Part shown: positions 1 to 34,995 of the stretch, one piece after another | Position numbering within the stretch: position 1 is the first letter of the stretch | Layout: each line of letters starts with the position of its first letter | NCBI GenBank assembly: GCA_009781765.1 | Contig: WQVC01000022.1 | Coordinates: 1-34,995 of the forward strand | Source: Defluviitaleaceae bacterium | GTDB taxonomy: Bacteria; Bacillota; Clostridia; Lachnospirales; WQUN01 | Length of the DNA stretch: 34,995 nucleotides | Reading direction: 5' to 3' | Notes under the pieces: model-generated | Database searches by the model: none | The model's input: the letters and a program-made list of their open reading frames with translations, nothing else | Told to the model about the DNA's origin: nothing | Position numbers and translations under genes: made by a program

Positions 1-163
1 CTTACGATAATGCACGGATTTTGAGGCGATTTTGCGTCAATTGAGGAAGTTTGGACGCGGCGTGCAGGATGCACGCAAGGGAAAACTGACGAAAAGTGGC
101 GTAAAATCGACCAAAAGACGGGCGTTAGCGGACGTGGGAACACGCCCTAAAGGGGATAGTAGA
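1..163 (+). other. Leader region with hairpins upstream of the first gene
   Basis: No gene is recognised here. The segment holds a perfect hairpin at 60-76 (arms GCGTGCA and TGCACGC around a GGA loop) and a weaker one near 120-148 (GGGCGT with ACGCCC). The frame is open upstream of the next gene's start, but the residues are Lys/Arg-rich and unlike a mature protein, so it is probably an untranslated leader. The end of an upstream gene outside the window cannot be excluded. Confidence 0.35.
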
Positions 164-1045
164 ATGAAAAGGTTTTTTGCAGGTTCACTTTTGCTGACAG
201 TATTGATGCTTATTATGTCAGCAACCGCTTTTGCAGATGTTTCGGTAAACGACGCTGCATCCGATGACAATGCGGCACGCGCCGAAGAGGCTCGTAATGC
301 TCTTATGTCAAATGCCGGAGCGCGAGGAAGAACAGGGCTGATTACAATGGCAGCTACATCTGCGCATGACGGTTCTCCCTTCATAGCGGAGTTCAACCCT
401 GACGAGGAAACAATTACGTTTTACGAAACGGACGGTAGTGTTATCGCAGTCCGCACAAACCAAACGGAAGAGATGTTTTGGGATGCGTTGGTTGCAAACG
501 TAAGCATGGCGTACGGTCTCGGGTTTAACATTTACGCGCTTGACTATGATGTCGCCGGTAGCTTGAACTTGGATTTTCGAACAAGTGGTATAGATGAGGC
601 GACCGGTGTGCGTCGTGAGTATAATGCACGCGGTGAAGTGACAATATCTGAAATAATATTTGAAATTGACTACGAAAGTTTCGACCTTATCACCCCCTTT
701 TCTTCTGTCCATGAACAAGTTGTGTGGAGCGGAATACAAACTGTTCCGGCGACATCAAATCCTCAATTGGGGCAAATGGTAGGAGGTTGGCATATCATGC
801 CTCGCGGAAGTGCTGTGCGGATGCAGGTTCACTTACAGACTGTCGCGCCGCAAAACGCCAATTATACTGCGTTCTTTACAAACCAAATTGGAGACGATAA
901 CCGTACTTCGCAACCCTTCCCGAGAGGTGCTGTTTACTTCATGCCGCGGTGGCCGGGTGAACCGTACAGTACGAGGCTGTCGTTATCCGGCAATTTGACT
1001 GCTTTTCGGGCAGAAACTCGACTTTGGTTTTGGTGGCCTCGCTAA
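164..1045 (+). CDS. Secreted protein of unknown function
   Basis: The product is 293 residues and belongs to no family I recognise. The start at 164 is chosen because an AAGGGG ribosome-binding site lies about 9 nt upstream and because it opens with a classical signal peptide: Lys-Arg, a hydrophobic core at about residues 5-20, and an A-F-A cleavage site near residue 24. The mature part is Asp/Glu-rich and looks beta-structured, with no Cys pairs or transmembrane segments, and ends in a Trp-rich tail. An intrinsic terminator follows, so it appears to be a single-gene unit. Export is well supported; the role is unknown. By eye its codon use looks slightly less GC-rich than the aro genes downstream. 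Confidence 0.75.
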   Translation: MKRFFAGSLLLTVLMLIMSATAFADVSVNDAASDDNAARAEEARNALMSNAGARGRTGLITMAATSAHDGSPFIAEFNPDEETITFYETDGSVIAVRTNQTEEMFWDALVANVSMAYGLGFNIYALDYDVAGSLNLDFRTSGIDEATGVRREYNARGEVTISEIIFEIDYESFDLITPFSSVHEQVVWSGIQTVPATSNPQLGQMVGGWHIMPRGSAVRMQVHLQTVAPQNANYTAFFTNQIGDDNRTSQPFPRGAVYFMPRWPGEPYSTRLSLSGNLTAFRAETRLWFWWPR

Positions 1046-1107
1046 GGAATGCCGAAATAATAATATTCGGTTTTAAGGAAACACAGCTTGAAGAAAAGTT
1101 GAAATTT

Positions 1108-1138
1108 GCCCCGCTGTAAACATGGCGGGGCTTTTTTT
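1108..1138 (+). terminator. Rho-independent terminator after the secreted-protein gene
   Basis: A 7-bp GC stem (GCCCCGC at 1108-1114 with GCGGGGC at 1125-1131) and a 10-nt loop are followed directly by seven T residues. It lies 62 nt after the stop codon. Confidence 0.85.
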
Positions 1139-1189
1139 ACGCACACCTGCTCTCTGTACTGACCAAATATAAGAGTCGATTCCGGTGAA

Positions 1190-1218
1190 ATCTTACCACC
1201 TCGACGATATGTTATAAT
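1190..1218 (+). promoter_or_regulatory. Possible sigma-A promoter for the zinc-ribbon gene
   Basis: A perfect TATAAT lies at 1213-1218, 26 nt before the next start codon and downstream of a terminator. The matching -35 position (about 1190-1195) is poor, so only the -10 element supports this call. Confidence 0.4.
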
Positions 1219-1244
1219 AACTCCACGCGGAAAGGAGCAATCTC

Positions 1245-2198
1245 ATGCTGTGTAAAAATTGCGGCGAAGTCATAGGCCGAACCGGACTCACTTGCGGCAC
1301 GTGCGGAACATGGAACTCATCTGTAAATGCATCTGCCCCGCCGAACAACCCCGACCGTTCGGGCAGCCGCTCGGATTCATCTTCCGATTCGCCGGCGTCC
1401 TCTGCCGCCCCGATGCAATCCGCCGACGGCGCACCCCCCGCAAATTACGAAGCGGAAATCACATATCTCGCAAGAAGCCCTGTGTTTGTGTTGGGGTGCA
1501 TTCTTATTACCGTCGGAACGGTCGGGGGAATTTTTTTCGATTTCTCGTGGCTCAGTTTTTTGGACATTGCATTTGCCGCCGTTCATATAACCGGGTTGTG
1601 GATTTTAATTTTGGGCGCGTTTTCCCGCACCCCTAACGAATCGAACATATTAACCGCGCTTTCGATGTTCAAGGTTTCGGCGGTGTTGTCCATGATTTTA
1701 ACCGGCATCGTGTTTGCGATTGCCGGCATTACTCTTCTTTTTGCAACAATGCAGGGCGTCCTGTTTCTGTTTTTTCTCGCGATTGTCGGAGGCATAGGAT
1801 ACGCGATAATTCGGTATTATTTTTTGGCACTGCTCAGCGTGTTAAACGCCATCAAACACCGCGTAACAACCGGCAATTACACCCCGCTCGACGGATTGGG
1901 TTCGTTTGTGTTGCTGAGTTACATCGGCATCGCAATTTCAATTTTCACTTCCCTTGCGAGCATGGCGGGAGAATTAAACCCGTCGCAGGTAAACGTTCAA
2001 ACGCATCACGCCCACGCCGCCATCGACCAACACGTATTTTTCGAGCCGGATTTTTTCCCGGATTTTTTCTTGGAACACAGCGAAATCTACACGGCAACCG
2101 TTGTCGAACCCTTTGCGTTTTCGTGGAGCATTTTATTTGTAATTGCCGGCGGGGTCGGGCTGATTTTGTGCCTTCATATATTAAAACGCCTTGATTGA
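1245..2198 (+). CDS. Zinc-ribbon multi-pass membrane protein
   Basis: The product is 317 residues. Two Cys pairs at residues 3/6 and 17/20 (C-x2-C, then C-x2-C) form an N-terminal zinc ribbon. A Ser/Pro/Ala-rich linker of about 55 residues follows, then about six hydrophobic segments (near 80-100, 105-125, 140-165, 170-200, 215-240, 290-312). A GGAG ribosome-binding site precedes the ATG. The membrane part resembles the gene at 17954-19078: both have an aromatic-poor helix, then a basic patch (NAIKHRV here, ASLKKGL there) and another helix. The two look like paralogues. No catalytic motif is visible. Small zinc-ribbon membrane proteins of this type are common and uncharacterised in Clostridia. 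Confidence 0.75.
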   Translation: MLCKNCGEVIGRTGLTCGTCGTWNSSVNASAPPNNPDRSGSRSDSSSDSPASSAAPMQSADGAPPANYEAEITYLARSPVFVLGCILITVGTVGGIFFDFSWLSFLDIAFAAVHITGLWILILGAFSRTPNESNILTALSMFKVSAVLSMILTGIVFAIAGITLLFATMQGVLFLFFLAIVGGIGYAIIRYYFLALLSVLNAIKHRVTTGNYTPLDGLGSFVLLSYIGIAISIFTSLASMAGELNPSQVNVQTHHAHAAIDQHVFFEPDFFPDFFLEHSEIYTATVVEPFAFSWSILFVIAGGVGLILCLHILKRLD

Positions 2199-2257
2199 CA
2201 AACCCCTGCACAAATGCCAAAATATTTAACGAATCCCCCATCCGAGGAGCGTAAAAA

Positions 2258-3280
2258 ATGATAGTATCAATCCGCCCGAACTCGCCGAAGGAAAAAATCA
2301 ACCATCTAATCAAGTGGCTCGACGATAAAAATTTGATTGTGAAGGAATTTCACGGCAACGACCAATGCGTGTTAGGCTTAATCGGCAACACCAAATGCAT
2401 CGACAAGGATATGCTTAAAAGCCTCGACATTGTGGAATCTGTGTCCGACATGACCGACACGTTTAAAGCAAGTAATCGCAAAATGCATCCCGACGACTCA
2501 ATTTTGCGGCTCGCATCCGGCGAAGGTCCGCTGATTGGCGGCGGGCATTTCGCGTTAATCGCCGGGCCGTGTTCGGTGGAAAGCCGCGAGCAGCTTGTAG
2601 GCATCGCGCGGGATGTAAAAGCCGCCGGCGCGAATTTTTTGCGCGGCGGAGCGTTTAAACCGCGCACATCGCCGTATGATTTTCAGGGCATGGGCAGCGC
2701 GGGGCTGGAGCTTCTTCTCGAAGCCCGTGCCGAAACCGGTCTGCCGATAGTCACCGAGCTTATGTACCTGCACAATTTGGACGAATTTATCGAGAAAAAA
2801 ATCGACGTAATACAAATCGGCGCGAGAAACACTCAAAACTACGACCTCTTAAAGGAACTCGGAAAATCCACTCAAGCCCCTGTTTTGTTAAAGCGCGGGC
2901 TTGCCGGCACAATCAAAGAACTGTTGATGAGCGCGGAATATATAATGGCAAACGGGAACGAGAATGTTATTTTGTGCGAGCGCGGAATCCGCACATACGA
3001 GCAGGATTACGCCCGGAACACATTGGATTTATCCGCCGTGCCGATATTAAAAAACCTGACGCATCTGCCGGTAATTGTTGACCCGTCCCACGCAACCGGG
3101 CGGGCAGACCTCGTTCCGTCCATGACACTCGCGGCAATTGCGGCCGGCGCAGACGGAATTTTGGTCGAAGTTCATAACGACCCGAAAAATGCCCTGTGCG
3201 ACGGCGCGCAATCTCTTACACCGGAGGCATTTGCGGAGCTTTCGGCCAAAATTGACCGTCTGCGGGACGCACTCAGATGA
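2258..3280 (+). CDS. aroF: 3-deoxy-D-arabino-heptulosonate 7-phosphate synthase, type I-beta
   Basis: This enzyme condenses phosphoenolpyruvate with erythrose-4-phosphate in the first step of the shikimate pathway (cytoplasm). The 340-residue product has an N-terminal ferredoxin-like regulatory domain (about 1-70) and a TIM barrel with family motifs GPCSVES (103-109), FKPRTSPY (123-130), IQIGARNTQNY (175-185), LLKRG (200-204), CERGIRTYE (230-238) and VDPSHATGR (254-262). Cys105 and His258 are expected metal ligands. The N-terminal layout is like the Thermotoga enzyme, where this domain mediates aromatic amino acid feedback; there is no fused chorismate mutase. The start has a GAGGAG site. Its TGA overlaps the tyrA start by 4 bp (ATGA), which implies translational coupling. 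Confidence 0.95.
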   Translation: MIVSIRPNSPKEKINHLIKWLDDKNLIVKEFHGNDQCVLGLIGNTKCIDKDMLKSLDIVESVSDMTDTFKASNRKMHPDDSILRLASGEGPLIGGGHFALIAGPCSVESREQLVGIARDVKAAGANFLRGGAFKPRTSPYDFQGMGSAGLELLLEARAETGLPIVTELMYLHNLDEFIEKKIDVIQIGARNTQNYDLLKELGKSTQAPVLLKRGLAGTIKELLMSAEYIMANGNENVILCERGIRTYEQDYARNTLDLSAVPILKNLTHLPVIVDPSHATGRADLVPSMTLAAIAAGADGILVEVHNDPKNALCDGAQSLTPEAFAELSAKIDRLRDALR

Positions 3281-4113
3281 AGCGAGTCGGAATTGTCGGA
3301 CTGGGGCTGATTGGCGGCTCGATTGCCAAGGCGTACAAGCGCACGCCGGGAATTACCGTGCTTGGCGCGGACATCGACCGCTCTATCGTGGAGTTTGCAA
3401 AACTCGCCGAAGCTATCGACGGCGAATTGCACGACGCCGATTTATCATCTTGCGACGTCGTGTTTCTTTCGATTTTCCCGCAAGGGGTCATCGACTGGAT
3501 TGACGCGAAAAAAAATTTTTTGGCAGGAACAACCGTTATCGACTGCGCCGGCACAAAAGGGCGAATTTGCGAAAAAATTTTTCCGGTAGCCGAGGCGCAC
3601 AATTTTACTTTTGTCGGCGGGCATCCTATGGCCGGCTTGCATCGAAGCGGCTTCAAATTCAGCCGCGAGGATTTATTCGACGGCGAGCCGATGGTAATTG
3701 TCCCGCCGGCGCACGACGACATTCGCCTTTTTGATAAAATCAAAACGCTCATTGCGCCGCTCGGTTTCGGGCGCATTTCTGTAACAACCGCCGCCGAACA
3801 CGACGAAATTATCGCGTTTGCATCGCAAATGCCGCACATAATCTCAAACGCCTTTGTAAAAAGCCCCGTCGCGCCGCGTCACAGGGGCTATTCGGCGGGG
3901 AGTTATCGCGATTTAAGCCGCGTTGCCCGCCTCGACCCCGACATGTGGACAGAACTTTTTCTCGAAAACAAGGCGTATCTGCTCGACGAATTTGACACCT
4001 TTATCGCATCCCTGCAAAACTATCGCGCCGCACTCGAAAGCGGCGACGCAAAAAAATTGCGCGAGCTTCTGCACGACGGAAGCCGCATAAAACGGGAAAT
4101 CGACGGCCCTTAG
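3277..4113 (+). CDS. tyrA: Prephenate dehydrogenase
   Basis: It oxidatively decarboxylates prephenate to 4-hydroxyphenylpyruvate on the way to tyrosine. The 278-residue product opens with a Rossmann GxGxxG (residues 8-13), followed by a beta-strand ending in acidic residues, which fits NAD(H) preference. Further family motifs are GGHPMAGLHRSG and DLFDGEPMVIVPP, and an MPHIISNAF segment holds the conserved His of the helical domain. It stops soon after the dimerisation domain, so it lacks the C-terminal ACT domain of B. subtilis TyrA and may not be directly tyrosine-inhibited. It overlaps aroF by 4 bp. Its TAG is followed immediately by the first hairpin of a family A repeat array. Confidence 0.92.
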   Translation: MKRVGIVGLGLIGGSIAKAYKRTPGITVLGADIDRSIVEFAKLAEAIDGELHDADLSSCDVVFLSIFPQGVIDWIDAKKNFLAGTTVIDCAGTKGRICEKIFPVAEAHNFTFVGGHPMAGLHRSGFKFSREDLFDGEPMVIVPPAHDDIRLFDKIKTLIAPLGFGRISVTTAAEHDEIIAFASQMPHIISNAFVKSPVAPRHRGYSAGSYRDLSRVARLDPDMWTELFLENKAYLLDEFDTFIASLQNYRAALESGDAKKLRELLHDGSRIKREIDGP

Positions 4114-4378
4114 CGCGCCAAGCGCGCAGTGGACACCGGGGACAAGACGTCAGCGGCGAAGCATACCCTCGAAGCCGGAGGCGAAGCCCCTTTTCACCGG
4201 GGACAAGACGTAGGCGGCGCGGCATTCCCTCGAAGCCGGAGGCGCGCAGCCCCTTTTCACCGGGGACAGGACGTCAGCGGCGAAGCATACCCTCGAAGCC
4301 GGAGGCGAAGCCCCTTTTCACCGGGGACAAGACGTAGGCGGCGCGGCATTCCCTCGAAGCCGGGGGGCGTTTCGCGCC
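4114..4378 (+). repeat. Family A repeat array, four units, downstream of tyrA
   Basis: The array begins at the tyrA stop with a GCGCGCCAAGCGCGC hairpin, then four units starting at 4134, 4195, 4258 and 4319 (61, 63, 61 and about 60 bp). Each has CACCGGGGACA, a variable middle, and CCCTCGAAGCCGG. Units 1 and 3 differ at one base and units 2 and 4 are almost identical, so the array is a 124-bp dimer duplicated in tandem. Unit lengths are not multiples of three and I see no coding function; an open frame across it has low complexity and no ribosome-binding site. Confidence 0.9.
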
Positions 4379-4389
4379 TTGGCGACAAG

Positions 4390-4550
4390 CGTTAATGCGA
4401 ATCCACAGTTCAAAATAACAGCCCGCCGAAAATGTATTGTGGCGAGCGACCGGTCTTTTTTTCGGATGTTTTTCCCAAAAAAAAGACATCGAGCGAGCCA
4501 TTCACAATGCATCGGCGGGCTGTTATTTCAACAATGGATTCGCATCGTTA
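4390..4550. mobile_element. MITE-like element with terminal inverted repeats and target duplication
   Basis: A 151-bp body (4395-4545) is bounded by perfect 11-bp inverted repeats, ATGCGAATCCA at 4395-4405 and its reverse complement at 4535-4545. It is flanked on both sides by the direct repeat CGTTA (4390-4394 and 4546-4550), as expected for a 5-bp target duplication. The arms continue inward with a perfect 17-bp inverted repeat (4413-4429 with 4512-4528) and an A/T-run pairing (4453-4462 with 4477-4487), so the whole element can fold into one long imperfect hairpin. It encodes no protein. The structure is that of a miniature inverted-repeat transposable element moved by a transposase encoded elsewhere. 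A structured RNA is the alternative. Confidence 0.8.
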
Positions 4551-4623
4551 CATACAGCGAACACCTTCACGGGCTTCTCAAGTGCGTTCGCGATAATTTA
4601 TGAATACAGAGGAAGTGGTTTGC

Positions 4624-5721
4624 GTGAAAACCATAACAGCAGGCTTTCCGTGGTCGTCGGCCGATAACTGCGAAATTTTTATCGAACGCGGTTTGCTCGC
4701 GCATTTTACGCAAATTGCTGAATTTCGCAAAAAATTTTCCGGCGTAAAAAAATTCGCGATTATAACGGACGAAAACGTGTGCCGACTTTATGCGGAGCGC
4801 GTCGCAAACTCGCTTAATGAAGCGGGCTTCGACGTTGTAATACCCTACTTCACCCCCGGCGAGCAGTCCAAAAATATCGACACATTTTTTATGTTGCAAA
4901 ACCAACTTGCCGAAAACGAAATTACCCGCTCCGACGCAATTATCGCTCTCGGCGGCGGCGTGGTCGTCGATTTGGCGGGTTTTGTTGCGGCTACATATCT
5001 GCGGGGCATTCCGTTTGTGCAAATGCCAACAACTCTTCTCGCGATGGTTGACTCGTCGGTGGGCGGAAAAACCGCCATCGACATTCCCGCCGGCAAGAAT
5101 CTCGTCGGCGCGTTTCATCAGCCCGCAATGGTTGTTTGCGACCCCGACACTCTCGGAACTCTCCCCGCCGAAAACTTCGCCGACGGCATGGCGGAAGTCA
5201 TCAAGCACGCCATGATTGAGTGCCGGAGGCCGGAAGCGCGTACCACCTCGGCGTTATTGCATATGCTCAACAGCGAAATTCCGATTTCCGAAAATTCCGG
5301 CATCCTTGCGGACGTCATCGAGGCGAACGTAAAAATCAAGCGCGACATCGTGCAGCGCGACGAGTTCGACACCGGCGAGCGTCAACTTTTAAATTTCGGG
5401 CATACTATCGGTCACGCTGTCGAAAAATTAAGCAGTTTTAAAATTTCGCACGGAAGTGCCGTTGCAATCGGCATGAGCATCATTACAAAATCCGCCGTGC
5501 AAAAAGGTCAATGCGCGCCGGAATGCGCGGAAATTTTGGAAAATCTGCTGCAAAAATATAATCTGCCGACGCACACGGATTTTTCGCCGCAAGAAATTTT
5601 CGAGGCGTCTCTTTCCGACAAAAAACGCACCGGCGGATTTATAATCGAGGTAATTCCGCGTTCGCCGGGCGTGTGCGAACTTGTTAAAATGCCGGTCGGG
5701 GACTTGCTTGATTGGATATAA
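4624..5721 (+). CDS. aroB: 3-dehydroquinate synthase
   Basis: It converts DAHP to 3-dehydroquinate using NAD and a divalent metal. I place the start at GTG 4624 (365 residues) because GAGGAA lies about 10 nt upstream; an in-frame ATG at 4600 has no ribosome-binding site and would add 8 residues. Motifs seen: TPGEQSK (77-83), the NAD-binding GGGVVVDLAG (110-119), PTTLLAMVDSSVGGKTAID (135-153), and likely metal ligands Glu191, His250 (in NFGHTIGH) and His266. Length is normal. It is separated from tyrA by the repeat array and MITE-like element, which may have split a once continuous operon. aroA follows after 19 bp. Confidence 0.93.
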   Translation: MKTITAGFPWSSADNCEIFIERGLLAHFTQIAEFRKKFSGVKKFAIITDENVCRLYAERVANSLNEAGFDVVIPYFTPGEQSKNIDTFFMLQNQLAENEITRSDAIIALGGGVVVDLAGFVAATYLRGIPFVQMPTTLLAMVDSSVGGKTAIDIPAGKNLVGAFHQPAMVVCDPDTLGTLPAENFADGMAEVIKHAMIECRRPEARTTSALLHMLNSEIPISENSGILADVIEANVKIKRDIVQRDEFDTGERQLLNFGHTIGHAVEKLSSFKISHGSAVAIGMSIITKSAVQKGQCAPECAEILENLLQKYNLPTHTDFSPQEIFEASLSDKKRTGGFIIEVIPRSPGVCELVKMPVGDLLDWI

Positions 5722-5740
5722 AATCGGAGGATTGATTCAT

Positions 5741-7243
5741 GTGACGATAACCGTTTTGCCCGCTCAAATCAGCGGCACAATTGCCGCAATTCCTTCAAAA
5801 AGCCATTTGCACCGCTTACTTATTTACGCGGCACTTTCCGACGCGCCGACGACGATTACCTGTCGCGACACAAAAGCCGAGGACATTACCGCAACAATTG
5901 ATTGCCTTTCCGCGCTCGGGGCGGAAATTTGCAGAAACGAAACCGGCTTTGCGGTTCGTCCCGCTGACCGGAGCAAATTATCCGGCGACGCGACAACGCC
6001 GCTTTTTTTTCCGTGCGGCGAAAGCGGCTCGACGCTTCGATTTATGTTGCCCGTTGTAAATGCGTTGGGGCTTCGCGGCGCGTTTGAAATGAAGGGGCGT
6101 TTGCCGGAACGGCCGCTCGCGCCTCTCGACGCGCAGCTCAAAGCGCACGGCGTAAAACTTTGGCGCGAAGGCAATATTCTGCACTGCGAAGGGCAGCTCA
6201 CGCACGGCACATTCACCCTGCCCGGCGATGTTTCTTCGCAATATATTTCGGGGCTGTTGATGGCGTTGCCGCTTCTCGAAAAACCGAGCCGCTTGGAAAT
6301 CACCGGATTCGTCGAATCCGCCGGATACATCGACCTCACATTACAGGTCGCCGAAACCTTTACAGCCGGGGACATATCCGGAATGCCGCACGTTCCCTCG
6401 AAGCCGAACGCCGGGGACACATCCGGAATGCCGCACGTTCCCTCGAAGCCGAACGCCGGGGACACATCCGGAATGCCGCACATACCCTCGAAGCCGGAGT
6501 GTGCTTCCGAAGGGGCATGTAATCTGTCCCCCACCCTCTCGAAGCCGAATGCCGGAAACACATCCGGAATGCCGCACGTTCCCTCGAAGCAGGAATCATC
6601 GCCGGATTCCGCAACCGGATGGGCGTGTGATATCCAACCTGCGGGAGCGTATAAAAGTCCGGGGCGCACGGCGGCCGAAGGCGATTGGTCGAACGCCGCG
6701 TTTTGGCTTTGCGCCGGCGCGATGCCCGGCGGAAGTATTCGCATGACCGGGCTTAACAAAAACAGCTCGCAGGGCGACCGCGAAATTTGCGAAATTTTAA
6801 GCCGCACAGGCGCAAACGTGACGTGGGACGGCGACGACGTTGTTGTATCCGCCGGAAAACTTAACGCCACCGAAATCGACGGTCGTGCCGTGCCGGATTT
6901 GATTCCGGTTTTAGCGGCGGTTGCCTCCGTCGCGCGGGGTACAACCGTTATTCGAAACGCATCTCGCCTTCGAATAAAAGAATCCGACCGTCTCGCAACA
7001 ACCGCGCAAACAATTAACGCACTCGGCGGCAATGTTTCGGAAACATCCGACGGGCTGATCATCACCGGAACGCAACAATTACGCGGCGGCACGGTTGACG
7101 CAGCCGGCGACCATCGCATCGCAATGACGGCGGCAGTCGCGCACACCGCCGCACCGGTAACCGTAACCGGTGCGCAAGCCGTAAACAAGTCCTATCCGGA
7201 TTTTTGGAACGACTTGCGTTCGTTGGGAAGAAAGGCCGATTAA
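5741..7243 (+). CDS. aroA: EPSP synthase with in-frame repeat insertion
   Basis: It transfers the enolpyruvyl group of PEP to shikimate-3-phosphate. The start is GTG 5741 with GGAGG at 5726-5730, giving 500 residues against a usual length near 430. Conserved residues are present: Lys20 (PSKSHLHR), GESGSTLR (93-100), Arg124, the SSQ at 165-167, EGDWSNAAF (313-321), Asp386, Glu414/Arg417 (RIKESDR) and DHR (457-459). Residues about 209-290 do not belong to the family: they are four translated copies of the family A repeat (core SGMPHVPSKP), placed between the D-L-T-L helix and the strand leading to EGDWSNAAF, near the crossover to the second domain. The frame is intact and all catalytic residues remain, so I infer a working enzyme with a Pro/Ser/Gly-rich surface loop. 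Confidence 0.92.
   Translation: MTITVLPAQISGTIAAIPSKSHLHRLLIYAALSDAPTTITCRDTKAEDITATIDCLSALGAEICRNETGFAVRPADRSKLSGDATTPLFFPCGESGSTLRFMLPVVNALGLRGAFEMKGRLPERPLAPLDAQLKAHGVKLWREGNILHCEGQLTHGTFTLPGDVSSQYISGLLMALPLLEKPSRLEITGFVESAGYIDLTLQVAETFTAGDISGMPHVPSKPNAGDTSGMPHVPSKPNAGDTSGMPHIPSKPECASEGACNLSPTLSKPNAGNTSGMPHVPSKQESSPDSATGWACDIQPAGAYKSPGRTAAEGDWSNAAFWLCAGAMPGGSIRMTGLNKNSSQGDREICEILSRTGANVTWDGDDVVVSAGKLNATEIDGRAVPDLIPVLAAVASVARGTTVIRNASRLRIKESDRLATTAQTINALGGNVSETSDGLIITGTQQLRGGTVDAAGDHRIAMTAAVAHTAAPVTVTGAQAVNKSYPDFWNDLRSLGRKAD
6365..6596 (+). repeat. Family A repeats inside the aroA reading frame
   Basis: Four units start at 6365, 6410, 6455 and 6551. Spacing is 45, 45 and 96 bp, all multiples of three. 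Units 1 and 2 differ at one base. The third carries an extra 51 bp that includes a second, partial core (CCCTCTCGAAGCCG). The frame reads G-D-T-S-G-M-P-H-V-P-S-K-P. The DNA matches the intergenic family A copies, with GCCGGGGACA at one end and CCCTCGAAGCCG at the other. Confidence 0.92.
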
Positions 7244-7300
7244 AGTTTTTGTCCCGCTTTTTTCAAAAAGCGGGTGGGGTTCGGGGCGACTCCCCGAAAA
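7243..7300 (+). repeat. Family B two-hairpin repeat between aroA and aroC
   Basis: It begins at the aroA stop. Hairpin 1 is CCCGCTTTTT (7253-7262) with AAAAAGCGGG (7265-7274); hairpin 2 is TTCGGGG (7280-7286) with CCCCGAA (7292-7298). There is no terminal T run, so it is not an obvious terminator. The same two-hairpin design recurs at 11386, 30158 (reversed) and 30251. It ends just before the aroC ribosome-binding site. Confidence 0.75.
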
Positions 7301-7315
7301 TCAGGAGGTGAAACA

Positions 7316-8335
7316 TTGTCAAGCACATGGAAAAGCAACCTCTCGCTTACGATTTTCGGGCAATCGCACGGCGAGGCAATCGGTATGACATTGGACGGCG
7401 TTCCTGCCGGGGAAGAAATCGACTTCGCCCGGTTGGACGCCTTTTTATTGCGACGCGCACCGGGAAACGCCCCGTGGACAACGCCGCGCAAAGAAGCCGA
7501 CACGCCCGAATTTCTCGCGGGCCTCATCGGCTCTGAAGCGGGCGGAAAAACATGCGGCGCACCAATCGCCGCGATTATTCGCAACACGAATACACGCTCG
7601 GCCGACTACGACAAAAAAATTCCGCGCCCCGGTCATGCGGATTTCGCCGCGCATGTAAAATACGGCGGATTTGCGGATTTATCCGGCGGCGGACATTTTT
7701 CCGGACGGCTTACCGCGCCGCTGTGCATCGCGGGCGGAATTTGCCTGCAAATTTTAGAGCGTCGCGGCGTGAAAATCGACGCGAAAATTCTGTCGGTCAA
7801 CGGCATCGCCGACGATTATATAAACGAAATTTTACGCGCAAAAGAAGCTGGTGATTCCGTCGGCGGCATAATCGAATGCGTCACAACGGGCTTGCCCGGC
7901 GGACTCGGCTCACCCATGTTCGACGGAATGGAAAATCGCATCGCCGCGCTTGCATTTGCGATTCCCGCCGTAAAGGGCATCGAGTTCGGCGCGGGATTTG
8001 CCGCCGCCGAAATGACTGGCAGCCAAAATAACGACCCCTTTGTTCTGCGCGGCGATAAAATCGAAACCGCCACGAATCATCACGGCGGCATTTTGGGCGG
8101 CATAACTTCCGGAATGCCCCTGGTTTTTCGCGTTGCCATAAAGCCGACGCCGTCGATTTCGCTCCCGCAGCAATCCGTTAATCTCGAAACACTGACGCCA
8201 ACCACTTTGGAAATAAAAGGCCGACACGACCCGTGCATCGTTCCCCGCGCCGTGCCGTGCTTCGAAGCCGTTGCGGCAATCGCCGCGCTTGATGCGATGT
8301 TGCAAAAACGGGGGACACCATGCCGATATCATTAA
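7316..8335 (+). CDS. aroC: Chorismate synthase
   Basis: It makes chorismate from EPSP with reduced FMN, the last common step of aromatic biosynthesis. The start is TTG 7316 because AGGAGGT sits at 7303-7309 and the product then begins S-S-T-W-K-S-N, the usual N-terminus of the family; 339 residues. Motifs: FGQSHGEAIG near the N-terminus, RRAPG, SGGGHFSGRLTAP, GMENRIAALAFAIPAVKGIE, NHHGGILGGITSG and a C-terminal GRHDPCIVPRAVP. The GRLTAP segment replaces the more common GRETA. It overlaps the ABC ATPase gene by 16 bp, implying co-expression. Confidence 0.94.
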   Translation: MSSTWKSNLSLTIFGQSHGEAIGMTLDGVPAGEEIDFARLDAFLLRRAPGNAPWTTPRKEADTPEFLAGLIGSEAGGKTCGAPIAAIIRNTNTRSADYDKKIPRPGHADFAAHVKYGGFADLSGGGHFSGRLTAPLCIAGGICLQILERRGVKIDAKILSVNGIADDYINEILRAKEAGDSVGGIIECVTTGLPGGLGSPMFDGMENRIAALAFAIPAVKGIEFGAGFAAAEMTGSQNNDPFVLRGDKIETATNHHGGILGGITSGMPLVFRVAIKPTPSISLPQQSVNLETLTPTTLEIKGRHDPCIVPRAVPCFEAVAAIAALDAMLQKRGTPCRYH

Positions 8336-9126
8336 AAAACGTGAGCAAATCATTTGCGGGCAAATTGGTTTTCTGCAACGCAACAATGTCACTTCGCGCC
8401 AACCGACCGACCGTAATTATGGGGCGAAACGGTTGCGGCAAAAGCACTCTGCTTAAAATTATCGCCGGGGTTTTGGCGCACACGGAAGGCGAAATAGTCC
8501 GACGCCCCGGAATTAAAATTTCATATGCTCCGGACAGATTTCCCAAACTTCCCTTCAAAGTCGGGGATTACTTGCTGCACATGGGCAGAATTCAGGGAAT
8601 TTCCGATTCGGACATAAATAAATACGCGGATTCTCAGTTCGACCGCTTCGGCATTCCCGAAAATATAAAACAGCAGGTAATTTATAAATGCTCGAAAGGC
8701 ACAATCCAAAAAGTTAATATCATGCAAGCGTTTTTGACAAAACCGGATTTACTGGTGATGGACGAACCGTTTTCGGGTTTGGACGAAAGTTCTGTTGAGG
8801 AGCTTATTCGGCTGTTGGCCGAAACATCTGATACGGCCGTCATAATTTCGTGCCACGAAAAATTATTGGCGCAGCGGATAACCGCCGATAATTTATATGT
8901 TTTCGACAAACAAAGCCTTGTCAAAAGTTCCGAAATTTCCAATCGTGTGAGCATCAAAATTATCCCCGGCGATGCCGGTGATTTTTTCAACGACAAAATA
9001 ATTTCAACAGATACAGCAGAAGACATGTGCGAAATTGTCATCGAAAAAGAAAATTTGAAAGAAATTTTGTTTTTGCTGCTCGAAAACGGGCATGAAATTT
9101 ATTCGGTTAATCCGAGAGAATGTTGA
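8320..9126 (+). CDS. ABC transporter ATP-binding protein
   Basis: The 268-residue product is a single nucleotide-binding domain: Walker A GRNGCGKS (35-42), a signature CSKGTIQ (124-130), Walker B LLVMDEP (144-150), a D-loop SGLD, and the H-loop His169. The signature is a variant of the SKGM.Q type seen in heme, drug and lantibiotic exporters rather than LSGGQ. About 70 extra residues follow the H-loop and may contact the permease. The gene overlaps aroC and is followed 18 bp later by a six-helix membrane protein, its likely partner. The substrate cannot be told; the position after aroC need not mean an aromatic one. Confidence 0.88.
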   Translation: MPISLKNVSKSFAGKLVFCNATMSLRANRPTVIMGRNGCGKSTLLKIIAGVLAHTEGEIVRRPGIKISYAPDRFPKLPFKVGDYLLHMGRIQGISDSDINKYADSQFDRFGIPENIKQQVIYKCSKGTIQKVNIMQAFLTKPDLLVMDEPFSGLDESSVEELIRLLAETSDTAVIISCHEKLLAQRITADNLYVFDKQSLVKSSEISNRVSIKIIPGDAGDFFNDKIISTDTAEDMCEIVIEKENLKEILFLLLENGHEIYSVNPREC

Positions 9127-9144
9127 AAATCAAGGGGTAGCGGC

Positions 9145-9861
9145 ATGTTGGTTGCGCTGGTTAAATACAACATAGATTATTACATCAAGTCGGTACGATA
9201 TTTGCCGCCCTGTCTTATTTTTGTTGTTTTTCTTGCACTCAACTATCAAACATCGCCAATAGGCATTTGGAGCAACCTGCACATAACGTCCTTGGCAATT
9301 TTCATTTTGGCGAATTGGCTGAGCGCGAGTCTTGTCAACAGCGAGGATAAAACGCAACAATATATTACAAGGCTTCATGCAAATAACGACACGGTATTTC
9401 ATTTATCAAAGCCGGTGTCGGTAATCACTTTGCTGATTCCGTTTTATGTACTTACGCTTTTAATCCCGCTGATAGCGGGTTCGTTTCCGAGAAATTTGCA
9501 TGTAAGCGAAATTTTTGTTTATTTGGCAGCATACTTTTTAATCGGATTTTTAGGCGTATCGGTCGGGATTTTTTTCAATTCGAACATATTTACAGGCGAA
9601 TCGGCAATTATGTTGCATCTTATCGTTACGGGCGTTCTCGTAATACCTTTTAATGTGATTTTTGATAACATTTTACCTGTCGTATACGCTTATTATTTTT
9701 TGCCGCCGATAAATTTTACGGCAGACAGACTGCACAGCCTCGGCGACGACAGATTTTCGGCGGATTGGACTTTTTTAATTTTCGCTGTTTGGGCGTTAAG
9801 TTACGCAATTATGCTCACAGCACTTTATATTTTTGTTATGCGCAGGAGAAATAAAGAATAA
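9145..9861 (+). CDS. ABC transporter membrane subunit (predicted)
   Basis: The 238-residue product has about six hydrophobic helices (near 18-35, 42-62, 88-110, 122-145, 150-172, 205-232) and little else, ending in a basic Arg/Lys tail inside the cell. No periplasmic-binding or conserved EAA-loop motif is seen, which fits the exporter-type ABC-2 group. AAGGGG lies upstream of the ATG. Pairing with the preceding ATPase rests on adjacency. Confidence 0.72.
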   Translation: MLVALVKYNIDYYIKSVRYLPPCLIFVVFLALNYQTSPIGIWSNLHITSLAIFILANWLSASLVNSEDKTQQYITRLHANNDTVFHLSKPVSVITLLIPFYVLTLLIPLIAGSFPRNLHVSEIFVYLAAYFLIGFLGVSVGIFFNSNIFTGESAIMLHLIVTGVLVIPFNVIFDNILPVVYAYYFLPPINFTADRLHSLGDDRFSADWTFLIFAVWALSYAIMLTALYIFVMRRRNKE

Positions 9862-10041
9862 TTGCGCTGTGTCGCACTTCGTATATGAACCCCTCTTTTC
9901 GGCAAAGATATACCAAGCTGCAAAAACATTAACCTCCTTTGTCGCCAAACTCTGAATTGAAGGGCGTGGCTCGTCGTCGGTAAATGTTTTTCGGCACTTG
10001 GTACAATGAAAAGATTTGCCTGAAAACAGGGGGTTATCCAC
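9862..10041. other. Intergenic segment upstream of spoIVB
   Basis: It holds no gene. TACAAT at 10002-10007 could be a -10 element, without a good -35. I could not recognise a sigma-G or sigma-F consensus by eye, although spoIVB is under forespore control in B. subtilis. No terminator is seen after the ABC permease gene. Confidence 0.3.
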
Positions 10042-11292
10042 ATGCTCCGCAAGTTGAAAATTTTTGCAGTTTTATTTTTTTGCGTAATTTCCGGCTACAC
10101 AATCGGGAGTTTTGCGCATCTTTTTCGTTTTCCCGGCGAACTGCGCCTCACGGAATATTCAACATATAACGTAAATATCGGCGGGCGGTCGCGCACGATT
10201 CAAACGGGAAGCCGTGGCACAGATGAAATGGTAATCGAGGCGTTCGGCGTGCCGCTGCGACGCATCACTCTCGACGTCGTGCCGGAAGTTGAAATCGTCC
10301 CGCTCGGAGTTGCAATCGGCGTGCGCATAAATACCGACGGCGTTATGGTTTTGGGAACGCAGTCGTTTCGCGGCGAATGCGGCGAAATGTTCCGCCCCGC
10401 GCATGACGTTCTGCTCGGCGGCGACTTAATTTTGCGCGCCAACGGCATCGAAATCAACAACAAAGAAGACCTCACACGCTTCATCGAAACAAGCGACGGC
10501 GAAATTATTTTTTCCGTTCGGCGCGGCGAAGAACGGCTCGAAGTTGCCGTAACTCCCGGCATTGCCGAAAAAGACGGCGTTCGGCGAATCGGCGTTTGGG
10601 TGCGCGATTCCACAAAAGGAATCGGTACGCTCACATTTTTTAATCCGGAAACCGGCGCGTTCGGCGCACTCGGTCACGGAATTTTGGACGTTGACACAAA
10701 AACGCTGCTTACCGTTCGAAGCGGGCGAATCATGCCGTCAACGGTAACGTCGGTAACGCGCGGCGTTCGCGGCGTACCCGGCGAGCTCGAAGGCTCGGTG
10801 GACACCTCCGCCACGCTCGGCACAATTTACACAAATTGCACAACCGGCATTTTTGGCGAACTCGAACCCGAAACCCTCGCCCGCTATGCCGACCTCCCCC
10901 GCTTCCCCATCGCCGGCCGCGCGCAAATACAAGAAGGCCCCGCAACAATTTTAACAAACGTGTCCGGAGCCGACGTGAAATCATACGAAATCGAAATCGA
11001 AAACGTTCACATGAACCCTTCCGACGAAACAAAAGGCATCGTAATTCGCATAACCGACCCCGAGCTTTTGCGCCAAACCGGCGGCATAGTTCAGGGCATG
11101 AGCGGCAGCCCGATTTTGCAAAACGGGCGAATTATCGGCGCAATCACCCACGTTTTCGTACAAGACCCCACTCGCGGCTACGGAATTTTTATCGAGAATA
11201 TGGTCGGCGTGGATTATCATAACCAAGTTCTCGGGGGCTCCGTTCTCGGAGGCGTTGCCCCCGAACCCCCTTGCCCGCCAAGCGGGCAGTGA
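10042..11292 (+). CDS. spoIVB: SpoIVB sporulation serine peptidase (S55)
   Basis: In spore formers this forespore peptidase is secreted into the intermembrane space and triggers pro-sigma-K processing by SpoIVF. The 416-residue product has one N-terminal membrane anchor (5-25), a PDZ domain (about 100-165) and an S55 domain. Candidate catalytic residues are His212 (GALGHGILD), Asp339 (RITDP) and Ser354 (GMSGSP); their spacings (142 and 15) equal those of the B. subtilis triad as I recall it (His236, Asp363, Ser378). The GYGIFIENM block near the C-terminus is typical. The last 20 or so residues (L-G-G-S onward, Gly/Pro-rich) are encoded by hairpin repeat DNA, and the stop lies within a family A element. 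Confidence 0.93.
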   Translation: MLRKLKIFAVLFFCVISGYTIGSFAHLFRFPGELRLTEYSTYNVNIGGRSRTIQTGSRGTDEMVIEAFGVPLRRITLDVVPEVEIVPLGVAIGVRINTDGVMVLGTQSFRGECGEMFRPAHDVLLGGDLILRANGIEINNKEDLTRFIETSDGEIIFSVRRGEERLEVAVTPGIAEKDGVRRIGVWVRDSTKGIGTLTFFNPETGAFGALGHGILDVDTKTLLTVRSGRIMPSTVTSVTRGVRGVPGELEGSVDTSATLGTIYTNCTTGIFGELEPETLARYADLPRFPIAGRAQIQEGPATILTNVSGADVKSYEIEIENVHMNPSDETKGIVIRITDPELLRQTGGIVQGMSGSPILQNGRIIGAITHVFVQDPTRGYGIFIENMVGVDYHNQVLGGSVLGGVAPEPPCPPSGQ

Positions 11293-11353
11293 ACGCCGGG
11301 AACACATGTAATTTTCTACACATTCCCTCGAAGCCGGAACAGCTTCCTGTGCA
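11231..11353 (+). repeat. Repeat DNA forming the spoIVB 3' end, with a family A copy
   Basis: A hairpin TCGGGGGC (11231-11238) with GCCCCCGA (11257-11264) is followed by the family A leading hairpin GCCCGCCAAGCGGGC (11273-11287), the spoIVB TGA at 11290-11292, GCCGGGAACACAT, and the core CCCTCGAAGCCGG ending near 11337. The trailing CTTCCTGTGCA is shared with the copy inside comF. Confidence 0.85.
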
Positions 11354-11355
11354 TC

Positions 11356-11382
11356 AAAAAACCGCGCTTCGCGCGGTTTTTT
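11356..11382. terminator. Bidirectional terminator between spoIVB and the chemoreceptor gene
   Basis: A GC stem (ACCGCGC 11361-11367, loop TTC, GCGCGGT 11371-11377) is flanked by an A run on the left and eight T on the right. It can terminate both convergent transcripts. Confidence 0.88.
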
Positions 11383-11385
11383 TTG

Positions 11386-11452
11386 TTAAAGTTTTGATGA
11401 AACTTTTTCAAAAGTTTCCGGGGTGTGGGGCAGAGCCCCGAGGTCTTGGTAA
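11386..11452 (+). repeat. Family B two-hairpin repeat
   Basis: Hairpin 1 is GAAACTTTT (11399-11407) with AAAAGTTTC (11410-11418). Hairpin 2 is GGGG (11427-11430) with CCCC (11436-11439). It is nearly the reverse complement of the copy at 30158-30218. It lies just after the terminator and ends at the stop of the minus-strand chemoreceptor. Confidence 0.8.
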
Positions 11453-11455
11453 AAA

Positions 11456-13765
11456 TTAAATATTTATAGCCGCGCCGGCCTCAGCCTGCTTGCGTGCGGC
11501 CTCCTGCATCTTCAAAAAAATTTCGCGCGGCGGGCGAACCTTGAATACCGATACGGATTTTTTGAGCATCTCGGCCTGACGGCTGAGTTCTTGGCTTGCG
11601 AGGGAGCATTCGAGGGTCGTCGCCGAGCTTGTTTCGATTGTTTGCGAAATGTCGTTTACGCCGAGATAAATTTGGTCGATGGCGTCGGCCTGTTCTTGCG
11701 CCATGGCGGAAATTTGCTCCACGAGAGACGAAACTTCTGCAACGTGCGCGGCGATTGTGTTAAGCGAATCGGCGGTTCCGGAGGCAACGTTTATGCCGTC
11801 GTCAATTTTGCGAAGGGAATCTTCGATTTCGGCGATGGAACTTTTTGTGGCGGTTTGGCTTCGCGTGGCGAGATTTCGCACTTCGTCGGCAACAACGGCA
11901 AAACCCTTGCCGTGTTCGCCGGCGCGCGCCGCCTCAACGGAAGCGTTAAGCGCGAGAAGATTTGTTTGAAACGCGATGTTTTGAAGCAGTTCGATAATTT
12001 TTGTGATGTTTGCGGACGAGGCCTTTATGCTTTCGATGGTTGTAATCATTGCCTGCATATTTGCAGTGCCGCTTTTCGCGCTGTCGGTTGAAAGCAACGA
12101 ACGTTCGTTTGCCGTTTTCGCCCGCTCCGCGCTGAGGCGCGTTTTTTCGTTTATGGACTCCACGGACTCGTTAAGAATTTTAATTGCTTCGGATTGGCGC
12201 GTCGCGCCGGAGGCGAGGGTCATTACGTTTTGCGCCATCTGCTCCGAACCTTCCTGCACTTTTGCCGCGATGCCCTGAACTTCCCAGAGGGAGTGGTTGA
12301 GGGATTTCAAAATTGAAATCAACGCCTCTTTAATCGGGCGATATGAGCCGATGTAGGCGCGGTCGATGGGAACGGTTAAGTCGCCGTTCGCGAAAGCAAT
12401 CAGAATTTTTGTGATTTCGTCAACGTTGTTGATGAGTTGTTCGCCGGTGGAATTTACGGTTTGCTTGAGCATATCAAAAGCACCCCTGTAATCGCCTTTT
12501 ACGGGGGTGTTGAAGTTGCCCATTGCCATTTCCGCAAGCGAAATTTCGATTTCCGCAATGGGGTCGGCAACCGTGCCGAGCAGATTATTCATTTCGCGAA
12601 TCAGCTTGCCCCAGTCGCCCTTGTATTTATGCTCGTCGGCGTAAACATCAAGAATGCCTTGGGCGGCATTGTGGAACAAATGCGCAATTTCGCCGTGAAT
12701 TTCTCGCAAGCTGTTTACAATTACGTCGAAATGTTGGTTGATTGCGGCTTTTTCGCCGGGAAGCTGTTTTACGCTTATATCGAAATCGCCGTCGCCGATT
12801 GCCTCCAACACTTCGAAAACGAGTGACATGTCGTGGTTAGCATTTTCAACAAGAGCGTTTCCGCGTTCGCAAAATTCGCGAAAAACGCCCAAATAAATTT
12901 CGGGGTCCATGCGATAGCTGATATTCCCCTCGGCGTTTACCTGACGTTCAAGCTCCATAAAGTCGCTCATAAGCGAACGAATTACGCTCGAAAGGCTGTA
13001 AACGTCGGCGGCAAGTTGCCCGATTTCGTCGCGACGAACCGCTTGGTGGCGCACATTTAATTCGCCGATAGCCAAGTCGCGCATGTTAAGCATCATGCCT
13101 TCGAGGGGGGTTGAGATGTTGTTTCGCACAATTATGCCCAAAACCAACAGAACGGCGATTGCCGCAAGCGCAATTGCAACCGAAACCCACACCGAGCCGG
13201 CACGAATGCCCGCACTTCGCGCAAGGGCGGCGTCGGCGCGAGCTTCATTTATGTACGCAAGCCGCGCAAGCTCAGCCCCGATTGCGTCGTTATGCGGCAC
13301 GCAAACCGACTCAATTTGATAGGCGGCTTCGGCGATTTCGCCGCGCAAAGCCATGTCGGTGATGTTTCTTATTATTGTTGCCGCCGCGGGAAGCGAATCG
13401 GCAATATCTCGCGCGATGCGATATTCTTCGGTGTCCTGCATACCGTTGTCGATGAGAATGCGCAAATATTCGTCGGTATCGATAACAAGACGCTCGTAAA
13501 GCGGGCCGATTGCGGCAATGTACGCCATGCGATGCTCGTCGGAAACTGCGAGAACCGAATCGCGCACGTACATGCGAACCACACCGAACGCCTCAACCAT
13601 GCGAGTAAGACGAGTTTGCAGCGCGGAATTTTGCGCGGTCATCTCGTCAACGCTTGCAGACATCCGGTGCACCTGCCAAATTCCGAACAATGCCACAATA
13701 AAAATGGCCAACACCGAAACCGCCACAATAATGCTGATTTTCGTACGCACTTTTAAATTATTCAT
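11456..13765 (-). CDS. Methyl-accepting chemotaxis protein
   Basis: A transmembrane receptor that signals to CheA/CheW. The start is the ATG at 13765 with a GGGAGGGG site 8 nt upstream (a GTG three codons earlier sits too close to that site); 769 residues. Layout: TM1 about 10-30, a helical extracytoplasmic sensor of about 160 residues, TM2 about 191-214, a HAMP domain, then a long stretch that repeats HAMP-like motifs (G-D/N-F/L-x-V/T-P at about 325-335, 415-422 and 460-467), and a coiled-coil signalling domain with the conserved tip [18 protein letters not shown] near 600-620. No C-terminal CheR-docking pentapeptide is seen. It lies 50 bp after pmbA on the same strand and may be read through from it. 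Confidence 0.93.
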
Positions 13766-13815
13766 TTCCCGCACCCCTCCCGGAGAACACCCTCACTGCT
13801 TTACGACGCGACTTA

Positions 13816-15108
13816 TTATGATACCGTTATACCATCGAGGCAGACCCAAGGCAAGTAGGTTGTACCGTTTGCAACACGTTCTTTTGAAATTGCCGAAATA
13901 TTTTTTAATGCGTCGAAGATGTTAAACGAAATCATTGTTTCCTGAATTGCGTCGGTAATCGCGCCGTTTTCTATGAGAAAGCTGTTTTTTGCAACGCCGG
14001 AAACATCGCCGGATGCCCCCGGCGAACCGCCGCTGAAGCGATTCAGCAAAATTCCGCGTGACGTGGATTTAATCATTTCCGCAAGGGCGACATCGCCGGG
14101 AAGAACTTCATAATTATATAACGAAGTATCGGCGCGGGGTTTGCCGGTTTTTTTTGAGCCGTACAACCCGAGCGAAAAATTTTTTAATACGCCGTCTTTT
14201 ATGAAGTCAAGGTCGCGGGTGATATAGCCGTCGTTTGTGTAGCGCGGACCGGTAATGATATGCGGCTCGTTAAGCGGCGCGGCACGAAACGTGAGTTTTG
14301 TGTCGGCAACTTGTGAGCCGAGCGCGTCTTTCCAACGCGATGTGCCTTCAATAATTGCGCGGTCGCCGAGAAAATTATCGTGAATAGTACCCCAAAGCAT
14401 ATCGGTGCAGGCGGGCGTTACGATTACTGTGCCGACAAATTTTTCTTCAACCGAGCGCGTGTCGAGAGATTTTACGGCTTCTTCGAGTAACGTGCGGTGC
14501 ATTCCCGCGTCGATGAAGGGCGTTGTCGGTTTTTCAAAACTCGCGCCGTCGTAGTTAAACGACGTACCTTTTTCGCCGTCTTTTGCCACGAACATGCTGT
14601 GAAAATTATATGCGTCGTATTCCGTGCCGAAAATTACGCCGTTGGAATTTGCATAGGTTTCCGTTGCGGCGGTGAGCGTTGACGAAAATCCTTCGATTAT
14701 TATTTTCGGAAACTCGTCGCGAATTTGCTCGATATATTCGCGGCTTCGCGAAAAAAGCCCGGCTCTGTCGTTCGTGATTTCCGGCTTGATGAAATTTTTA
14801 TTTTCAACGAGTTCGGCGATGTCGAAGGCGTCGTCGGGTTCGGAGGATTTTGCTGATTCGATACATGCCGCTGCGGCTTCGTCGATGCTTGCTTTGTCGT
14901 GCTTGTTTATAACGGAAACGCCGCGTCGTCCGCCGACAATCGCCGTTAATATGAGGCTGTTATCGAAAGTTGTGCGCATTAACGTGAAATCGTTCGCCTC
15001 GATGTTAAATTCGTCGCGGCGCGATTTTTTCGCAATGCAGGAGGACTTGTCCGCCCCGGATTTTTTAAGCGCGTCAAGCGCGTATTGTGCGATTTCTTTA
15101 GGATTCAT
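13816..15108 (-). CDS. pmbA: TldE/PmbA metalloprotease partner
   Basis: TldE forms a heterodimeric zinc protease with TldD that degrades unfolded peptides and, in known cases, matures microcins or other modified peptides. The 430-residue product lacks the HExxxH motif, as expected for the TldE subunit. It carries the family features of the C-terminal half: G-T-V-I-V-T-P-A, a TSRWKDALG-type segment, PGDVALAEMIKSTSRGILL and RFSGGSPGASGDVSGVAKNSF. Its ATG directly follows the tldD TAA, and its ribosome-binding site (GGAGG) lies in the last codons of tldD, so the pair is translationally coupled. Confidence 0.9.
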   Translation of the reverse strand: MNPKEIAQYALDALKKSGADKSSCIAKKSRRDEFNIEANDFTLMRTTFDNSLILTAIVGGRRGVSVINKHDKASIDEAAAACIESAKSSEPDDAFDIAELVENKNFIKPEITNDRAGLFSRSREYIEQIRDEFPKIIIEGFSSTLTAATETYANSNGVIFGTEYDAYNFHSMFVAKDGEKGTSFNYDGASFEKPTTPFIDAGMHRTLLEEAVKSLDTRSVEEKFVGTVIVTPACTDMLWGTIHDNFLGDRAIIEGTSRWKDALGSQVADTKLTFRAAPLNEPHIITGPRYTNDGYITRDLDFIKDGVLKNFSLGLYGSKKTGKPRADTSLYNYEVLPGDVALAEMIKSTSRGILLNRFSGGSPGASGDVSGVAKNSFLIENGAITDAIQETMISFNIFDALKNISAISKERVANGTTYLPWVCLDGITVS

Positions 15109-16497
15109 TTATCTGCCTCCGATAGTCATGTCGCAGCGAAGTGCGGGACCGCCCATGCTTGTTGTCATTGATTGTTTTTTGCCGCAAAACCCGGAAATTT
15201 CCCACGCCAAATCGTCGGAAACCATATCGACGGTTTTTAACATTTCAAACGCAACCCCGGAAATCGTTGTTTCGCGAATTGCACGACCGAGCTTGCCGTT
15301 TTTAATTTCGTATCCGAGGTCAACGGAAAACATGAACTCGCCGGTGCTGTCGGCTTGTCCGTTGCCGGTTTTGAGCAAAAAATATCCGTCGTCAACGCTT
15401 GCGATTAAGTCGTCGAATTTATCCGTGCCGGGATGAATGACGGTGTTTCTCATGCGAATGAGGGGTTCGTCGGAAAATTCAAAAGCGCGGGCATTGCCTT
15501 GCGGCTTTACGCCGAAACGTCGCGCCGTTTCGCGACTGTGCATGAATCCGCGCAGAACGCCGTTTTCGATTAAAATCGCGTCCTCGGCGGGAACGCCTTC
15601 GTCGTCCACGTAAACGGGAAGCGGACATGTTTCGCCGAAAGCCGTGTGCGCGAAATCCGTCATGGAAATTTTTTCGCTCGCGACTTGTTTGCCCAAATTA
15701 TGCGCCGCAACCGAGCCGCCCAGAACCAAATCCGCCTCAACGGTATGCCCGACGGCTTCGTGGGAAAGCATTCCGGCCAAATCCGGGTGCAGAACGCATT
15801 TTTTCACGCCGGCGGAGGCGTAAACGCCCTCACGCTTGTCCATCAAATTTTTATACAGCTCGTCGAGTTGCGCTTCGAGGGCGGCGGGTTCTTTGAAAAA
15901 TTCGTCGAACCGCCCGACGTGCGAAAAGCCTTTGAACAGCTCCACCGGAACGCCGTCCGAAGTTTCCGCCGCAAACCACGCATAAACCATTGCTCGCGGC
16001 TGAAAGGAATGCGAATCCGCGCCGTCGGAAACGGCAAGCAATTTTTCGATATACAGCGCGTCGGCAACAACCGTGCGGCTTGATAAATTTTTATATTTTT
16101 TCGCGATAAATTCGTCAAGTGAGCGGGCGTAGTCGATTAAAACGCTTTGCGGGATGTCGCTGAAAATCGGCTGTTTAAGCCCTACTTTCCCGGGAGCATT
16201 TTCGGTTTTCGGCAGCGGCGGTTCGCCTTTTTTGATGTTTTCGTCCATGAACCGTGCGTTTTCTGCGGCGGTTTCAAGTACGCTCAGTACGCTTTCCGGC
16301 GAATACTCCGCGCCGGACGCAAATCCGTACAGTCCGCCCCGCTCCACGCGTGCGCAAACGCCGCTTTTTTCGCTTTGCGCGTTGCCCACCATGTTGCCCG
16401 CAAGCATCACCACGCGCTTGTTTGTATTCACCTGCGCACGAAGCTCGGTGTGTTCGGTAAAGAGTTTTTTTTGTGCGGTTAAATAGTCGTTCAGCAT
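15109..16497 (-). CDS. tldD: TldD metalloprotease
   Basis: This is the catalytic subunit of the TldD/TldE protease. The start at 16497 has AAGGAG just upstream and gives 462 residues. The zinc motif HEAVGH is at 246-251 (HExxxH), preceded by LAGMLS and followed by TVEADLVLGG. Further family segments are VDDEGVPAEDAILIENGVL, GFMHSRETARRFG and the C-terminal GNGQADSTGEFMFSVDLGY. No dedicated modified-peptide precursor or radical SAM gene lies nearby, so a general peptide-turnover role is more likely than toxin maturation. It follows the divIC-like gene after 29 bp. Confidence 0.93.
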   Translation of the reverse strand: MLNDYLTAQKKLFTEHTELRAQVNTNKRVVMLAGNMVGNAQSEKSGVCARVERGGLYGFASGAEYSPESVLSVLETAAENARFMDENIKKGEPPLPKTENAPGKVGLKQPIFSDIPQSVLIDYARSLDEFIAKKYKNLSSRTVVADALYIEKLLAVSDGADSHSFQPRAMVYAWFAAETSDGVPVELFKGFSHVGRFDEFFKEPAALEAQLDELYKNLMDKREGVYASAGVKKCVLHPDLAGMLSHEAVGHTVEADLVLGGSVAAHNLGKQVASEKISMTDFAHTAFGETCPLPVYVDDEGVPAEDAILIENGVLRGFMHSRETARRFGVKPQGNARAFEFSDEPLIRMRNTVIHPGTDKFDDLIASVDDGYFLLKTGNGQADSTGEFMFSVDLGYEIKNGKLGRAIRETTISGVAFEMLKTVDMVSDDLAWEISGFCGKKQSMTTSMGGPALRCDMTIGGR

Positions 16498-16526
16498 GGT
16501 TTTCTCCTTCTCTTTTGGGGGGAGTT

Positions 16527-16832
16527 TTATTCGGCGGTATTTCGGAAAACAATTTCGTTCGGGCGAACCATGCCCAAAACATCGCGGGCAAAACGTTCGA
16601 CATAGGCGTCGCTGTCGAGGCTGTCGATGTGTTCGGTGAGGCGTAAGTTTTCGGCGCGTTCGCGTTCGATTTCGGCGTTCAAGCGTGTGTATTCGGCGCG
16701 AAGCTCGTTGTAGTTCTCCATTTGGGTTATGAACAGCGCGAACAGCAAAATTAAAATTGTCGCCCAAAAGATGTAATAAAACACAAGAACGCCCTGGCGT
16801 TTGCGTTTTTTTGCGGGGGGGGATTGCTTCAT
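16527..16832 (-). CDS. divIC: Septum formation initiator, DivIC/FtsB family
   Basis: A small divisome protein that joins FtsL and DivIB at the septum. The 101-residue product has a basic cytoplasmic N-terminus (KKRKRQG), one membrane helix (about 16-37), a coiled coil rich in Glu/Arg/Leu (about 40-70), and a C-terminal YVERFARDVLGMVRPNE block typical of the family. It follows yabQ, as in B. subtilis yabP-yabQ-divIC. FtsL is the alternative, but the ARDVLGMVRPNE block and context favour DivIC. Confidence 0.85.
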   Translation of the reverse strand: MKQSPPAKKRKRQGVLVFYYIFWATILILLFALFITQMENYNELRAEYTRLNAEIERERAENLRLTEHIDSLDSDAYVERFARDVLGMVRPNEIVFRNTAE

Positions 16833-16855
16833 ATTATCACACTTTCCGGCGGGGA

Positions 16856-17338
16856 TTATACTTTTTTGCGAAAAATAAACCAGTTTCGTCCGGCAGTTTT
16901 GCCCTTTATTTTGCCATATCGAGCCATACGCGACAAGCCCGAACGAAATTTCGGTGCGAGGCGTTTATACAACCAAATAAGCGGCGCGAAAATAATTTTA
17001 AGCGCGGTGATAATAACTTTTTTCAAAAATTCGATTACCGTTACGAGAATCTTTGTGAGCGGGCGGGAAAGCGCGGCAAAATAAAGCACGACTCCGAGAG
17101 CCGCGCCGAGTACCGCAAACAGGCGAATTTCGCCGAAATTTTCGTGCAAAAGAAACCAAAACATAACGCCTGTTGCGGCAAGCCAAAAAACGGTGTCTTG
17201 CGCGGCAACGGCGTATTTTGCAAAAAGGGGCATGGTTTTTCGCAATATGCGAAAAGCATCGTAAAGAAAACCGATGCTTCCGCCGGTAAGAACCGCCCAA
17301 AGAAAAAGCAGCCCCTGCGCGGATAAACCGTAAATCAC
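16856..17338 (-). CDS. yabQ: Spore cortex biosynthesis protein YabQ
   Basis: YabQ is a mother-cell membrane protein needed for cortex formation. The 160-residue product has an N-terminal GLSAQGLLFLWAVLTGG helix, an FLYDAFRILRK motif typical of the family, and about three more hydrophobic helices, then a Lys/Arg-rich C-terminus. It overlaps yabP by 4 bp (17335-17338) and precedes the divIC-like gene, the B. subtilis order. Confidence 0.88.
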   Translation of the reverse strand: MIYGLSAQGLLFLWAVLTGGSIGFLYDAFRILRKTMPLFAKYAVAAQDTVFWLAATGVMFWFLLHENFGEIRLFAVLGAALGVVLYFAALSRPLTKILVTVIEFLKKVIITALKIIFAPLIWLYKRLAPKFRSGLSRMARYGKIKGKTAGRNWFIFRKKV

Positions 17339-17643
17339 CGGAACAGCCGCCCCATAAACGACTTTTTGCCCGCGCTTGAATTTTCGTACGCAACGCCGTC
17401 GATTTCGCCGGACACGGAAAGCTCACCGCTTTCAAGGTTTATGCGGTTCACATGCAAATTGACGCCGCGAATTATTATTACACCCATTTCGGTTTCGCCG
17501 ATAACCGTTTCTTCGTCGAAAGAAATCACATCGGTTACGCCCAAAACATTAACATGCTCACGCTTTTCAATGGTGATGCTGTGCCGCGAGGGCGAACGCT
17601 TTTTGTCTTCTCCCGGCATACGCAAAGTTGTAACTGTTGCCAT
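17335..17643 (-). CDS. yabP: Sporulation protein YabP
   Basis: YabP is a sporulation protein of the YabP/YqfC family. The 102-residue product carries the family's short hydrophobic beta-strand pattern (HSITIEKREHVNVLGVTDV, then G-V-I-I-I-R-G and LHVNRINLESGELSVSGEI). A GGGAGG site precedes the ATG. It is the first gene of the minus-strand sporulation-division cluster. A sigma-E promoter is expected from B. subtilis, but I could not identify one confidently in the 300 bp upstream. Confidence 0.9.
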   Translation of the reverse strand: MATVTTLRMPGEDKKRSPSRHSITIEKREHVNVLGVTDVISFDEETVIGETEMGVIIIRGVNLHVNRINLESGELSVSGEIDGVAYENSSAGKKSFMGRLFR

Positions 17644-17785
17644 AAAAATGCCTCCCGTCCGTTTTTTGGAGCAGTTTTTCCGTGCCGAAGCAAAACTGTT
17701 ATATCAGTATACGGACAGGGCGGCGAAAGTAGAACCGTCAGAAACACAGCGGCTTGCGTTTCGGTACGTAAAATTTACCGACAAA

Positions 17786-17829
17786 TTCAAAACCTATCGG
17801 TAGCCGGTTGGTTACCGATAGGTTTTGAA
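17786..17829. repeat. Perfect 17-bp inverted repeat in a divergent intergenic region
   Basis: Arms at 17786-17802 and 17813-17829 are perfect reverse complements (one arm reads TTCAAAACCTATCGGTA) around a 10-nt loop. There is no T run on either side, so it is not an intrinsic terminator. It sits between yabP (minus) and the zinc-ribbon gene (plus), 12 nt before the TTGACA of the candidate promoter, so it could be an operator or a structured 5' RNA of the minus transcript. Confidence 0.75.
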
Positions 17830-17841
17830 ATCTTACAAAAC

Positions 17842-17871
17842 TTGACACTTTCGTGCAATCAGTGCTACAGT
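17842..17871 (+). promoter_or_regulatory. Sigma-A-type promoter for the zinc-ribbon/comF unit
   Basis: TTGACA at 17842-17847, an 18-nt spacer and TACAGT at 17866-17871. The -35 is perfect and the -10 matches four of six. It lies 83 nt before the start codon. Confidence 0.55.
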
Positions 17872-17953
17872 TTGTTGACGCAACCTCACGGGAGACACAA
17901 ACGCCTAGGGGGTCTTTCGGGTCAAGTCAAAAAAACTTGCGGAGATGATGCTT

Positions 17954-19078
17954 ATGTCAACAAAATCGTCACAGGTCAGCACCCTCAGACTGCAATTTTA
18001 TCAAATGGGAACGCCTCAAAAAAGGCAATTTATCGAACGGCTTCGTCCGCAGGTTATCAGTACAAGAAACGCCGAATACAAGGCGTTGCTGGATGAATGC
18101 GTTCGAGCATATAACGCCGAAGTCGCGCAGGCGAATGCGTCGCCCCCGAAACCGGCGTCTTCCGCTGCAAGACCTCAGCCGCGTGTTTCGCAACTGCGCG
18201 CGGGGCAAAATCGCATTTTTTGTTCCGGTTGCGGCGTGCAGCTTGAAAGAACCGCGCGTTTTTGTTCGTCGTGCGGATTTCAGGCGAACGCGGCAGTCGC
18301 AAACGAAGACCCTCGATACCCGTCGTATACATACCATGACGTCGGCGATGCTTCATTTATCGGCTTGTTCCGTAAACATTTTTCGGGCGGATTGTATTTA
18401 ACCGCGATAGTGCTTGTTACAGCCGGCATGATACTCGGCAACCTGATGTCGGGGGTTTTCGGCTTGTTAGTGCTTTTGCCCGCTGTTCCGGCGTTAATTT
18501 CCTATTGGATTATGTTTTCCGCCGCAAAATCTCCGGATACTCAAACAAAAGCTCCCGGAGCTTTAACAGTATTTCAAGTGTATTACATCATTGAATTTGT
18601 GATTGTATGCCTGCTCGGGCTTGCGCTTGCTTTTTTGGCTGTGTTGACTTTGGCCGGCGGAGCAGTTTTGGGTGAACTGGGATTAAATGCGGGAGGATTT
18701 GCATTAGGGGGCGTCGCGATTGTTTTGTTGGTTTTCGCCGGCGGCTTGATTGCATTTTTTGCCGTGCAGCTCCGGGCTGCGTTGCAGGTTATTGCATCTT
18801 TGAAAAAAGGACTTGCGACAAATTTGAAAACTCCCTTGCACGGCGTAACCACTTACGCGGTAATGGGCTATATAGCTTACGGCATTATAATTTTGAGCTC
18901 TTTAGCGGGAGTCCTCGCGACAGACGCCGCAATGAGCATGATGCCTGCCCCTTTAGGTTCTCCCGTAAGCAGCGCGGTGTTATTGCTAAGCACTGTTTTA
19001 AGCCTTACTTCGGCGGTTGGAGGAATTTTGTTCCGGACGGTTTTTCTCATCCTTAATAATGCGTTAAAAATTCCGTGA
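17954..19078 (+). CDS. Zinc-ribbon multi-pass membrane protein, paralogue of 1245-2198
   Basis: I choose ATG 17954 because GGAG (17941-17944) lies 9 nt upstream; two earlier in-frame ATGs are too close. The product is 374 residues: a Gln/Arg-rich N-terminal helix region (1-60), a Pro/Ala linker, a zinc ribbon (Cys90, 93, 104, 107; C-x2-C and C-x2-C), then about six membrane helices from residue 133. The membrane part follows the same pattern as the 1245-2198 protein, including a basic loop before the fifth helix (ASLKKGL against NAIKHRV). Function unknown. Its stop overlaps the comF GTG (GTGA), so the two are coupled. Confidence 0.75.
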   Translation: MSTKSSQVSTLRLQFYQMGTPQKRQFIERLRPQVISTRNAEYKALLDECVRAYNAEVAQANASPPKPASSAARPQPRVSQLRAGQNRIFCSGCGVQLERTARFCSSCGFQANAAVANEDPRYPSYTYHDVGDASFIGLFRKHFSGGLYLTAIVLVTAGMILGNLMSGVFGLLVLLPAVPALISYWIMFSAAKSPDTQTKAPGALTVFQVYYIIEFVIVCLLGLALAFLAVLTLAGGAVLGELGLNAGGFALGGVAIVLLVFAGGLIAFFAVQLRAALQVIASLKKGLATNLKTPLHGVTTYAVMGYIAYGIIILSSLAGVLATDAAMSMMPAPLGSPVSSAVLLLSTVLSLTSAVGGILFRTVFLILNNALKIP

Positions 19079-19917
19079 TTTCCACGCTTTCTCATCTGAT
19101 TGACTGGATTTATCCGCCCGCATGTGTTGCATGTCGGGTGCTTTTGCCGCTGAACGAATCGCGGCGATTTTTTTGCGCGCGATGCGAAGGGCTTTTCGAT
19201 GCAATTTCCGAGCCGATTTGCGGGCGTTGCGGTGCACCGAGCACCGGAGACATACGCAGCTTACCGCACATTCTCTCGAAGCCGGATGCGGCTTCCTGTG
19301 CAACACAATATAATTCTTCGTACAACCCGGGCGTCGAGCCGGAAAACAACTTTGCAACCGATACCCTCCCCTCCCCCGCCGCCTGTCCGTCGTGCGCCGG
19401 AAAAACTTTCTTGTTTGAAAAAAATTTTGCTTCATTTATATACGACGATTTACTTCGCGAGCTTTTGCACGAAATAAAATTTCGCGATAACAAGCGGGTT
19501 GCGGCGGCATTGGGGCATATTTGGGCGGCGAACTGCTTAAATTTTCCCGAAAATATTTCCGAGTACACGCTTGTTCCTATGCCCATGCATCCGAAAAAAC
19601 AGCGCGAACGCGGGTTTAATCAGGCGGATTTATTGGCCGCGCCTCTTGCCGCCGCGTTAAAAATTCCCGTGTCGAAAGTTTTGCGCCGAACAGTTGATAC
19701 GCCTCCGCAATCGGAAATTCATCCGTCGCAACGAGCGGAAAATGTGCGCGGTGTTTTTGAGGTTTGCAAAAAATTTCAAACAAACGAAAAAAAATTTATT
19801 TTGGCGGATGACATTTTTACCACCGGCGCAAGCCTGAACGAATGCGTGCGAGTTCTGATAAAATCAGGCGCGAAGCAAGTTTTATGTATGACTTTGGCAA
19901 TTTCGGTAAAAAACTAA
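19075..19917 (+). CDS. comFC: ComF-family phosphoribosyltransferase-like protein with repeat insertion
   Basis: ComFC is linked to natural transformation and has a zinc finger plus a phosphoribosyltransferase fold. Start GTG 19075 overlaps the upstream stop; no good ribosome-binding site, so coupling is assumed. Of 280 residues, eight Cys form four pairs (17/20, 34/37, 49/52, 104/107), followed by FIYDDLLRELLHEIKF, PMPMHPKKQRERGFNQ and the PRPP-binding loop ILADDIFTTGAS (about 232-243). Residues about 57-101 between CGRCGAP and CPSC are unusually long for the family and begin with a translated family A repeat (GDIRSLPHILSKP). The gene precedes flgM, as in B. subtilis. Confidence 0.88.
   Translation: MISTLSHLIDWIYPPACVACRVLLPLNESRRFFCARCEGLFDAISEPICGRCGAPSTGDIRSLPHILSKPDAASCATQYNSSYNPGVEPENNFATDTLPSPAACPSCAGKTFLFEKNFASFIYDDLLRELLHEIKFRDNKRVAAALGHIWAANCLNFPENISEYTLVPMPMHPKKQRERGFNQADLLAAPLAAALKIPVSKVLRRTVDTPPQSEIHPSQRAENVRGVFEVCKKFQTNEKKFILADDIFTTGASLNECVRVLIKSGAKQVLCMTLAISVKN
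19241..19302 (+). repeat. Family A copy inside the comF reading frame
   Basis: GCACCGGAGACATACG, then CCGCACATTCTCTCGAAGCCGG, split here as CCGCACATT and CTCTCGAAGCCGG, and then CTTCCTGTGCA, a tail shared with the copy after spoIVB. It is read in the same frame as in aroA (P-H-I-L-S-K-P against P-H-V-P-S-K-P). Confidence 0.85.
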
Positions 19918-19942
19918 TGTTACGGATGAATTATGCCGATAT
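19915..19942 (+). promoter_or_regulatory. Sigma-D (sigma-28) promoter of flgM
   Basis: TAAT at 19915-19918 (consensus TAAA), a 16-nt spacer and a perfect GCCGATAT at 19935-19942, 37 nt before the flgM start. Sigma-D control of flgM is the expected feedback loop, since FlgM inhibits sigma-D. It overlaps the last codon of comF. Confidence 0.8.
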
Positions 19943-19979
19943 ATATATCAGAGAGAAAAAAGAAAGGAGGGCCGTCATT

Positions 19980-20249
19980 ATGGACATGCGGATTTCAAAT
20001 GTATATAATGCCTATGCGGCACAGCCTAATCGCAGTGTTCAAAAGCCCGGTCATGCAAATTATGAACGTGAGGGTACGGATACTGTGTCTTTGTCGGCCC
20101 GCGCCGGAGAGTATCAAATGGCACGCAACGCTGTTTCCGACATCCCCGATGTTCGCGAAAATTTGGTAAGTCATTTGCGTGCAATGATTTCGTCGGGTGC
20201 GTATAACGTTTCGGCACAAGATGTTGCAGCGCGCATTTTTGGGGAATAA
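19980..20249 (+). CDS. flgM: Anti-sigma-28 factor FlgM
   Basis: FlgM binds and holds sigma-D until the hook-basal body is complete. The start at 19980 is set by AAGGAGG at 19964-19970. The 89-residue product has a flexible N-terminal half and the family's C-terminal helices: D-T-V-S-L-S-A-R-A-x-E-Y, then VRENLVSHLRAMISSGAYNV and a final ARIFGE. A sigma-D promoter lies upstream, and comF and flgN flank it as in B. subtilis. Confidence 0.9.
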   Translation: MDMRISNVYNAYAAQPNRSVQKPGHANYEREGTDTVSLSARAGEYQMARNAVSDIPDVRENLVSHLRAMISSGAYNVSAQDVAARIFGE

Positions 20250-20282
20250 GGGCTTGTTCAAACACACGGATGTTATATAAAA

Positions 20283-20311
20283 GCTCTTTCGGGCTGCCCG
20301 AAGGAGTTTTT
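20283..20311 (+). terminator. Intrinsic terminator or attenuator between flgM and flgN
   Basis: A 10-bp stem with one G-T pair (CTCTTTCGGG with CCCGAAGGAG, loop CTG) is followed by five T. It lies 34 nt after the flgM stop and could lower transcription into the hook-junction genes. Confidence 0.7.
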
Positions 20312-20330
20312 GTGGTGGAGGTTCTGAGGC

Positions 20331-20843
20331 ATGGCAGGTATGGTTCATCAGCTTATTAACATTATGAAAGAACAAACCGAGCGTCAAACCGAGCTTTACG
20401 GCCTTTCTTTAGAGGAAAAAGAAGCTATTGTCAAAAATGACATTGAGCAGCTTCAAAATCTTCTGGGCTTAAAAAACATGGTGCTTTCGCAAACCCACCG
20501 CCTCGAAAAACAGCGAATCGCCCTCGTGGAGGACATCGCCGACGTTACCGGCAATAAAAAAGATGACATCGCCCTGTCTGACGTCATCGAAATTTTGAAG
20601 GACAAACCCGAAGAGCAGGAAGAATTGCGAGAGGTAGGCAATGCTCTGCGGGAGTCTGTGGAAAAATTGAAGGAAATAAACGAGGTTAATAAGTCTCTCA
20701 TTGAAAGCTCGTTGGAATTTGTCGAGTATTCGCTAAACGCTCTGCGTTCAACAATTGCGCCCGAGCCGGTAGAATATCCGACGTTAAAAAAACCGCTTGC
20801 CGATGAAAACGGCGGAGCGGGAACATATAACACAACAGGTTAG
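20331..20843 (+). CDS. flgN: Flagellar chaperone FlgN
   Basis: FlgN is the export chaperone of FlgK and FlgL. The 170-residue product is almost entirely helical, with heptad patterns (20-60, 100-145), the family's Leu/Glu-rich EEKEAIVKNDIEQLQNLLGL segment near residues 27-46, and an acidic Gly/Thr tail. Position directly between flgM and flgK supports the call. A GGAGG site lies 10 nt upstream. Confidence 0.85.
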   Translation: MAGMVHQLINIMKEQTERQTELYGLSLEEKEAIVKNDIEQLQNLLGLKNMVLSQTHRLEKQRIALVEDIADVTGNKKDDIALSDVIEILKDKPEEQEELREVGNALRESVEKLKEINEVNKSLIESSLEFVEYSLNALRSTIAPEPVEYPTLKKPLADENGGAGTYNTTG

Positions 20844-21006
20844 GACTTCTTGCATAGCTTCAAGATTTTCGGTGACGGGTTCGCGGATTGCCGAGCGGCG
20901 GTCGTTTTGTGAAGCAAAACGACAAAAAGCGAGGCGTTTTGCCGCGCACCCTGAAACGAAAATTACAGACGCGCAAGAAGTTCATTAAAAAAGGGGATAG
21001 GTAGTT

Positions 21007-23019
21007 ATGGGATTCGGGGGATTAACAATCGCAAACAGCGGTATGCGAGCCGCTCAACGGAACTTGAATGTAACCGGGCATAACATGGCAAATGCCGAGG
21101 TTGCGGGCTTTTCGCGCCAGCGGATAGTTCAAAACTTCGCGGGGCAGCGCAATGTCGGCTTCGACGGCGCAAGCAATCGTATGCAAGTCGGTATGGGTGC
21201 GGACTGGAGTAATGTCCACCAAATCCGTAACGAATTTTTGGATATAAACTTTCGAAACAACGTGAGCCGCTTAAATTTTTATTCAACAAAGGTGCAAGCC
21301 GGCGTTATGATTGAAACAATTTTGGGCGAGCTTCACGGCGCAAATAATTTTCAAGGCGCACTTAATCGAATATGGTATTCGATACAAGAGCTTACCGCCC
21401 ATCCCGACGGGCATCACACGCGCCAATTTTTTCTTGCAAACGTGAACACGTTTTTGGTAAACGCCCAAACCGTGTACAACGACCTCTTCGAGTATCAGCA
21501 AAATCTCGACGCGCAAATTCGCGAAGTTGTATACGGGTCGCGCGGAATTAACGCTACAGTTTCGGCAATCGGCGAGCTTAATGTTCGTATTCGCTTCTTG
21601 GAAAAGAACGGCGACATGGCAAACGATTACCGCGACCAACGCAACCTTCTTGTAGACCATCTCGCAACGCTCATTCCGATTCACGTGCGTCATGCCGATA
21701 ACGGCGACATGAATATTACATCCATGGGGCATCACATTTTAACGGGAAATTCCGCGTCGCCGCTCGGCTTGCGCAATATTGCCCGCGAATCCAACTTCGT
21801 CATACCGGTTTTCACGCACGAAACCGATGTGTTGCCGTCAAACACCCCGCCCGAAGAGTTTACTTCCTTTATAAATTTCGACAGGCCGATTAACGCCGCA
21901 AACAGCAACGATAACGGCAAATTATTCGCGCTTATTCAAGCGAGAGGCACCGCTCCGAAAAATCATTTGAGCGCGGATGTTTTGCCGCCCCTCACTTTGG
22001 CGGAGTTAAATGACGCAATTGCCCAAATTTCCGCCGATGTTGCGGGCGGTATGACCATCGGCGACGCGCTTGAAGCCTTCGAACTCGCAAACCCCGGCAT
22101 TTTAAACCGCGACATTCCCGGGTTCATTCCGCAAATTGTTGCGGCTATCGACGCGGGCAACGCGGCACTGGTTGCGGAACTTGAAGAAGAAATGGCGCGT
22201 AACGTTCGTGCGCAAATGTTTAACCACGCCGCGCATATGTGGTCGGTTGAAAACGCAAAAATTCCGCAAGTTATGATGAATCTCGACCGAATTGTGAATA
22301 CCGTTGTAACGAAATTAAACGACGCATTAACCGGAAATTTACGCGGCCCGGACGGAAATTTTCTTTTTTATGAAACCGACGCCGCCGGAAATCCGCTCAT
22401 TCCCGACCCGCTCGACATCGACCCCGTAACGAATGAGCCGCGTCGTGTACCCGTTCGCCCGCGCGACCTTAACGGCGAGTTCGGCATACCGCTGTTCGTG
22501 CGCCAAACAGACGAGGCGTTGCCTTCCGCCGACAGAGTGTGGCCGGTAGACCCGCCTCAAGACCCCAACCGCGCAACCACGATTTTTACAATAAATAATA
22601 TTCGACTGAATCCGGATTTCCGCCTTGATGCGGGGCATAACCACTTAGCACTCTCGCTCAGCGGTGCTCCCGGCGATACCGACCTTCTGGTTGCGTTGCA
22701 GGAAGTGTGGATGGATGCGTCAAGTTTTTACGCAGTGGAAGTCGGCGGTCGCCAATTCAACGTGCAGGATGCATACATTCGTCTTACCGGAATGGTCGCG
22801 ACAGAAACCGCCGAGGCCGCAAGTCGCGTAACCACCGGAACAATTCAGGTAGACCAAGCGCAAAATCAGCGCATGTCAGTAAAAGGCGTGTCGATGGACG
22901 AGGAAATGGCGGCGATGCTGCGATTCCAGTTCGCGTTCCAAGCGGCATCGCGAGTCTTCAATATGATTGACCAAATGATTGACCGCGTAGTAAACGGCAC
23001 CGGTCGCGTAGGATTATAG
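21007..23019 (+). CDS. flgK: Flagellar hook-associated protein 1 (FlgK), first copy
   Basis: FlgK forms the hook-filament junction. The 670-residue product has the D0 motif GLTIANSGMRAAQRNLNVTG and HNMANAEVAGFSRQR at the N-terminus, a D1 coiled region (about 80-225), a variable middle, and a C-terminal D0 ending SVKGVSMDEEMAAMLRFQFA followed by A-S-R-V. The middle includes an Ala/Glu-rich helical insert (about 325-405) with no match I recognise. An AAGGGG site precedes the ATG. A 9-bp hairpin (20901-20909 with 20915-20923) lies in the 163-bp gap upstream. A second flgK follows after 25 bp. Confidence 0.93.
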   Translation: MGFGGLTIANSGMRAAQRNLNVTGHNMANAEVAGFSRQRIVQNFAGQRNVGFDGASNRMQVGMGADWSNVHQIRNEFLDINFRNNVSRLNFYSTKVQAGVMIETILGELHGANNFQGALNRIWYSIQELTAHPDGHHTRQFFLANVNTFLVNAQTVYNDLFEYQQNLDAQIREVVYGSRGINATVSAIGELNVRIRFLEKNGDMANDYRDQRNLLVDHLATLIPIHVRHADNGDMNITSMGHHILTGNSASPLGLRNIARESNFVIPVFTHETDVLPSNTPPEEFTSFINFDRPINAANSNDNGKLFALIQARGTAPKNHLSADVLPPLTLAELNDAIAQISADVAGGMTIGDALEAFELANPGILNRDIPGFIPQIVAAIDAGNAALVAELEEEMARNVRAQMFNHAAHMWSVENAKIPQVMMNLDRIVNTVVTKLNDALTGNLRGPDGNFLFYETDAAGNPLIPDPLDIDPVTNEPRRVPVRPRDLNGEFGIPLFVRQTDEALPSADRVWPVDPPQDPNRATTIFTINNIRLNPDFRLDAGHNHLALSLSGAPGDTDLLVALQEVWMDASSFYAVEVGGRQFNVQDAYIRLTGMVATETAEAASRVTTGTIQVDQAQNQRMSVKGVSMDEEMAAMLRFQFAFQAASRVFNMIDQMIDRVVNGTGRVGL

Positions 23020-23044
23020 TCCCCATTTCGAGAGGAGCATTACA

Positions 23045-25876
23045 ATGCGTTCAGCATTTTTCGGATTACACGTAGCAACATCGGGCTTGCATACCGCCCG
23101 CGGAGCGTTAAACGTAACATCTCACAACCTTGCAAATGCGGAGTTGCCCGGATTTTCGCGTCAAGTTGCGCAAAAATCGGCATGGATTCCCTTGCAGGGC
23201 ACCGGCAGAGGAATGTACGGCACGGGTTCGCACATAACAAGCGTTGTGCAGGTGCGCGACCGCTTTCTCGACAGAAAATTTTGGCATCAAAACGCGATTT
23301 CGGGGCAACATGCCGCTGTGAATCAGGGCTTGAATTTCGTCGAAACCGTGTTTAATCAGCTTCCCAACGCCGGCGTAAAGCGCACATTTAATGTGTTCTT
23401 CTCCACAATCCAAGACCTTACAACCCGCGCACACGAGCCGACTTTTCGTACAAATACGATTATAACCGGCCAAACTCTTACGGAGCAAATTCGTCAAAAC
23501 GCGCTTGCGCTTCAACGCCAACAAATGGACTTGAATCGCGAATTTGCCGATGTTGTTCATCAAATAAACAGCTTGGGCGACCAAATCACCGACCTTAACC
23601 GCCAAATTCATATTTTTGAGCGCGACGGAAGCAACGCCAACGATCTCCGCGACCAACGCAATTTGCTCATCGACAGGCTTTCCGAGCTTGTAAACGTGGA
23701 AGTCAACGAGCGCGACCATTCAACGCCGGCCACGCCCAACGACCGTCGCCTTTTCATTCGAATCAACGGCTACGATTTCGTGAGCCACAATCGCCTGAAT
23801 CGCCTCGAACTTGTTGCGCGTGACGACGTAAACGATACTCGCGCCGGAGTGCGACGCAATGAAATGGACGCGCCCCATCTTTACGAAATATTTTTTGAAG
23901 GTTCCGGCTCGCGTTTTAATATTCACAGCCACACATTGCGCGGAACATTACGCGGAATAGTTGATGTTCGCGACGGAAACGGCGGGCAAATTACCGTACC
24001 GCCGAACTTTTCCGGGCAATTGTTGGTGCAAAATCAAATGAACGCGCTGCTTCGTACGCAAGGATTCCTCGGTACGCTTGACGCGCAACTTGCGGCGTTG
24101 TCCGCACCCCTCGCCGGAATGGTGACGCAACGCGACGCTGCACTTGCGTTCCTCGGCAATTCGGCAAACACGGCGCAGGCTCGCGCATGGGCGTTGTCGC
24201 AGCCGAACGTGCGCCTTCGCACGGAATGGAATAATCTCAACGCGCGGCAGGACGCTCAACGCGCCGCACTTTTCAATAATATTTCTCTTCGCGGCGATTT
24301 GACCTCGACGCCTCCGGGCGCAGGCGGGCTTCGCGCGAGAATTACAACCGCGTTCGGCGGAGTTGCAAACGTACCCGCCAACGTTACAACAATTTTGGGC
24401 AACATCGACACTGTTTTCGGCGCAGCAACGGCAGACACTCTCGACGTTGCCGCTCTTGATGCCCAATTGGCGTTACTTCAAGCGGAACTTAACGCCGACC
24501 CGGATTTCTCAAACACCCCGATAATGAACACGATTGCCGCGCTTCGTAACAACATCGCGACAATCAACACAACTCAGGACAATATCGACGACTTCTTCCC
24601 GGTACTCGACGACGACGGCGTAACCGTTCTTTTCGCGGACGAAGCCGCATTAACCGCGTCCCTTCTCGCAATCGACAATGCACTTGCGGATTTAACCGCC
24701 GCGACAAACTCCATCGGCGAATTGTTAAACTTCGCCGGCGACGTGGAGCGTCAATTGAACTGGGCAATCGGAAACGCGGTTCAAATGGCGAACCAACTGC
24801 AAGAAAGAATTGCCGCAATCGAAGCAGGGCTTGCGCCCGGCGTTGTTGCGACATATCAGCCGCTTCTCGACATTCTGCGCGGCGACCCCACCGACCCCAC
24901 CGATACCGGACTTATCGGCGAATTGCAGGCAACGCTCGACTCAATCGCCTTTCCGGCGTCACTTAACGTTTATTCAAGCGCGGCGGATTTGAACGATTTC
25001 GTAACGGCGGTCAACGCCGCAATTGCTGCAATGGATACGGCTGCCCTCGCCGCCGACCTCGCTAACCTTGAGGCGGAATTTTTGGCAATGCCCGCCGGCA
25101 TCGCGTGGAACAACGGCACAACAACTGTTTTCAAGGGCATCCCCTTCTATATGAATCAGCTTAACAATCTTGTGCGGACTTTCGCGCGCGCAATTAACGA
25201 AGGTCGCAACACGAACGGCGAGGATATTCCCGGCGCGTTCGGGCATATTTTCGGCTTTGACGCAAACGGCAACAACAGAAACGCGCTGTTTTTCACGGCG
25301 GAAAGCGCGGCCGGCGAAGGTTATCTTTTGGTTGACCCGGACGACCCGTTTGCAAGCCTCCGCTTATGGATTTTGGACGACGGTACAACCGTTGCCGACC
25401 CCAACCCGCCGGCAAACGTTGCTCGCGACAACATGGGGCGTCCGCTTTTCACAATCGACTACAGCCGTTTTAACGCGCTGAATTTCATAGTGAATCCGGA
25501 ACTCATCGACGACCCGAACCTGCTTGCCTCATCAAGCAATCACAATATCGGGCAGGCAAATAACGACCTTGTTCACGGCATTCTTGCCATAGCAAACGAC
25601 AACAGCCTGTTCCGCGAAGGGCGACTCATCGACTTCATTATTTCAACAAGCAACCACCTTGCCGTTGATAATCACCAAGCGCAACTTTTCCGCGAAAGCT
25701 ACAACGAAATTACAACGGCAACGCATAATCTTCGCCTGTCCGTGAAATCGGTGGACTCGGAAGAAGAAATGCTTAACCTTGTGCGTTTCAACCAAATGTT
25801 TATCGCCGCGTCCCGCGTAATCAACGTAATCGACACGGTTTACGATACGCTCATCAATCGCTTAGGCAACTTTTAG
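23045..25876 (+). CDS. flgK: Flagellar hook-associated protein 1 (FlgK), second, enlarged copy
   Basis: At 943 residues it is about 270 longer than its neighbour. It keeps both ends: N-terminal FFGLHVATSGLHTARGALNV and SHNLANAELPGFSRQ, C-terminal DSEEEMLNLVRFNQMFIAAS. A segment of roughly 350 residues (about 340-690) is Ala/Leu/Asn/Asp-rich and helical, and looks like an inserted surface domain. Close to no Cys is present, as usual in exported flagellar proteins. GAGGAG precedes the ATG. The intact termini suggest it assembles at the junction. Whether it acts with, or instead of, the first copy cannot be told. Confidence 0.9.
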   Translation: MRSAFFGLHVATSGLHTARGALNVTSHNLANAELPGFSRQVAQKSAWIPLQGTGRGMYGTGSHITSVVQVRDRFLDRKFWHQNAISGQHAAVNQGLNFVETVFNQLPNAGVKRTFNVFFSTIQDLTTRAHEPTFRTNTIITGQTLTEQIRQNALALQRQQMDLNREFADVVHQINSLGDQITDLNRQIHIFERDGSNANDLRDQRNLLIDRLSELVNVEVNERDHSTPATPNDRRLFIRINGYDFVSHNRLNRLELVARDDVNDTRAGVRRNEMDAPHLYEIFFEGSGSRFNIHSHTLRGTLRGIVDVRDGNGGQITVPPNFSGQLLVQNQMNALLRTQGFLGTLDAQLAALSAPLAGMVTQRDAALAFLGNSANTAQARAWALSQPNVRLRTEWNNLNARQDAQRAALFNNISLRGDLTSTPPGAGGLRARITTAFGGVANVPANVTTILGNIDTVFGAATADTLDVAALDAQLALLQAELNADPDFSNTPIMNTIAALRNNIATINTTQDNIDDFFPVLDDDGVTVLFADEAALTASLLAIDNALADLTAATNSIGELLNFAGDVERQLNWAIGNAVQMANQLQERIAAIEAGLAPGVVATYQPLLDILRGDPTDPTDTGLIGELQATLDSIAFPASLNVYSSAADLNDFVTAVNAAIAAMDTAALAADLANLEAEFLAMPAGIAWNNGTTTVFKGIPFYMNQLNNLVRTFARAINEGRNTNGEDIPGAFGHIFGFDANGNNRNALFFTAESAAGEGYLLVDPDDPFASLRLWILDDGTTVADPNPPANVARDNMGRPLFTIDYSRFNALNFIVNPELIDDPNLLASSSNHNIGQANNDLVHGILAIANDNSLFREGRLIDFIISTSNHLAVDNHQAQLFRESYNEITTATHNLRLSVKSVDSEEEMLNLVRFNQMFIAASRVINVIDTVYDTLINRLGNF

Positions 25877-25887
25877 GAGGTAGTATT

Positions 25888-27408
25888 ATGCGCGTTACAA
25901 ATCATATGATTTTCGGAAATTCCATGAACAATATTTGGCGCAATGCGCGTCATTTGAACAATCTTGTTACGCAAATCGAAACGGGCAAAAAAATTCAACG
26001 CCCCTCCGACGACCCGCTTATTGCCGCACGCGCGTTGCGTTACCGCACAATTTTGTCGGAAACGGAGCAGTTTTTGCGCAATTCACAGCAGGGCATGGCG
26101 TGGATGGAAGTATCGGAAGCCGCGTTCAACAGCATCCTGACGGGCAGCGCAACAACACCGTCGCTTATGCAGCGCATTTATACGCGCTTGGTTGAAGGTG
26201 CGCAAACCGGCACACAAACCCTTGACGAACATCGCGCAATTGTTGCGGAGCTTCGCCAATATTTTGACCAGATGTTCGGCGTTGACATGAATCAAACTTA
26301 TTTGGGCAGATACGTTTTTTCCGGCTTCCACACCGACCAGTCGCCGGTTTTAAAAGAAGATTGGCCCGGCCGCAGTTTTATCATCACGCAGGATTTCGAT
26401 GCCGGTGTAATTGAACGCGCAAAAGCGTTTCATCGCGAAACGCCCACGAGTATGCCCGAGGATATTTGGGCGAATATCATTAAATTACCCTTCACAAATG
26501 CAAATTTTGATTTCGACACCGCAGGAATTACCGGCAACCCGCCGCAAATCGGCATTGTTTTGGCGGACGGCACGGAGCTTTTCGTTTACACCACGGATTC
26601 CACCGCAGAAAATGCGTATCGTCCGGATGACGCCGGCGGAACGCCGCCGCTTCCGATGATTCATCACTTGCGCGACACGGGCGAGCTGATTGTAAGCGAC
26701 GCGGTTCGCGATTTGATTATCGGCGCGGGCGGGCTTCGCGTGGTTTATGAAAAAAGCGATATTCGTGCGGGCGAATTGAACCCGATTGTTTACTTTGAGT
26801 CGGCGGAAATTATTTCAACAACCGACGACACTGGTGCTGTTTCGCAAAATGCCGTGCATTTCAGCACACGCGGGCAAAATATCCAACTGGAAATTTCGCC
26901 GATGGCGTACATCACAATAAATACCCACGCTCGTGACGCCCTTACGGCGGATTTGTTCGCGGATTTGCGACGTCTTTTCGACTTTGCGGATTCACTCATT
27001 GCCTCCGACCCGGCCGTGATTCGCGAATATTTCGCTGCGCCGCCGCACAATAAGACCGGCGATGATTTAGACAACGCGGTTGCGCGATTCCTGTCGGACG
27101 AAAACGCTGCTTTTTCCGGCGCAATGCACATTCGCTTCGACAATATGCTTGAGTCGATTCAGGCGCATAAGGCAGCGGCGCAACGCCAACATTCGCAGCT
27201 CGGCGCGAGAATGTCGCGGCTTGAAATGATTCAAATTCGCTTGGATGAAGACGAAGTTGCCTACACCGACCTCATGTCCGATAACGAAGATGTTGACATG
27301 GCCGCCACAATTATGCGCAAATCCGGCGCGGAAGCGGCGTTCAGCCACGCGCTCAGGTCGATTGCAATGACAACGCAACTTTCTCTTGCGGATTTCATAA
27401 ACCGTTAG
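25888..27408 (+). CDS. flgL: Flagellar hook-associated protein 3 (FlgL), first copy
   Basis: FlgL is the second junction protein, directly below the filament. The 506-residue product has the N-terminal D0/D1 motif QIETGKKIQRPSDDPLIAAR (residues about 29-48) and the C-terminal LGARMSRLEMIQIRLDEDEV helix. Typical FlgL is near 300 residues, so about 200 residues of variable domain are added in the middle (about 150-400). An AGGAGGT site precedes the ATG, 11 bp after flgK. A family A array follows its stop. Confidence 0.9.
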   Translation: MRVTNHMIFGNSMNNIWRNARHLNNLVTQIETGKKIQRPSDDPLIAARALRYRTILSETEQFLRNSQQGMAWMEVSEAAFNSILTGSATTPSLMQRIYTRLVEGAQTGTQTLDEHRAIVAELRQYFDQMFGVDMNQTYLGRYVFSGFHTDQSPVLKEDWPGRSFIITQDFDAGVIERAKAFHRETPTSMPEDIWANIIKLPFTNANFDFDTAGITGNPPQIGIVLADGTELFVYTTDSTAENAYRPDDAGGTPPLPMIHHLRDTGELIVSDAVRDLIIGAGGLRVVYEKSDIRAGELNPIVYFESAEIISTTDDTGAVSQNAVHFSTRGQNIQLEISPMAYITINTHARDALTADLFADLRRLFDFADSLIASDPAVIREYFAAPPHNKTGDDLDNAVARFLSDENAAFSGAMHIRFDNMLESIQAHKAAAQRQHSQLGARMSRLEMIQIRLDEDEVAYTDLMSDNEDVDMAATIMRKSGAEAAFSHALRSIAMTTQLSLADFINR

Positions 27409-27600
27409 TCCGCCCGGCGGACTTCGGACGCCGGGGGCATATGTCGCGGACGACACGTTCCCTCGAAGCCGGTGCGCCAAGCGCACTTCAGACGCCGAGA
27501 ACATATATCGAAGGCGGCGCGTTCCCTCGAAGCCGGTGCGCCAAGCGCACTTCGGACGCCGGGAACATATATCAGAGGCGGCGCGTTCTCTCGAAGCCGG
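27409..27600 (+). repeat. Family A array of three 64-bp units between the two flgL genes
   Basis: Three units of exactly 64 bp start at 27409, 27473 and 27537. Unit 1 opens with a GTCCGCCCGGCGGAC hairpin at the flgL1 stop; units 2 and 3 open with TGCGCCAAGCGCA. Each then has GCCGGGAACATAT (or close variant) and the core CCCTCGAAGCCGG. The remaining 52 bp to flgL2 hold only its ribosome-binding site. Confidence 0.92.
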
Positions 27601-27652
27601 TTCGGCTTGCGGTTGCACAAAATAAAAAAATTTCGTTCGGCGGAGGTCAATT

Positions 27653-29452
27653 ATGCGTTTAACAAATGTAATGATGACAAATACTACTCTCATGCATATC
27701 AACAGAAATATGCGAAACTTGGACAGGGTTATTCGGTCGATTGAAACCGGCAAGCGCATTCAACGCCCGTCGGACGACCCGATTGTTGCGTCGCGCGCGC
27801 TTATGTTCCGCACGTCGGTACATGAGAACGAGCAGTTCCGCCGCAATGTTGACCAAGGGTCTGCGTGGATGAATGTTACCGAATCCACGTTCAATAATAT
27901 CAACCGCGAATTGCTTTTTGAAATTCGCAACCTTGTTGTGCAGGGCGCGAACGGCGACAACAATTTATCCGAAAAACGGGCGATTGTTCAACAAATACAA
28001 ACGCTTTTTGACCAAATCGGACACGAAGTGAACGCCACAATGGGCGGAAACCACCTTTTTTCCGGATTCCGCACCGACGAACCCCCCGTTTTTACCGCCG
28101 ATAATCAGCGCGATTTTATTATTACGCAACATTTCAGCATAACGGACATCGCAAGGCAGATGTCGTTTCAGCGGATTGAAGTACCCGGCGGACTCGGCAA
28201 AGCCGAATCGGTTACGAATCCTATTCATGTGCTTAAACTTGCATTCACCGGCACCGGCGTTCCGGCCATTCCCGGGTTTGAAGTGCGCGAGTTCAGCATT
28301 AACGACACCGACGCTTATTTGCCGCCGGCGGCAAACGACGACGGCGTTCCGGTTTTGCATTTCATTACCGAAACCGGCGAGCTTGTTATGCACGGCGACA
28401 CGGCGGCGAATTTTCCGCGTGAGGGCGTGGCTGTAACGTATCGCAAAACCGGTTTCCGCAAAGGCGACATCAATCCCGCCGTTTATTTCACAGCGCGTGA
28501 AATCGTTGAAGCAACGCCGATTATCCCCGCAGGAACACAGCTTGTTTACAACATCACGCAGTATTTTTCGCGTGCGGCAAGCATCGGCGCAGACGTTATC
28601 GGCGGCGTTGACATGCTTCAATTTGCTCTCGTGTTTGACCCCTACGACCCGCCCGGCGGGTTGCCCGTAAACTTGCTTCCGCAGCTTCCTCCGGGAGCTG
28701 TGATTAACGGAAACGTTGTAAGCATTCCCGCGCATTTATTCGAAACCGGGCGAAATATTTCCGTTACCTACGCCGTTGAAAATCCCCCCGCCGACCCCAT
28801 GAACCCGGGTCATGTTAAAGAGGATTTGCGCATTTCCGGCGTCGAGCTTGTTCGCGCGCTCAGTGCGGCGGGCGTTGCAATTCCCCTTGACCTGGTCGAG
28901 TTTAACCGTTCATTCGACATGCATAATCAAAATATCGAATACGAGTTTGCAACAAATACGCGCATTGCCGTCAACTCACTTGCAAAAAATATTTTAACCG
29001 ACAAGATGTTCGCAGATTTCCGCAGATTTTTTGAGTTCTCAAACGCCCTTCATGTTTCAAGCAGAGTTGACCTTGAGCGGCATTTCCGCAGCCTCGGCCA
29101 TGATGAGGACTCCGTGCGCAAATACGTTGAGGAGCAGCATATTCGCGAAACATCCATGGCAACTTATGCGATGCATCGCAAGTTTGACAACATGCTCATG
29201 TTTATCGACAGGCATTTGGACAACTCGACGCGCGAGCAAACTTCCCTCGGTGCGCGGATGGTTCGTATGGAGCTCATCCAAAACCGCCTCGAAGAGGACG
29301 AAGTAACCTACACGCTTCTCACCAGCGACAACGAAGACACCGACCTGATTCGCGCAACAATTATGCGCTTTTCCGCCGAAGCTCTTTTTATGGCTTCGCT
29401 TCGCGCAAACACCGGCGTTGTTCAAATGTCGCTTGCGAACTTCCTGAGATAA
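27653..29452 (+). CDS. flgL: Flagellar hook-associated protein 3 (FlgL), second, enlarged copy
   Basis: A 599-residue FlgL paralogue. It has SIETGKRIQRPSDDPIVASR at about residues 29-48 and a C-terminal LGARMVRMELIQNRLEEDEV helix, closely matching the first copy at both ends. The middle (about 150-480) is variable, with several short beta-rich stretches and a Pro-rich turn. GGAGGT precedes the ATG. The termini match better than the middles, as expected for a tandem duplication followed by divergence of the surface domain. Confidence 0.9.
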   Translation: MRLTNVMMTNTTLMHINRNMRNLDRVIRSIETGKRIQRPSDDPIVASRALMFRTSVHENEQFRRNVDQGSAWMNVTESTFNNINRELLFEIRNLVVQGANGDNNLSEKRAIVQQIQTLFDQIGHEVNATMGGNHLFSGFRTDEPPVFTADNQRDFIITQHFSITDIARQMSFQRIEVPGGLGKAESVTNPIHVLKLAFTGTGVPAIPGFEVREFSINDTDAYLPPAANDDGVPVLHFITETGELVMHGDTAANFPREGVAVTYRKTGFRKGDINPAVYFTAREIVEATPIIPAGTQLVYNITQYFSRAASIGADVIGGVDMLQFALVFDPYDPPGGLPVNLLPQLPPGAVINGNVVSIPAHLFETGRNISVTYAVENPPADPMNPGHVKEDLRISGVELVRALSAAGVAIPLDLVEFNRSFDMHNQNIEYEFATNTRIAVNSLAKNILTDKMFADFRRFFEFSNALHVSSRVDLERHFRSLGHDEDSVRKYVEEQHIRETSMATYAMHRKFDNMLMFIDRHLDNSTREQTSLGARMVRMELIQNRLEEDEVTYTLLTSDNEDTDLIRATIMRFSAEALFMASLRANTGVVQMSLANFLR

Positions 29453-29463
29453 GGAGTCGTTAC

Positions 29464-29952
29464 ATGAAAAAGATGGAAACAAAACATTTCGGAGAAATCA
29501 GCTACGACCCGGAACGCATCCTCAATTTTCCTGAGGGGCTTCCGGGTTTTCCGGATGACCGACGTTTTTTGCTTATGTCCGAAAACGAAGATGAGGATTT
29601 ATTTTTTTGGCTGCAATCCCTTGATAACGGCGACGTTGCTTTCACTTTGATGGACGTTTACAAGGTTTTGCCCGACTACGACCCGCAAGTTGAAGGCGAC
29701 GAAATTGCCGCCCTCGGCGAAATTGCCGACACACCGCTTCTCATTTATAACATCGCCGTTATACCCGATTATGTTCGGCACATGCGCGTTAATCTTCTCG
29801 CGCCCGTTGTAATAAATCTTAACACCGGCCTCGGAAAGCAGATTATTTGCGCAAACAGCGACTACTCAATCCGCTTTATGATTTTTGAAGAATTGGAGCG
29901 CGCCAAGAAACAACTTGCCGCAGAAAAAGCCAATGCTTGCGCTGACTCGTAA
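29464..29952 (+). CDS. fliW: Flagellar assembly factor FliW
   Basis: FliW binds CsrA and flagellin and so couples flagellin level to translation of flagellin mRNA. The 162-residue product shows the family pattern: an early F-x-E-I-x-Y, [20 protein letters not shown] (about residues 19-38), [14 protein letters not shown], then [16 protein letters not shown] and [25 protein letters not shown] precedes the ATG. The end overlaps csrA by 20 bp. Confidence 0.93.
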
Positions 29953-30148
29953 ACGCGGCGAGTCCATTATTATCGGCGATAACATTGAAATTGTTGTGCT
30001 TGGGATTACCGGCGAGCAAACCCGCATCGGAATCATTGCGCCCAAGTCAATTGCCGTTCATCGTAAGGAAATCTTTGACCAAATTCGAAGCGAAAACACC
30101 GAGGCCACGCTTAATGTCAGGGATAAACTTAAAAATTTAAATTTATGA
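29933..30148 (+). CDS. csrA: Carbon storage regulator CsrA
   Basis: A small RNA-binding dimer that blocks translation by binding GGA motifs. The 71-residue product matches the family almost throughout: [16 protein letters not shown], then [20 protein letters not shown], then a [10 protein letters not shown] segment. The ATG lies inside fliW, without a strong ribosome-binding site, so translation is probably coupled to fliW. No flagellin gene is in the window, although hag follows csrA in B. subtilis. Confidence 0.95.
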
Positions 30149-30157
30149 ATTAAGGTT

Positions 30158-30218
30158 AAGACCTCGGGGCTCCGCCCCGAGCCCCGGAAACTTTTGAAAA
30201 AGTTTCATCAAAACTTTA
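30158..30218 (-). repeat. Family B two-hairpin repeat, reversed
   Basis: Near-identical to the reverse complement of the copy at 11386-11452, including GATGAAACTTTTTCAAAAG and the GGGGC...GCCCC hairpin. It lies between the csrA stop and the terminator. Confidence 0.8.
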
Positions 30219-30220
30219 TT

Positions 30221-30249
30221 AAAAATCGCGCTTTCGCGCGATTTTTTTT
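30221..30249 (+). terminator. Intrinsic terminator of the flagellar block
   Basis: An A run and ATCGCGC (30225-30231) pair with GCGCGAT (30236-30242) and a run of T residues. It is flanked by family B copies in opposite orientation. Confidence 0.88.
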
Positions 30250-30250
30250 G

Positions 30251-30306
30251 TTTTTGTCGAACTTTTTTTAAAAAGTTCGTGGGGTTCGGGGCGAAGCCCC
30301 GAAAAA
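30251..30306 (+). repeat. Family B two-hairpin repeat
   Basis: Hairpin 1 CGAACTTTTT with AAAAAGTTCG; hairpin 2 TTCGGGGC with GCCCCGAA. Closest in sequence to the copy after aroA (both share GTGGGGTTCGGGGCGA). Confidence 0.8.
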
Positions 30307-30319
30307 CATTATCCTGAGG

Positions 30320-30348
30320 TTGACATGTATAACATTTTCCGGTAGTTT
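30320..30348 (+). promoter_or_regulatory. Candidate promoter of the thiamine unit
   Basis: A perfect TTGACA at 30320-30325, a 17-nt spacer and a weak TAGTTT at 30343-30348, about 20 nt before the riboswitch aptamer. Placement is right for a riboswitch leader, but the -10 is poor. Confidence 0.4.
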
Positions 30349-30369
30349 CAACACACAGTAAAATAATTT

Positions 30370-30540
30370 CGCGAGGGGTGCTGCGCAACCGATTTTATAT
30401 CGGCGCGGCTGAGAAATACCCTTTGAACCTGCTCCGGGTAATTCCGGCGAAGGGATGCGTGCGCGGCTTTGTCGCCAAACATCGGGATGAATTGTGTAAT
30501 CCCTTCGAAGTTTTTCGTCCTCGCGGATAATCCGGGAGGT
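30370..30540 (+). promoter_or_regulatory. TPP riboswitch with expression platform
   Basis: Aptamer about 30370-30458 carries the THI-box landmarks in order: GGGGTGC (30375-30381), a short variable stem (CCGAT/ATCGG), GGCTGAGAAATACCC (from 30407), TTTGAACCTG, then GGGTAATTCC and GCGAAGGGA. Downstream, ATCCCTTCG (30499-30507) is a perfect 9-bp complement of CGAAGGGAT (30448-30456), the 3' side of the aptamer, so binding of TPP and this pairing exclude each other. The RBS GGGAGG (30534-30539) lies just beyond. High TPP should lower ThiT production. Confidence 0.93.
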
Positions 30541-30546
30541 TTTTTT

Positions 30547-31431
30547 ATGCAACAAAAAGGACAAATGTCACATGCAAAAATGCTTGCGGTTGGTGCTGTT
30601 TGTATCGCGCTTGCGTTTATGTTGAATCAGGTCGCGATTTTTCGAATGCCCATGGGCGGCTCGGTTACGCCGATGAGTATGCTGTTCATCGTGCTTGCGG
30701 GGTATTGGCTCGGGCCGGCGTTCGGCATTTTGGCGGGGGTGTCGTTGGGACTTTTAGACACAATTACCGGCGCGTTTATTGTGCATCCGGCGCAATATGT
30801 GCTTGATTACATTTTGGGATTCGGTGCGCTCGGGATTTCCGGCTTCTTTCGGCGGATGAAATTCGGGCTGCAAATAGGGTATATCGCGGGCGTTTTCGGA
30901 CGTTGGGTTATGGTTTTTTTGTCGGGATTGTTGTTTTTTTACATGTACGCGCCGGAGGGTCAACACGCGGCGATTTATTCTGCCGTATATAATTTGAATT
31001 ATATCGCGCCGGAAATGATTGTTACGCTGATTATCATCAGCTTGCCGTCGATGAAACACGCCATTAACATTGTTACGAAAAGTATTGTGCCGCCGGCGGT
31101 TTACGAGCAGATGCTCGCGGTTAATGCGGGTTCGGTTTCCGCGGCGGCGCGAATTGCAACAGGCGCGGTACTCGGCACGTTGGGCGGCATGGCGTTTGTT
31201 TTTGCGGGGCATCTTCGGAGGCTTGAGGAGCTGACCGTGATGCAGGTTGCGTTCGATGTGCAGGCGTTTTCGGACCCGATTCGTGCTGACAGAGTGTATC
31301 GTTTGGTTGAGCGCAACTCCGAGCAAATTTTTGCATTTCAAACTGCCGGCGTTATTTTTCTCGCCCTTGCCGCCGCGCTTATGATTTCAACGCTTTGCGC
31401 CGAGCGGGAGAAAGCGCGGGAAGAAGCGTGA
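30547..31431 (+). CDS. thiT: ThiT-type thiamine transporter S component with C-terminal extension
   Basis: ThiT is the substrate-binding membrane subunit of an energy-coupling factor (ECF) transporter for thiamine. The start at 30547 has GGGAGG 7 nt upstream and follows the riboswitch; 294 residues. Residues 1-175 match the ThiT core: GAVCIALAFMLNQVAIFRMP, then GGSVTPMSMLFIVLAGYWLG, AGVSLGLL and HPAQYVLDYILGFG. Family members usually end near 180-200; here about 115 more residues follow, with two further helices (about 191-211 and 251-274) around a soluble, charged segment. The ECF ATPases and EcfT are not in the window. Control by TPP fits the role. Confidence 0.9.
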   Translation: MQQKGQMSHAKMLAVGAVCIALAFMLNQVAIFRMPMGGSVTPMSMLFIVLAGYWLGPAFGILAGVSLGLLDTITGAFIVHPAQYVLDYILGFGALGISGFFRRMKFGLQIGYIAGVFGRWVMVFLSGLLFFYMYAPEGQHAAIYSAVYNLNYIAPEMIVTLIIISLPSMKHAINIVTKSIVPPAVYEQMLAVNAGSVSAAARIATGAVLGTLGGMAFVFAGHLRRLEELTVMQVAFDVQAFSDPIRADRVYRLVERNSEQIFAFQTAGVIFLALAAALMISTLCAEREKAREEA

Positions 31432-31478
31432 AAGATGCGAAAAACGAAACGCGGGCGGTTCAGCGGGGGGCGGAAAAA

Positions 31479-32279
31479 ATGCGAGCGGTAATCATATCCG
31501 GCGGCGTGATTTCGGATTATGCATACATTCGGTCGCAAATTCGTGCCGACGATACGATTATCTGCGCCGACAGCGGATTCGACCACGCCGTGAAAATGGG
31601 GGTTGTGCCGGCGGCGATTACGGGCGATTTCGACTCCGTTCGCGCAAAACTTCCGCCGGAAATCGAGTGCGTAAAATTTCCCGCGCGAAAAAATCAAACC
31701 GACACCGAAATCGCCGTCGAATATGCGCGGCAGCGCGGATTTGCGGACTTTCTTCTGCTCGGCGCGACGGGCGGGCGGCTCGACCACGCGCTTACGAATA
31801 TCTTGCTGCTGAAAAAGTTCGCCGAGCGCGGTGAAGATGCCGAAATTATTGACGAGTACAGCAAAATTACGATTATTTCGGCGGACGTCATTGAGAATCC
31901 CGCTCAGGCGGAAAATGCGTTGAAGGGTGCGGGCGAAGTACGTCCGCCACTGCCTGCGATTTTCCGCCTCGCCTTCTCGGTTCTCAAGGTCGTTCGCGAT
32001 ACCCGTATCTTTCGGCGCGTTTTCCGACGACGCTCGCGCGGTGTTACGTTGGCGATTTACGAGCCGCCGGGTACGATTGTATCCCTTGTGCCGCTTGAAC
32101 ACTGCACCGGCGTGACTGCGGACGGGTTTGAATATCCGCTGCATGATGCGGATTTGCATGTCGGCGAAGGGCTGGGGGTAAGCAATGTGGTGCGCAGGGA
32201 CGTCACCGACGTGCCGACCGTCGGACTCACGCGCGGGGTGCTGTTGGTGATTGTTGCGCGGGACGTCACCACACCTTGA
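31479..32279 (+). CDS. Thiamine pyrophosphokinase with internal insertion
   Basis: It makes TPP from thiamine and ATP. I choose ATG 31479 (GGGGGG upstream); a GTG at 31428 overlapping the thiT stop is possible. The 266-residue product has DSG (31-33), GDFDS (49-53), QTDTE (73-77), GGRLDH (98-103), VSLVPL (201-206) and GVSN (about 233-236). The family is usually about 210-220 residues. The surplus lies at about 137-188, between the EYSKITII strand and G-V-T-L-A-I-Y, is Arg-rich, and its DNA carries an inverted repeat. Catalytic motifs lie outside it, so I expect activity. In the same unit as thiT, so also under the riboswitch. Confidence 0.9.
   Translation: MRAVIISGGVISDYAYIRSQIRADDTIICADSGFDHAVKMGVVPAAITGDFDSVRAKLPPEIECVKFPARKNQTDTEIAVEYARQRGFADFLLLGATGGRLDHALTNILLLKKFAERGEDAEIIDEYSKITIISADVIENPAQAENALKGAGEVRPPLPAIFRLAFSVLKVVRDTRIFRRVFRRRSRGVTLAIYEPPGTIVSLVPLEHCTGVTADGFEYPLHDADLHVGEGLGVSNVVRRDVTDVPTVGLTRGVLLVIVARDVTTP
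31885..31993. repeat. Inverted repeat inside the thiamine pyrophosphokinase gene
   Basis: Outer arms TTGAGAA (31891-31897) and TTCTCAA (31981-31987) are perfect complements, and pairing extends outward with two mismatches to 31885 and 31993. Inner arms AGGCGGAAAAT (31906-31916) and ATTTTCCGCCT (31959-31969) are also perfect. It coincides with the extra protein segment. It shares no core with families A or B. Confidence 0.65.
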
Positions 32280-32370
32280 CGGCATTTTTCCGAAAGTTTA
32301 CAATTGCGAAGAAAGTTTTTTACAGCAATTCCGTTTGACATAAGACATTGTTCTACAGGAGGCAAATTTG

Positions 32371-33564
32371 ATGAAAAAAATTTTCGCGGCTCTTCTCGCG
32401 CTGATTGTGTTTGCTGTGCCGGTGCTTGCCGAAATTCCGACGCAAACGGTTGGTTTCGTTGAGTATGTACAGCTTCGCCCGCTTGCGGAATCGCACGGTT
32501 ACGACGTCGATTGGGACGAAACCTACAGCGTCGTTATTTTGACGTCCCCCGAGGGCGAGCAGTATTTTGTGCCTACAATCGACGAACCGGGCATTTTTAT
32601 CGAAAACGGTCGGGTGTATATCCTGTTGGTTTATGCGGAAGCGTTTTTCGGGCTGTCTCCGGACGCGCCGCCCGTAAACCCCGGTCTCCACGGAATGCTC
32701 ACTCGTGTAACTCATGGCGAGAATACCGCCTACATTTTCGGCTCGATGCATACGTCGCGGCCGCACTGGTTTCCCCTTGCCGACATTGCGGAGGCGGCAA
32801 TGCGCCGCGCCGATGTTTTCGCATTTGAAGTTGATATGCTCGAAATGTTCGACCTTTCCGGCGAGCAGATTCAGGCAATTACGGAAATGCGAACGCTTCC
32901 CGACGGAAAAACGTTGGAGGATATTTTGTCGCCGGAGGATTTTGAATATTTTCTCGACGCGCTCGAAACATATGCAATTTGGGGCATCACGTACGAGCGC
33001 GTGAAGCATCTTACGCCGATTGCGCTTTTTTCAACAATCAGCGAAATTGCCATGACACTTTTGGGTGCCGACCCGGTTTTGTCCGTTGACCTGTATATCT
33101 CGAATTTTGCGGACGAACGCGATTTGCCGATTATCGGGCTTAACACAATTATGCGCGAAGTTGAGCTTATGTTTGATATTCCGCTTGAAATTCAGGCGGA
33201 AACGTTGGTCGGGTTTCCGGATTTTCAAACGTTGTTGGCCGGTTACGACGACATCGGTCTGCTTGAAATTTACGAAGCGCAAGACATCGAAACAATTCGC
33301 GAGCTTTTGCGCCTTACTGCCGAAATGCAGGAACTCGACGCATTCACCCGCTACAGAAATCACATTGATTTTTACGTGCGCTGCAATATTTTTGCGGACG
33401 AAATCGCGCGGCTTCTTACCGAAACCGACGAACCGACCACTTTTTTTGTAACGGTCGGAATAGCGCATATCGTCGGCTGTTGCGGAAGCGGCGGCGGAAT
33501 TGTGCTTCAACTTCTGCGCGACATGGATTTCGCCGTTGTTTCGTTGTGGGAAGAAGAATCGTGA
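32371..33564 (+). CDS. Secreted TraB/GumN (Tiki-like) family protein
   Basis: The start at 32371 has AGGAGG 8 nt upstream; 397 residues. A signal peptide (1-20, ending V-L-A) is followed by a short domain (about 24-100) resembling the copper-amine-oxidase-N/stalk type found on secreted Bacillota proteins. The TraB/Tiki domain shows both hallmark motifs: GSMH (124-127, with YIF before it) and GIAH (363-366), plus AFEVD (151-155). Tiki proteins are metalloproteases, but bacterial members are mostly uncharacterised. It overlaps the recombinase gene by 4 bp. Export and family are well supported; the substrate is unknown. Confidence 0.85.
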   Translation: MKKIFAALLALIVFAVPVLAEIPTQTVGFVEYVQLRPLAESHGYDVDWDETYSVVILTSPEGEQYFVPTIDEPGIFIENGRVYILLVYAEAFFGLSPDAPPVNPGLHGMLTRVTHGENTAYIFGSMHTSRPHWFPLADIAEAAMRRADVFAFEVDMLEMFDLSGEQIQAITEMRTLPDGKTLEDILSPEDFEYFLDALETYAIWGITYERVKHLTPIALFSTISEIAMTLLGADPVLSVDLYISNFADERDLPIIGLNTIMREVELMFDIPLEIQAETLVGFPDFQTLLAGYDDIGLLEIYEAQDIETIRELLRLTAEMQELDAFTRYRNHIDFYVRCNIFADEIARLLTETDEPTTFFVTVGIAHIVGCCGSGGGIVLQLLRDMDFAVVSLWEEES

Positions 33565-34610
33565 CTTATCACGAAAATTTAAATGCGCAAAATACGCTGA
33601 GATTGCGGGAGCTTTTAAAAACGCTTCCGCAATTTGCGGCGGGATATTTTCGCAGTGTCAGCGAACAAACGGCGTCACTTACGCGCCTTGCATACGCTTA
33701 CGACCTGCGACTTTTTTTTACGTTTTTGTCGGAGGAAGTGCTTTACGTTCCGCCCGCCGAAATATCTGTTGAGCAGATGCAGAAAATCGACGACACGCAT
33801 ATCGAGGAATTTATGGAATATTTGACATACTACGTGCCGATTTCGGATTCCGAATCGGACGAAAAGCCGGTGCAAAACGCTGTTGCGGGCAAATCGCGCA
33901 AATTAGCGGCGGTGCGACGGCTTTTCAAGTATTTGTACAAGCGCAAGTACATATCGGCGAATCCGGCGGAGCTTGTGGATTTTCCGCGTCTGAAAGAGCA
34001 GCCGATTACCACGCTTGAAGCCGATGAAGTCGCGCGGCTTCTCGACGAGGTTGACAGCGGCGAAAATTTAACAAAGCATCAAAAGGCGTTTCATGCGCGA
34101 ACCCGCCTGCGCGATGCGGCAATCATCACGTTATTGCTCGGAACGGGAATGCGGGTTTCGGAATGCGTGGGCATCGACCTGAGCGACATCGACTTCGAGG
34201 TGAACGGCTTGCGGGTTGTGCGCAAGGGCGGCGACGCGATGATTTTATATTTCGGCGACGAAGTACGCGATGCACTTTGCGCGTGGCTCGACCGCCGCGA
34301 GGAAATCGAGCCGCTTCCCGGGCATGAAAACGCGCTGTTTATTTCGCTGCATTCCAAAAGAATAACCACTCGCGCCGTGCAAAAGTTGGTAAAAAAATAC
34401 GCCGCGTTGATAACAAAGTTAAAAAATATTTCGCCGCACAAATTACGCAGCACCTTCGGAACGCGCCTCTACAGCGAAACCGGCGACATTTATCTTGTGG
34501 CAAACGTTCTCGGACACAGTGACATAAACACAACGCGCAAGCATTATGCAAAAATGGATGACGCCCACCGACGCAAAGCGGCGAATATTGTAAAATTGCG
34601 CGATTCTTGA
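33561..34610 (+). CDS. Tyrosine recombinase (XerC/XerD-like)
   Basis: Start GTG 33561 overlaps the upstream stop (GTGA) and has GGAAGAAG a few nt upstream; 349 residues. The N-terminal SAM-like core-binding domain spans about 20-130. The catalytic set is complete: Arg188 (GTGMRVSE), Lys212 (VVRKGG), His293 and Arg296 (HKLRSTFGTRLY), His319 (VLGHSDINTTRKHY) and the nucleophile Tyr329. No phage genes, att repeats or dif site were seen nearby. It may be a chromosome-dimer recombinase or another host recombinase; XerC and XerD cannot be told apart from the sequence alone. Placed in a two-gene unit with the TraB-like protein. Confidence 0.92.
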   Translation: MTYHENLNAQNTLRLRELLKTLPQFAAGYFRSVSEQTASLTRLAYAYDLRLFFTFLSEEVLYVPPAEISVEQMQKIDDTHIEEFMEYLTYYVPISDSESDEKPVQNAVAGKSRKLAAVRRLFKYLYKRKYISANPAELVDFPRLKEQPITTLEADEVARLLDEVDSGENLTKHQKAFHARTRLRDAAIITLLLGTGMRVSECVGIDLSDIDFEVNGLRVVRKGGDAMILYFGDEVRDALCAWLDRREEIEPLPGHENALFISLHSKRITTRAVQKLVKKYAALITKLKNISPHKLRSTFGTRLYSETGDIYLVANVLGHSDINTTRKHYAKMDDAHRRKAANIVKLRDS

Positions 34611-34613
34611 AAC

Positions 34614-34735
34614 TCCGGGGGACACATGCAATTTGCCGCACGTTCCCTCGAAGCCGGAGCAGCAGAGCAATTTGCGTTGTCCGAAAACGAGGAGGGGAAT
34701 GGGGGCATCAGCCCGGTTCCCTCCGAAGTTTGAGG
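34614..34735 (+). repeat. Family A copy and a degenerate second copy after the recombinase gene
   Basis: CTCCGGGGGACACATGC through TTCCCTCGAAGCCGG (34614-34657) is a clear copy beginning 3 nt after the stop. A degenerate copy follows near 34690-34735 (GGGGGCATCAG, then GTTCCCTCCGAAG). Confidence 0.75.
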
Positions 34736-34769
34736 CTATGCAAAACCAAATTGCTGTGTCCCGTGTAAT

Positions 34770-34813
34770 AAAAAATGCCCGCTGTGCAATTTCGTACACA
34801 GCGGGCATTTTTT
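34770..34813. terminator. Bidirectional terminator
   Basis: A 17-bp perfect stem (34770-34786 with 34797-34813; GC part TGCCCGCTGTG) has an A run on one side and a T run on the other. It serves the recombinase gene (plus) and the convergent gene at the window end (minus). Confidence 0.92.
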
Positions 34814-34825
34814 TCAATTTTTGTT

Positions 34826-34995
34826 TCAGTATGAATACGGTACGTCCGGCGAATATTGCAACGAGGGTTCGTCATCCGACATGCTCGGCGCACCCGGCAA
34901 AAGCTGCAACGCAGCTCCGGTAGTGATGTCCGGCGGTGCGATAACATTGCCTGAACTCGGCGGCGGGGGCGGCGGAGCTTGCCCGTACTCTGTTA
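34826..34995 (-). CDS. 3' part of a gene with a proline-rich C-terminus (partial)
   Basis: Read on the minus strand, a frame runs open from the window edge to TGA at 34826-34828, 56 codons. The peptide has a run of six Pro (Q-A-P-P-P-P-P-P-S-S-G), then NVIAPPDITTG and an acidic tail ending in P-Y-S-Y. The start lies outside the window. Support comes from the bidirectional terminator just after the stop and from the coherent low-complexity composition. The family cannot be named; a proline-rich linker or tail of a surface or cytoskeletal protein is possible. Confidence 0.6.
   Translation of the reverse strand, partial: TEYGQAPPPPPPSSGNVIAPPDITTGAALQLLPGAPSMSDDEPSLQYSPDVPYSY

Follow-up and report, generated by a model that had tools for sequence, protein, structure and literature searches.

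A short repeat occurs in the window, the 34,995-nucleotide stretch of Defluviitaleaceae DNA analyzed here, both at stop codons and in-frame within genes, and is most probably a nonautonomous mobile element that has expanded in one termite-gut lineage of Clostridia, analogous to the Rickettsia palindromic elements (RPE). The repeat has a high copy number, faces empty sites in congeners, preserves the reading frame of the genes that contain it, lies behind proteins with unchanged C-termini, and has a 5′ hairpin with compensated pairs. It is modular: a 45-bp core (CGCCGGGGACAnnTGnnnnnnGCnnCACATTCCCTCGAAGCCGGA) is mostly found with a 15-nt hairpin of the GCGCGC-CAA-GCGCGC type 21 nt upstream (P1). 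The full unit is clearest in a congener (G002), where tandem copies of ~90 bp each show the order P1 (GCGCGC-CAA-GCGCGC), 6-nt linker, 45-bp core, 3′ hairpin (GCCGGGA...TCCCGGC), and A-run. The 3′ hairpin is degenerate in the copies of the window's genome (G000). In the window, CCCTCGAAGC is found 19 times if up to a single mismatch is allowed, when 2.0 matches would be expected (0 of 100 shuffles), and the following features are recognized:

4113..4127, + strand: P1 (GCGCGC-CAA-GCGCGC) adjoining the tyrA stop, from sequence and compensatory changes
4134..4179, + strand: core copy 1 of the tyrA array, nucleotide HMM
4195..4240, + strand: core copy 2 of the tyrA array, nucleotide HMM
4258..4303, + strand: core copy 3 of the tyrA array, nucleotide HMM
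4319..4364, + strand: core copy 4 of the tyrA array, nucleotide HMM
6364..6408, + strand: in-frame core within aroA (EPSP synthase), peptide GDISGMPHVPSKP
6409..6453, + strand: in-frame core within aroA
6454..6498, + strand: in-frame core within aroA
6505..6549, + strand: degenerate in-frame copy within aroA (GACNLSPTLSKP), read from the sequence, partial HMM match
6550..6594, + strand: in-frame core within aroA
11273..11287, + strand: P1 (GCCCGC-CAA-GCGGGC), coding for the end of SpoIVB
11294..11338, + strand: core; the spoIVB stop TGA (11290–11292) is supplied by the element
19242..19286, + strand: in-frame core within comF, following the CGRCGAPST motif in the zinc-ribbon region
27408..27422, + strand: P1 (GTCCGC-CCG-GCGGAC) adjoining the stop of the flagellin-like ORF 25888–27408
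27429..27473, + strand: core copy 1 of 3 behind the flagellin-like ORF 25888–27408
27493..27537, + strand: core copy 2 of 3 behind the flagellin-like ORF 25888–27408
27557..27601, + strand: core copy 3 of 3 behind the flagellin-like ORF 25888–27408
34614..34658, + strand: core without P1, 3 nt past the TGA of the recombinase ORF

The G of the tyrA stop (TAG, 4111–4113) doubles as the first base of P1. The initial annotation had placed the repeat at the ends of tyrA, flgL1, and the recombinase gene, and this holds for the cores behind tyrA (four), the flagellin-like ORF/flgL1 (three), and the recombinase ORF (one); it had also seen correctly that the spoIVB stop falls within the element, just upstream of the core at 11294–11338. 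Members of the same family that lie in-frame within aroA (6364–6594) and comF (19242–19286) had been overlooked. Other repeats are present in the same DNA. Directly 3′ of the tyrA array, at 4395–4550, there is a separate palindrome of ~155 bp (GCGAATCCA...TGGATTCGC), which has ~36 copies in 1.63 Mb of G000 and none in the stretches of G002 or of the congener G007, and which looks like a second MITE-like family. An intergenic repeat of ~59 bp (7245–7303 and 30250–30308) has ~140 BLAST matches in the 1.63 Mb of G000 and one in G002, and another of 68 bp (11380–11447 and 30158–30225) has ~84 BLAST matches in G000.

The distribution of the repeat was analyzed in 1.63 Mb of G000 (Defluviitaleaceae, termite gut; its tyrA has matches in MAGs from termite guts that are classified as Defluviitaleaceae) and in 0.40 Mb each of G002 and G007. 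A nucleotide HMM identifies 183 cores in G000, 136 in G002, and none in the 0.40 Mb of G007; extrapolation to the whole genome gives ~330 copies in G000 and ~750 in G002. Exact matches of a 17-mer in the whole genomes of the family number 110 in G000, 272 in G002, and two in G005, and there are none in the remaining 35 genomes. The cores cluster into 136 loci in G000 and 94 in G002, both of which are draft MAGs; the positional statistics cover 55% of the former and 18% of the latter, and rely on gene calls from a purpose-made codon-model finder, not on Prodigal or a standard annotation. Empty sites are visible in element-free congeners. Among 168 reciprocal best ortholog pairs, only two stop-side copies are common to G000 and G002 and 27 are unique; hence, the movement of the repeat is recent. 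A 16-mer has 17 matches in viral contigs, by our own estimate about the chance level for so large a collection, and spread of the repeat by phages was not favored on this account. In the G002 stretches L191–L210 (for example, 3′ of L191:11104), a terminator-like palindrome that is nearly identical from copy to copy (GAGTCGGCGAGTGTCACTCGCCGACTC) comes after many elements; it has A- and T-runs on its flanks and is a high-copy repeat in its own right.

Copies inside predicted genes make up 61 of the 136 loci (45%) in G000 and 21 of the 94 in G002. They are in-frame, on both strands, and use several frames: sense copies are mostly read in two of them (e.g., SREHVSDATHSLEAG and GDTCDERHIPSKP), and antisense copies give peptides such as SGFERMCGNEDISPA. 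In ~20 element-bearing genes compared with their orthologs, both sides of the element align and a gap in the ortholog spans it. The hosts, by Pfam, include EPSP_synthase, DHFR, tRNA-synt_1 (IleRS), UvrC (with two arrays), HflX, ABC_tran (where the insertion sits behind the P-loop of the ATPase), FGGY, and a ComF-like protein. The tracts are stop-free, and array periods are divisible by three in 34 of 36 cases inside genes, against 19 of 53 outside, which indicates selection to keep translation through the element. Since nearly half of the G000 loci are of this kind, the repeat is not simply a 3′-end element, and its earlier description as an extragenic, REP-type sequence is unsupported, even though the enrichment at gene ends (see below) is genuine.

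AroA is the best example of such an insertion within the window. The G000 protein has ~75 extra residues (with predicted peptides such as GMPHVPSKP and GDTSGMPHVPSKP) that are missing in every congener where aroA was found, and in G002 this loop of AroA is occupied by another peptide derived from the element. In an AlphaFold model of the window's AroA, the enzyme fold is kept (mean pLDDT 80) and pLDDT falls below 50 only at residues 213–215 and 221–290, the latter being the insert; this very low confidence fits a disordered loop, as expected for such a tract. The aroA genes of G001 (L165) and G005 (L166) contain other in-frame tracts (ASPHFSDTNLVGMPPRSLDSSPRDKK and EKGEASDLRSERLCEPPTC, respectively) at other positions, perhaps further families of in-frame repeats. 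In another gene, the same site carries the element in opposite orientations in two species (L191:4774 in G002, L109:6541 in G000), which suggests that permissive loops are used repeatedly.

At gene ends the arrangement is very precise. Sense loci with the core 19–26 nt past a stop number 20 in G000, against 0.47 expected, and 25 in G002, against 0.31 expected; the sense-orientation 5′ end is thus found at stop codons 40–80 times more often than by chance, with a spike at −1/0 nt. Only two loci in G000 and one in G002 lie near a stop in the opposite orientation. The suggestion of the initial annotation that the repeat is placed nonrandomly relative to stops is therefore confirmed genome-wide. 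Its other statement, that all copies have the same orientation relative to the upstream gene, is valid for the window and breaks down beyond it: among the 136 loci in 1.63 Mb of G000, antisense placement is seen at 18 inside genes and at a further 15 in gaps between genes of the same direction. The expected values assume uniform insertion and leave selection outside the model; both targeting and survival may therefore contribute to this excess.

The proteins that end at these elements are mostly unaltered. When an element at the stop is compared with an element-free ortholog, the end residue is identical in 12 of 19 proteins and within one residue in 14 of 19; among comparison genes without elements, 158 of 344 show zero C-terminal difference. 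For example, TyrA ends in KREIDGP* in G000, with the element directly behind the stop, and in KREVDGP* in G007. In a smaller class, which includes spoIVB, P1 is translated as a C-terminal tail and the stop is a TGA or TAA of the element. The possibility was considered that a stop carried by the element explains the whole pattern at gene ends; this is true for a minority only (spoIVB, tails such as APSAQ*), and is countered by the unchanged C-termini and by the rarity of TAG at in-gene junctions, where no sequence-specific target motif is found either. P1-bearing stop-side loci have the core 20–23 nt past the stop in 14 of 26 cases in G000 and in 20 of 35 in G002. Among P1-less copies of G000, the core itself lies −2 to 5 nt from the stop in 12 of 31 (in a few of these 12, the stop sits within degenerate element sequence). 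Hence, P1 by itself does not account for the abutment.

The P1 hairpin, seen as a small hairpin in the initial annotation, shows compensatory changes in both carriers. Watson-Crick pairs number 398 in G002 (344 expected from the columns) and 317 in G000 (221 expected), with 0 of 300 shuffles, taking copies as independent despite their common ancestry. The excess over the column expectation is found in every context, in genes and at stops (0 to 2 of 1,000 shuffles), and because two inner pairs out of three were a precondition of this test, the fair part of it is the outer three. The core stem of the initial annotation (GGGA/TCCC plus an inner stem) is conserved and has one covarying pair in G000, but no compensatory excess in G002. 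A-C mismatches and G-U pairs occur at about the same frequency, which gives no pointer to selection on the RNA strand, and the folding energies of single copies are unremarkable (z of 0.1 to −2.1, equal to or slightly better than shuffles). Because the core stem hardly covaries and A-C is as frequent as G-U, an RNA-level role such as the mRNA 3′ protection suggested earlier finds no support in covariation.

A search for a mobilizing enzyme gave no partner common to both carriers among the transposase and reverse transcriptase families searched. Y1_Tnp (PF01797), the REP-associated transposase that had been predicted, is absent from G000 and G002, with positive controls. RVT_1, TnpB (PF07282), and DDE_1 (PF01609) are absent from both drafts; IS110 has a single occurrence in G000 and none in G002. 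A reverse transcriptase that retro-copies the element and partnership with IS605/TnpB, DDE_1, or IS110 were thus rejected, as the enzyme is missing from G002 or from both carriers; both being draft MAGs, an autonomous partner could be missing from the assemblies. The element has no terminal inverted repeats, and pairs of occupied and empty sites show no readable target-site duplication, their flanks being only ~75–80% identical.

A mobile repeat that inserts purely at random would not predict the exact abutment to stops, and the lack of terminal inverted repeats and of a mobilizer shared by the two carriers also counts against the mobile-repeat reading. One alternative is that insertion itself is directed to stop codons by targeting coupled to translation or to mRNA, in-gene copies being a minor side route. 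The size of the stop excess with its sharp spike, the zero C-terminal difference in most of the proteins compared, the different 5′ ends that adjoin the stop, and the absence of a common motif at in-gene junctions all agree with it, against which stand the many copies in genes or in antisense and an excess calculated without selection against other sites. We regard it as unlikely, if a serious candidate, and think it about as unlikely that insertion is aimed at the stop codon such that a new copy, whatever its 5′ module, becomes part of the host mRNA right after the stop. An RNA-level route would be without a known enzyme, since no reverse transcriptase is found in either carrier, and we know of no translation- or mRNA-coupled insertion route for any bacterial repeat. 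Alternatively, stop-side copies could be kept because P1 acts as a ribosome termination structure (RTS), an mRNA fold just past the stop by which translation is insulated. P1 begins exactly at the stop or 1–3 nt after it, and such structures downstream of stops occur widely and, when placed in a synthetic operon, inhibit re-initiation (PMC7518266). This explanation is weakened by the P1-less copies that also adjoin stops in G000, and P1 is equally compensated inside genes, G-U is not more common than A-C, and convergent gene ends show no significant excess (p = 0.29 and 0.13); it is rather improbable.

Two further explanations fare worse. A REP element moved by a RAYT (TnpA-REP, Y1) that uses gene 3′ ends, with a role in mRNA 3′ protection or translation, would account for a copy number in the hundreds, the palindromic module, and the sense orientation a few nt from stops, and in E. 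coli ribosome stalling has been reported for REPs that lie within 15 nt of a stop (PMC12306157). It was rejected on the missing Y1_Tnp together with the intragenic copies, as REPs rarely overlap coding regions (PMC12306157), and outside stop sites the hairpin foot lacks a fixed tag such as GTAG; we give it very little credence. The insertions in strongly conserved genes, such as the ABC ATPase, could hint that in-gene copies are removed or skipped (self-splicing, inteins, translational bypassing) and leave the protein unaltered. Yet neither periods in multiples of three nor stop-free tracts would be needed if the tract were removed, and the 45-bp core has no intron-like anatomy, which makes this very improbable.

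Among known systems, RPE come closest to the mobile repeat proposed here. RPE (Ogata et al. 2000, 2002) are small repeats found in-frame in many conserved genes and also in intergenic regions (reviewed in PMC10969869 and PMC2229807), and the present repeat resembles them in its in-frame insertion into many unrelated conserved genes, its intergenic copies, and a host protein that keeps its fold around the added tract. RPE, however, measure 105–150 bp, form long stem-loops with terminal inverted repeats, and belong to Rickettsia. The present repeat has a 45-bp core and a 5′ hairpin apart from it, is arranged in tandem arrays, is open in several frames of either strand, adjoins stop codons exactly, and has a clostridial host (Defluviitaleaceae, not Rickettsiales); only P1 (and the 3′ hairpin in G002) is palindromic, and the ends are not mutual inverted repeats. 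The repeat works like RPE but fails as a member, because of its other host and the lack of a whole-element palindrome or terminal inverted repeats.

Other families also resemble it in part. With the REP/BIME of E. coli and Pseudomonas and their RAYT, it has in common hundreds of short palindromic repeats enriched just past stops (PMC12306157) and a palindromic hairpin with compensatory changes (P1 in both genomes, not the core), but there is no Y1 transposase, about half of the G000 loci are in coding sequence, and there is no GTAG-type tag. Like intragenic MITEs (the 107-bp form of NEMIS/Correia, ERIC), it is nonautonomous and partly in-frame with host genes; those elements end in terminal inverted repeats and carry TA motifs that are accompanied by target duplications (PMC2229807), whereas this repeat shows no such ends or motifs and no readable duplication in flanks that are only ~75–80% identical. 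The stable hairpin right behind the stop codon recalls RTS (PMC7518266), although RTS are host features and not mobile repeats, and P1-less copies are also found at stops here. A resemblance of stop-side copies to RTS is possible; as the cause of the placement it is not supported.

The mobile-repeat reading would work as follows. New copies would land in many places and in both orientations. Inside genes only frame-preserving copies would survive, so that each unit is translated as a tract of 15–30 amino acids, frequently in a loop of an essential enzyme. A sense copy at the end of a gene would begin at the stop codon, leaving the protein unchanged and adding a hairpin-rich 3′ UTR, and arrays would then arise by local tandem duplication. 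Movement would be a transposition-like copying with an enzyme acting in trans. P1 probably serves mobility, because copies inside genes and copies at stops retain it to the same degree. To our knowledge, RPE too have no enzyme of their own.

In-frame selfish repeats at such a scale are best known from Rickettsia. Here they are found in a gut clostridial lineage and in core enzymes, with carrier and element-free congeners side by side. The hosts include normally indispensable genes, to which extra amino acids are added apparently without breaking the protein, as modeled for AroA. This constitutes a natural experiment, both on the tolerance of proteins to peptide insertions and on the way a repeat reaches the stop codon. 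For annotation it is also a warning, as many small ORFs and odd internal tracts in these MAGs are translated repeats.

Follow-up and report, generated by a model that had tools for sequence, protein, structure and literature searches.

A probable non-autonomous IS982-type MITE between tyrA and aroB, with a hairpin core common to differently ended MITE families

The element located between the prephenate dehydrogenase gene (tyrA, 3277–4113) and the 3-dehydroquinate synthase gene (aroB, 4600–5721; both confirmed by Pfam) is a MITE, and very probably a non-autonomous one of IS982 type, whose core is shared among MITE families with different ends. It has an insertion history and a matching insertion-sequence family, and the stem of the shared core carries compensatory changes. 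In the window, the whole stretch of 34,995 nucleotides that was analysed, the body of the element comprises 151 bp (4395–4545), with terminal inverted repeats perfect at 11/11 bp (Table 1). Direct reading of the sequence returned exactly the 11-bp perfect ends, the CGTTA duplication and the coordinates given in a preliminary description of this DNA, made from the sequence alone. That description had also held that a 17-bp inverted repeat and a T-run/A-run pair let the body fold end to end, and the fold agrees with it: the T-run and A-run arms (4453–4465 and 4475–4487) are 92% complementary, and the RNA folds end to end with −78.8 kcal/mol vs −37.0 in shuffles (z −11.75; 0/200 shuffles). No ORF of at least 100 aa lies inside the 151 bp and hence no transposase gene, as expected of a MITE. 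A simple scan gave no terminator-like site at the window hairpin.

Table 1. Parts of the element and the neighbouring module copy in the window
Feature	Position	Strand	Basis
Left copy of the target-site duplication, CGTTA	4390–4394		sequence read directly; family statistics
Left terminal inverted repeat ATGCGAATCCA, IS982-type end	4395–4405	+	end shared with the 975-bp insertion sequence of G029
Left outer arm of the hairpin (shell A)	4413–4429	+	17-bp perfect inverted repeat with 4512–4528
Conserved directional core hairpin of ~80 bp, common to MITEs with other ends	4432–4512	+	match to model R3 (4423–4518, + strand, 89.2 bits)
Right outer arm of the hairpin	4512–4528	+	pairs with 4413–4429
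Right terminal inverted repeat TGGATTCGCAT	4535–4545	-	sequence read directly
Right copy of the target-site duplication, CGTTA	4546–4550		sequence read directly
Module M (GCGAACACC..GTGCGTTCGC), a shortened free-standing copy	4557–4591	+	hairpin module, elsewhere inside the core of longer copies

The element is one of many in its own genome. BLAST retrieved at least 40 copies. A search for the end pattern AYGCGAATCMANNG gave 95 hits, as against 0 for the reversed pattern used as a control. These ends bound 53 distinct elements, which range from 26 to 257 bp and are mainly 150–153 bp long. An exact 5-bp duplication flanks 22 of the 53, as compared with 1.2% for flanks mispaired at random, and at least four of the five duplication bases match in 35 of the 53, as compared with 9% for random flank pairs; the further copies with the same ends that the preliminary description had proposed to look for are thus present. 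The insertion itself can be read at locus L033, where GTATA, the element and GTATAGTGAATC follow one another: the copy has split the TATA end of an element of type B, and the same holds for L066 and L071. The TATA end interrupted in L033 is uninterrupted in many other copies, and copies within the TATA ends of another repeat show TA duplicated. Some elements of 33–59 bp contain little beyond the ends (L034, L041, L043, L051, L053, L055), some of them with a perfect 5-bp duplication; they are minimal palindromes that may have moved even so.

An insertion sequence with the same termini, which the preliminary description had also suggested seeking, was found by pattern search of the family in a related genus (G029). 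It measures 975 bp, carries ATGCGAATCCACGGTTGA at both ends and has one ORF for a DDE transposase of 297 aa that is above the cut-off of Pfam DDE_Tnp_1_3 and reaches 127.8 bits with NCBIfam IS982 (NF033520), for which the cut-off is 130. A homologue in G007, 69% identical to it, scores 137.4 bits and so stands above that cut-off. Both genomes are Defluviitaleaceae metagenome assemblies, presumably from termite guts to judge by the isolate names, and all genomes compared here are draft assemblies. Residues D116, D200 and E252, conserved in the transposase alignment, are proposed as the DDE catalytic residues. Relatives in Bacteroidota (Parabacteroides, Flavobacterium and others) have ATGCGAATCAG / ATGCGAATCA ends and make 5-bp duplications, and those of their transposases that were tested gave 107–121 bits against the same cut-off of 130. 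In Parabacteroides massiliensis an IS982-like element bounded by ATGCGAATCAGCAG ends is present in many copies, with duplications of 5 bp (L123–L133). The own genome contains one truncated transposase copy, reduced to the first 207 residues and with the end ACGCGAATCAAGGG / ACGCGAATCAAGGGTTGAA, and no intact transposase of IS982 type was found in it; a transposase scan of IMG/VR returned one fragment only. Terminal inverted repeats, a duplication of fixed length, a short body without a transposase gene, dispersed copies and an autonomous insertion sequence with matching ends, five features by which a MITE is recognised, are present, and the earlier MITE reading is upheld by the dispersed copies, the 5-bp duplications and the full-length insertion sequence.

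The interior of the element has a wider distribution than its ends. A covariance model of the window-type copies gave at least 79 matches, all end types together. In the own genome it also picked up another set of elements, at ~100 bits, and in G029 and G011, which represent two other genera, 10 to 14 elements each. The core, ATGCATTGTGG..ACAATGCAT, is found in all of these inside unrelated outer arms and unrelated ends. Besides shell A, the own genome has shells B, C, D, E and F, which end in TAGTGAATCAATTTG, TTGCGGTTTGCC, TAGCAGTTTT, TACTGTTTCCG and TAGCGAACGC, respectively, and further shells carry the core in G011 and G029; shells C, D and E are not all independent, because part of their inner arms is shared. 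Among the 36 elements with T..A ends, 24 have TA on both sides. A core-only model matched 3 of the 295 genomes of the order, with nine congeners devoid of the core and no congener among the matches. Across 323 kb of loci all core matches lay within a palindromic shell except one truncated copy, and no stand-alone core was found there apart from this truncated element. The core-pattern scan of IMG/VR gave no match. For the TA-flanked shells no IS630-type transposase was found in the own genome or in G011, and the one of G029 has other ends; end-pattern searches for autonomous TA-type elements returned further short hairpins only. The preliminary description had spoken of a textbook MITE; the term MITE stands, and textbook proved too modest, because the core is shared with differently ended MITEs and has compensatory changes in other genera. 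A hairpin of 101 bp, module M, is inserted into the core of several shells at a constant position, which is the same core junction in shells A and B and apparently also in C and D (L042, L047, L052, L067, L070, L055, L258, L259, L223, L298).

The histories of core and shell differ: cores group by the genome that carries them, and shells cross genomes. Shell D of the own genome matches that of G029 in its ends and along the full length of both outer arms, with 84% identity in the left arm and 94% in the right arm, as compared with 66% for the cores enclosed. Within the own genome most pairs of cores from shells B to F are 91–95% identical, some pairs with F being at 82–88%, and unrelated shells lie at the chance level of about 55%. 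A tree of the cores keeps the genomes apart with the minimum number of changes. Forcing the shell-D cores into one clade costs 52 log units and is rejected (p-AU 2e-70), and forcing the shell-B cores together costs 32 log units (p 0.001); the fine branching of the tree is unsure because the core alignments are short (77 columns). Since cores group by genome and shells are shared across genomes, the simplest account would be that the MITE families of one genome have exchanged or homogenised their cores. The same data might be explained if one core-bearing element per genome had diversified its arms and ends, the likeness of shell D between the two genera being due to a separate transfer of ends. 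This shell replacement would fit the near identity of cores across all shells of one genome, as well as the motif TAGYGAATCAA common to shell B, the G011 shell and the end motif of shell A, GCGAATCAA. It is nevertheless doubtful, given that shell D is alike between genera in outer arms as well as in ends, and it would itself imply recombination between core and shell.

The stem pairs covary. In 32 window-type copies 98.5% of cells pair, 11 of the 51 pairs have changes on both sides, and double-change cells number 82 vs 27.7 in shuffles. For the core across shells the corresponding figures are 65 and 19.3, with at most 10 in slid controls. The core keeps an asymmetric GTAA/A loop and, on its 3' side, a bulge of 4 nt; its tandem G·A is swapped as a block for G-C/C-G in 9 of 36 cores. 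As the arms of a palindrome are identical on opposite strands, G·T and A·C mismatches would be expected in equal number without strand-specific selection. The stem mismatches of families A, B, C and G011, counted only at pairs found by folding both strands without G-U, comprise 47 distinct G·T vs 20 distinct A·C (69 vs 30 cells; p 0.0013, a value that is only indicative because the copies share ancestry). This excess speaks for a fold that is retained on one of the two strands, most simply in RNA. A constraint at RNA level on the core is plausible, if still tentative. Quasi-palindrome correction is an established process, and the element could be a purely selfish palindrome, whose arms are corrected by template switching without any selection and whose shared core is an accident of recombination. 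The compensatory changes, spread alike over shell and core, would agree with such correction, and compensatory changes have also been found in REPIN spacers (PMC3116915). However, correction is strand-neutral and leaves the mismatch bias unexplained, and it should erase non-complementary loops such as GTAA/A, the 3' bulge and the tandem G·A, which are kept across shells and genera, so that this explanation is considered rather unlikely. The preliminary description would have taken the same hairpin at syntenic positions across genera, with compensatory changes, as a sign of a conserved RNA. The changes were found, but the copies occupy different, unrelated places with a patchy distribution. The hairpin is thus a mobile element, possibly with a constraint on its structure (RNA) as well.

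Several known systems resemble the element in part. MITECca01 and MITECca02 of Cardinium cOegibbosus are IS982-derived MITEs, from ISCca4, and share with it the IS982-type ends without transposase gene, the high copy number in one lineage and a mostly intergenic location, at a length of about 240 bp; they differ in that intact copies of their parent are present alongside them in the genome and in that neither an end-to-end conserved hairpin nor a cross-family core was described for them (PMC9769881). The putative parent resembles the IS982 family (NF033520) in transposase profile, DDE domain, length of about 1 kb and inverted-repeat ends. The lineage found here has ATGCGAATC ends, makes 5-bp duplications and scores around the strict cut-off of the IS982 model, and the window element differs from the family in having no gene. 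REPINs (REP doublets) are likewise non-autonomous hairpins at scattered sites, in which both sides of the stem show compensatory changes, but they are linked to RAYT tyrosine transposases and have REP ends, unlike the DDE-type ends and 5-bp duplications of the window element (PMC3116915). Correia, ERIC, BOX, RUP and SPRITE elements are also short hairpins of intergenic regions, which can be transcribed and can affect mRNA; their ends are unrelated, and the parts of the source consulted describe no core common to differently ended families (PMC10969869).

In the proposed mechanism the MITE inserted into the tyrA-aroB junction, among other repeats, with a 5-bp duplication, and an IS982-like transposase supplied in trans would act on the ATGCGAATC ends. 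The outer shell, that is, the ends and outer arms, would set which transposase moves the element. The inner layer is the conserved strand-specific hairpin core, also present in MITE families with unrelated, mostly TA-flanked shells. Cores would be exchanged or homogenised within a genome via recombination or conversion, and their fold would be preserved in a single strand, most probably that of the RNA in read-through transcripts. More speculatively, the core might be a functional RNA or single-strand DNA cassette that unrelated MITE families of a genome hand on to one another and whose fold is preserved by selection on one strand, with transposase-specific shells as carriers of a host-adapted core. 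MITEs are usually viewed as decayed insertion sequences with an unimportant interior. Here the interior is conserved and the ends are exchangeable, across unrelated end types and genera. Were this reading true, the interior would serve the element or the host, and the role of bacterial MITE hairpins would become testable; the count of G·T vs A·C mismatches offers a simple test of RNA-level selection that is usable for any hairpin MITE.

A non-mobile, conserved structured RNA of the tyrA-aroB leader would account for the strong covariation and the strand bias of the mismatches, but it is extremely improbable and was rejected in view of the dozens of dispersed copies with target duplications, of three congeners (G001, G004, G006) in which tyrA and aroB abut without the hairpin, their frames overlapping or touching, and of the restricted distribution of the core in the order. 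A known RNA family was rejected as well, since the hairpin matched no curated covariance model of Rfam. Because the two genes abut in these three congeners, the whole gap 4114–4599 is probably inserted, repeat DNA, which bears out the earlier view of it as an insertion hotspot, at least as a landing place for repeats. The empty site looked for in relatives was thus recovered as congeners devoid of the whole gap, and an exact site with a single CGTTA was not found among them. Next to the MITE, units of ~61 bp (CACCGGGGACAAGACGT..CTCGAAGCCGGAGG) form an array at positions 4114–4380. The genome G002 has similar units upstream of its aroB and at other loci (L031, L032, L195), so that the array represents another dispersed repeat family of the genus. 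Farther along the window, a TPP riboswitch (Rfam RF00059, 66.5 bits) is located at 30364–30472.

Follow-up and report, generated by a model that had tools for sequence, protein, structure and literature searches.

The aroA locus and its internal repeat array

The window, by which we mean the whole 34,995-nt stretch of DNA analyzed here, belongs to a 2.94-Mb draft metagenome-assembled genome (G000; 154 contigs, 94% complete) and contains an aromatic operon with the gene order DAHP synthase, prephenate dehydrogenase, aroB, aroA, and aroC. Inspection of the sequence revealed cggagga at 5725-5731, upstream of the putative GTG start of aroA. Within this gene, which encodes EPSP synthase, a block of dispersed repeats occupies positions 6365-6595 and comprises four good units and one degenerate unit at spacings of 45, 45, 51, and 45 (Table 1). 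A preliminary description of this DNA had reported four copies spaced by 45, 45, and 96 bp that added about 80 residues. The four good units and the multiples of three stood, all five unit lengths (45, 45, 45, 51, and 45 nt) being divisible by three; the degenerate unit had been overlooked, and its profile score lies above those of reversed-sequence controls, all of which were below 16. The net gain to AroA from the repeats is ~76 to 78 residues.

Table 1. The repeat-bearing aroA gene, its repeat units, and other copies of the element in the window
Feature	Position	Strand	Basis or remark
Intergenic array, four units, spacing 61/63/61	4131..4367	+	Repeat profile
aroA (EPSP synthase), repeat host	5741..7243	+	Likely start GTG 5741; frame open 5654-7243
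In-frame unit 1 in aroA, 45 nt, AGDISGMPHVPSKPN	6365..6409	+	Repeat profile
In-frame unit 2 in aroA, 45 nt, AGDTSGMPHVPSKPN	6410..6454	+	Repeat profile
In-frame unit 3 in aroA, 45 nt, AGDTSGMPHIPSKPE	6455..6499	+	Repeat profile
Degenerate unit 4 in aroA, 51 nt	6500..6550	+	Profile score 20.5
In-frame unit 5 in aroA, 45 nt, AGNTSGMPHVPSKQE	6551..6595	+	Repeat profile
Near full-length copy with hairpin, extreme end of a gene into the intergenic region	11273..11355	+	
Single in-frame copy in comF-like gene (19075-19917)	19238..19289	+	
Intergenic array, three units, spacing 64/64	27408..27611	+	Repeat profile
Lone copy, mostly intergenic stretch	34610..34661	+	

The AroA protein was aligned with seven orthologues from the genus (the sister species, G002, included), one from the family, and two from the order. 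At the site of the array, seven of these orthologues (G001, G003 to G007, and G021, from genus and family) have a short, repeat-free loop, and the interval from F209 to K307 comprises 97 residues in the window protein versus 19 in G006 and 21 in G007. As judged from this alignment, the aroA repeat is shown to be an insertion relative to its orthologues. The preliminary description had considered that relatives might instead carry an equally long but unrelated sequence here, and they do not. It had also called for repeat-free orthologues with a clean junction; such orthologues exist, but the junction falls somewhat short of clean, since a small hairpin after F209 seems to have had its first strand replaced.

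The sister species carries one repeat unit at the same aroA position, in a different reading frame. There, CCGGGGACATAT begins 5 nt past the F codon, compared with 4 nt past it in the window genome, and the segment bounded by CCGGGG and AAGCCG is equally long in the two genes, so that the sister copy is read in another frame (HSLEAE versus HVPSKP). Both copies start at one internal point of the full element. Because they share this starting point, a single old truncated insertion followed later by a compensated frameshift appears more likely than two insertions. Under either history, it is not the peptide that has been conserved.

The interrupted AroA appears to be an intact enzyme

The aroA product matched the Pfam EPSP_synthase family (3.3e-73), the match being split over two stretches, and cleared the TIGR01356 aroA model with 296 bits versus a cut-off of 287. 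Residues that are invariant in 38 relatives were retained, among them K22, S23, R27, R126, S167-S168-Q169, Y198, K415, R419, R461, and K485, whose role in EPSP synthase is established. Comparison of aroA between the window genome and the sister species gave a dN of 0.19 and a dS of 0.82 (dN/dS, ~0.23), and with the insert excluded, pN was 0.16 and pS was 0.50; these values indicate that purifying selection acts on the gene between the two species. A search for a second aroA in the 94%-complete window genome found none, the sole extra match being a weak MurA-type protein.

In an AlphaFold2 model of the window AroA, pLDDT was at least 90 at 368 residues, i.e., most of the enzyme, and fell below 50 at residues 213 to 218 and 221 to 292 in the insert region. 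The closest PDB structures to the model were EPSP synthases. The insert is thus predicted to be a disordered loop in an otherwise normal-looking enzyme, and AroA looks intact despite it. The retained invariant residues agree with the claim in the preliminary description that every catalytic motif remains, and the structural modeling that it proposed yielded a good model except for the disordered insert. The decayed aroA with a second intact copy elsewhere that it had also considered was not found: aroA is single in the 94%-complete genome and is under purifying selection.

Structure of the element and its other copies in the window

The repeat has a core of about 45 nt and a full length of about 85 to 98 nt; the consensus in the sister species is TAAAAAAGCGCGCCAAGCGCGCAGTGGGCACCGGGGACATGTGTCGGCGGCGACGCATTCCCTCGAAGCCGGGAGCAGTTTCCCGGCCCATAAAAAAA. 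Hairpin 1 of the full element (GCGCGC-CAA-GCGCGC) is paired in 99% of cells and shows compensatory changes. The remaining drawn helices pair in 52 to 61% of cells, and the rest of the element is conserved mainly as sequence; two core helices that had been drawn were rejected because of poor register. The 45-nt units in aroA have no GCGCGC-CAA-GCGCGC hairpin. The earlier term "palindromic" thus suits the repeat only in part, the full element having one well-supported hairpin that the aroA units do not share. An Rfam search with the element found no matching family. Since openness in all six frames did not exceed that of composition-matched shuffled controls (P = 0.2), the element seems not to be adapted to coding, and adaptation to be open in every frame was rejected.

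Elsewhere in the window, the element occurs both between and within genes (Table 1). The spacings of both intergenic arrays bear out the values of 61/63 and 64 reported previously. The copy in the comF-like gene separates the zinc ribbon from the phosphoribosyltransferase domain.

Distribution of the element across genomes

The genome-wide repeat search suggested in the preliminary description was carried out with the core TCCCTCGAAGCCGG. At up to two mismatches, 359 sites were found in the window genome versus 20 for the reversed pattern, and at one mismatch, 251 sites were found versus 1 in the reversed control; the abundance of the element is far beyond chance. The 14-nt core, with at most one mismatch, gave 251 matches in the window genome, 567 in the sister species, 0 to 3 in eight other congeners, and background levels in 51 further genomes, and an exact 15-nt core gave one match, in 1 of 397 other genomes of the phylum. 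These counts indicate that the element expanded only in the window genome and its sister species. One full-length copy was also seen on an IMG/VR viral-type contig (L270:911-927).

Copies inside genes

Gene censuses were taken on unbiased samples of the window genome (435 kb) and the sister species (400 kb), together with whole-genome pattern counts. Of 53 copies in the first sample, 25 were genic, 20 in sense and 5 in antisense orientation, and together they affected 18 of the 354 predicted genes; of 134 copies in the second, 31 were genic (22 in sense and 9 in antisense orientation), spread over 25 of the 344 genes. Because 87 to 89% of the sampled DNA is coding, copies inside genes are under-represented, as would be expected if most genic insertions were removed. 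Sense copies were read in the SLEA frame in 22 cases, in the PSKP frame in 19, and in the third frame in 1.

The interrupted hosts are conserved enzymes by Pfam and NCBIfam assignment and include metH, asparagine synthase, a P-type ATPase, and aminopeptidase P, as well as NspC, an ABC ATPase, a radical SAM protein, and a ComF-like protein. In a chimeric search with eleven interrupted proteins, the corresponding sites of the sister species or of other congeners were short or free of the repeat. Inserts of 179 aa (asnB), 100 aa (radical SAM), 66 aa (M24), 61 aa (GT), 54 aa (ABC), and 82 aa (metH, which retains a partial element) are absent or almost absent from the sister species. At the DNA level, its GT, radical SAM, asnB, and ABC sites are repeat-free or nearly so, and metH and nspC hold a partial or single element. 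From these comparisons, we infer that some genic insertions are older and some younger than the split of the two species, or that some have been lost.

Unit spacings were divisible by three in 22 of 23 cases in verified genes versus 1 of 7 in intergenic DNA. The earlier contrast between genic and intergenic spacing is in agreement with these counts, which are to be read as support only, since tandem units are not independent and an open frame itself demands multiples of three. As a separate observation, asnB, nspC, and trmK of the window genome (L133, L125, and L154) also carry in-frame low-complexity inserts that are unrelated to the element, e.g., HDGALHGSAFHNDDSHSGS and (EAA)n.

Candidate routes of mobility

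Neither a Y1 transposase (PF01797, TnpA-REP) nor a reverse transcriptase (PF00078) was found in the window genome or the sister species (drafts 92 to 94% complete), and a REP/RAYT or retro-element origin was rejected on this basis. The element consensus contains no terminal inverted repeats. Direct repeats of at least 8 nt flank 12 of 70 arrays, versus 4.2 expected; most of them consist of shared A-tracts or are left over from arrays. A MITE with a constant target-site duplication was rejected given the lack of inverted termini and the weak, inconsistent direct repeats. Half-elements bracketing a transposase gene were likewise rejected, the scan of the sister species having given mainly degenerate single copies. 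At one gene start in that species (L172 near 13396), a 19-nt direct repeat, CCATGACCATTATTGACGC, lies on both sides of a copy; it might be a target-site duplication and is suggestive but single.

Different coding repeats in other congeners

AroA proteins of two other congeners contain extra segments at other positions, near window-protein residue 80 in G001 and near residue 146 in G005. Both segments are dispersed repeats read in frame, matching 48 sites in G001 and 10 sites in G005, and both repeats are almost absent from the congeners searched alongside. The G001 repeat is built from a GGGGC hairpin, TTTTCTCCGACTG, and TGGTGGGAATGTCGCCTCGAAGCCTTGACAG, and many copies lie within long open frames; 5 of 13 copies in an unbiased 400-kb sample were inside genes, and G001 nspC holds one copy (G001:C28:10607-10669). 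No abundant repeat was found in samples of G006 and G007, so not every member of the genus shows the habit.

Common descent of the G001 family and the family described here was dropped because the joint alignment was too poor; the two have in common only the plan and a CTCGAAGCC tail. Tentatively, several congeners may each have been invaded by a coding-repeat family of their own with a common modular plan (an exchangeable GC-rich hairpin, a core ending in CTCGAAGCC, and an A-rich end), moved by an enzyme of a class so far unlinked to small repeats and landing recurrently in aroA and nspC loops; we regard this picture as possible but doubtful. In G001 (L229-L238), 13-mers around AATCCGCGAAAATCCG and TCGGGACGGATAAATCCG are abundant, a sign of additional repeat families.

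Relation to known repeat systems

Rickettsia palindromic elements (RPE) are small repeats fused in frame within conserved genes, and a guanylate kinase with such an insert is active (PMC2229807). Like RPE and their Wolbachia equivalents, the present element is a small dispersed repeat with many copies, both intergenic and in frame inside conserved protein genes, and those genes have repeat-free orthologues. Unlike RPE, it resides in a Bacillota-type host rather than in Rickettsiales, has one well-supported hairpin that is often missing from copies in genes, forms long in-frame tandem arrays, and interrupts about 5 to 7% of genes. An NCBIfam scan of five interrupted proteins gave no match to an RPE model.

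Intragenic REPs of the GTAG and CGTC superfamilies form clusters that encode 43 to 82 residues in Thauera and R. conorii, and the CGTC REPs have no dedicated transposase (PMC3733652). The present element resembles them in forming clusters of short repeats within genes, but its consensus lacks a GTAG or CGTC tag and both genomes lack a Y1/RAYT transposase. Because the defining REP features that were tested are missing and no sequence relation to RPE was found in the scan of interrupted proteins, we call the element RPE-like rather than RPE. The parallel with Rickettsia drawn in the preliminary description holds as to kind, but the parallel is wider than it stated, intragenic REPs having been published (PMC3733652). 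ERIC and Correia/NEMIS, which are bacterial MITEs, are ~100-nt nonautonomous repeats with some in-frame gene fusions (PMC2229807); in contrast to these, the element lacks terminal inverted repeats as well as a consistent target-site duplication. PARCEL is palindromic coding DNA in tandem arrays that encode a conserved 25-residue amphipathic motif, mostly in ORFs without an assigned function (PMC2996958). The tandem arrangement of coding DNA, palindromic only in part here, is shared with the present element, which differs in having no conserved peptide and in having housekeeping enzymes as hosts. A literature search, incomplete in coverage, found nothing on coding palindromes in the present group or in EPSP synthase. 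The element is a new family of an already known kind, apparently in a phylum that is new for coding palindromes.

Interpretation

We favor, with a probability of roughly 0.83, an RPE-like nonautonomous repeat whose copies insert, can grow in tandem, and last in genes only where the frame is open and the loop tolerant. Such a repeat would have multiplied in the window species and its sister, with new copies, presumably moved in trans, landing in intergenic DNA and in genes. Copies that broke genes would have been lost through selection; those with an open frame in a tolerant loop would persist and be translated, and some would be multiplied in tandem without loss of frame, slippage or unequal recombination being the probable cause. 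The aroA array would go back to a short copy in a loop just before the Y-x-SPG segment, beside the inter-domain hinge; in the window genome, this copy would have reached five units and thereby added ~77 residues to the loop, which is predicted to be disordered. The inserted peptide probably has no conserved role of its own.

Alternatively, the repeat could be a regulatory RNA or a terminator-linked REP-like element that is selected in 3' untranslated regions, the genic copies being accidental by-products. In the sister species, a hairpin resembling an intrinsic terminator comes after 44 of 91 intergenic copies, and the hairpin of the element is conserved; in the window genome, however, such a terminator-like hairpin follows only 1 of 24 intergenic copies, the aroA units lack the hairpin, and most congeners live without the element. 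We consider this alternative unlikely as an account of the repeat, and it is in any case compatible with the preferred explanation of the genic copies. Less probable still is selection for the inserted peptide itself, as a linker or interaction tag, with the repeat spreading because the peptide is useful. Many hosts carry the repeat and tandem growth is common, in favor of this alternative, but host genes read the repeat DNA in antisense as well as in two or more sense frames, so that no peptide is common to the hosts, and the aroA copies of the two sister species are themselves in different frames; moreover, the host enzymes are unrelated, genic copies are depleted relative to the coding fraction, and the insert is predicted to be disordered. 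Decay of aroA and the other host genes, or an artifact of assembly, as a draft genome with repeats that are difficult to assemble might suggest, is scarcely credible given a single aroA that lies in an operon, passes the equivalog cut-off, keeps its invariant key residues, and has a dN/dS of ~0.23, given like inserts in two separate draft genomes and other repeats in two more species, and given that frames stay open across the arrays of many genes.

The range of coding dispersed repeats, namely, obligate intracellular Rickettsiales together with some REP-rich proteobacteria and others, is widened by this RPE-like repeat to a Bacillota-type genus with genomes of normal size, and at a high load, approximately 1 gene in 20. 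Sister species that hold filled and repeat-free versions of the same genes offer many natural experiments on the tolerance of enzymes for new disordered loops. With three dispersed repeats at three aroA sites in four congeners, whether selfish DNA creates protein sequence becomes directly testable.

Additional repeats and features

In the sister species (L156-L175), a second abundant terminator-like palindrome, GAGTCGGCGAGTG..CACTCGCCGACTC, often directly follows the element. The window itself contains a second dispersed family of ~59 to 68 nt at 7245-7303 (between aroA and aroC), 11380-11447, 30158-30225, and 30250-30308. A MITE-like palindrome of ~200 nt with the ends gcgaatcca and tggattcgc lies at 4380-4600, just upstream of aroB, and a TPP riboswitch at 30364-30472 precedes a YuaJ-type thiamine transporter.

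Follow-up and report, generated by a model that had tools for sequence, protein, structure and literature searches.

The comF gene of a Defluviitaleaceae bacterium is interrupted, in its own reading frame, by a copy of a short palindromic repeat that is dispersed over the genome and lies both between and within genes. It is probable, at roughly 0.83 in our estimate, that this repeat is a non-autonomous palindromic mobile element whose intragenic copies have passed a filter of purifying selection, and that the frame common to the comF and aroA copies is a coincidence within that filter. The window analyzed, i.e. the whole stretch of DNA under study, comprises 34,995 nucleotides of contig WQVC01000022.1. 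Its source genome (2.94 Mb, 94% complete) is designated G000 below, and two sister species that bear the element are designated G002 and G009.

The comF copy and other copies in the window

An earlier note on this DNA had described a copy of a dispersed repeat at 19241–19302, interrupting comF between the third and fourth Cys pairs of its product. Our analysis confirmed this: the 20 bases at the heart of the element, GCACATTCTCTCGAAGCCGG, occupy 19266–19285, the recognizable core starts at about 19243 and the tail stops at 19302, and among the Cys pairs of ComF (CVAC, CARC, CGRC and CPSC, in that order) the insert follows CGRC and precedes CPSC. The copy, which is 68% identical over 57 nt to the reference copy of family D1, is translated in the comF frame as S-T-G-D-I-R-S-L-P-H-I-L-S-K-P-D, and this frame (PHxxSKP) is identical to that of the five copies in aroA, as had been claimed. 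The host gene was identified as comF by a match to NCBIfam TIGR00201 (6.9e-27, below the curated cut-off), and it also matched GntX (NF008616, 2.3e-27). The features concerned, all on the forward strand, are as follows.

4114–4363, + strand: four-copy array immediately after a gene that ends with TAG at 4113
5741–7243, + strand: aroA host gene (TIGR01356, 3.3e-88)
about 6364–6594, + strand: five element copies in aroA, spaced 45–51 nt, in the comF frame
11273–11353, + strand: full-length copy at the 3′ end of spoIVB (5′ hairpin 11273–11287, core to 11337, tail to 11353)
19075–19917, + strand: comF host gene, open through the insert, identified by NCBIfam matches and orthologues
19243–19286, + strand: element core within comF, sense frame 2, TGDIRSLPHILSKPD; present in no ComF orthologue aligned
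19287–19302, + strand: element 3′ tail in comF, TGCGGCTTCCTGTGCA, which can pair with GAAGCCG of the core
19303–19368, + strand: extra non-repeat part of the comF insert, defined by length relative to comF of G002 and G009
27408–27600, + strand: three-copy array with a 64-nt period, whose start coincides with the stop codon of a gene that ends at 27408
34614–34657, + strand: single copy, 3′ of a gene that ends at 34610

Alignment of ComF orthologues, which the earlier note had proposed as a check, revealed repeat-free alleles: the insert was absent from all 28 orthologues from relatives that span the site (29 were aligned, one of which was too short), and the opposite outcome, a segment conserved in species lacking the repeat, was not observed. 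The closest orthologues were those of G009 and G002 (73–74% identity over the downstream part), two species that hold the element elsewhere in the genome and have an empty comF. Relative to comF of G002 the insert is about 41 codons longer, including some 66 extra bases (about 19303–19368) downstream of the repeat, for which no other significant match was found in the sampled half of G000. The insertion site itself is a segment of variable length across the orthologues.

The comF tail had also been reported to recur in the copy after spoIVB. Indeed, the window holds exactly two occurrences of CTTCCTGTGCA, at 11343–11353 and at 19292–19302, and none was found in 100 shuffles. This sequence represents the usual 3′ tail of the element family, for which the intergenic consensus is TTTCCTGTGCAATAAAAAA, and the exact 11-mer was present in 4 of 200 sampled copies. 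It was also noticed that the spoIVB copy is not wholly non-coding, as its 5′ arm and hairpin are in the spoIVB frame and its TGA (11290–11292) is the spoIVB stop codon.

Several other repeats were observed in the window. A second dispersed repeat, at 7245–7303 and 30250–30308 (83% identity over 59 nt), has the form GTTTTTGTC-hairpin-GTGGGGTTCGGGGCG, and stretches resembling it occur near other element copies in the genome. A 68-nt inverted repeat (11380–11447 versus 30158–30225) is 91% complementary with its halves separated by 18.7 kb, and a hairpin formed by TTCAAAACCTATCGGTAGCC and GGTTACCGATAGGTTTTGAA at 17786–17829 is the same terminator-like palindrome that is found 3′ of many element copies genome-wide. 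A search of Rfam at gathering score gave no structured-RNA match to the element; the only match in the window was a TPP riboswitch (30364–30472, RF00059, 66.5 bits) upstream of a membrane-protein ORF (30580–31431) and a further ORF (31479–32279), which we take to encode, plausibly, a thiamine transporter and a thiamine pyrophosphokinase, respectively.

Anatomy and taxonomic range of the element

The element has a core of 44 bp within a unit of up to 90 bp, consisting of a 5′ hairpin, an imperfect central stem in which GGGGA pairs with TTCCC, and a 3′ stem, the 3′ part being able to pair with GAAGCCG. In G002 the unit is mostly 90 bp. Compensatory changes were found in the 5′ hairpin (GTGCGC/GCGCAC, GCGCGC/GCGCGC, GCCCGC/GCGGGC and GCGCGT/ACGCGC), the pairs of which exceeded all 200 shuffles when covariation was scored over copies without regard to their kinship. 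The proposed structure rests on this covariation across copies, because folding of single copies was not clearly above shuffles. The ends of the 90-bp unit do not pair with each other, and no terminal inverted repeats were seen in it.

Many copies in G000 start at the upstream gene's stop codon and finish in an A-run ahead of a terminator. Intergenic copies there lie mostly just 3′ of a gene in the sense orientation; few of them (6 of 95) separate divergent genes. Tandem arrays have variable periods of 45–105 nt. Some copies in G000 (C100:2658, C15:25739) lie within a larger inverted repeat, GGGGAGAACCTTTT...AAAAGGTTCTCCCC in type, so that the element is contained in another MITE-like family.

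In G000, 241 sites were within 2 mismatches of the 20-base core, compared with 1 for the reversed-pattern control. With the 90-nt unit as query, many copies were detected in G002 and G009, one marginal match each in G003 and G005, and no match in the five remaining members of the genus. In 60 relatives screened with the core pattern, all matches fell inside the genus. When 84,980 species genomes were scanned with it, the matches listed were from the Defluviitaleaceae bacterium MAGs Nt197P1bin19 and Co191P1bin81, plus two single matches in Acidobacteria and none in Rickettsia; records close to the window may be missing from this listing. These searches indicate that the element is restricted to one genus of Defluviitaleaceae MAGs, in three related species of which it appears to have multiplied. 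The bearers probably originate from the termite gut, judging from the isolate names and from a study of termite-gut MAGs (PMC7024585) in which the family Defluviitaleaceae is reportedly mentioned. All carriers are draft and probably metagenome-assembled genomes, in which repeats could be misassembled in places. The sole match among viral contigs, L315 (IMG/VR UViG_2820630457_000005), is the same copy as that at C29:5503 of G000, which suggests that this contig, listed as viral, probably stems from G000 or a nearly identical genome. Our search of the literature found no description of the core sequence, nor of cases from Clostridia or the termite gut.

Reading frames and in-frame insertion

For a survey of frame and strand, 1077 genes were predicted with a simple codon model in 1.44 Mb of stretches from G000, and 200 copies were classified; the small contigs in the sample were partly picked for listed copies, so that densities are not genome-wide, while frame counts should be little affected. 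The result revealed that 113 copies are intergenic, 80 lie inside 42 genes and 7 are at gene edges, in agreement with the earlier view that the element occupies coding and non-coding sites alike. When a gene was counted only once for any given frame, sense-0 (AHSLEAG) was used in 19 genes, sense-1 in 2, sense-2 (PHIPSKP, the frame of comF and aroA) in 12, and the antisense frames in 4, 4 and 5 (13 together). In 773 kb of G002, a sample taken partly around copies, the counts were 15, 5 and 11 for sense-0, sense-1 and sense-2, respectively, and 3 for antisense.

The earlier note had reasoned that the common frame of comF and aroA might mean that the other frames are not tolerated. This does not hold, as all six frames are used in G000 and five of six in G002, and the frame in question ranks second in frequency. 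Given the G000 counts, the probability that two genes share a frame is about 0.27, and the coincidence between comF and aroA therefore requires no explanation. The survey that had been proposed to distinguish a single frame from random frames supported neither: use of the frames is mixed, with a strong sense bias and, in G000, an over-representation of sense-0. The distribution departs from a stop-weighted six-frame expectation in both species (p <1e-5), chiefly by strand. Within the sense frames, the G002 counts fit the fraction of stop-free donor copies (full units; p 0.59–0.71); in G000, genes with sense-0 exceed the corresponding prediction (p about 1e-4), perhaps because the intergenic copies have mostly turned into a variant, GTGATTTG, with a TGA in that frame. 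Replication strand was considered as the source of the orientation bias and rejected, since the sense orientation tracks gene strand in genes on both GC-skew strands.

To follow the frame across the insertion sites, the proteins of one species were compared with the DNA of the other, in both directions and independently of gene prediction in the target. Wherever a copy separated the two parts of an orthologous protein, it was in frame and the insert had no stop; the single stop met (L212) lies beyond the insert and seems to be the end of the gene itself. Orthologous sites, filled in one species and empty in another, were found for ComF, DHFR, UvrC (two sites), an XylB-like kinase, PyrK, Dxr, a PepP-like protein, ABC-F and others, and the reciprocal sites, filled in G002 and empty in G000, also had in-frame, stop-free inserts. 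The species with the empty sites is about 60–85% identical in the compared proteins. In addition, the spacing within arrays was a multiple of three in 51 of 52 cases in genes versus 55 of 101 between genes (p=1.7e-9). The kept frame, the lack of stops and the multiple-of-three spacing together argue that the insert is translated rather than skipped or spliced. In one clean pair (L301 of G002 versus C72 of G000), five 90-bp units lie between GTA and AAAAAGCGGC, and the empty gene reads GTG AAA AAA AGC GGC. AAAAAGC is present at both ends in this pair, the sole clean one showing it, and no clear target-site duplication was established.

According to NCBIfam, the host genes include aroA, ileS, an Lsa-like ABC-F gene, dxr, uvrC, purH, recG, recJ, a TIGR03960 radical SAM gene, a metH-like gene, dihydrofolate reductase, a PcrA-like helicase, mnmA, spoVB, pyrK and gatA, several of which hold arrays of three to five units. 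Some of these matches fall below the curated cut-offs, possibly due to splitting of the domains by the inserts. In L303 of a sister species, the reading frame of the gene at 2950–4921 also continues through a terminator-like palindrome (AAAAAAGAGTCGGCGAGTG...CTCGCCGACTCTTTTTT) that lies between element copies.

Proposed origin, alternatives and related systems

According to the reading that we favour, the element would have multiplied in the three related species of one genus without a mobilizer of its own, inserting at the 3′ ends of genes and inside genes, as single copies or tandem arrays. An insert within a gene would persist only if its length is a multiple of three, its frame is stop-free and the site tolerates the added residues, so that the pattern of frames would be made by selection rather than by targeting. 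It would then be translated as a linker within an otherwise ordinary enzyme, and the repeat residues would be retained in the mature protein. The movement of the DNA itself, the expression of the inserts and their effect on the enzymes are inferred. Among the four enzyme families sought, no dedicated transposase was found: Y1_Tnp (Y1/RAYT) was not detected in G000 (94% complete), RVT_1 and TnpB were detected in neither G000 nor G002, and IS110 was represented by one protein in G000 and none in G002. It is conceivable, if rather unlikely, that the element has further adapted to coding life, its sense preference and open frames allowing entry into genes, or expansion there, without lethal effect on the host. 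The complete unit is exactly 30 codons, and the core of intergenic G002 copies is open in 5.81 of 6 frames versus 4.74 in shuffles, the copies not being independent.

Selection for a peptide encoded by the element (PHxPSKP), or tolerance of one frame only, is the alternative implied by the earlier note, and the shared frame of comF and aroA, together with the departure of G000 frame use from a stop-only expectation, would be in keeping with it. When differences of the core from the consensus were compared between coding copies and intergenic copies read in the same frame, sense-0 and sense-2 copies of G000 had slightly fewer non-synonymous changes (p 0.025 and 0.013, uncorrected and with tandem copies counted as independent). 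However, no such signal was present in G002, where coding substitutions were no more synonymous than intergenic ones (p 0.47 and 1.0), the AHSLEAG frame is commoner, frame use extends to the six and five frames noted above, and the host proteins are functionally unrelated. Nothing solid favours a preferred peptide, and we regard this explanation as very improbable. An equally slight chance is given to loss of the insert at the RNA or ribosome level by self-splicing, excision or translational bypass, which would leave the protein unchanged. Bypass hairpins are known from yeast mitochondria, and the element is palindromic, can form hairpins and resides in core genes where added residues might harm; however, neither the in-frame, stop-free state of all sites checked nor the multiple-of-three spacing would be needed if the insert were skipped.

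A somewhat less improbable alternative, though still an unlikely one, is that the copies do not move as units, and that local slippage, recombination between copies and gene conversion at hairpins have produced them after an old founder had spread. Tandem arrays with periods of 45–105 nt and the lack of a mobilizer among the families tested are consistent with it, but the copies are dispersed over unrelated sites, and the orthologous sites are empty in a species as close as that compared above. Compatible with the mobile-element reading, and tentatively possible, is that A-rich targets on the sense strand (AAAAAGC, GAA codons) set the bias in frame and strand. The empty sites inspected are rich in A or GAA on their sense strand, the unit starts with AAAAAGC, and the sense bias follows the gene strand, not the GC-skew strand. 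However, these were only about nine sites, judged by eye without statistics, and hydrophilic loops are A/GAA-rich anyway.

The Rickettsia palindromic elements (RPE) and their Wolbachia counterparts are similar in being palindromes that lie between genes and in frame in conserved protein genes, and no transposase has been identified for either RPE or the present element. Nineteen ORFs with RPE inserts have been described, as well as an active guanylate kinase bearing one (Delihas 2007, PMC2229807). The element differs from RPE in its Defluviitaleaceae host, in its unit of 45–90 bp versus 105–146 bp, in that no terminal inverted repeats were seen, which in RPE are about 12 bp long, in the frequent in-gene tandem arrays with multiple-of-three spacing, and in its larger number of host genes (42 in half a genome). 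REPs are short palindromes that lie mostly 3′ of genes, with some inside genes including those for DNA repair (PMC3733652). The element resembles GTAG/CGTC REP elements in this distribution, but neither the GTAG nor the CGTC tag is present in its 90-nt unit, and the search of G000 for a Y1/RAYT gene was negative. Like bacterial MITEs (Correia/NEMIS, ERIC, RUP), some of which are read in frame within genes (PMC2229807), it is a small repeat without its own transposase gene; unlike them, terminal inverted repeats and target duplication were not established and no parent insertion sequence was identified. The element most likely works like RPE and intragenic REPs, without having all the defining features of either.

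These results explain the odd extra segments seen in proteins predicted for this genus; otherwise such segments would be taken as functional insertions. Sister species with filled and empty sites provide material for studying the ways in which proteins accommodate inserted segments. The best-known examples of palindromic repeats lying in frame within conserved enzymes come from Rickettsia and Wolbachia, both obligate intracellular bacteria, and a dense case in an unrelated lineage shows that such insertion is not limited to a single group.
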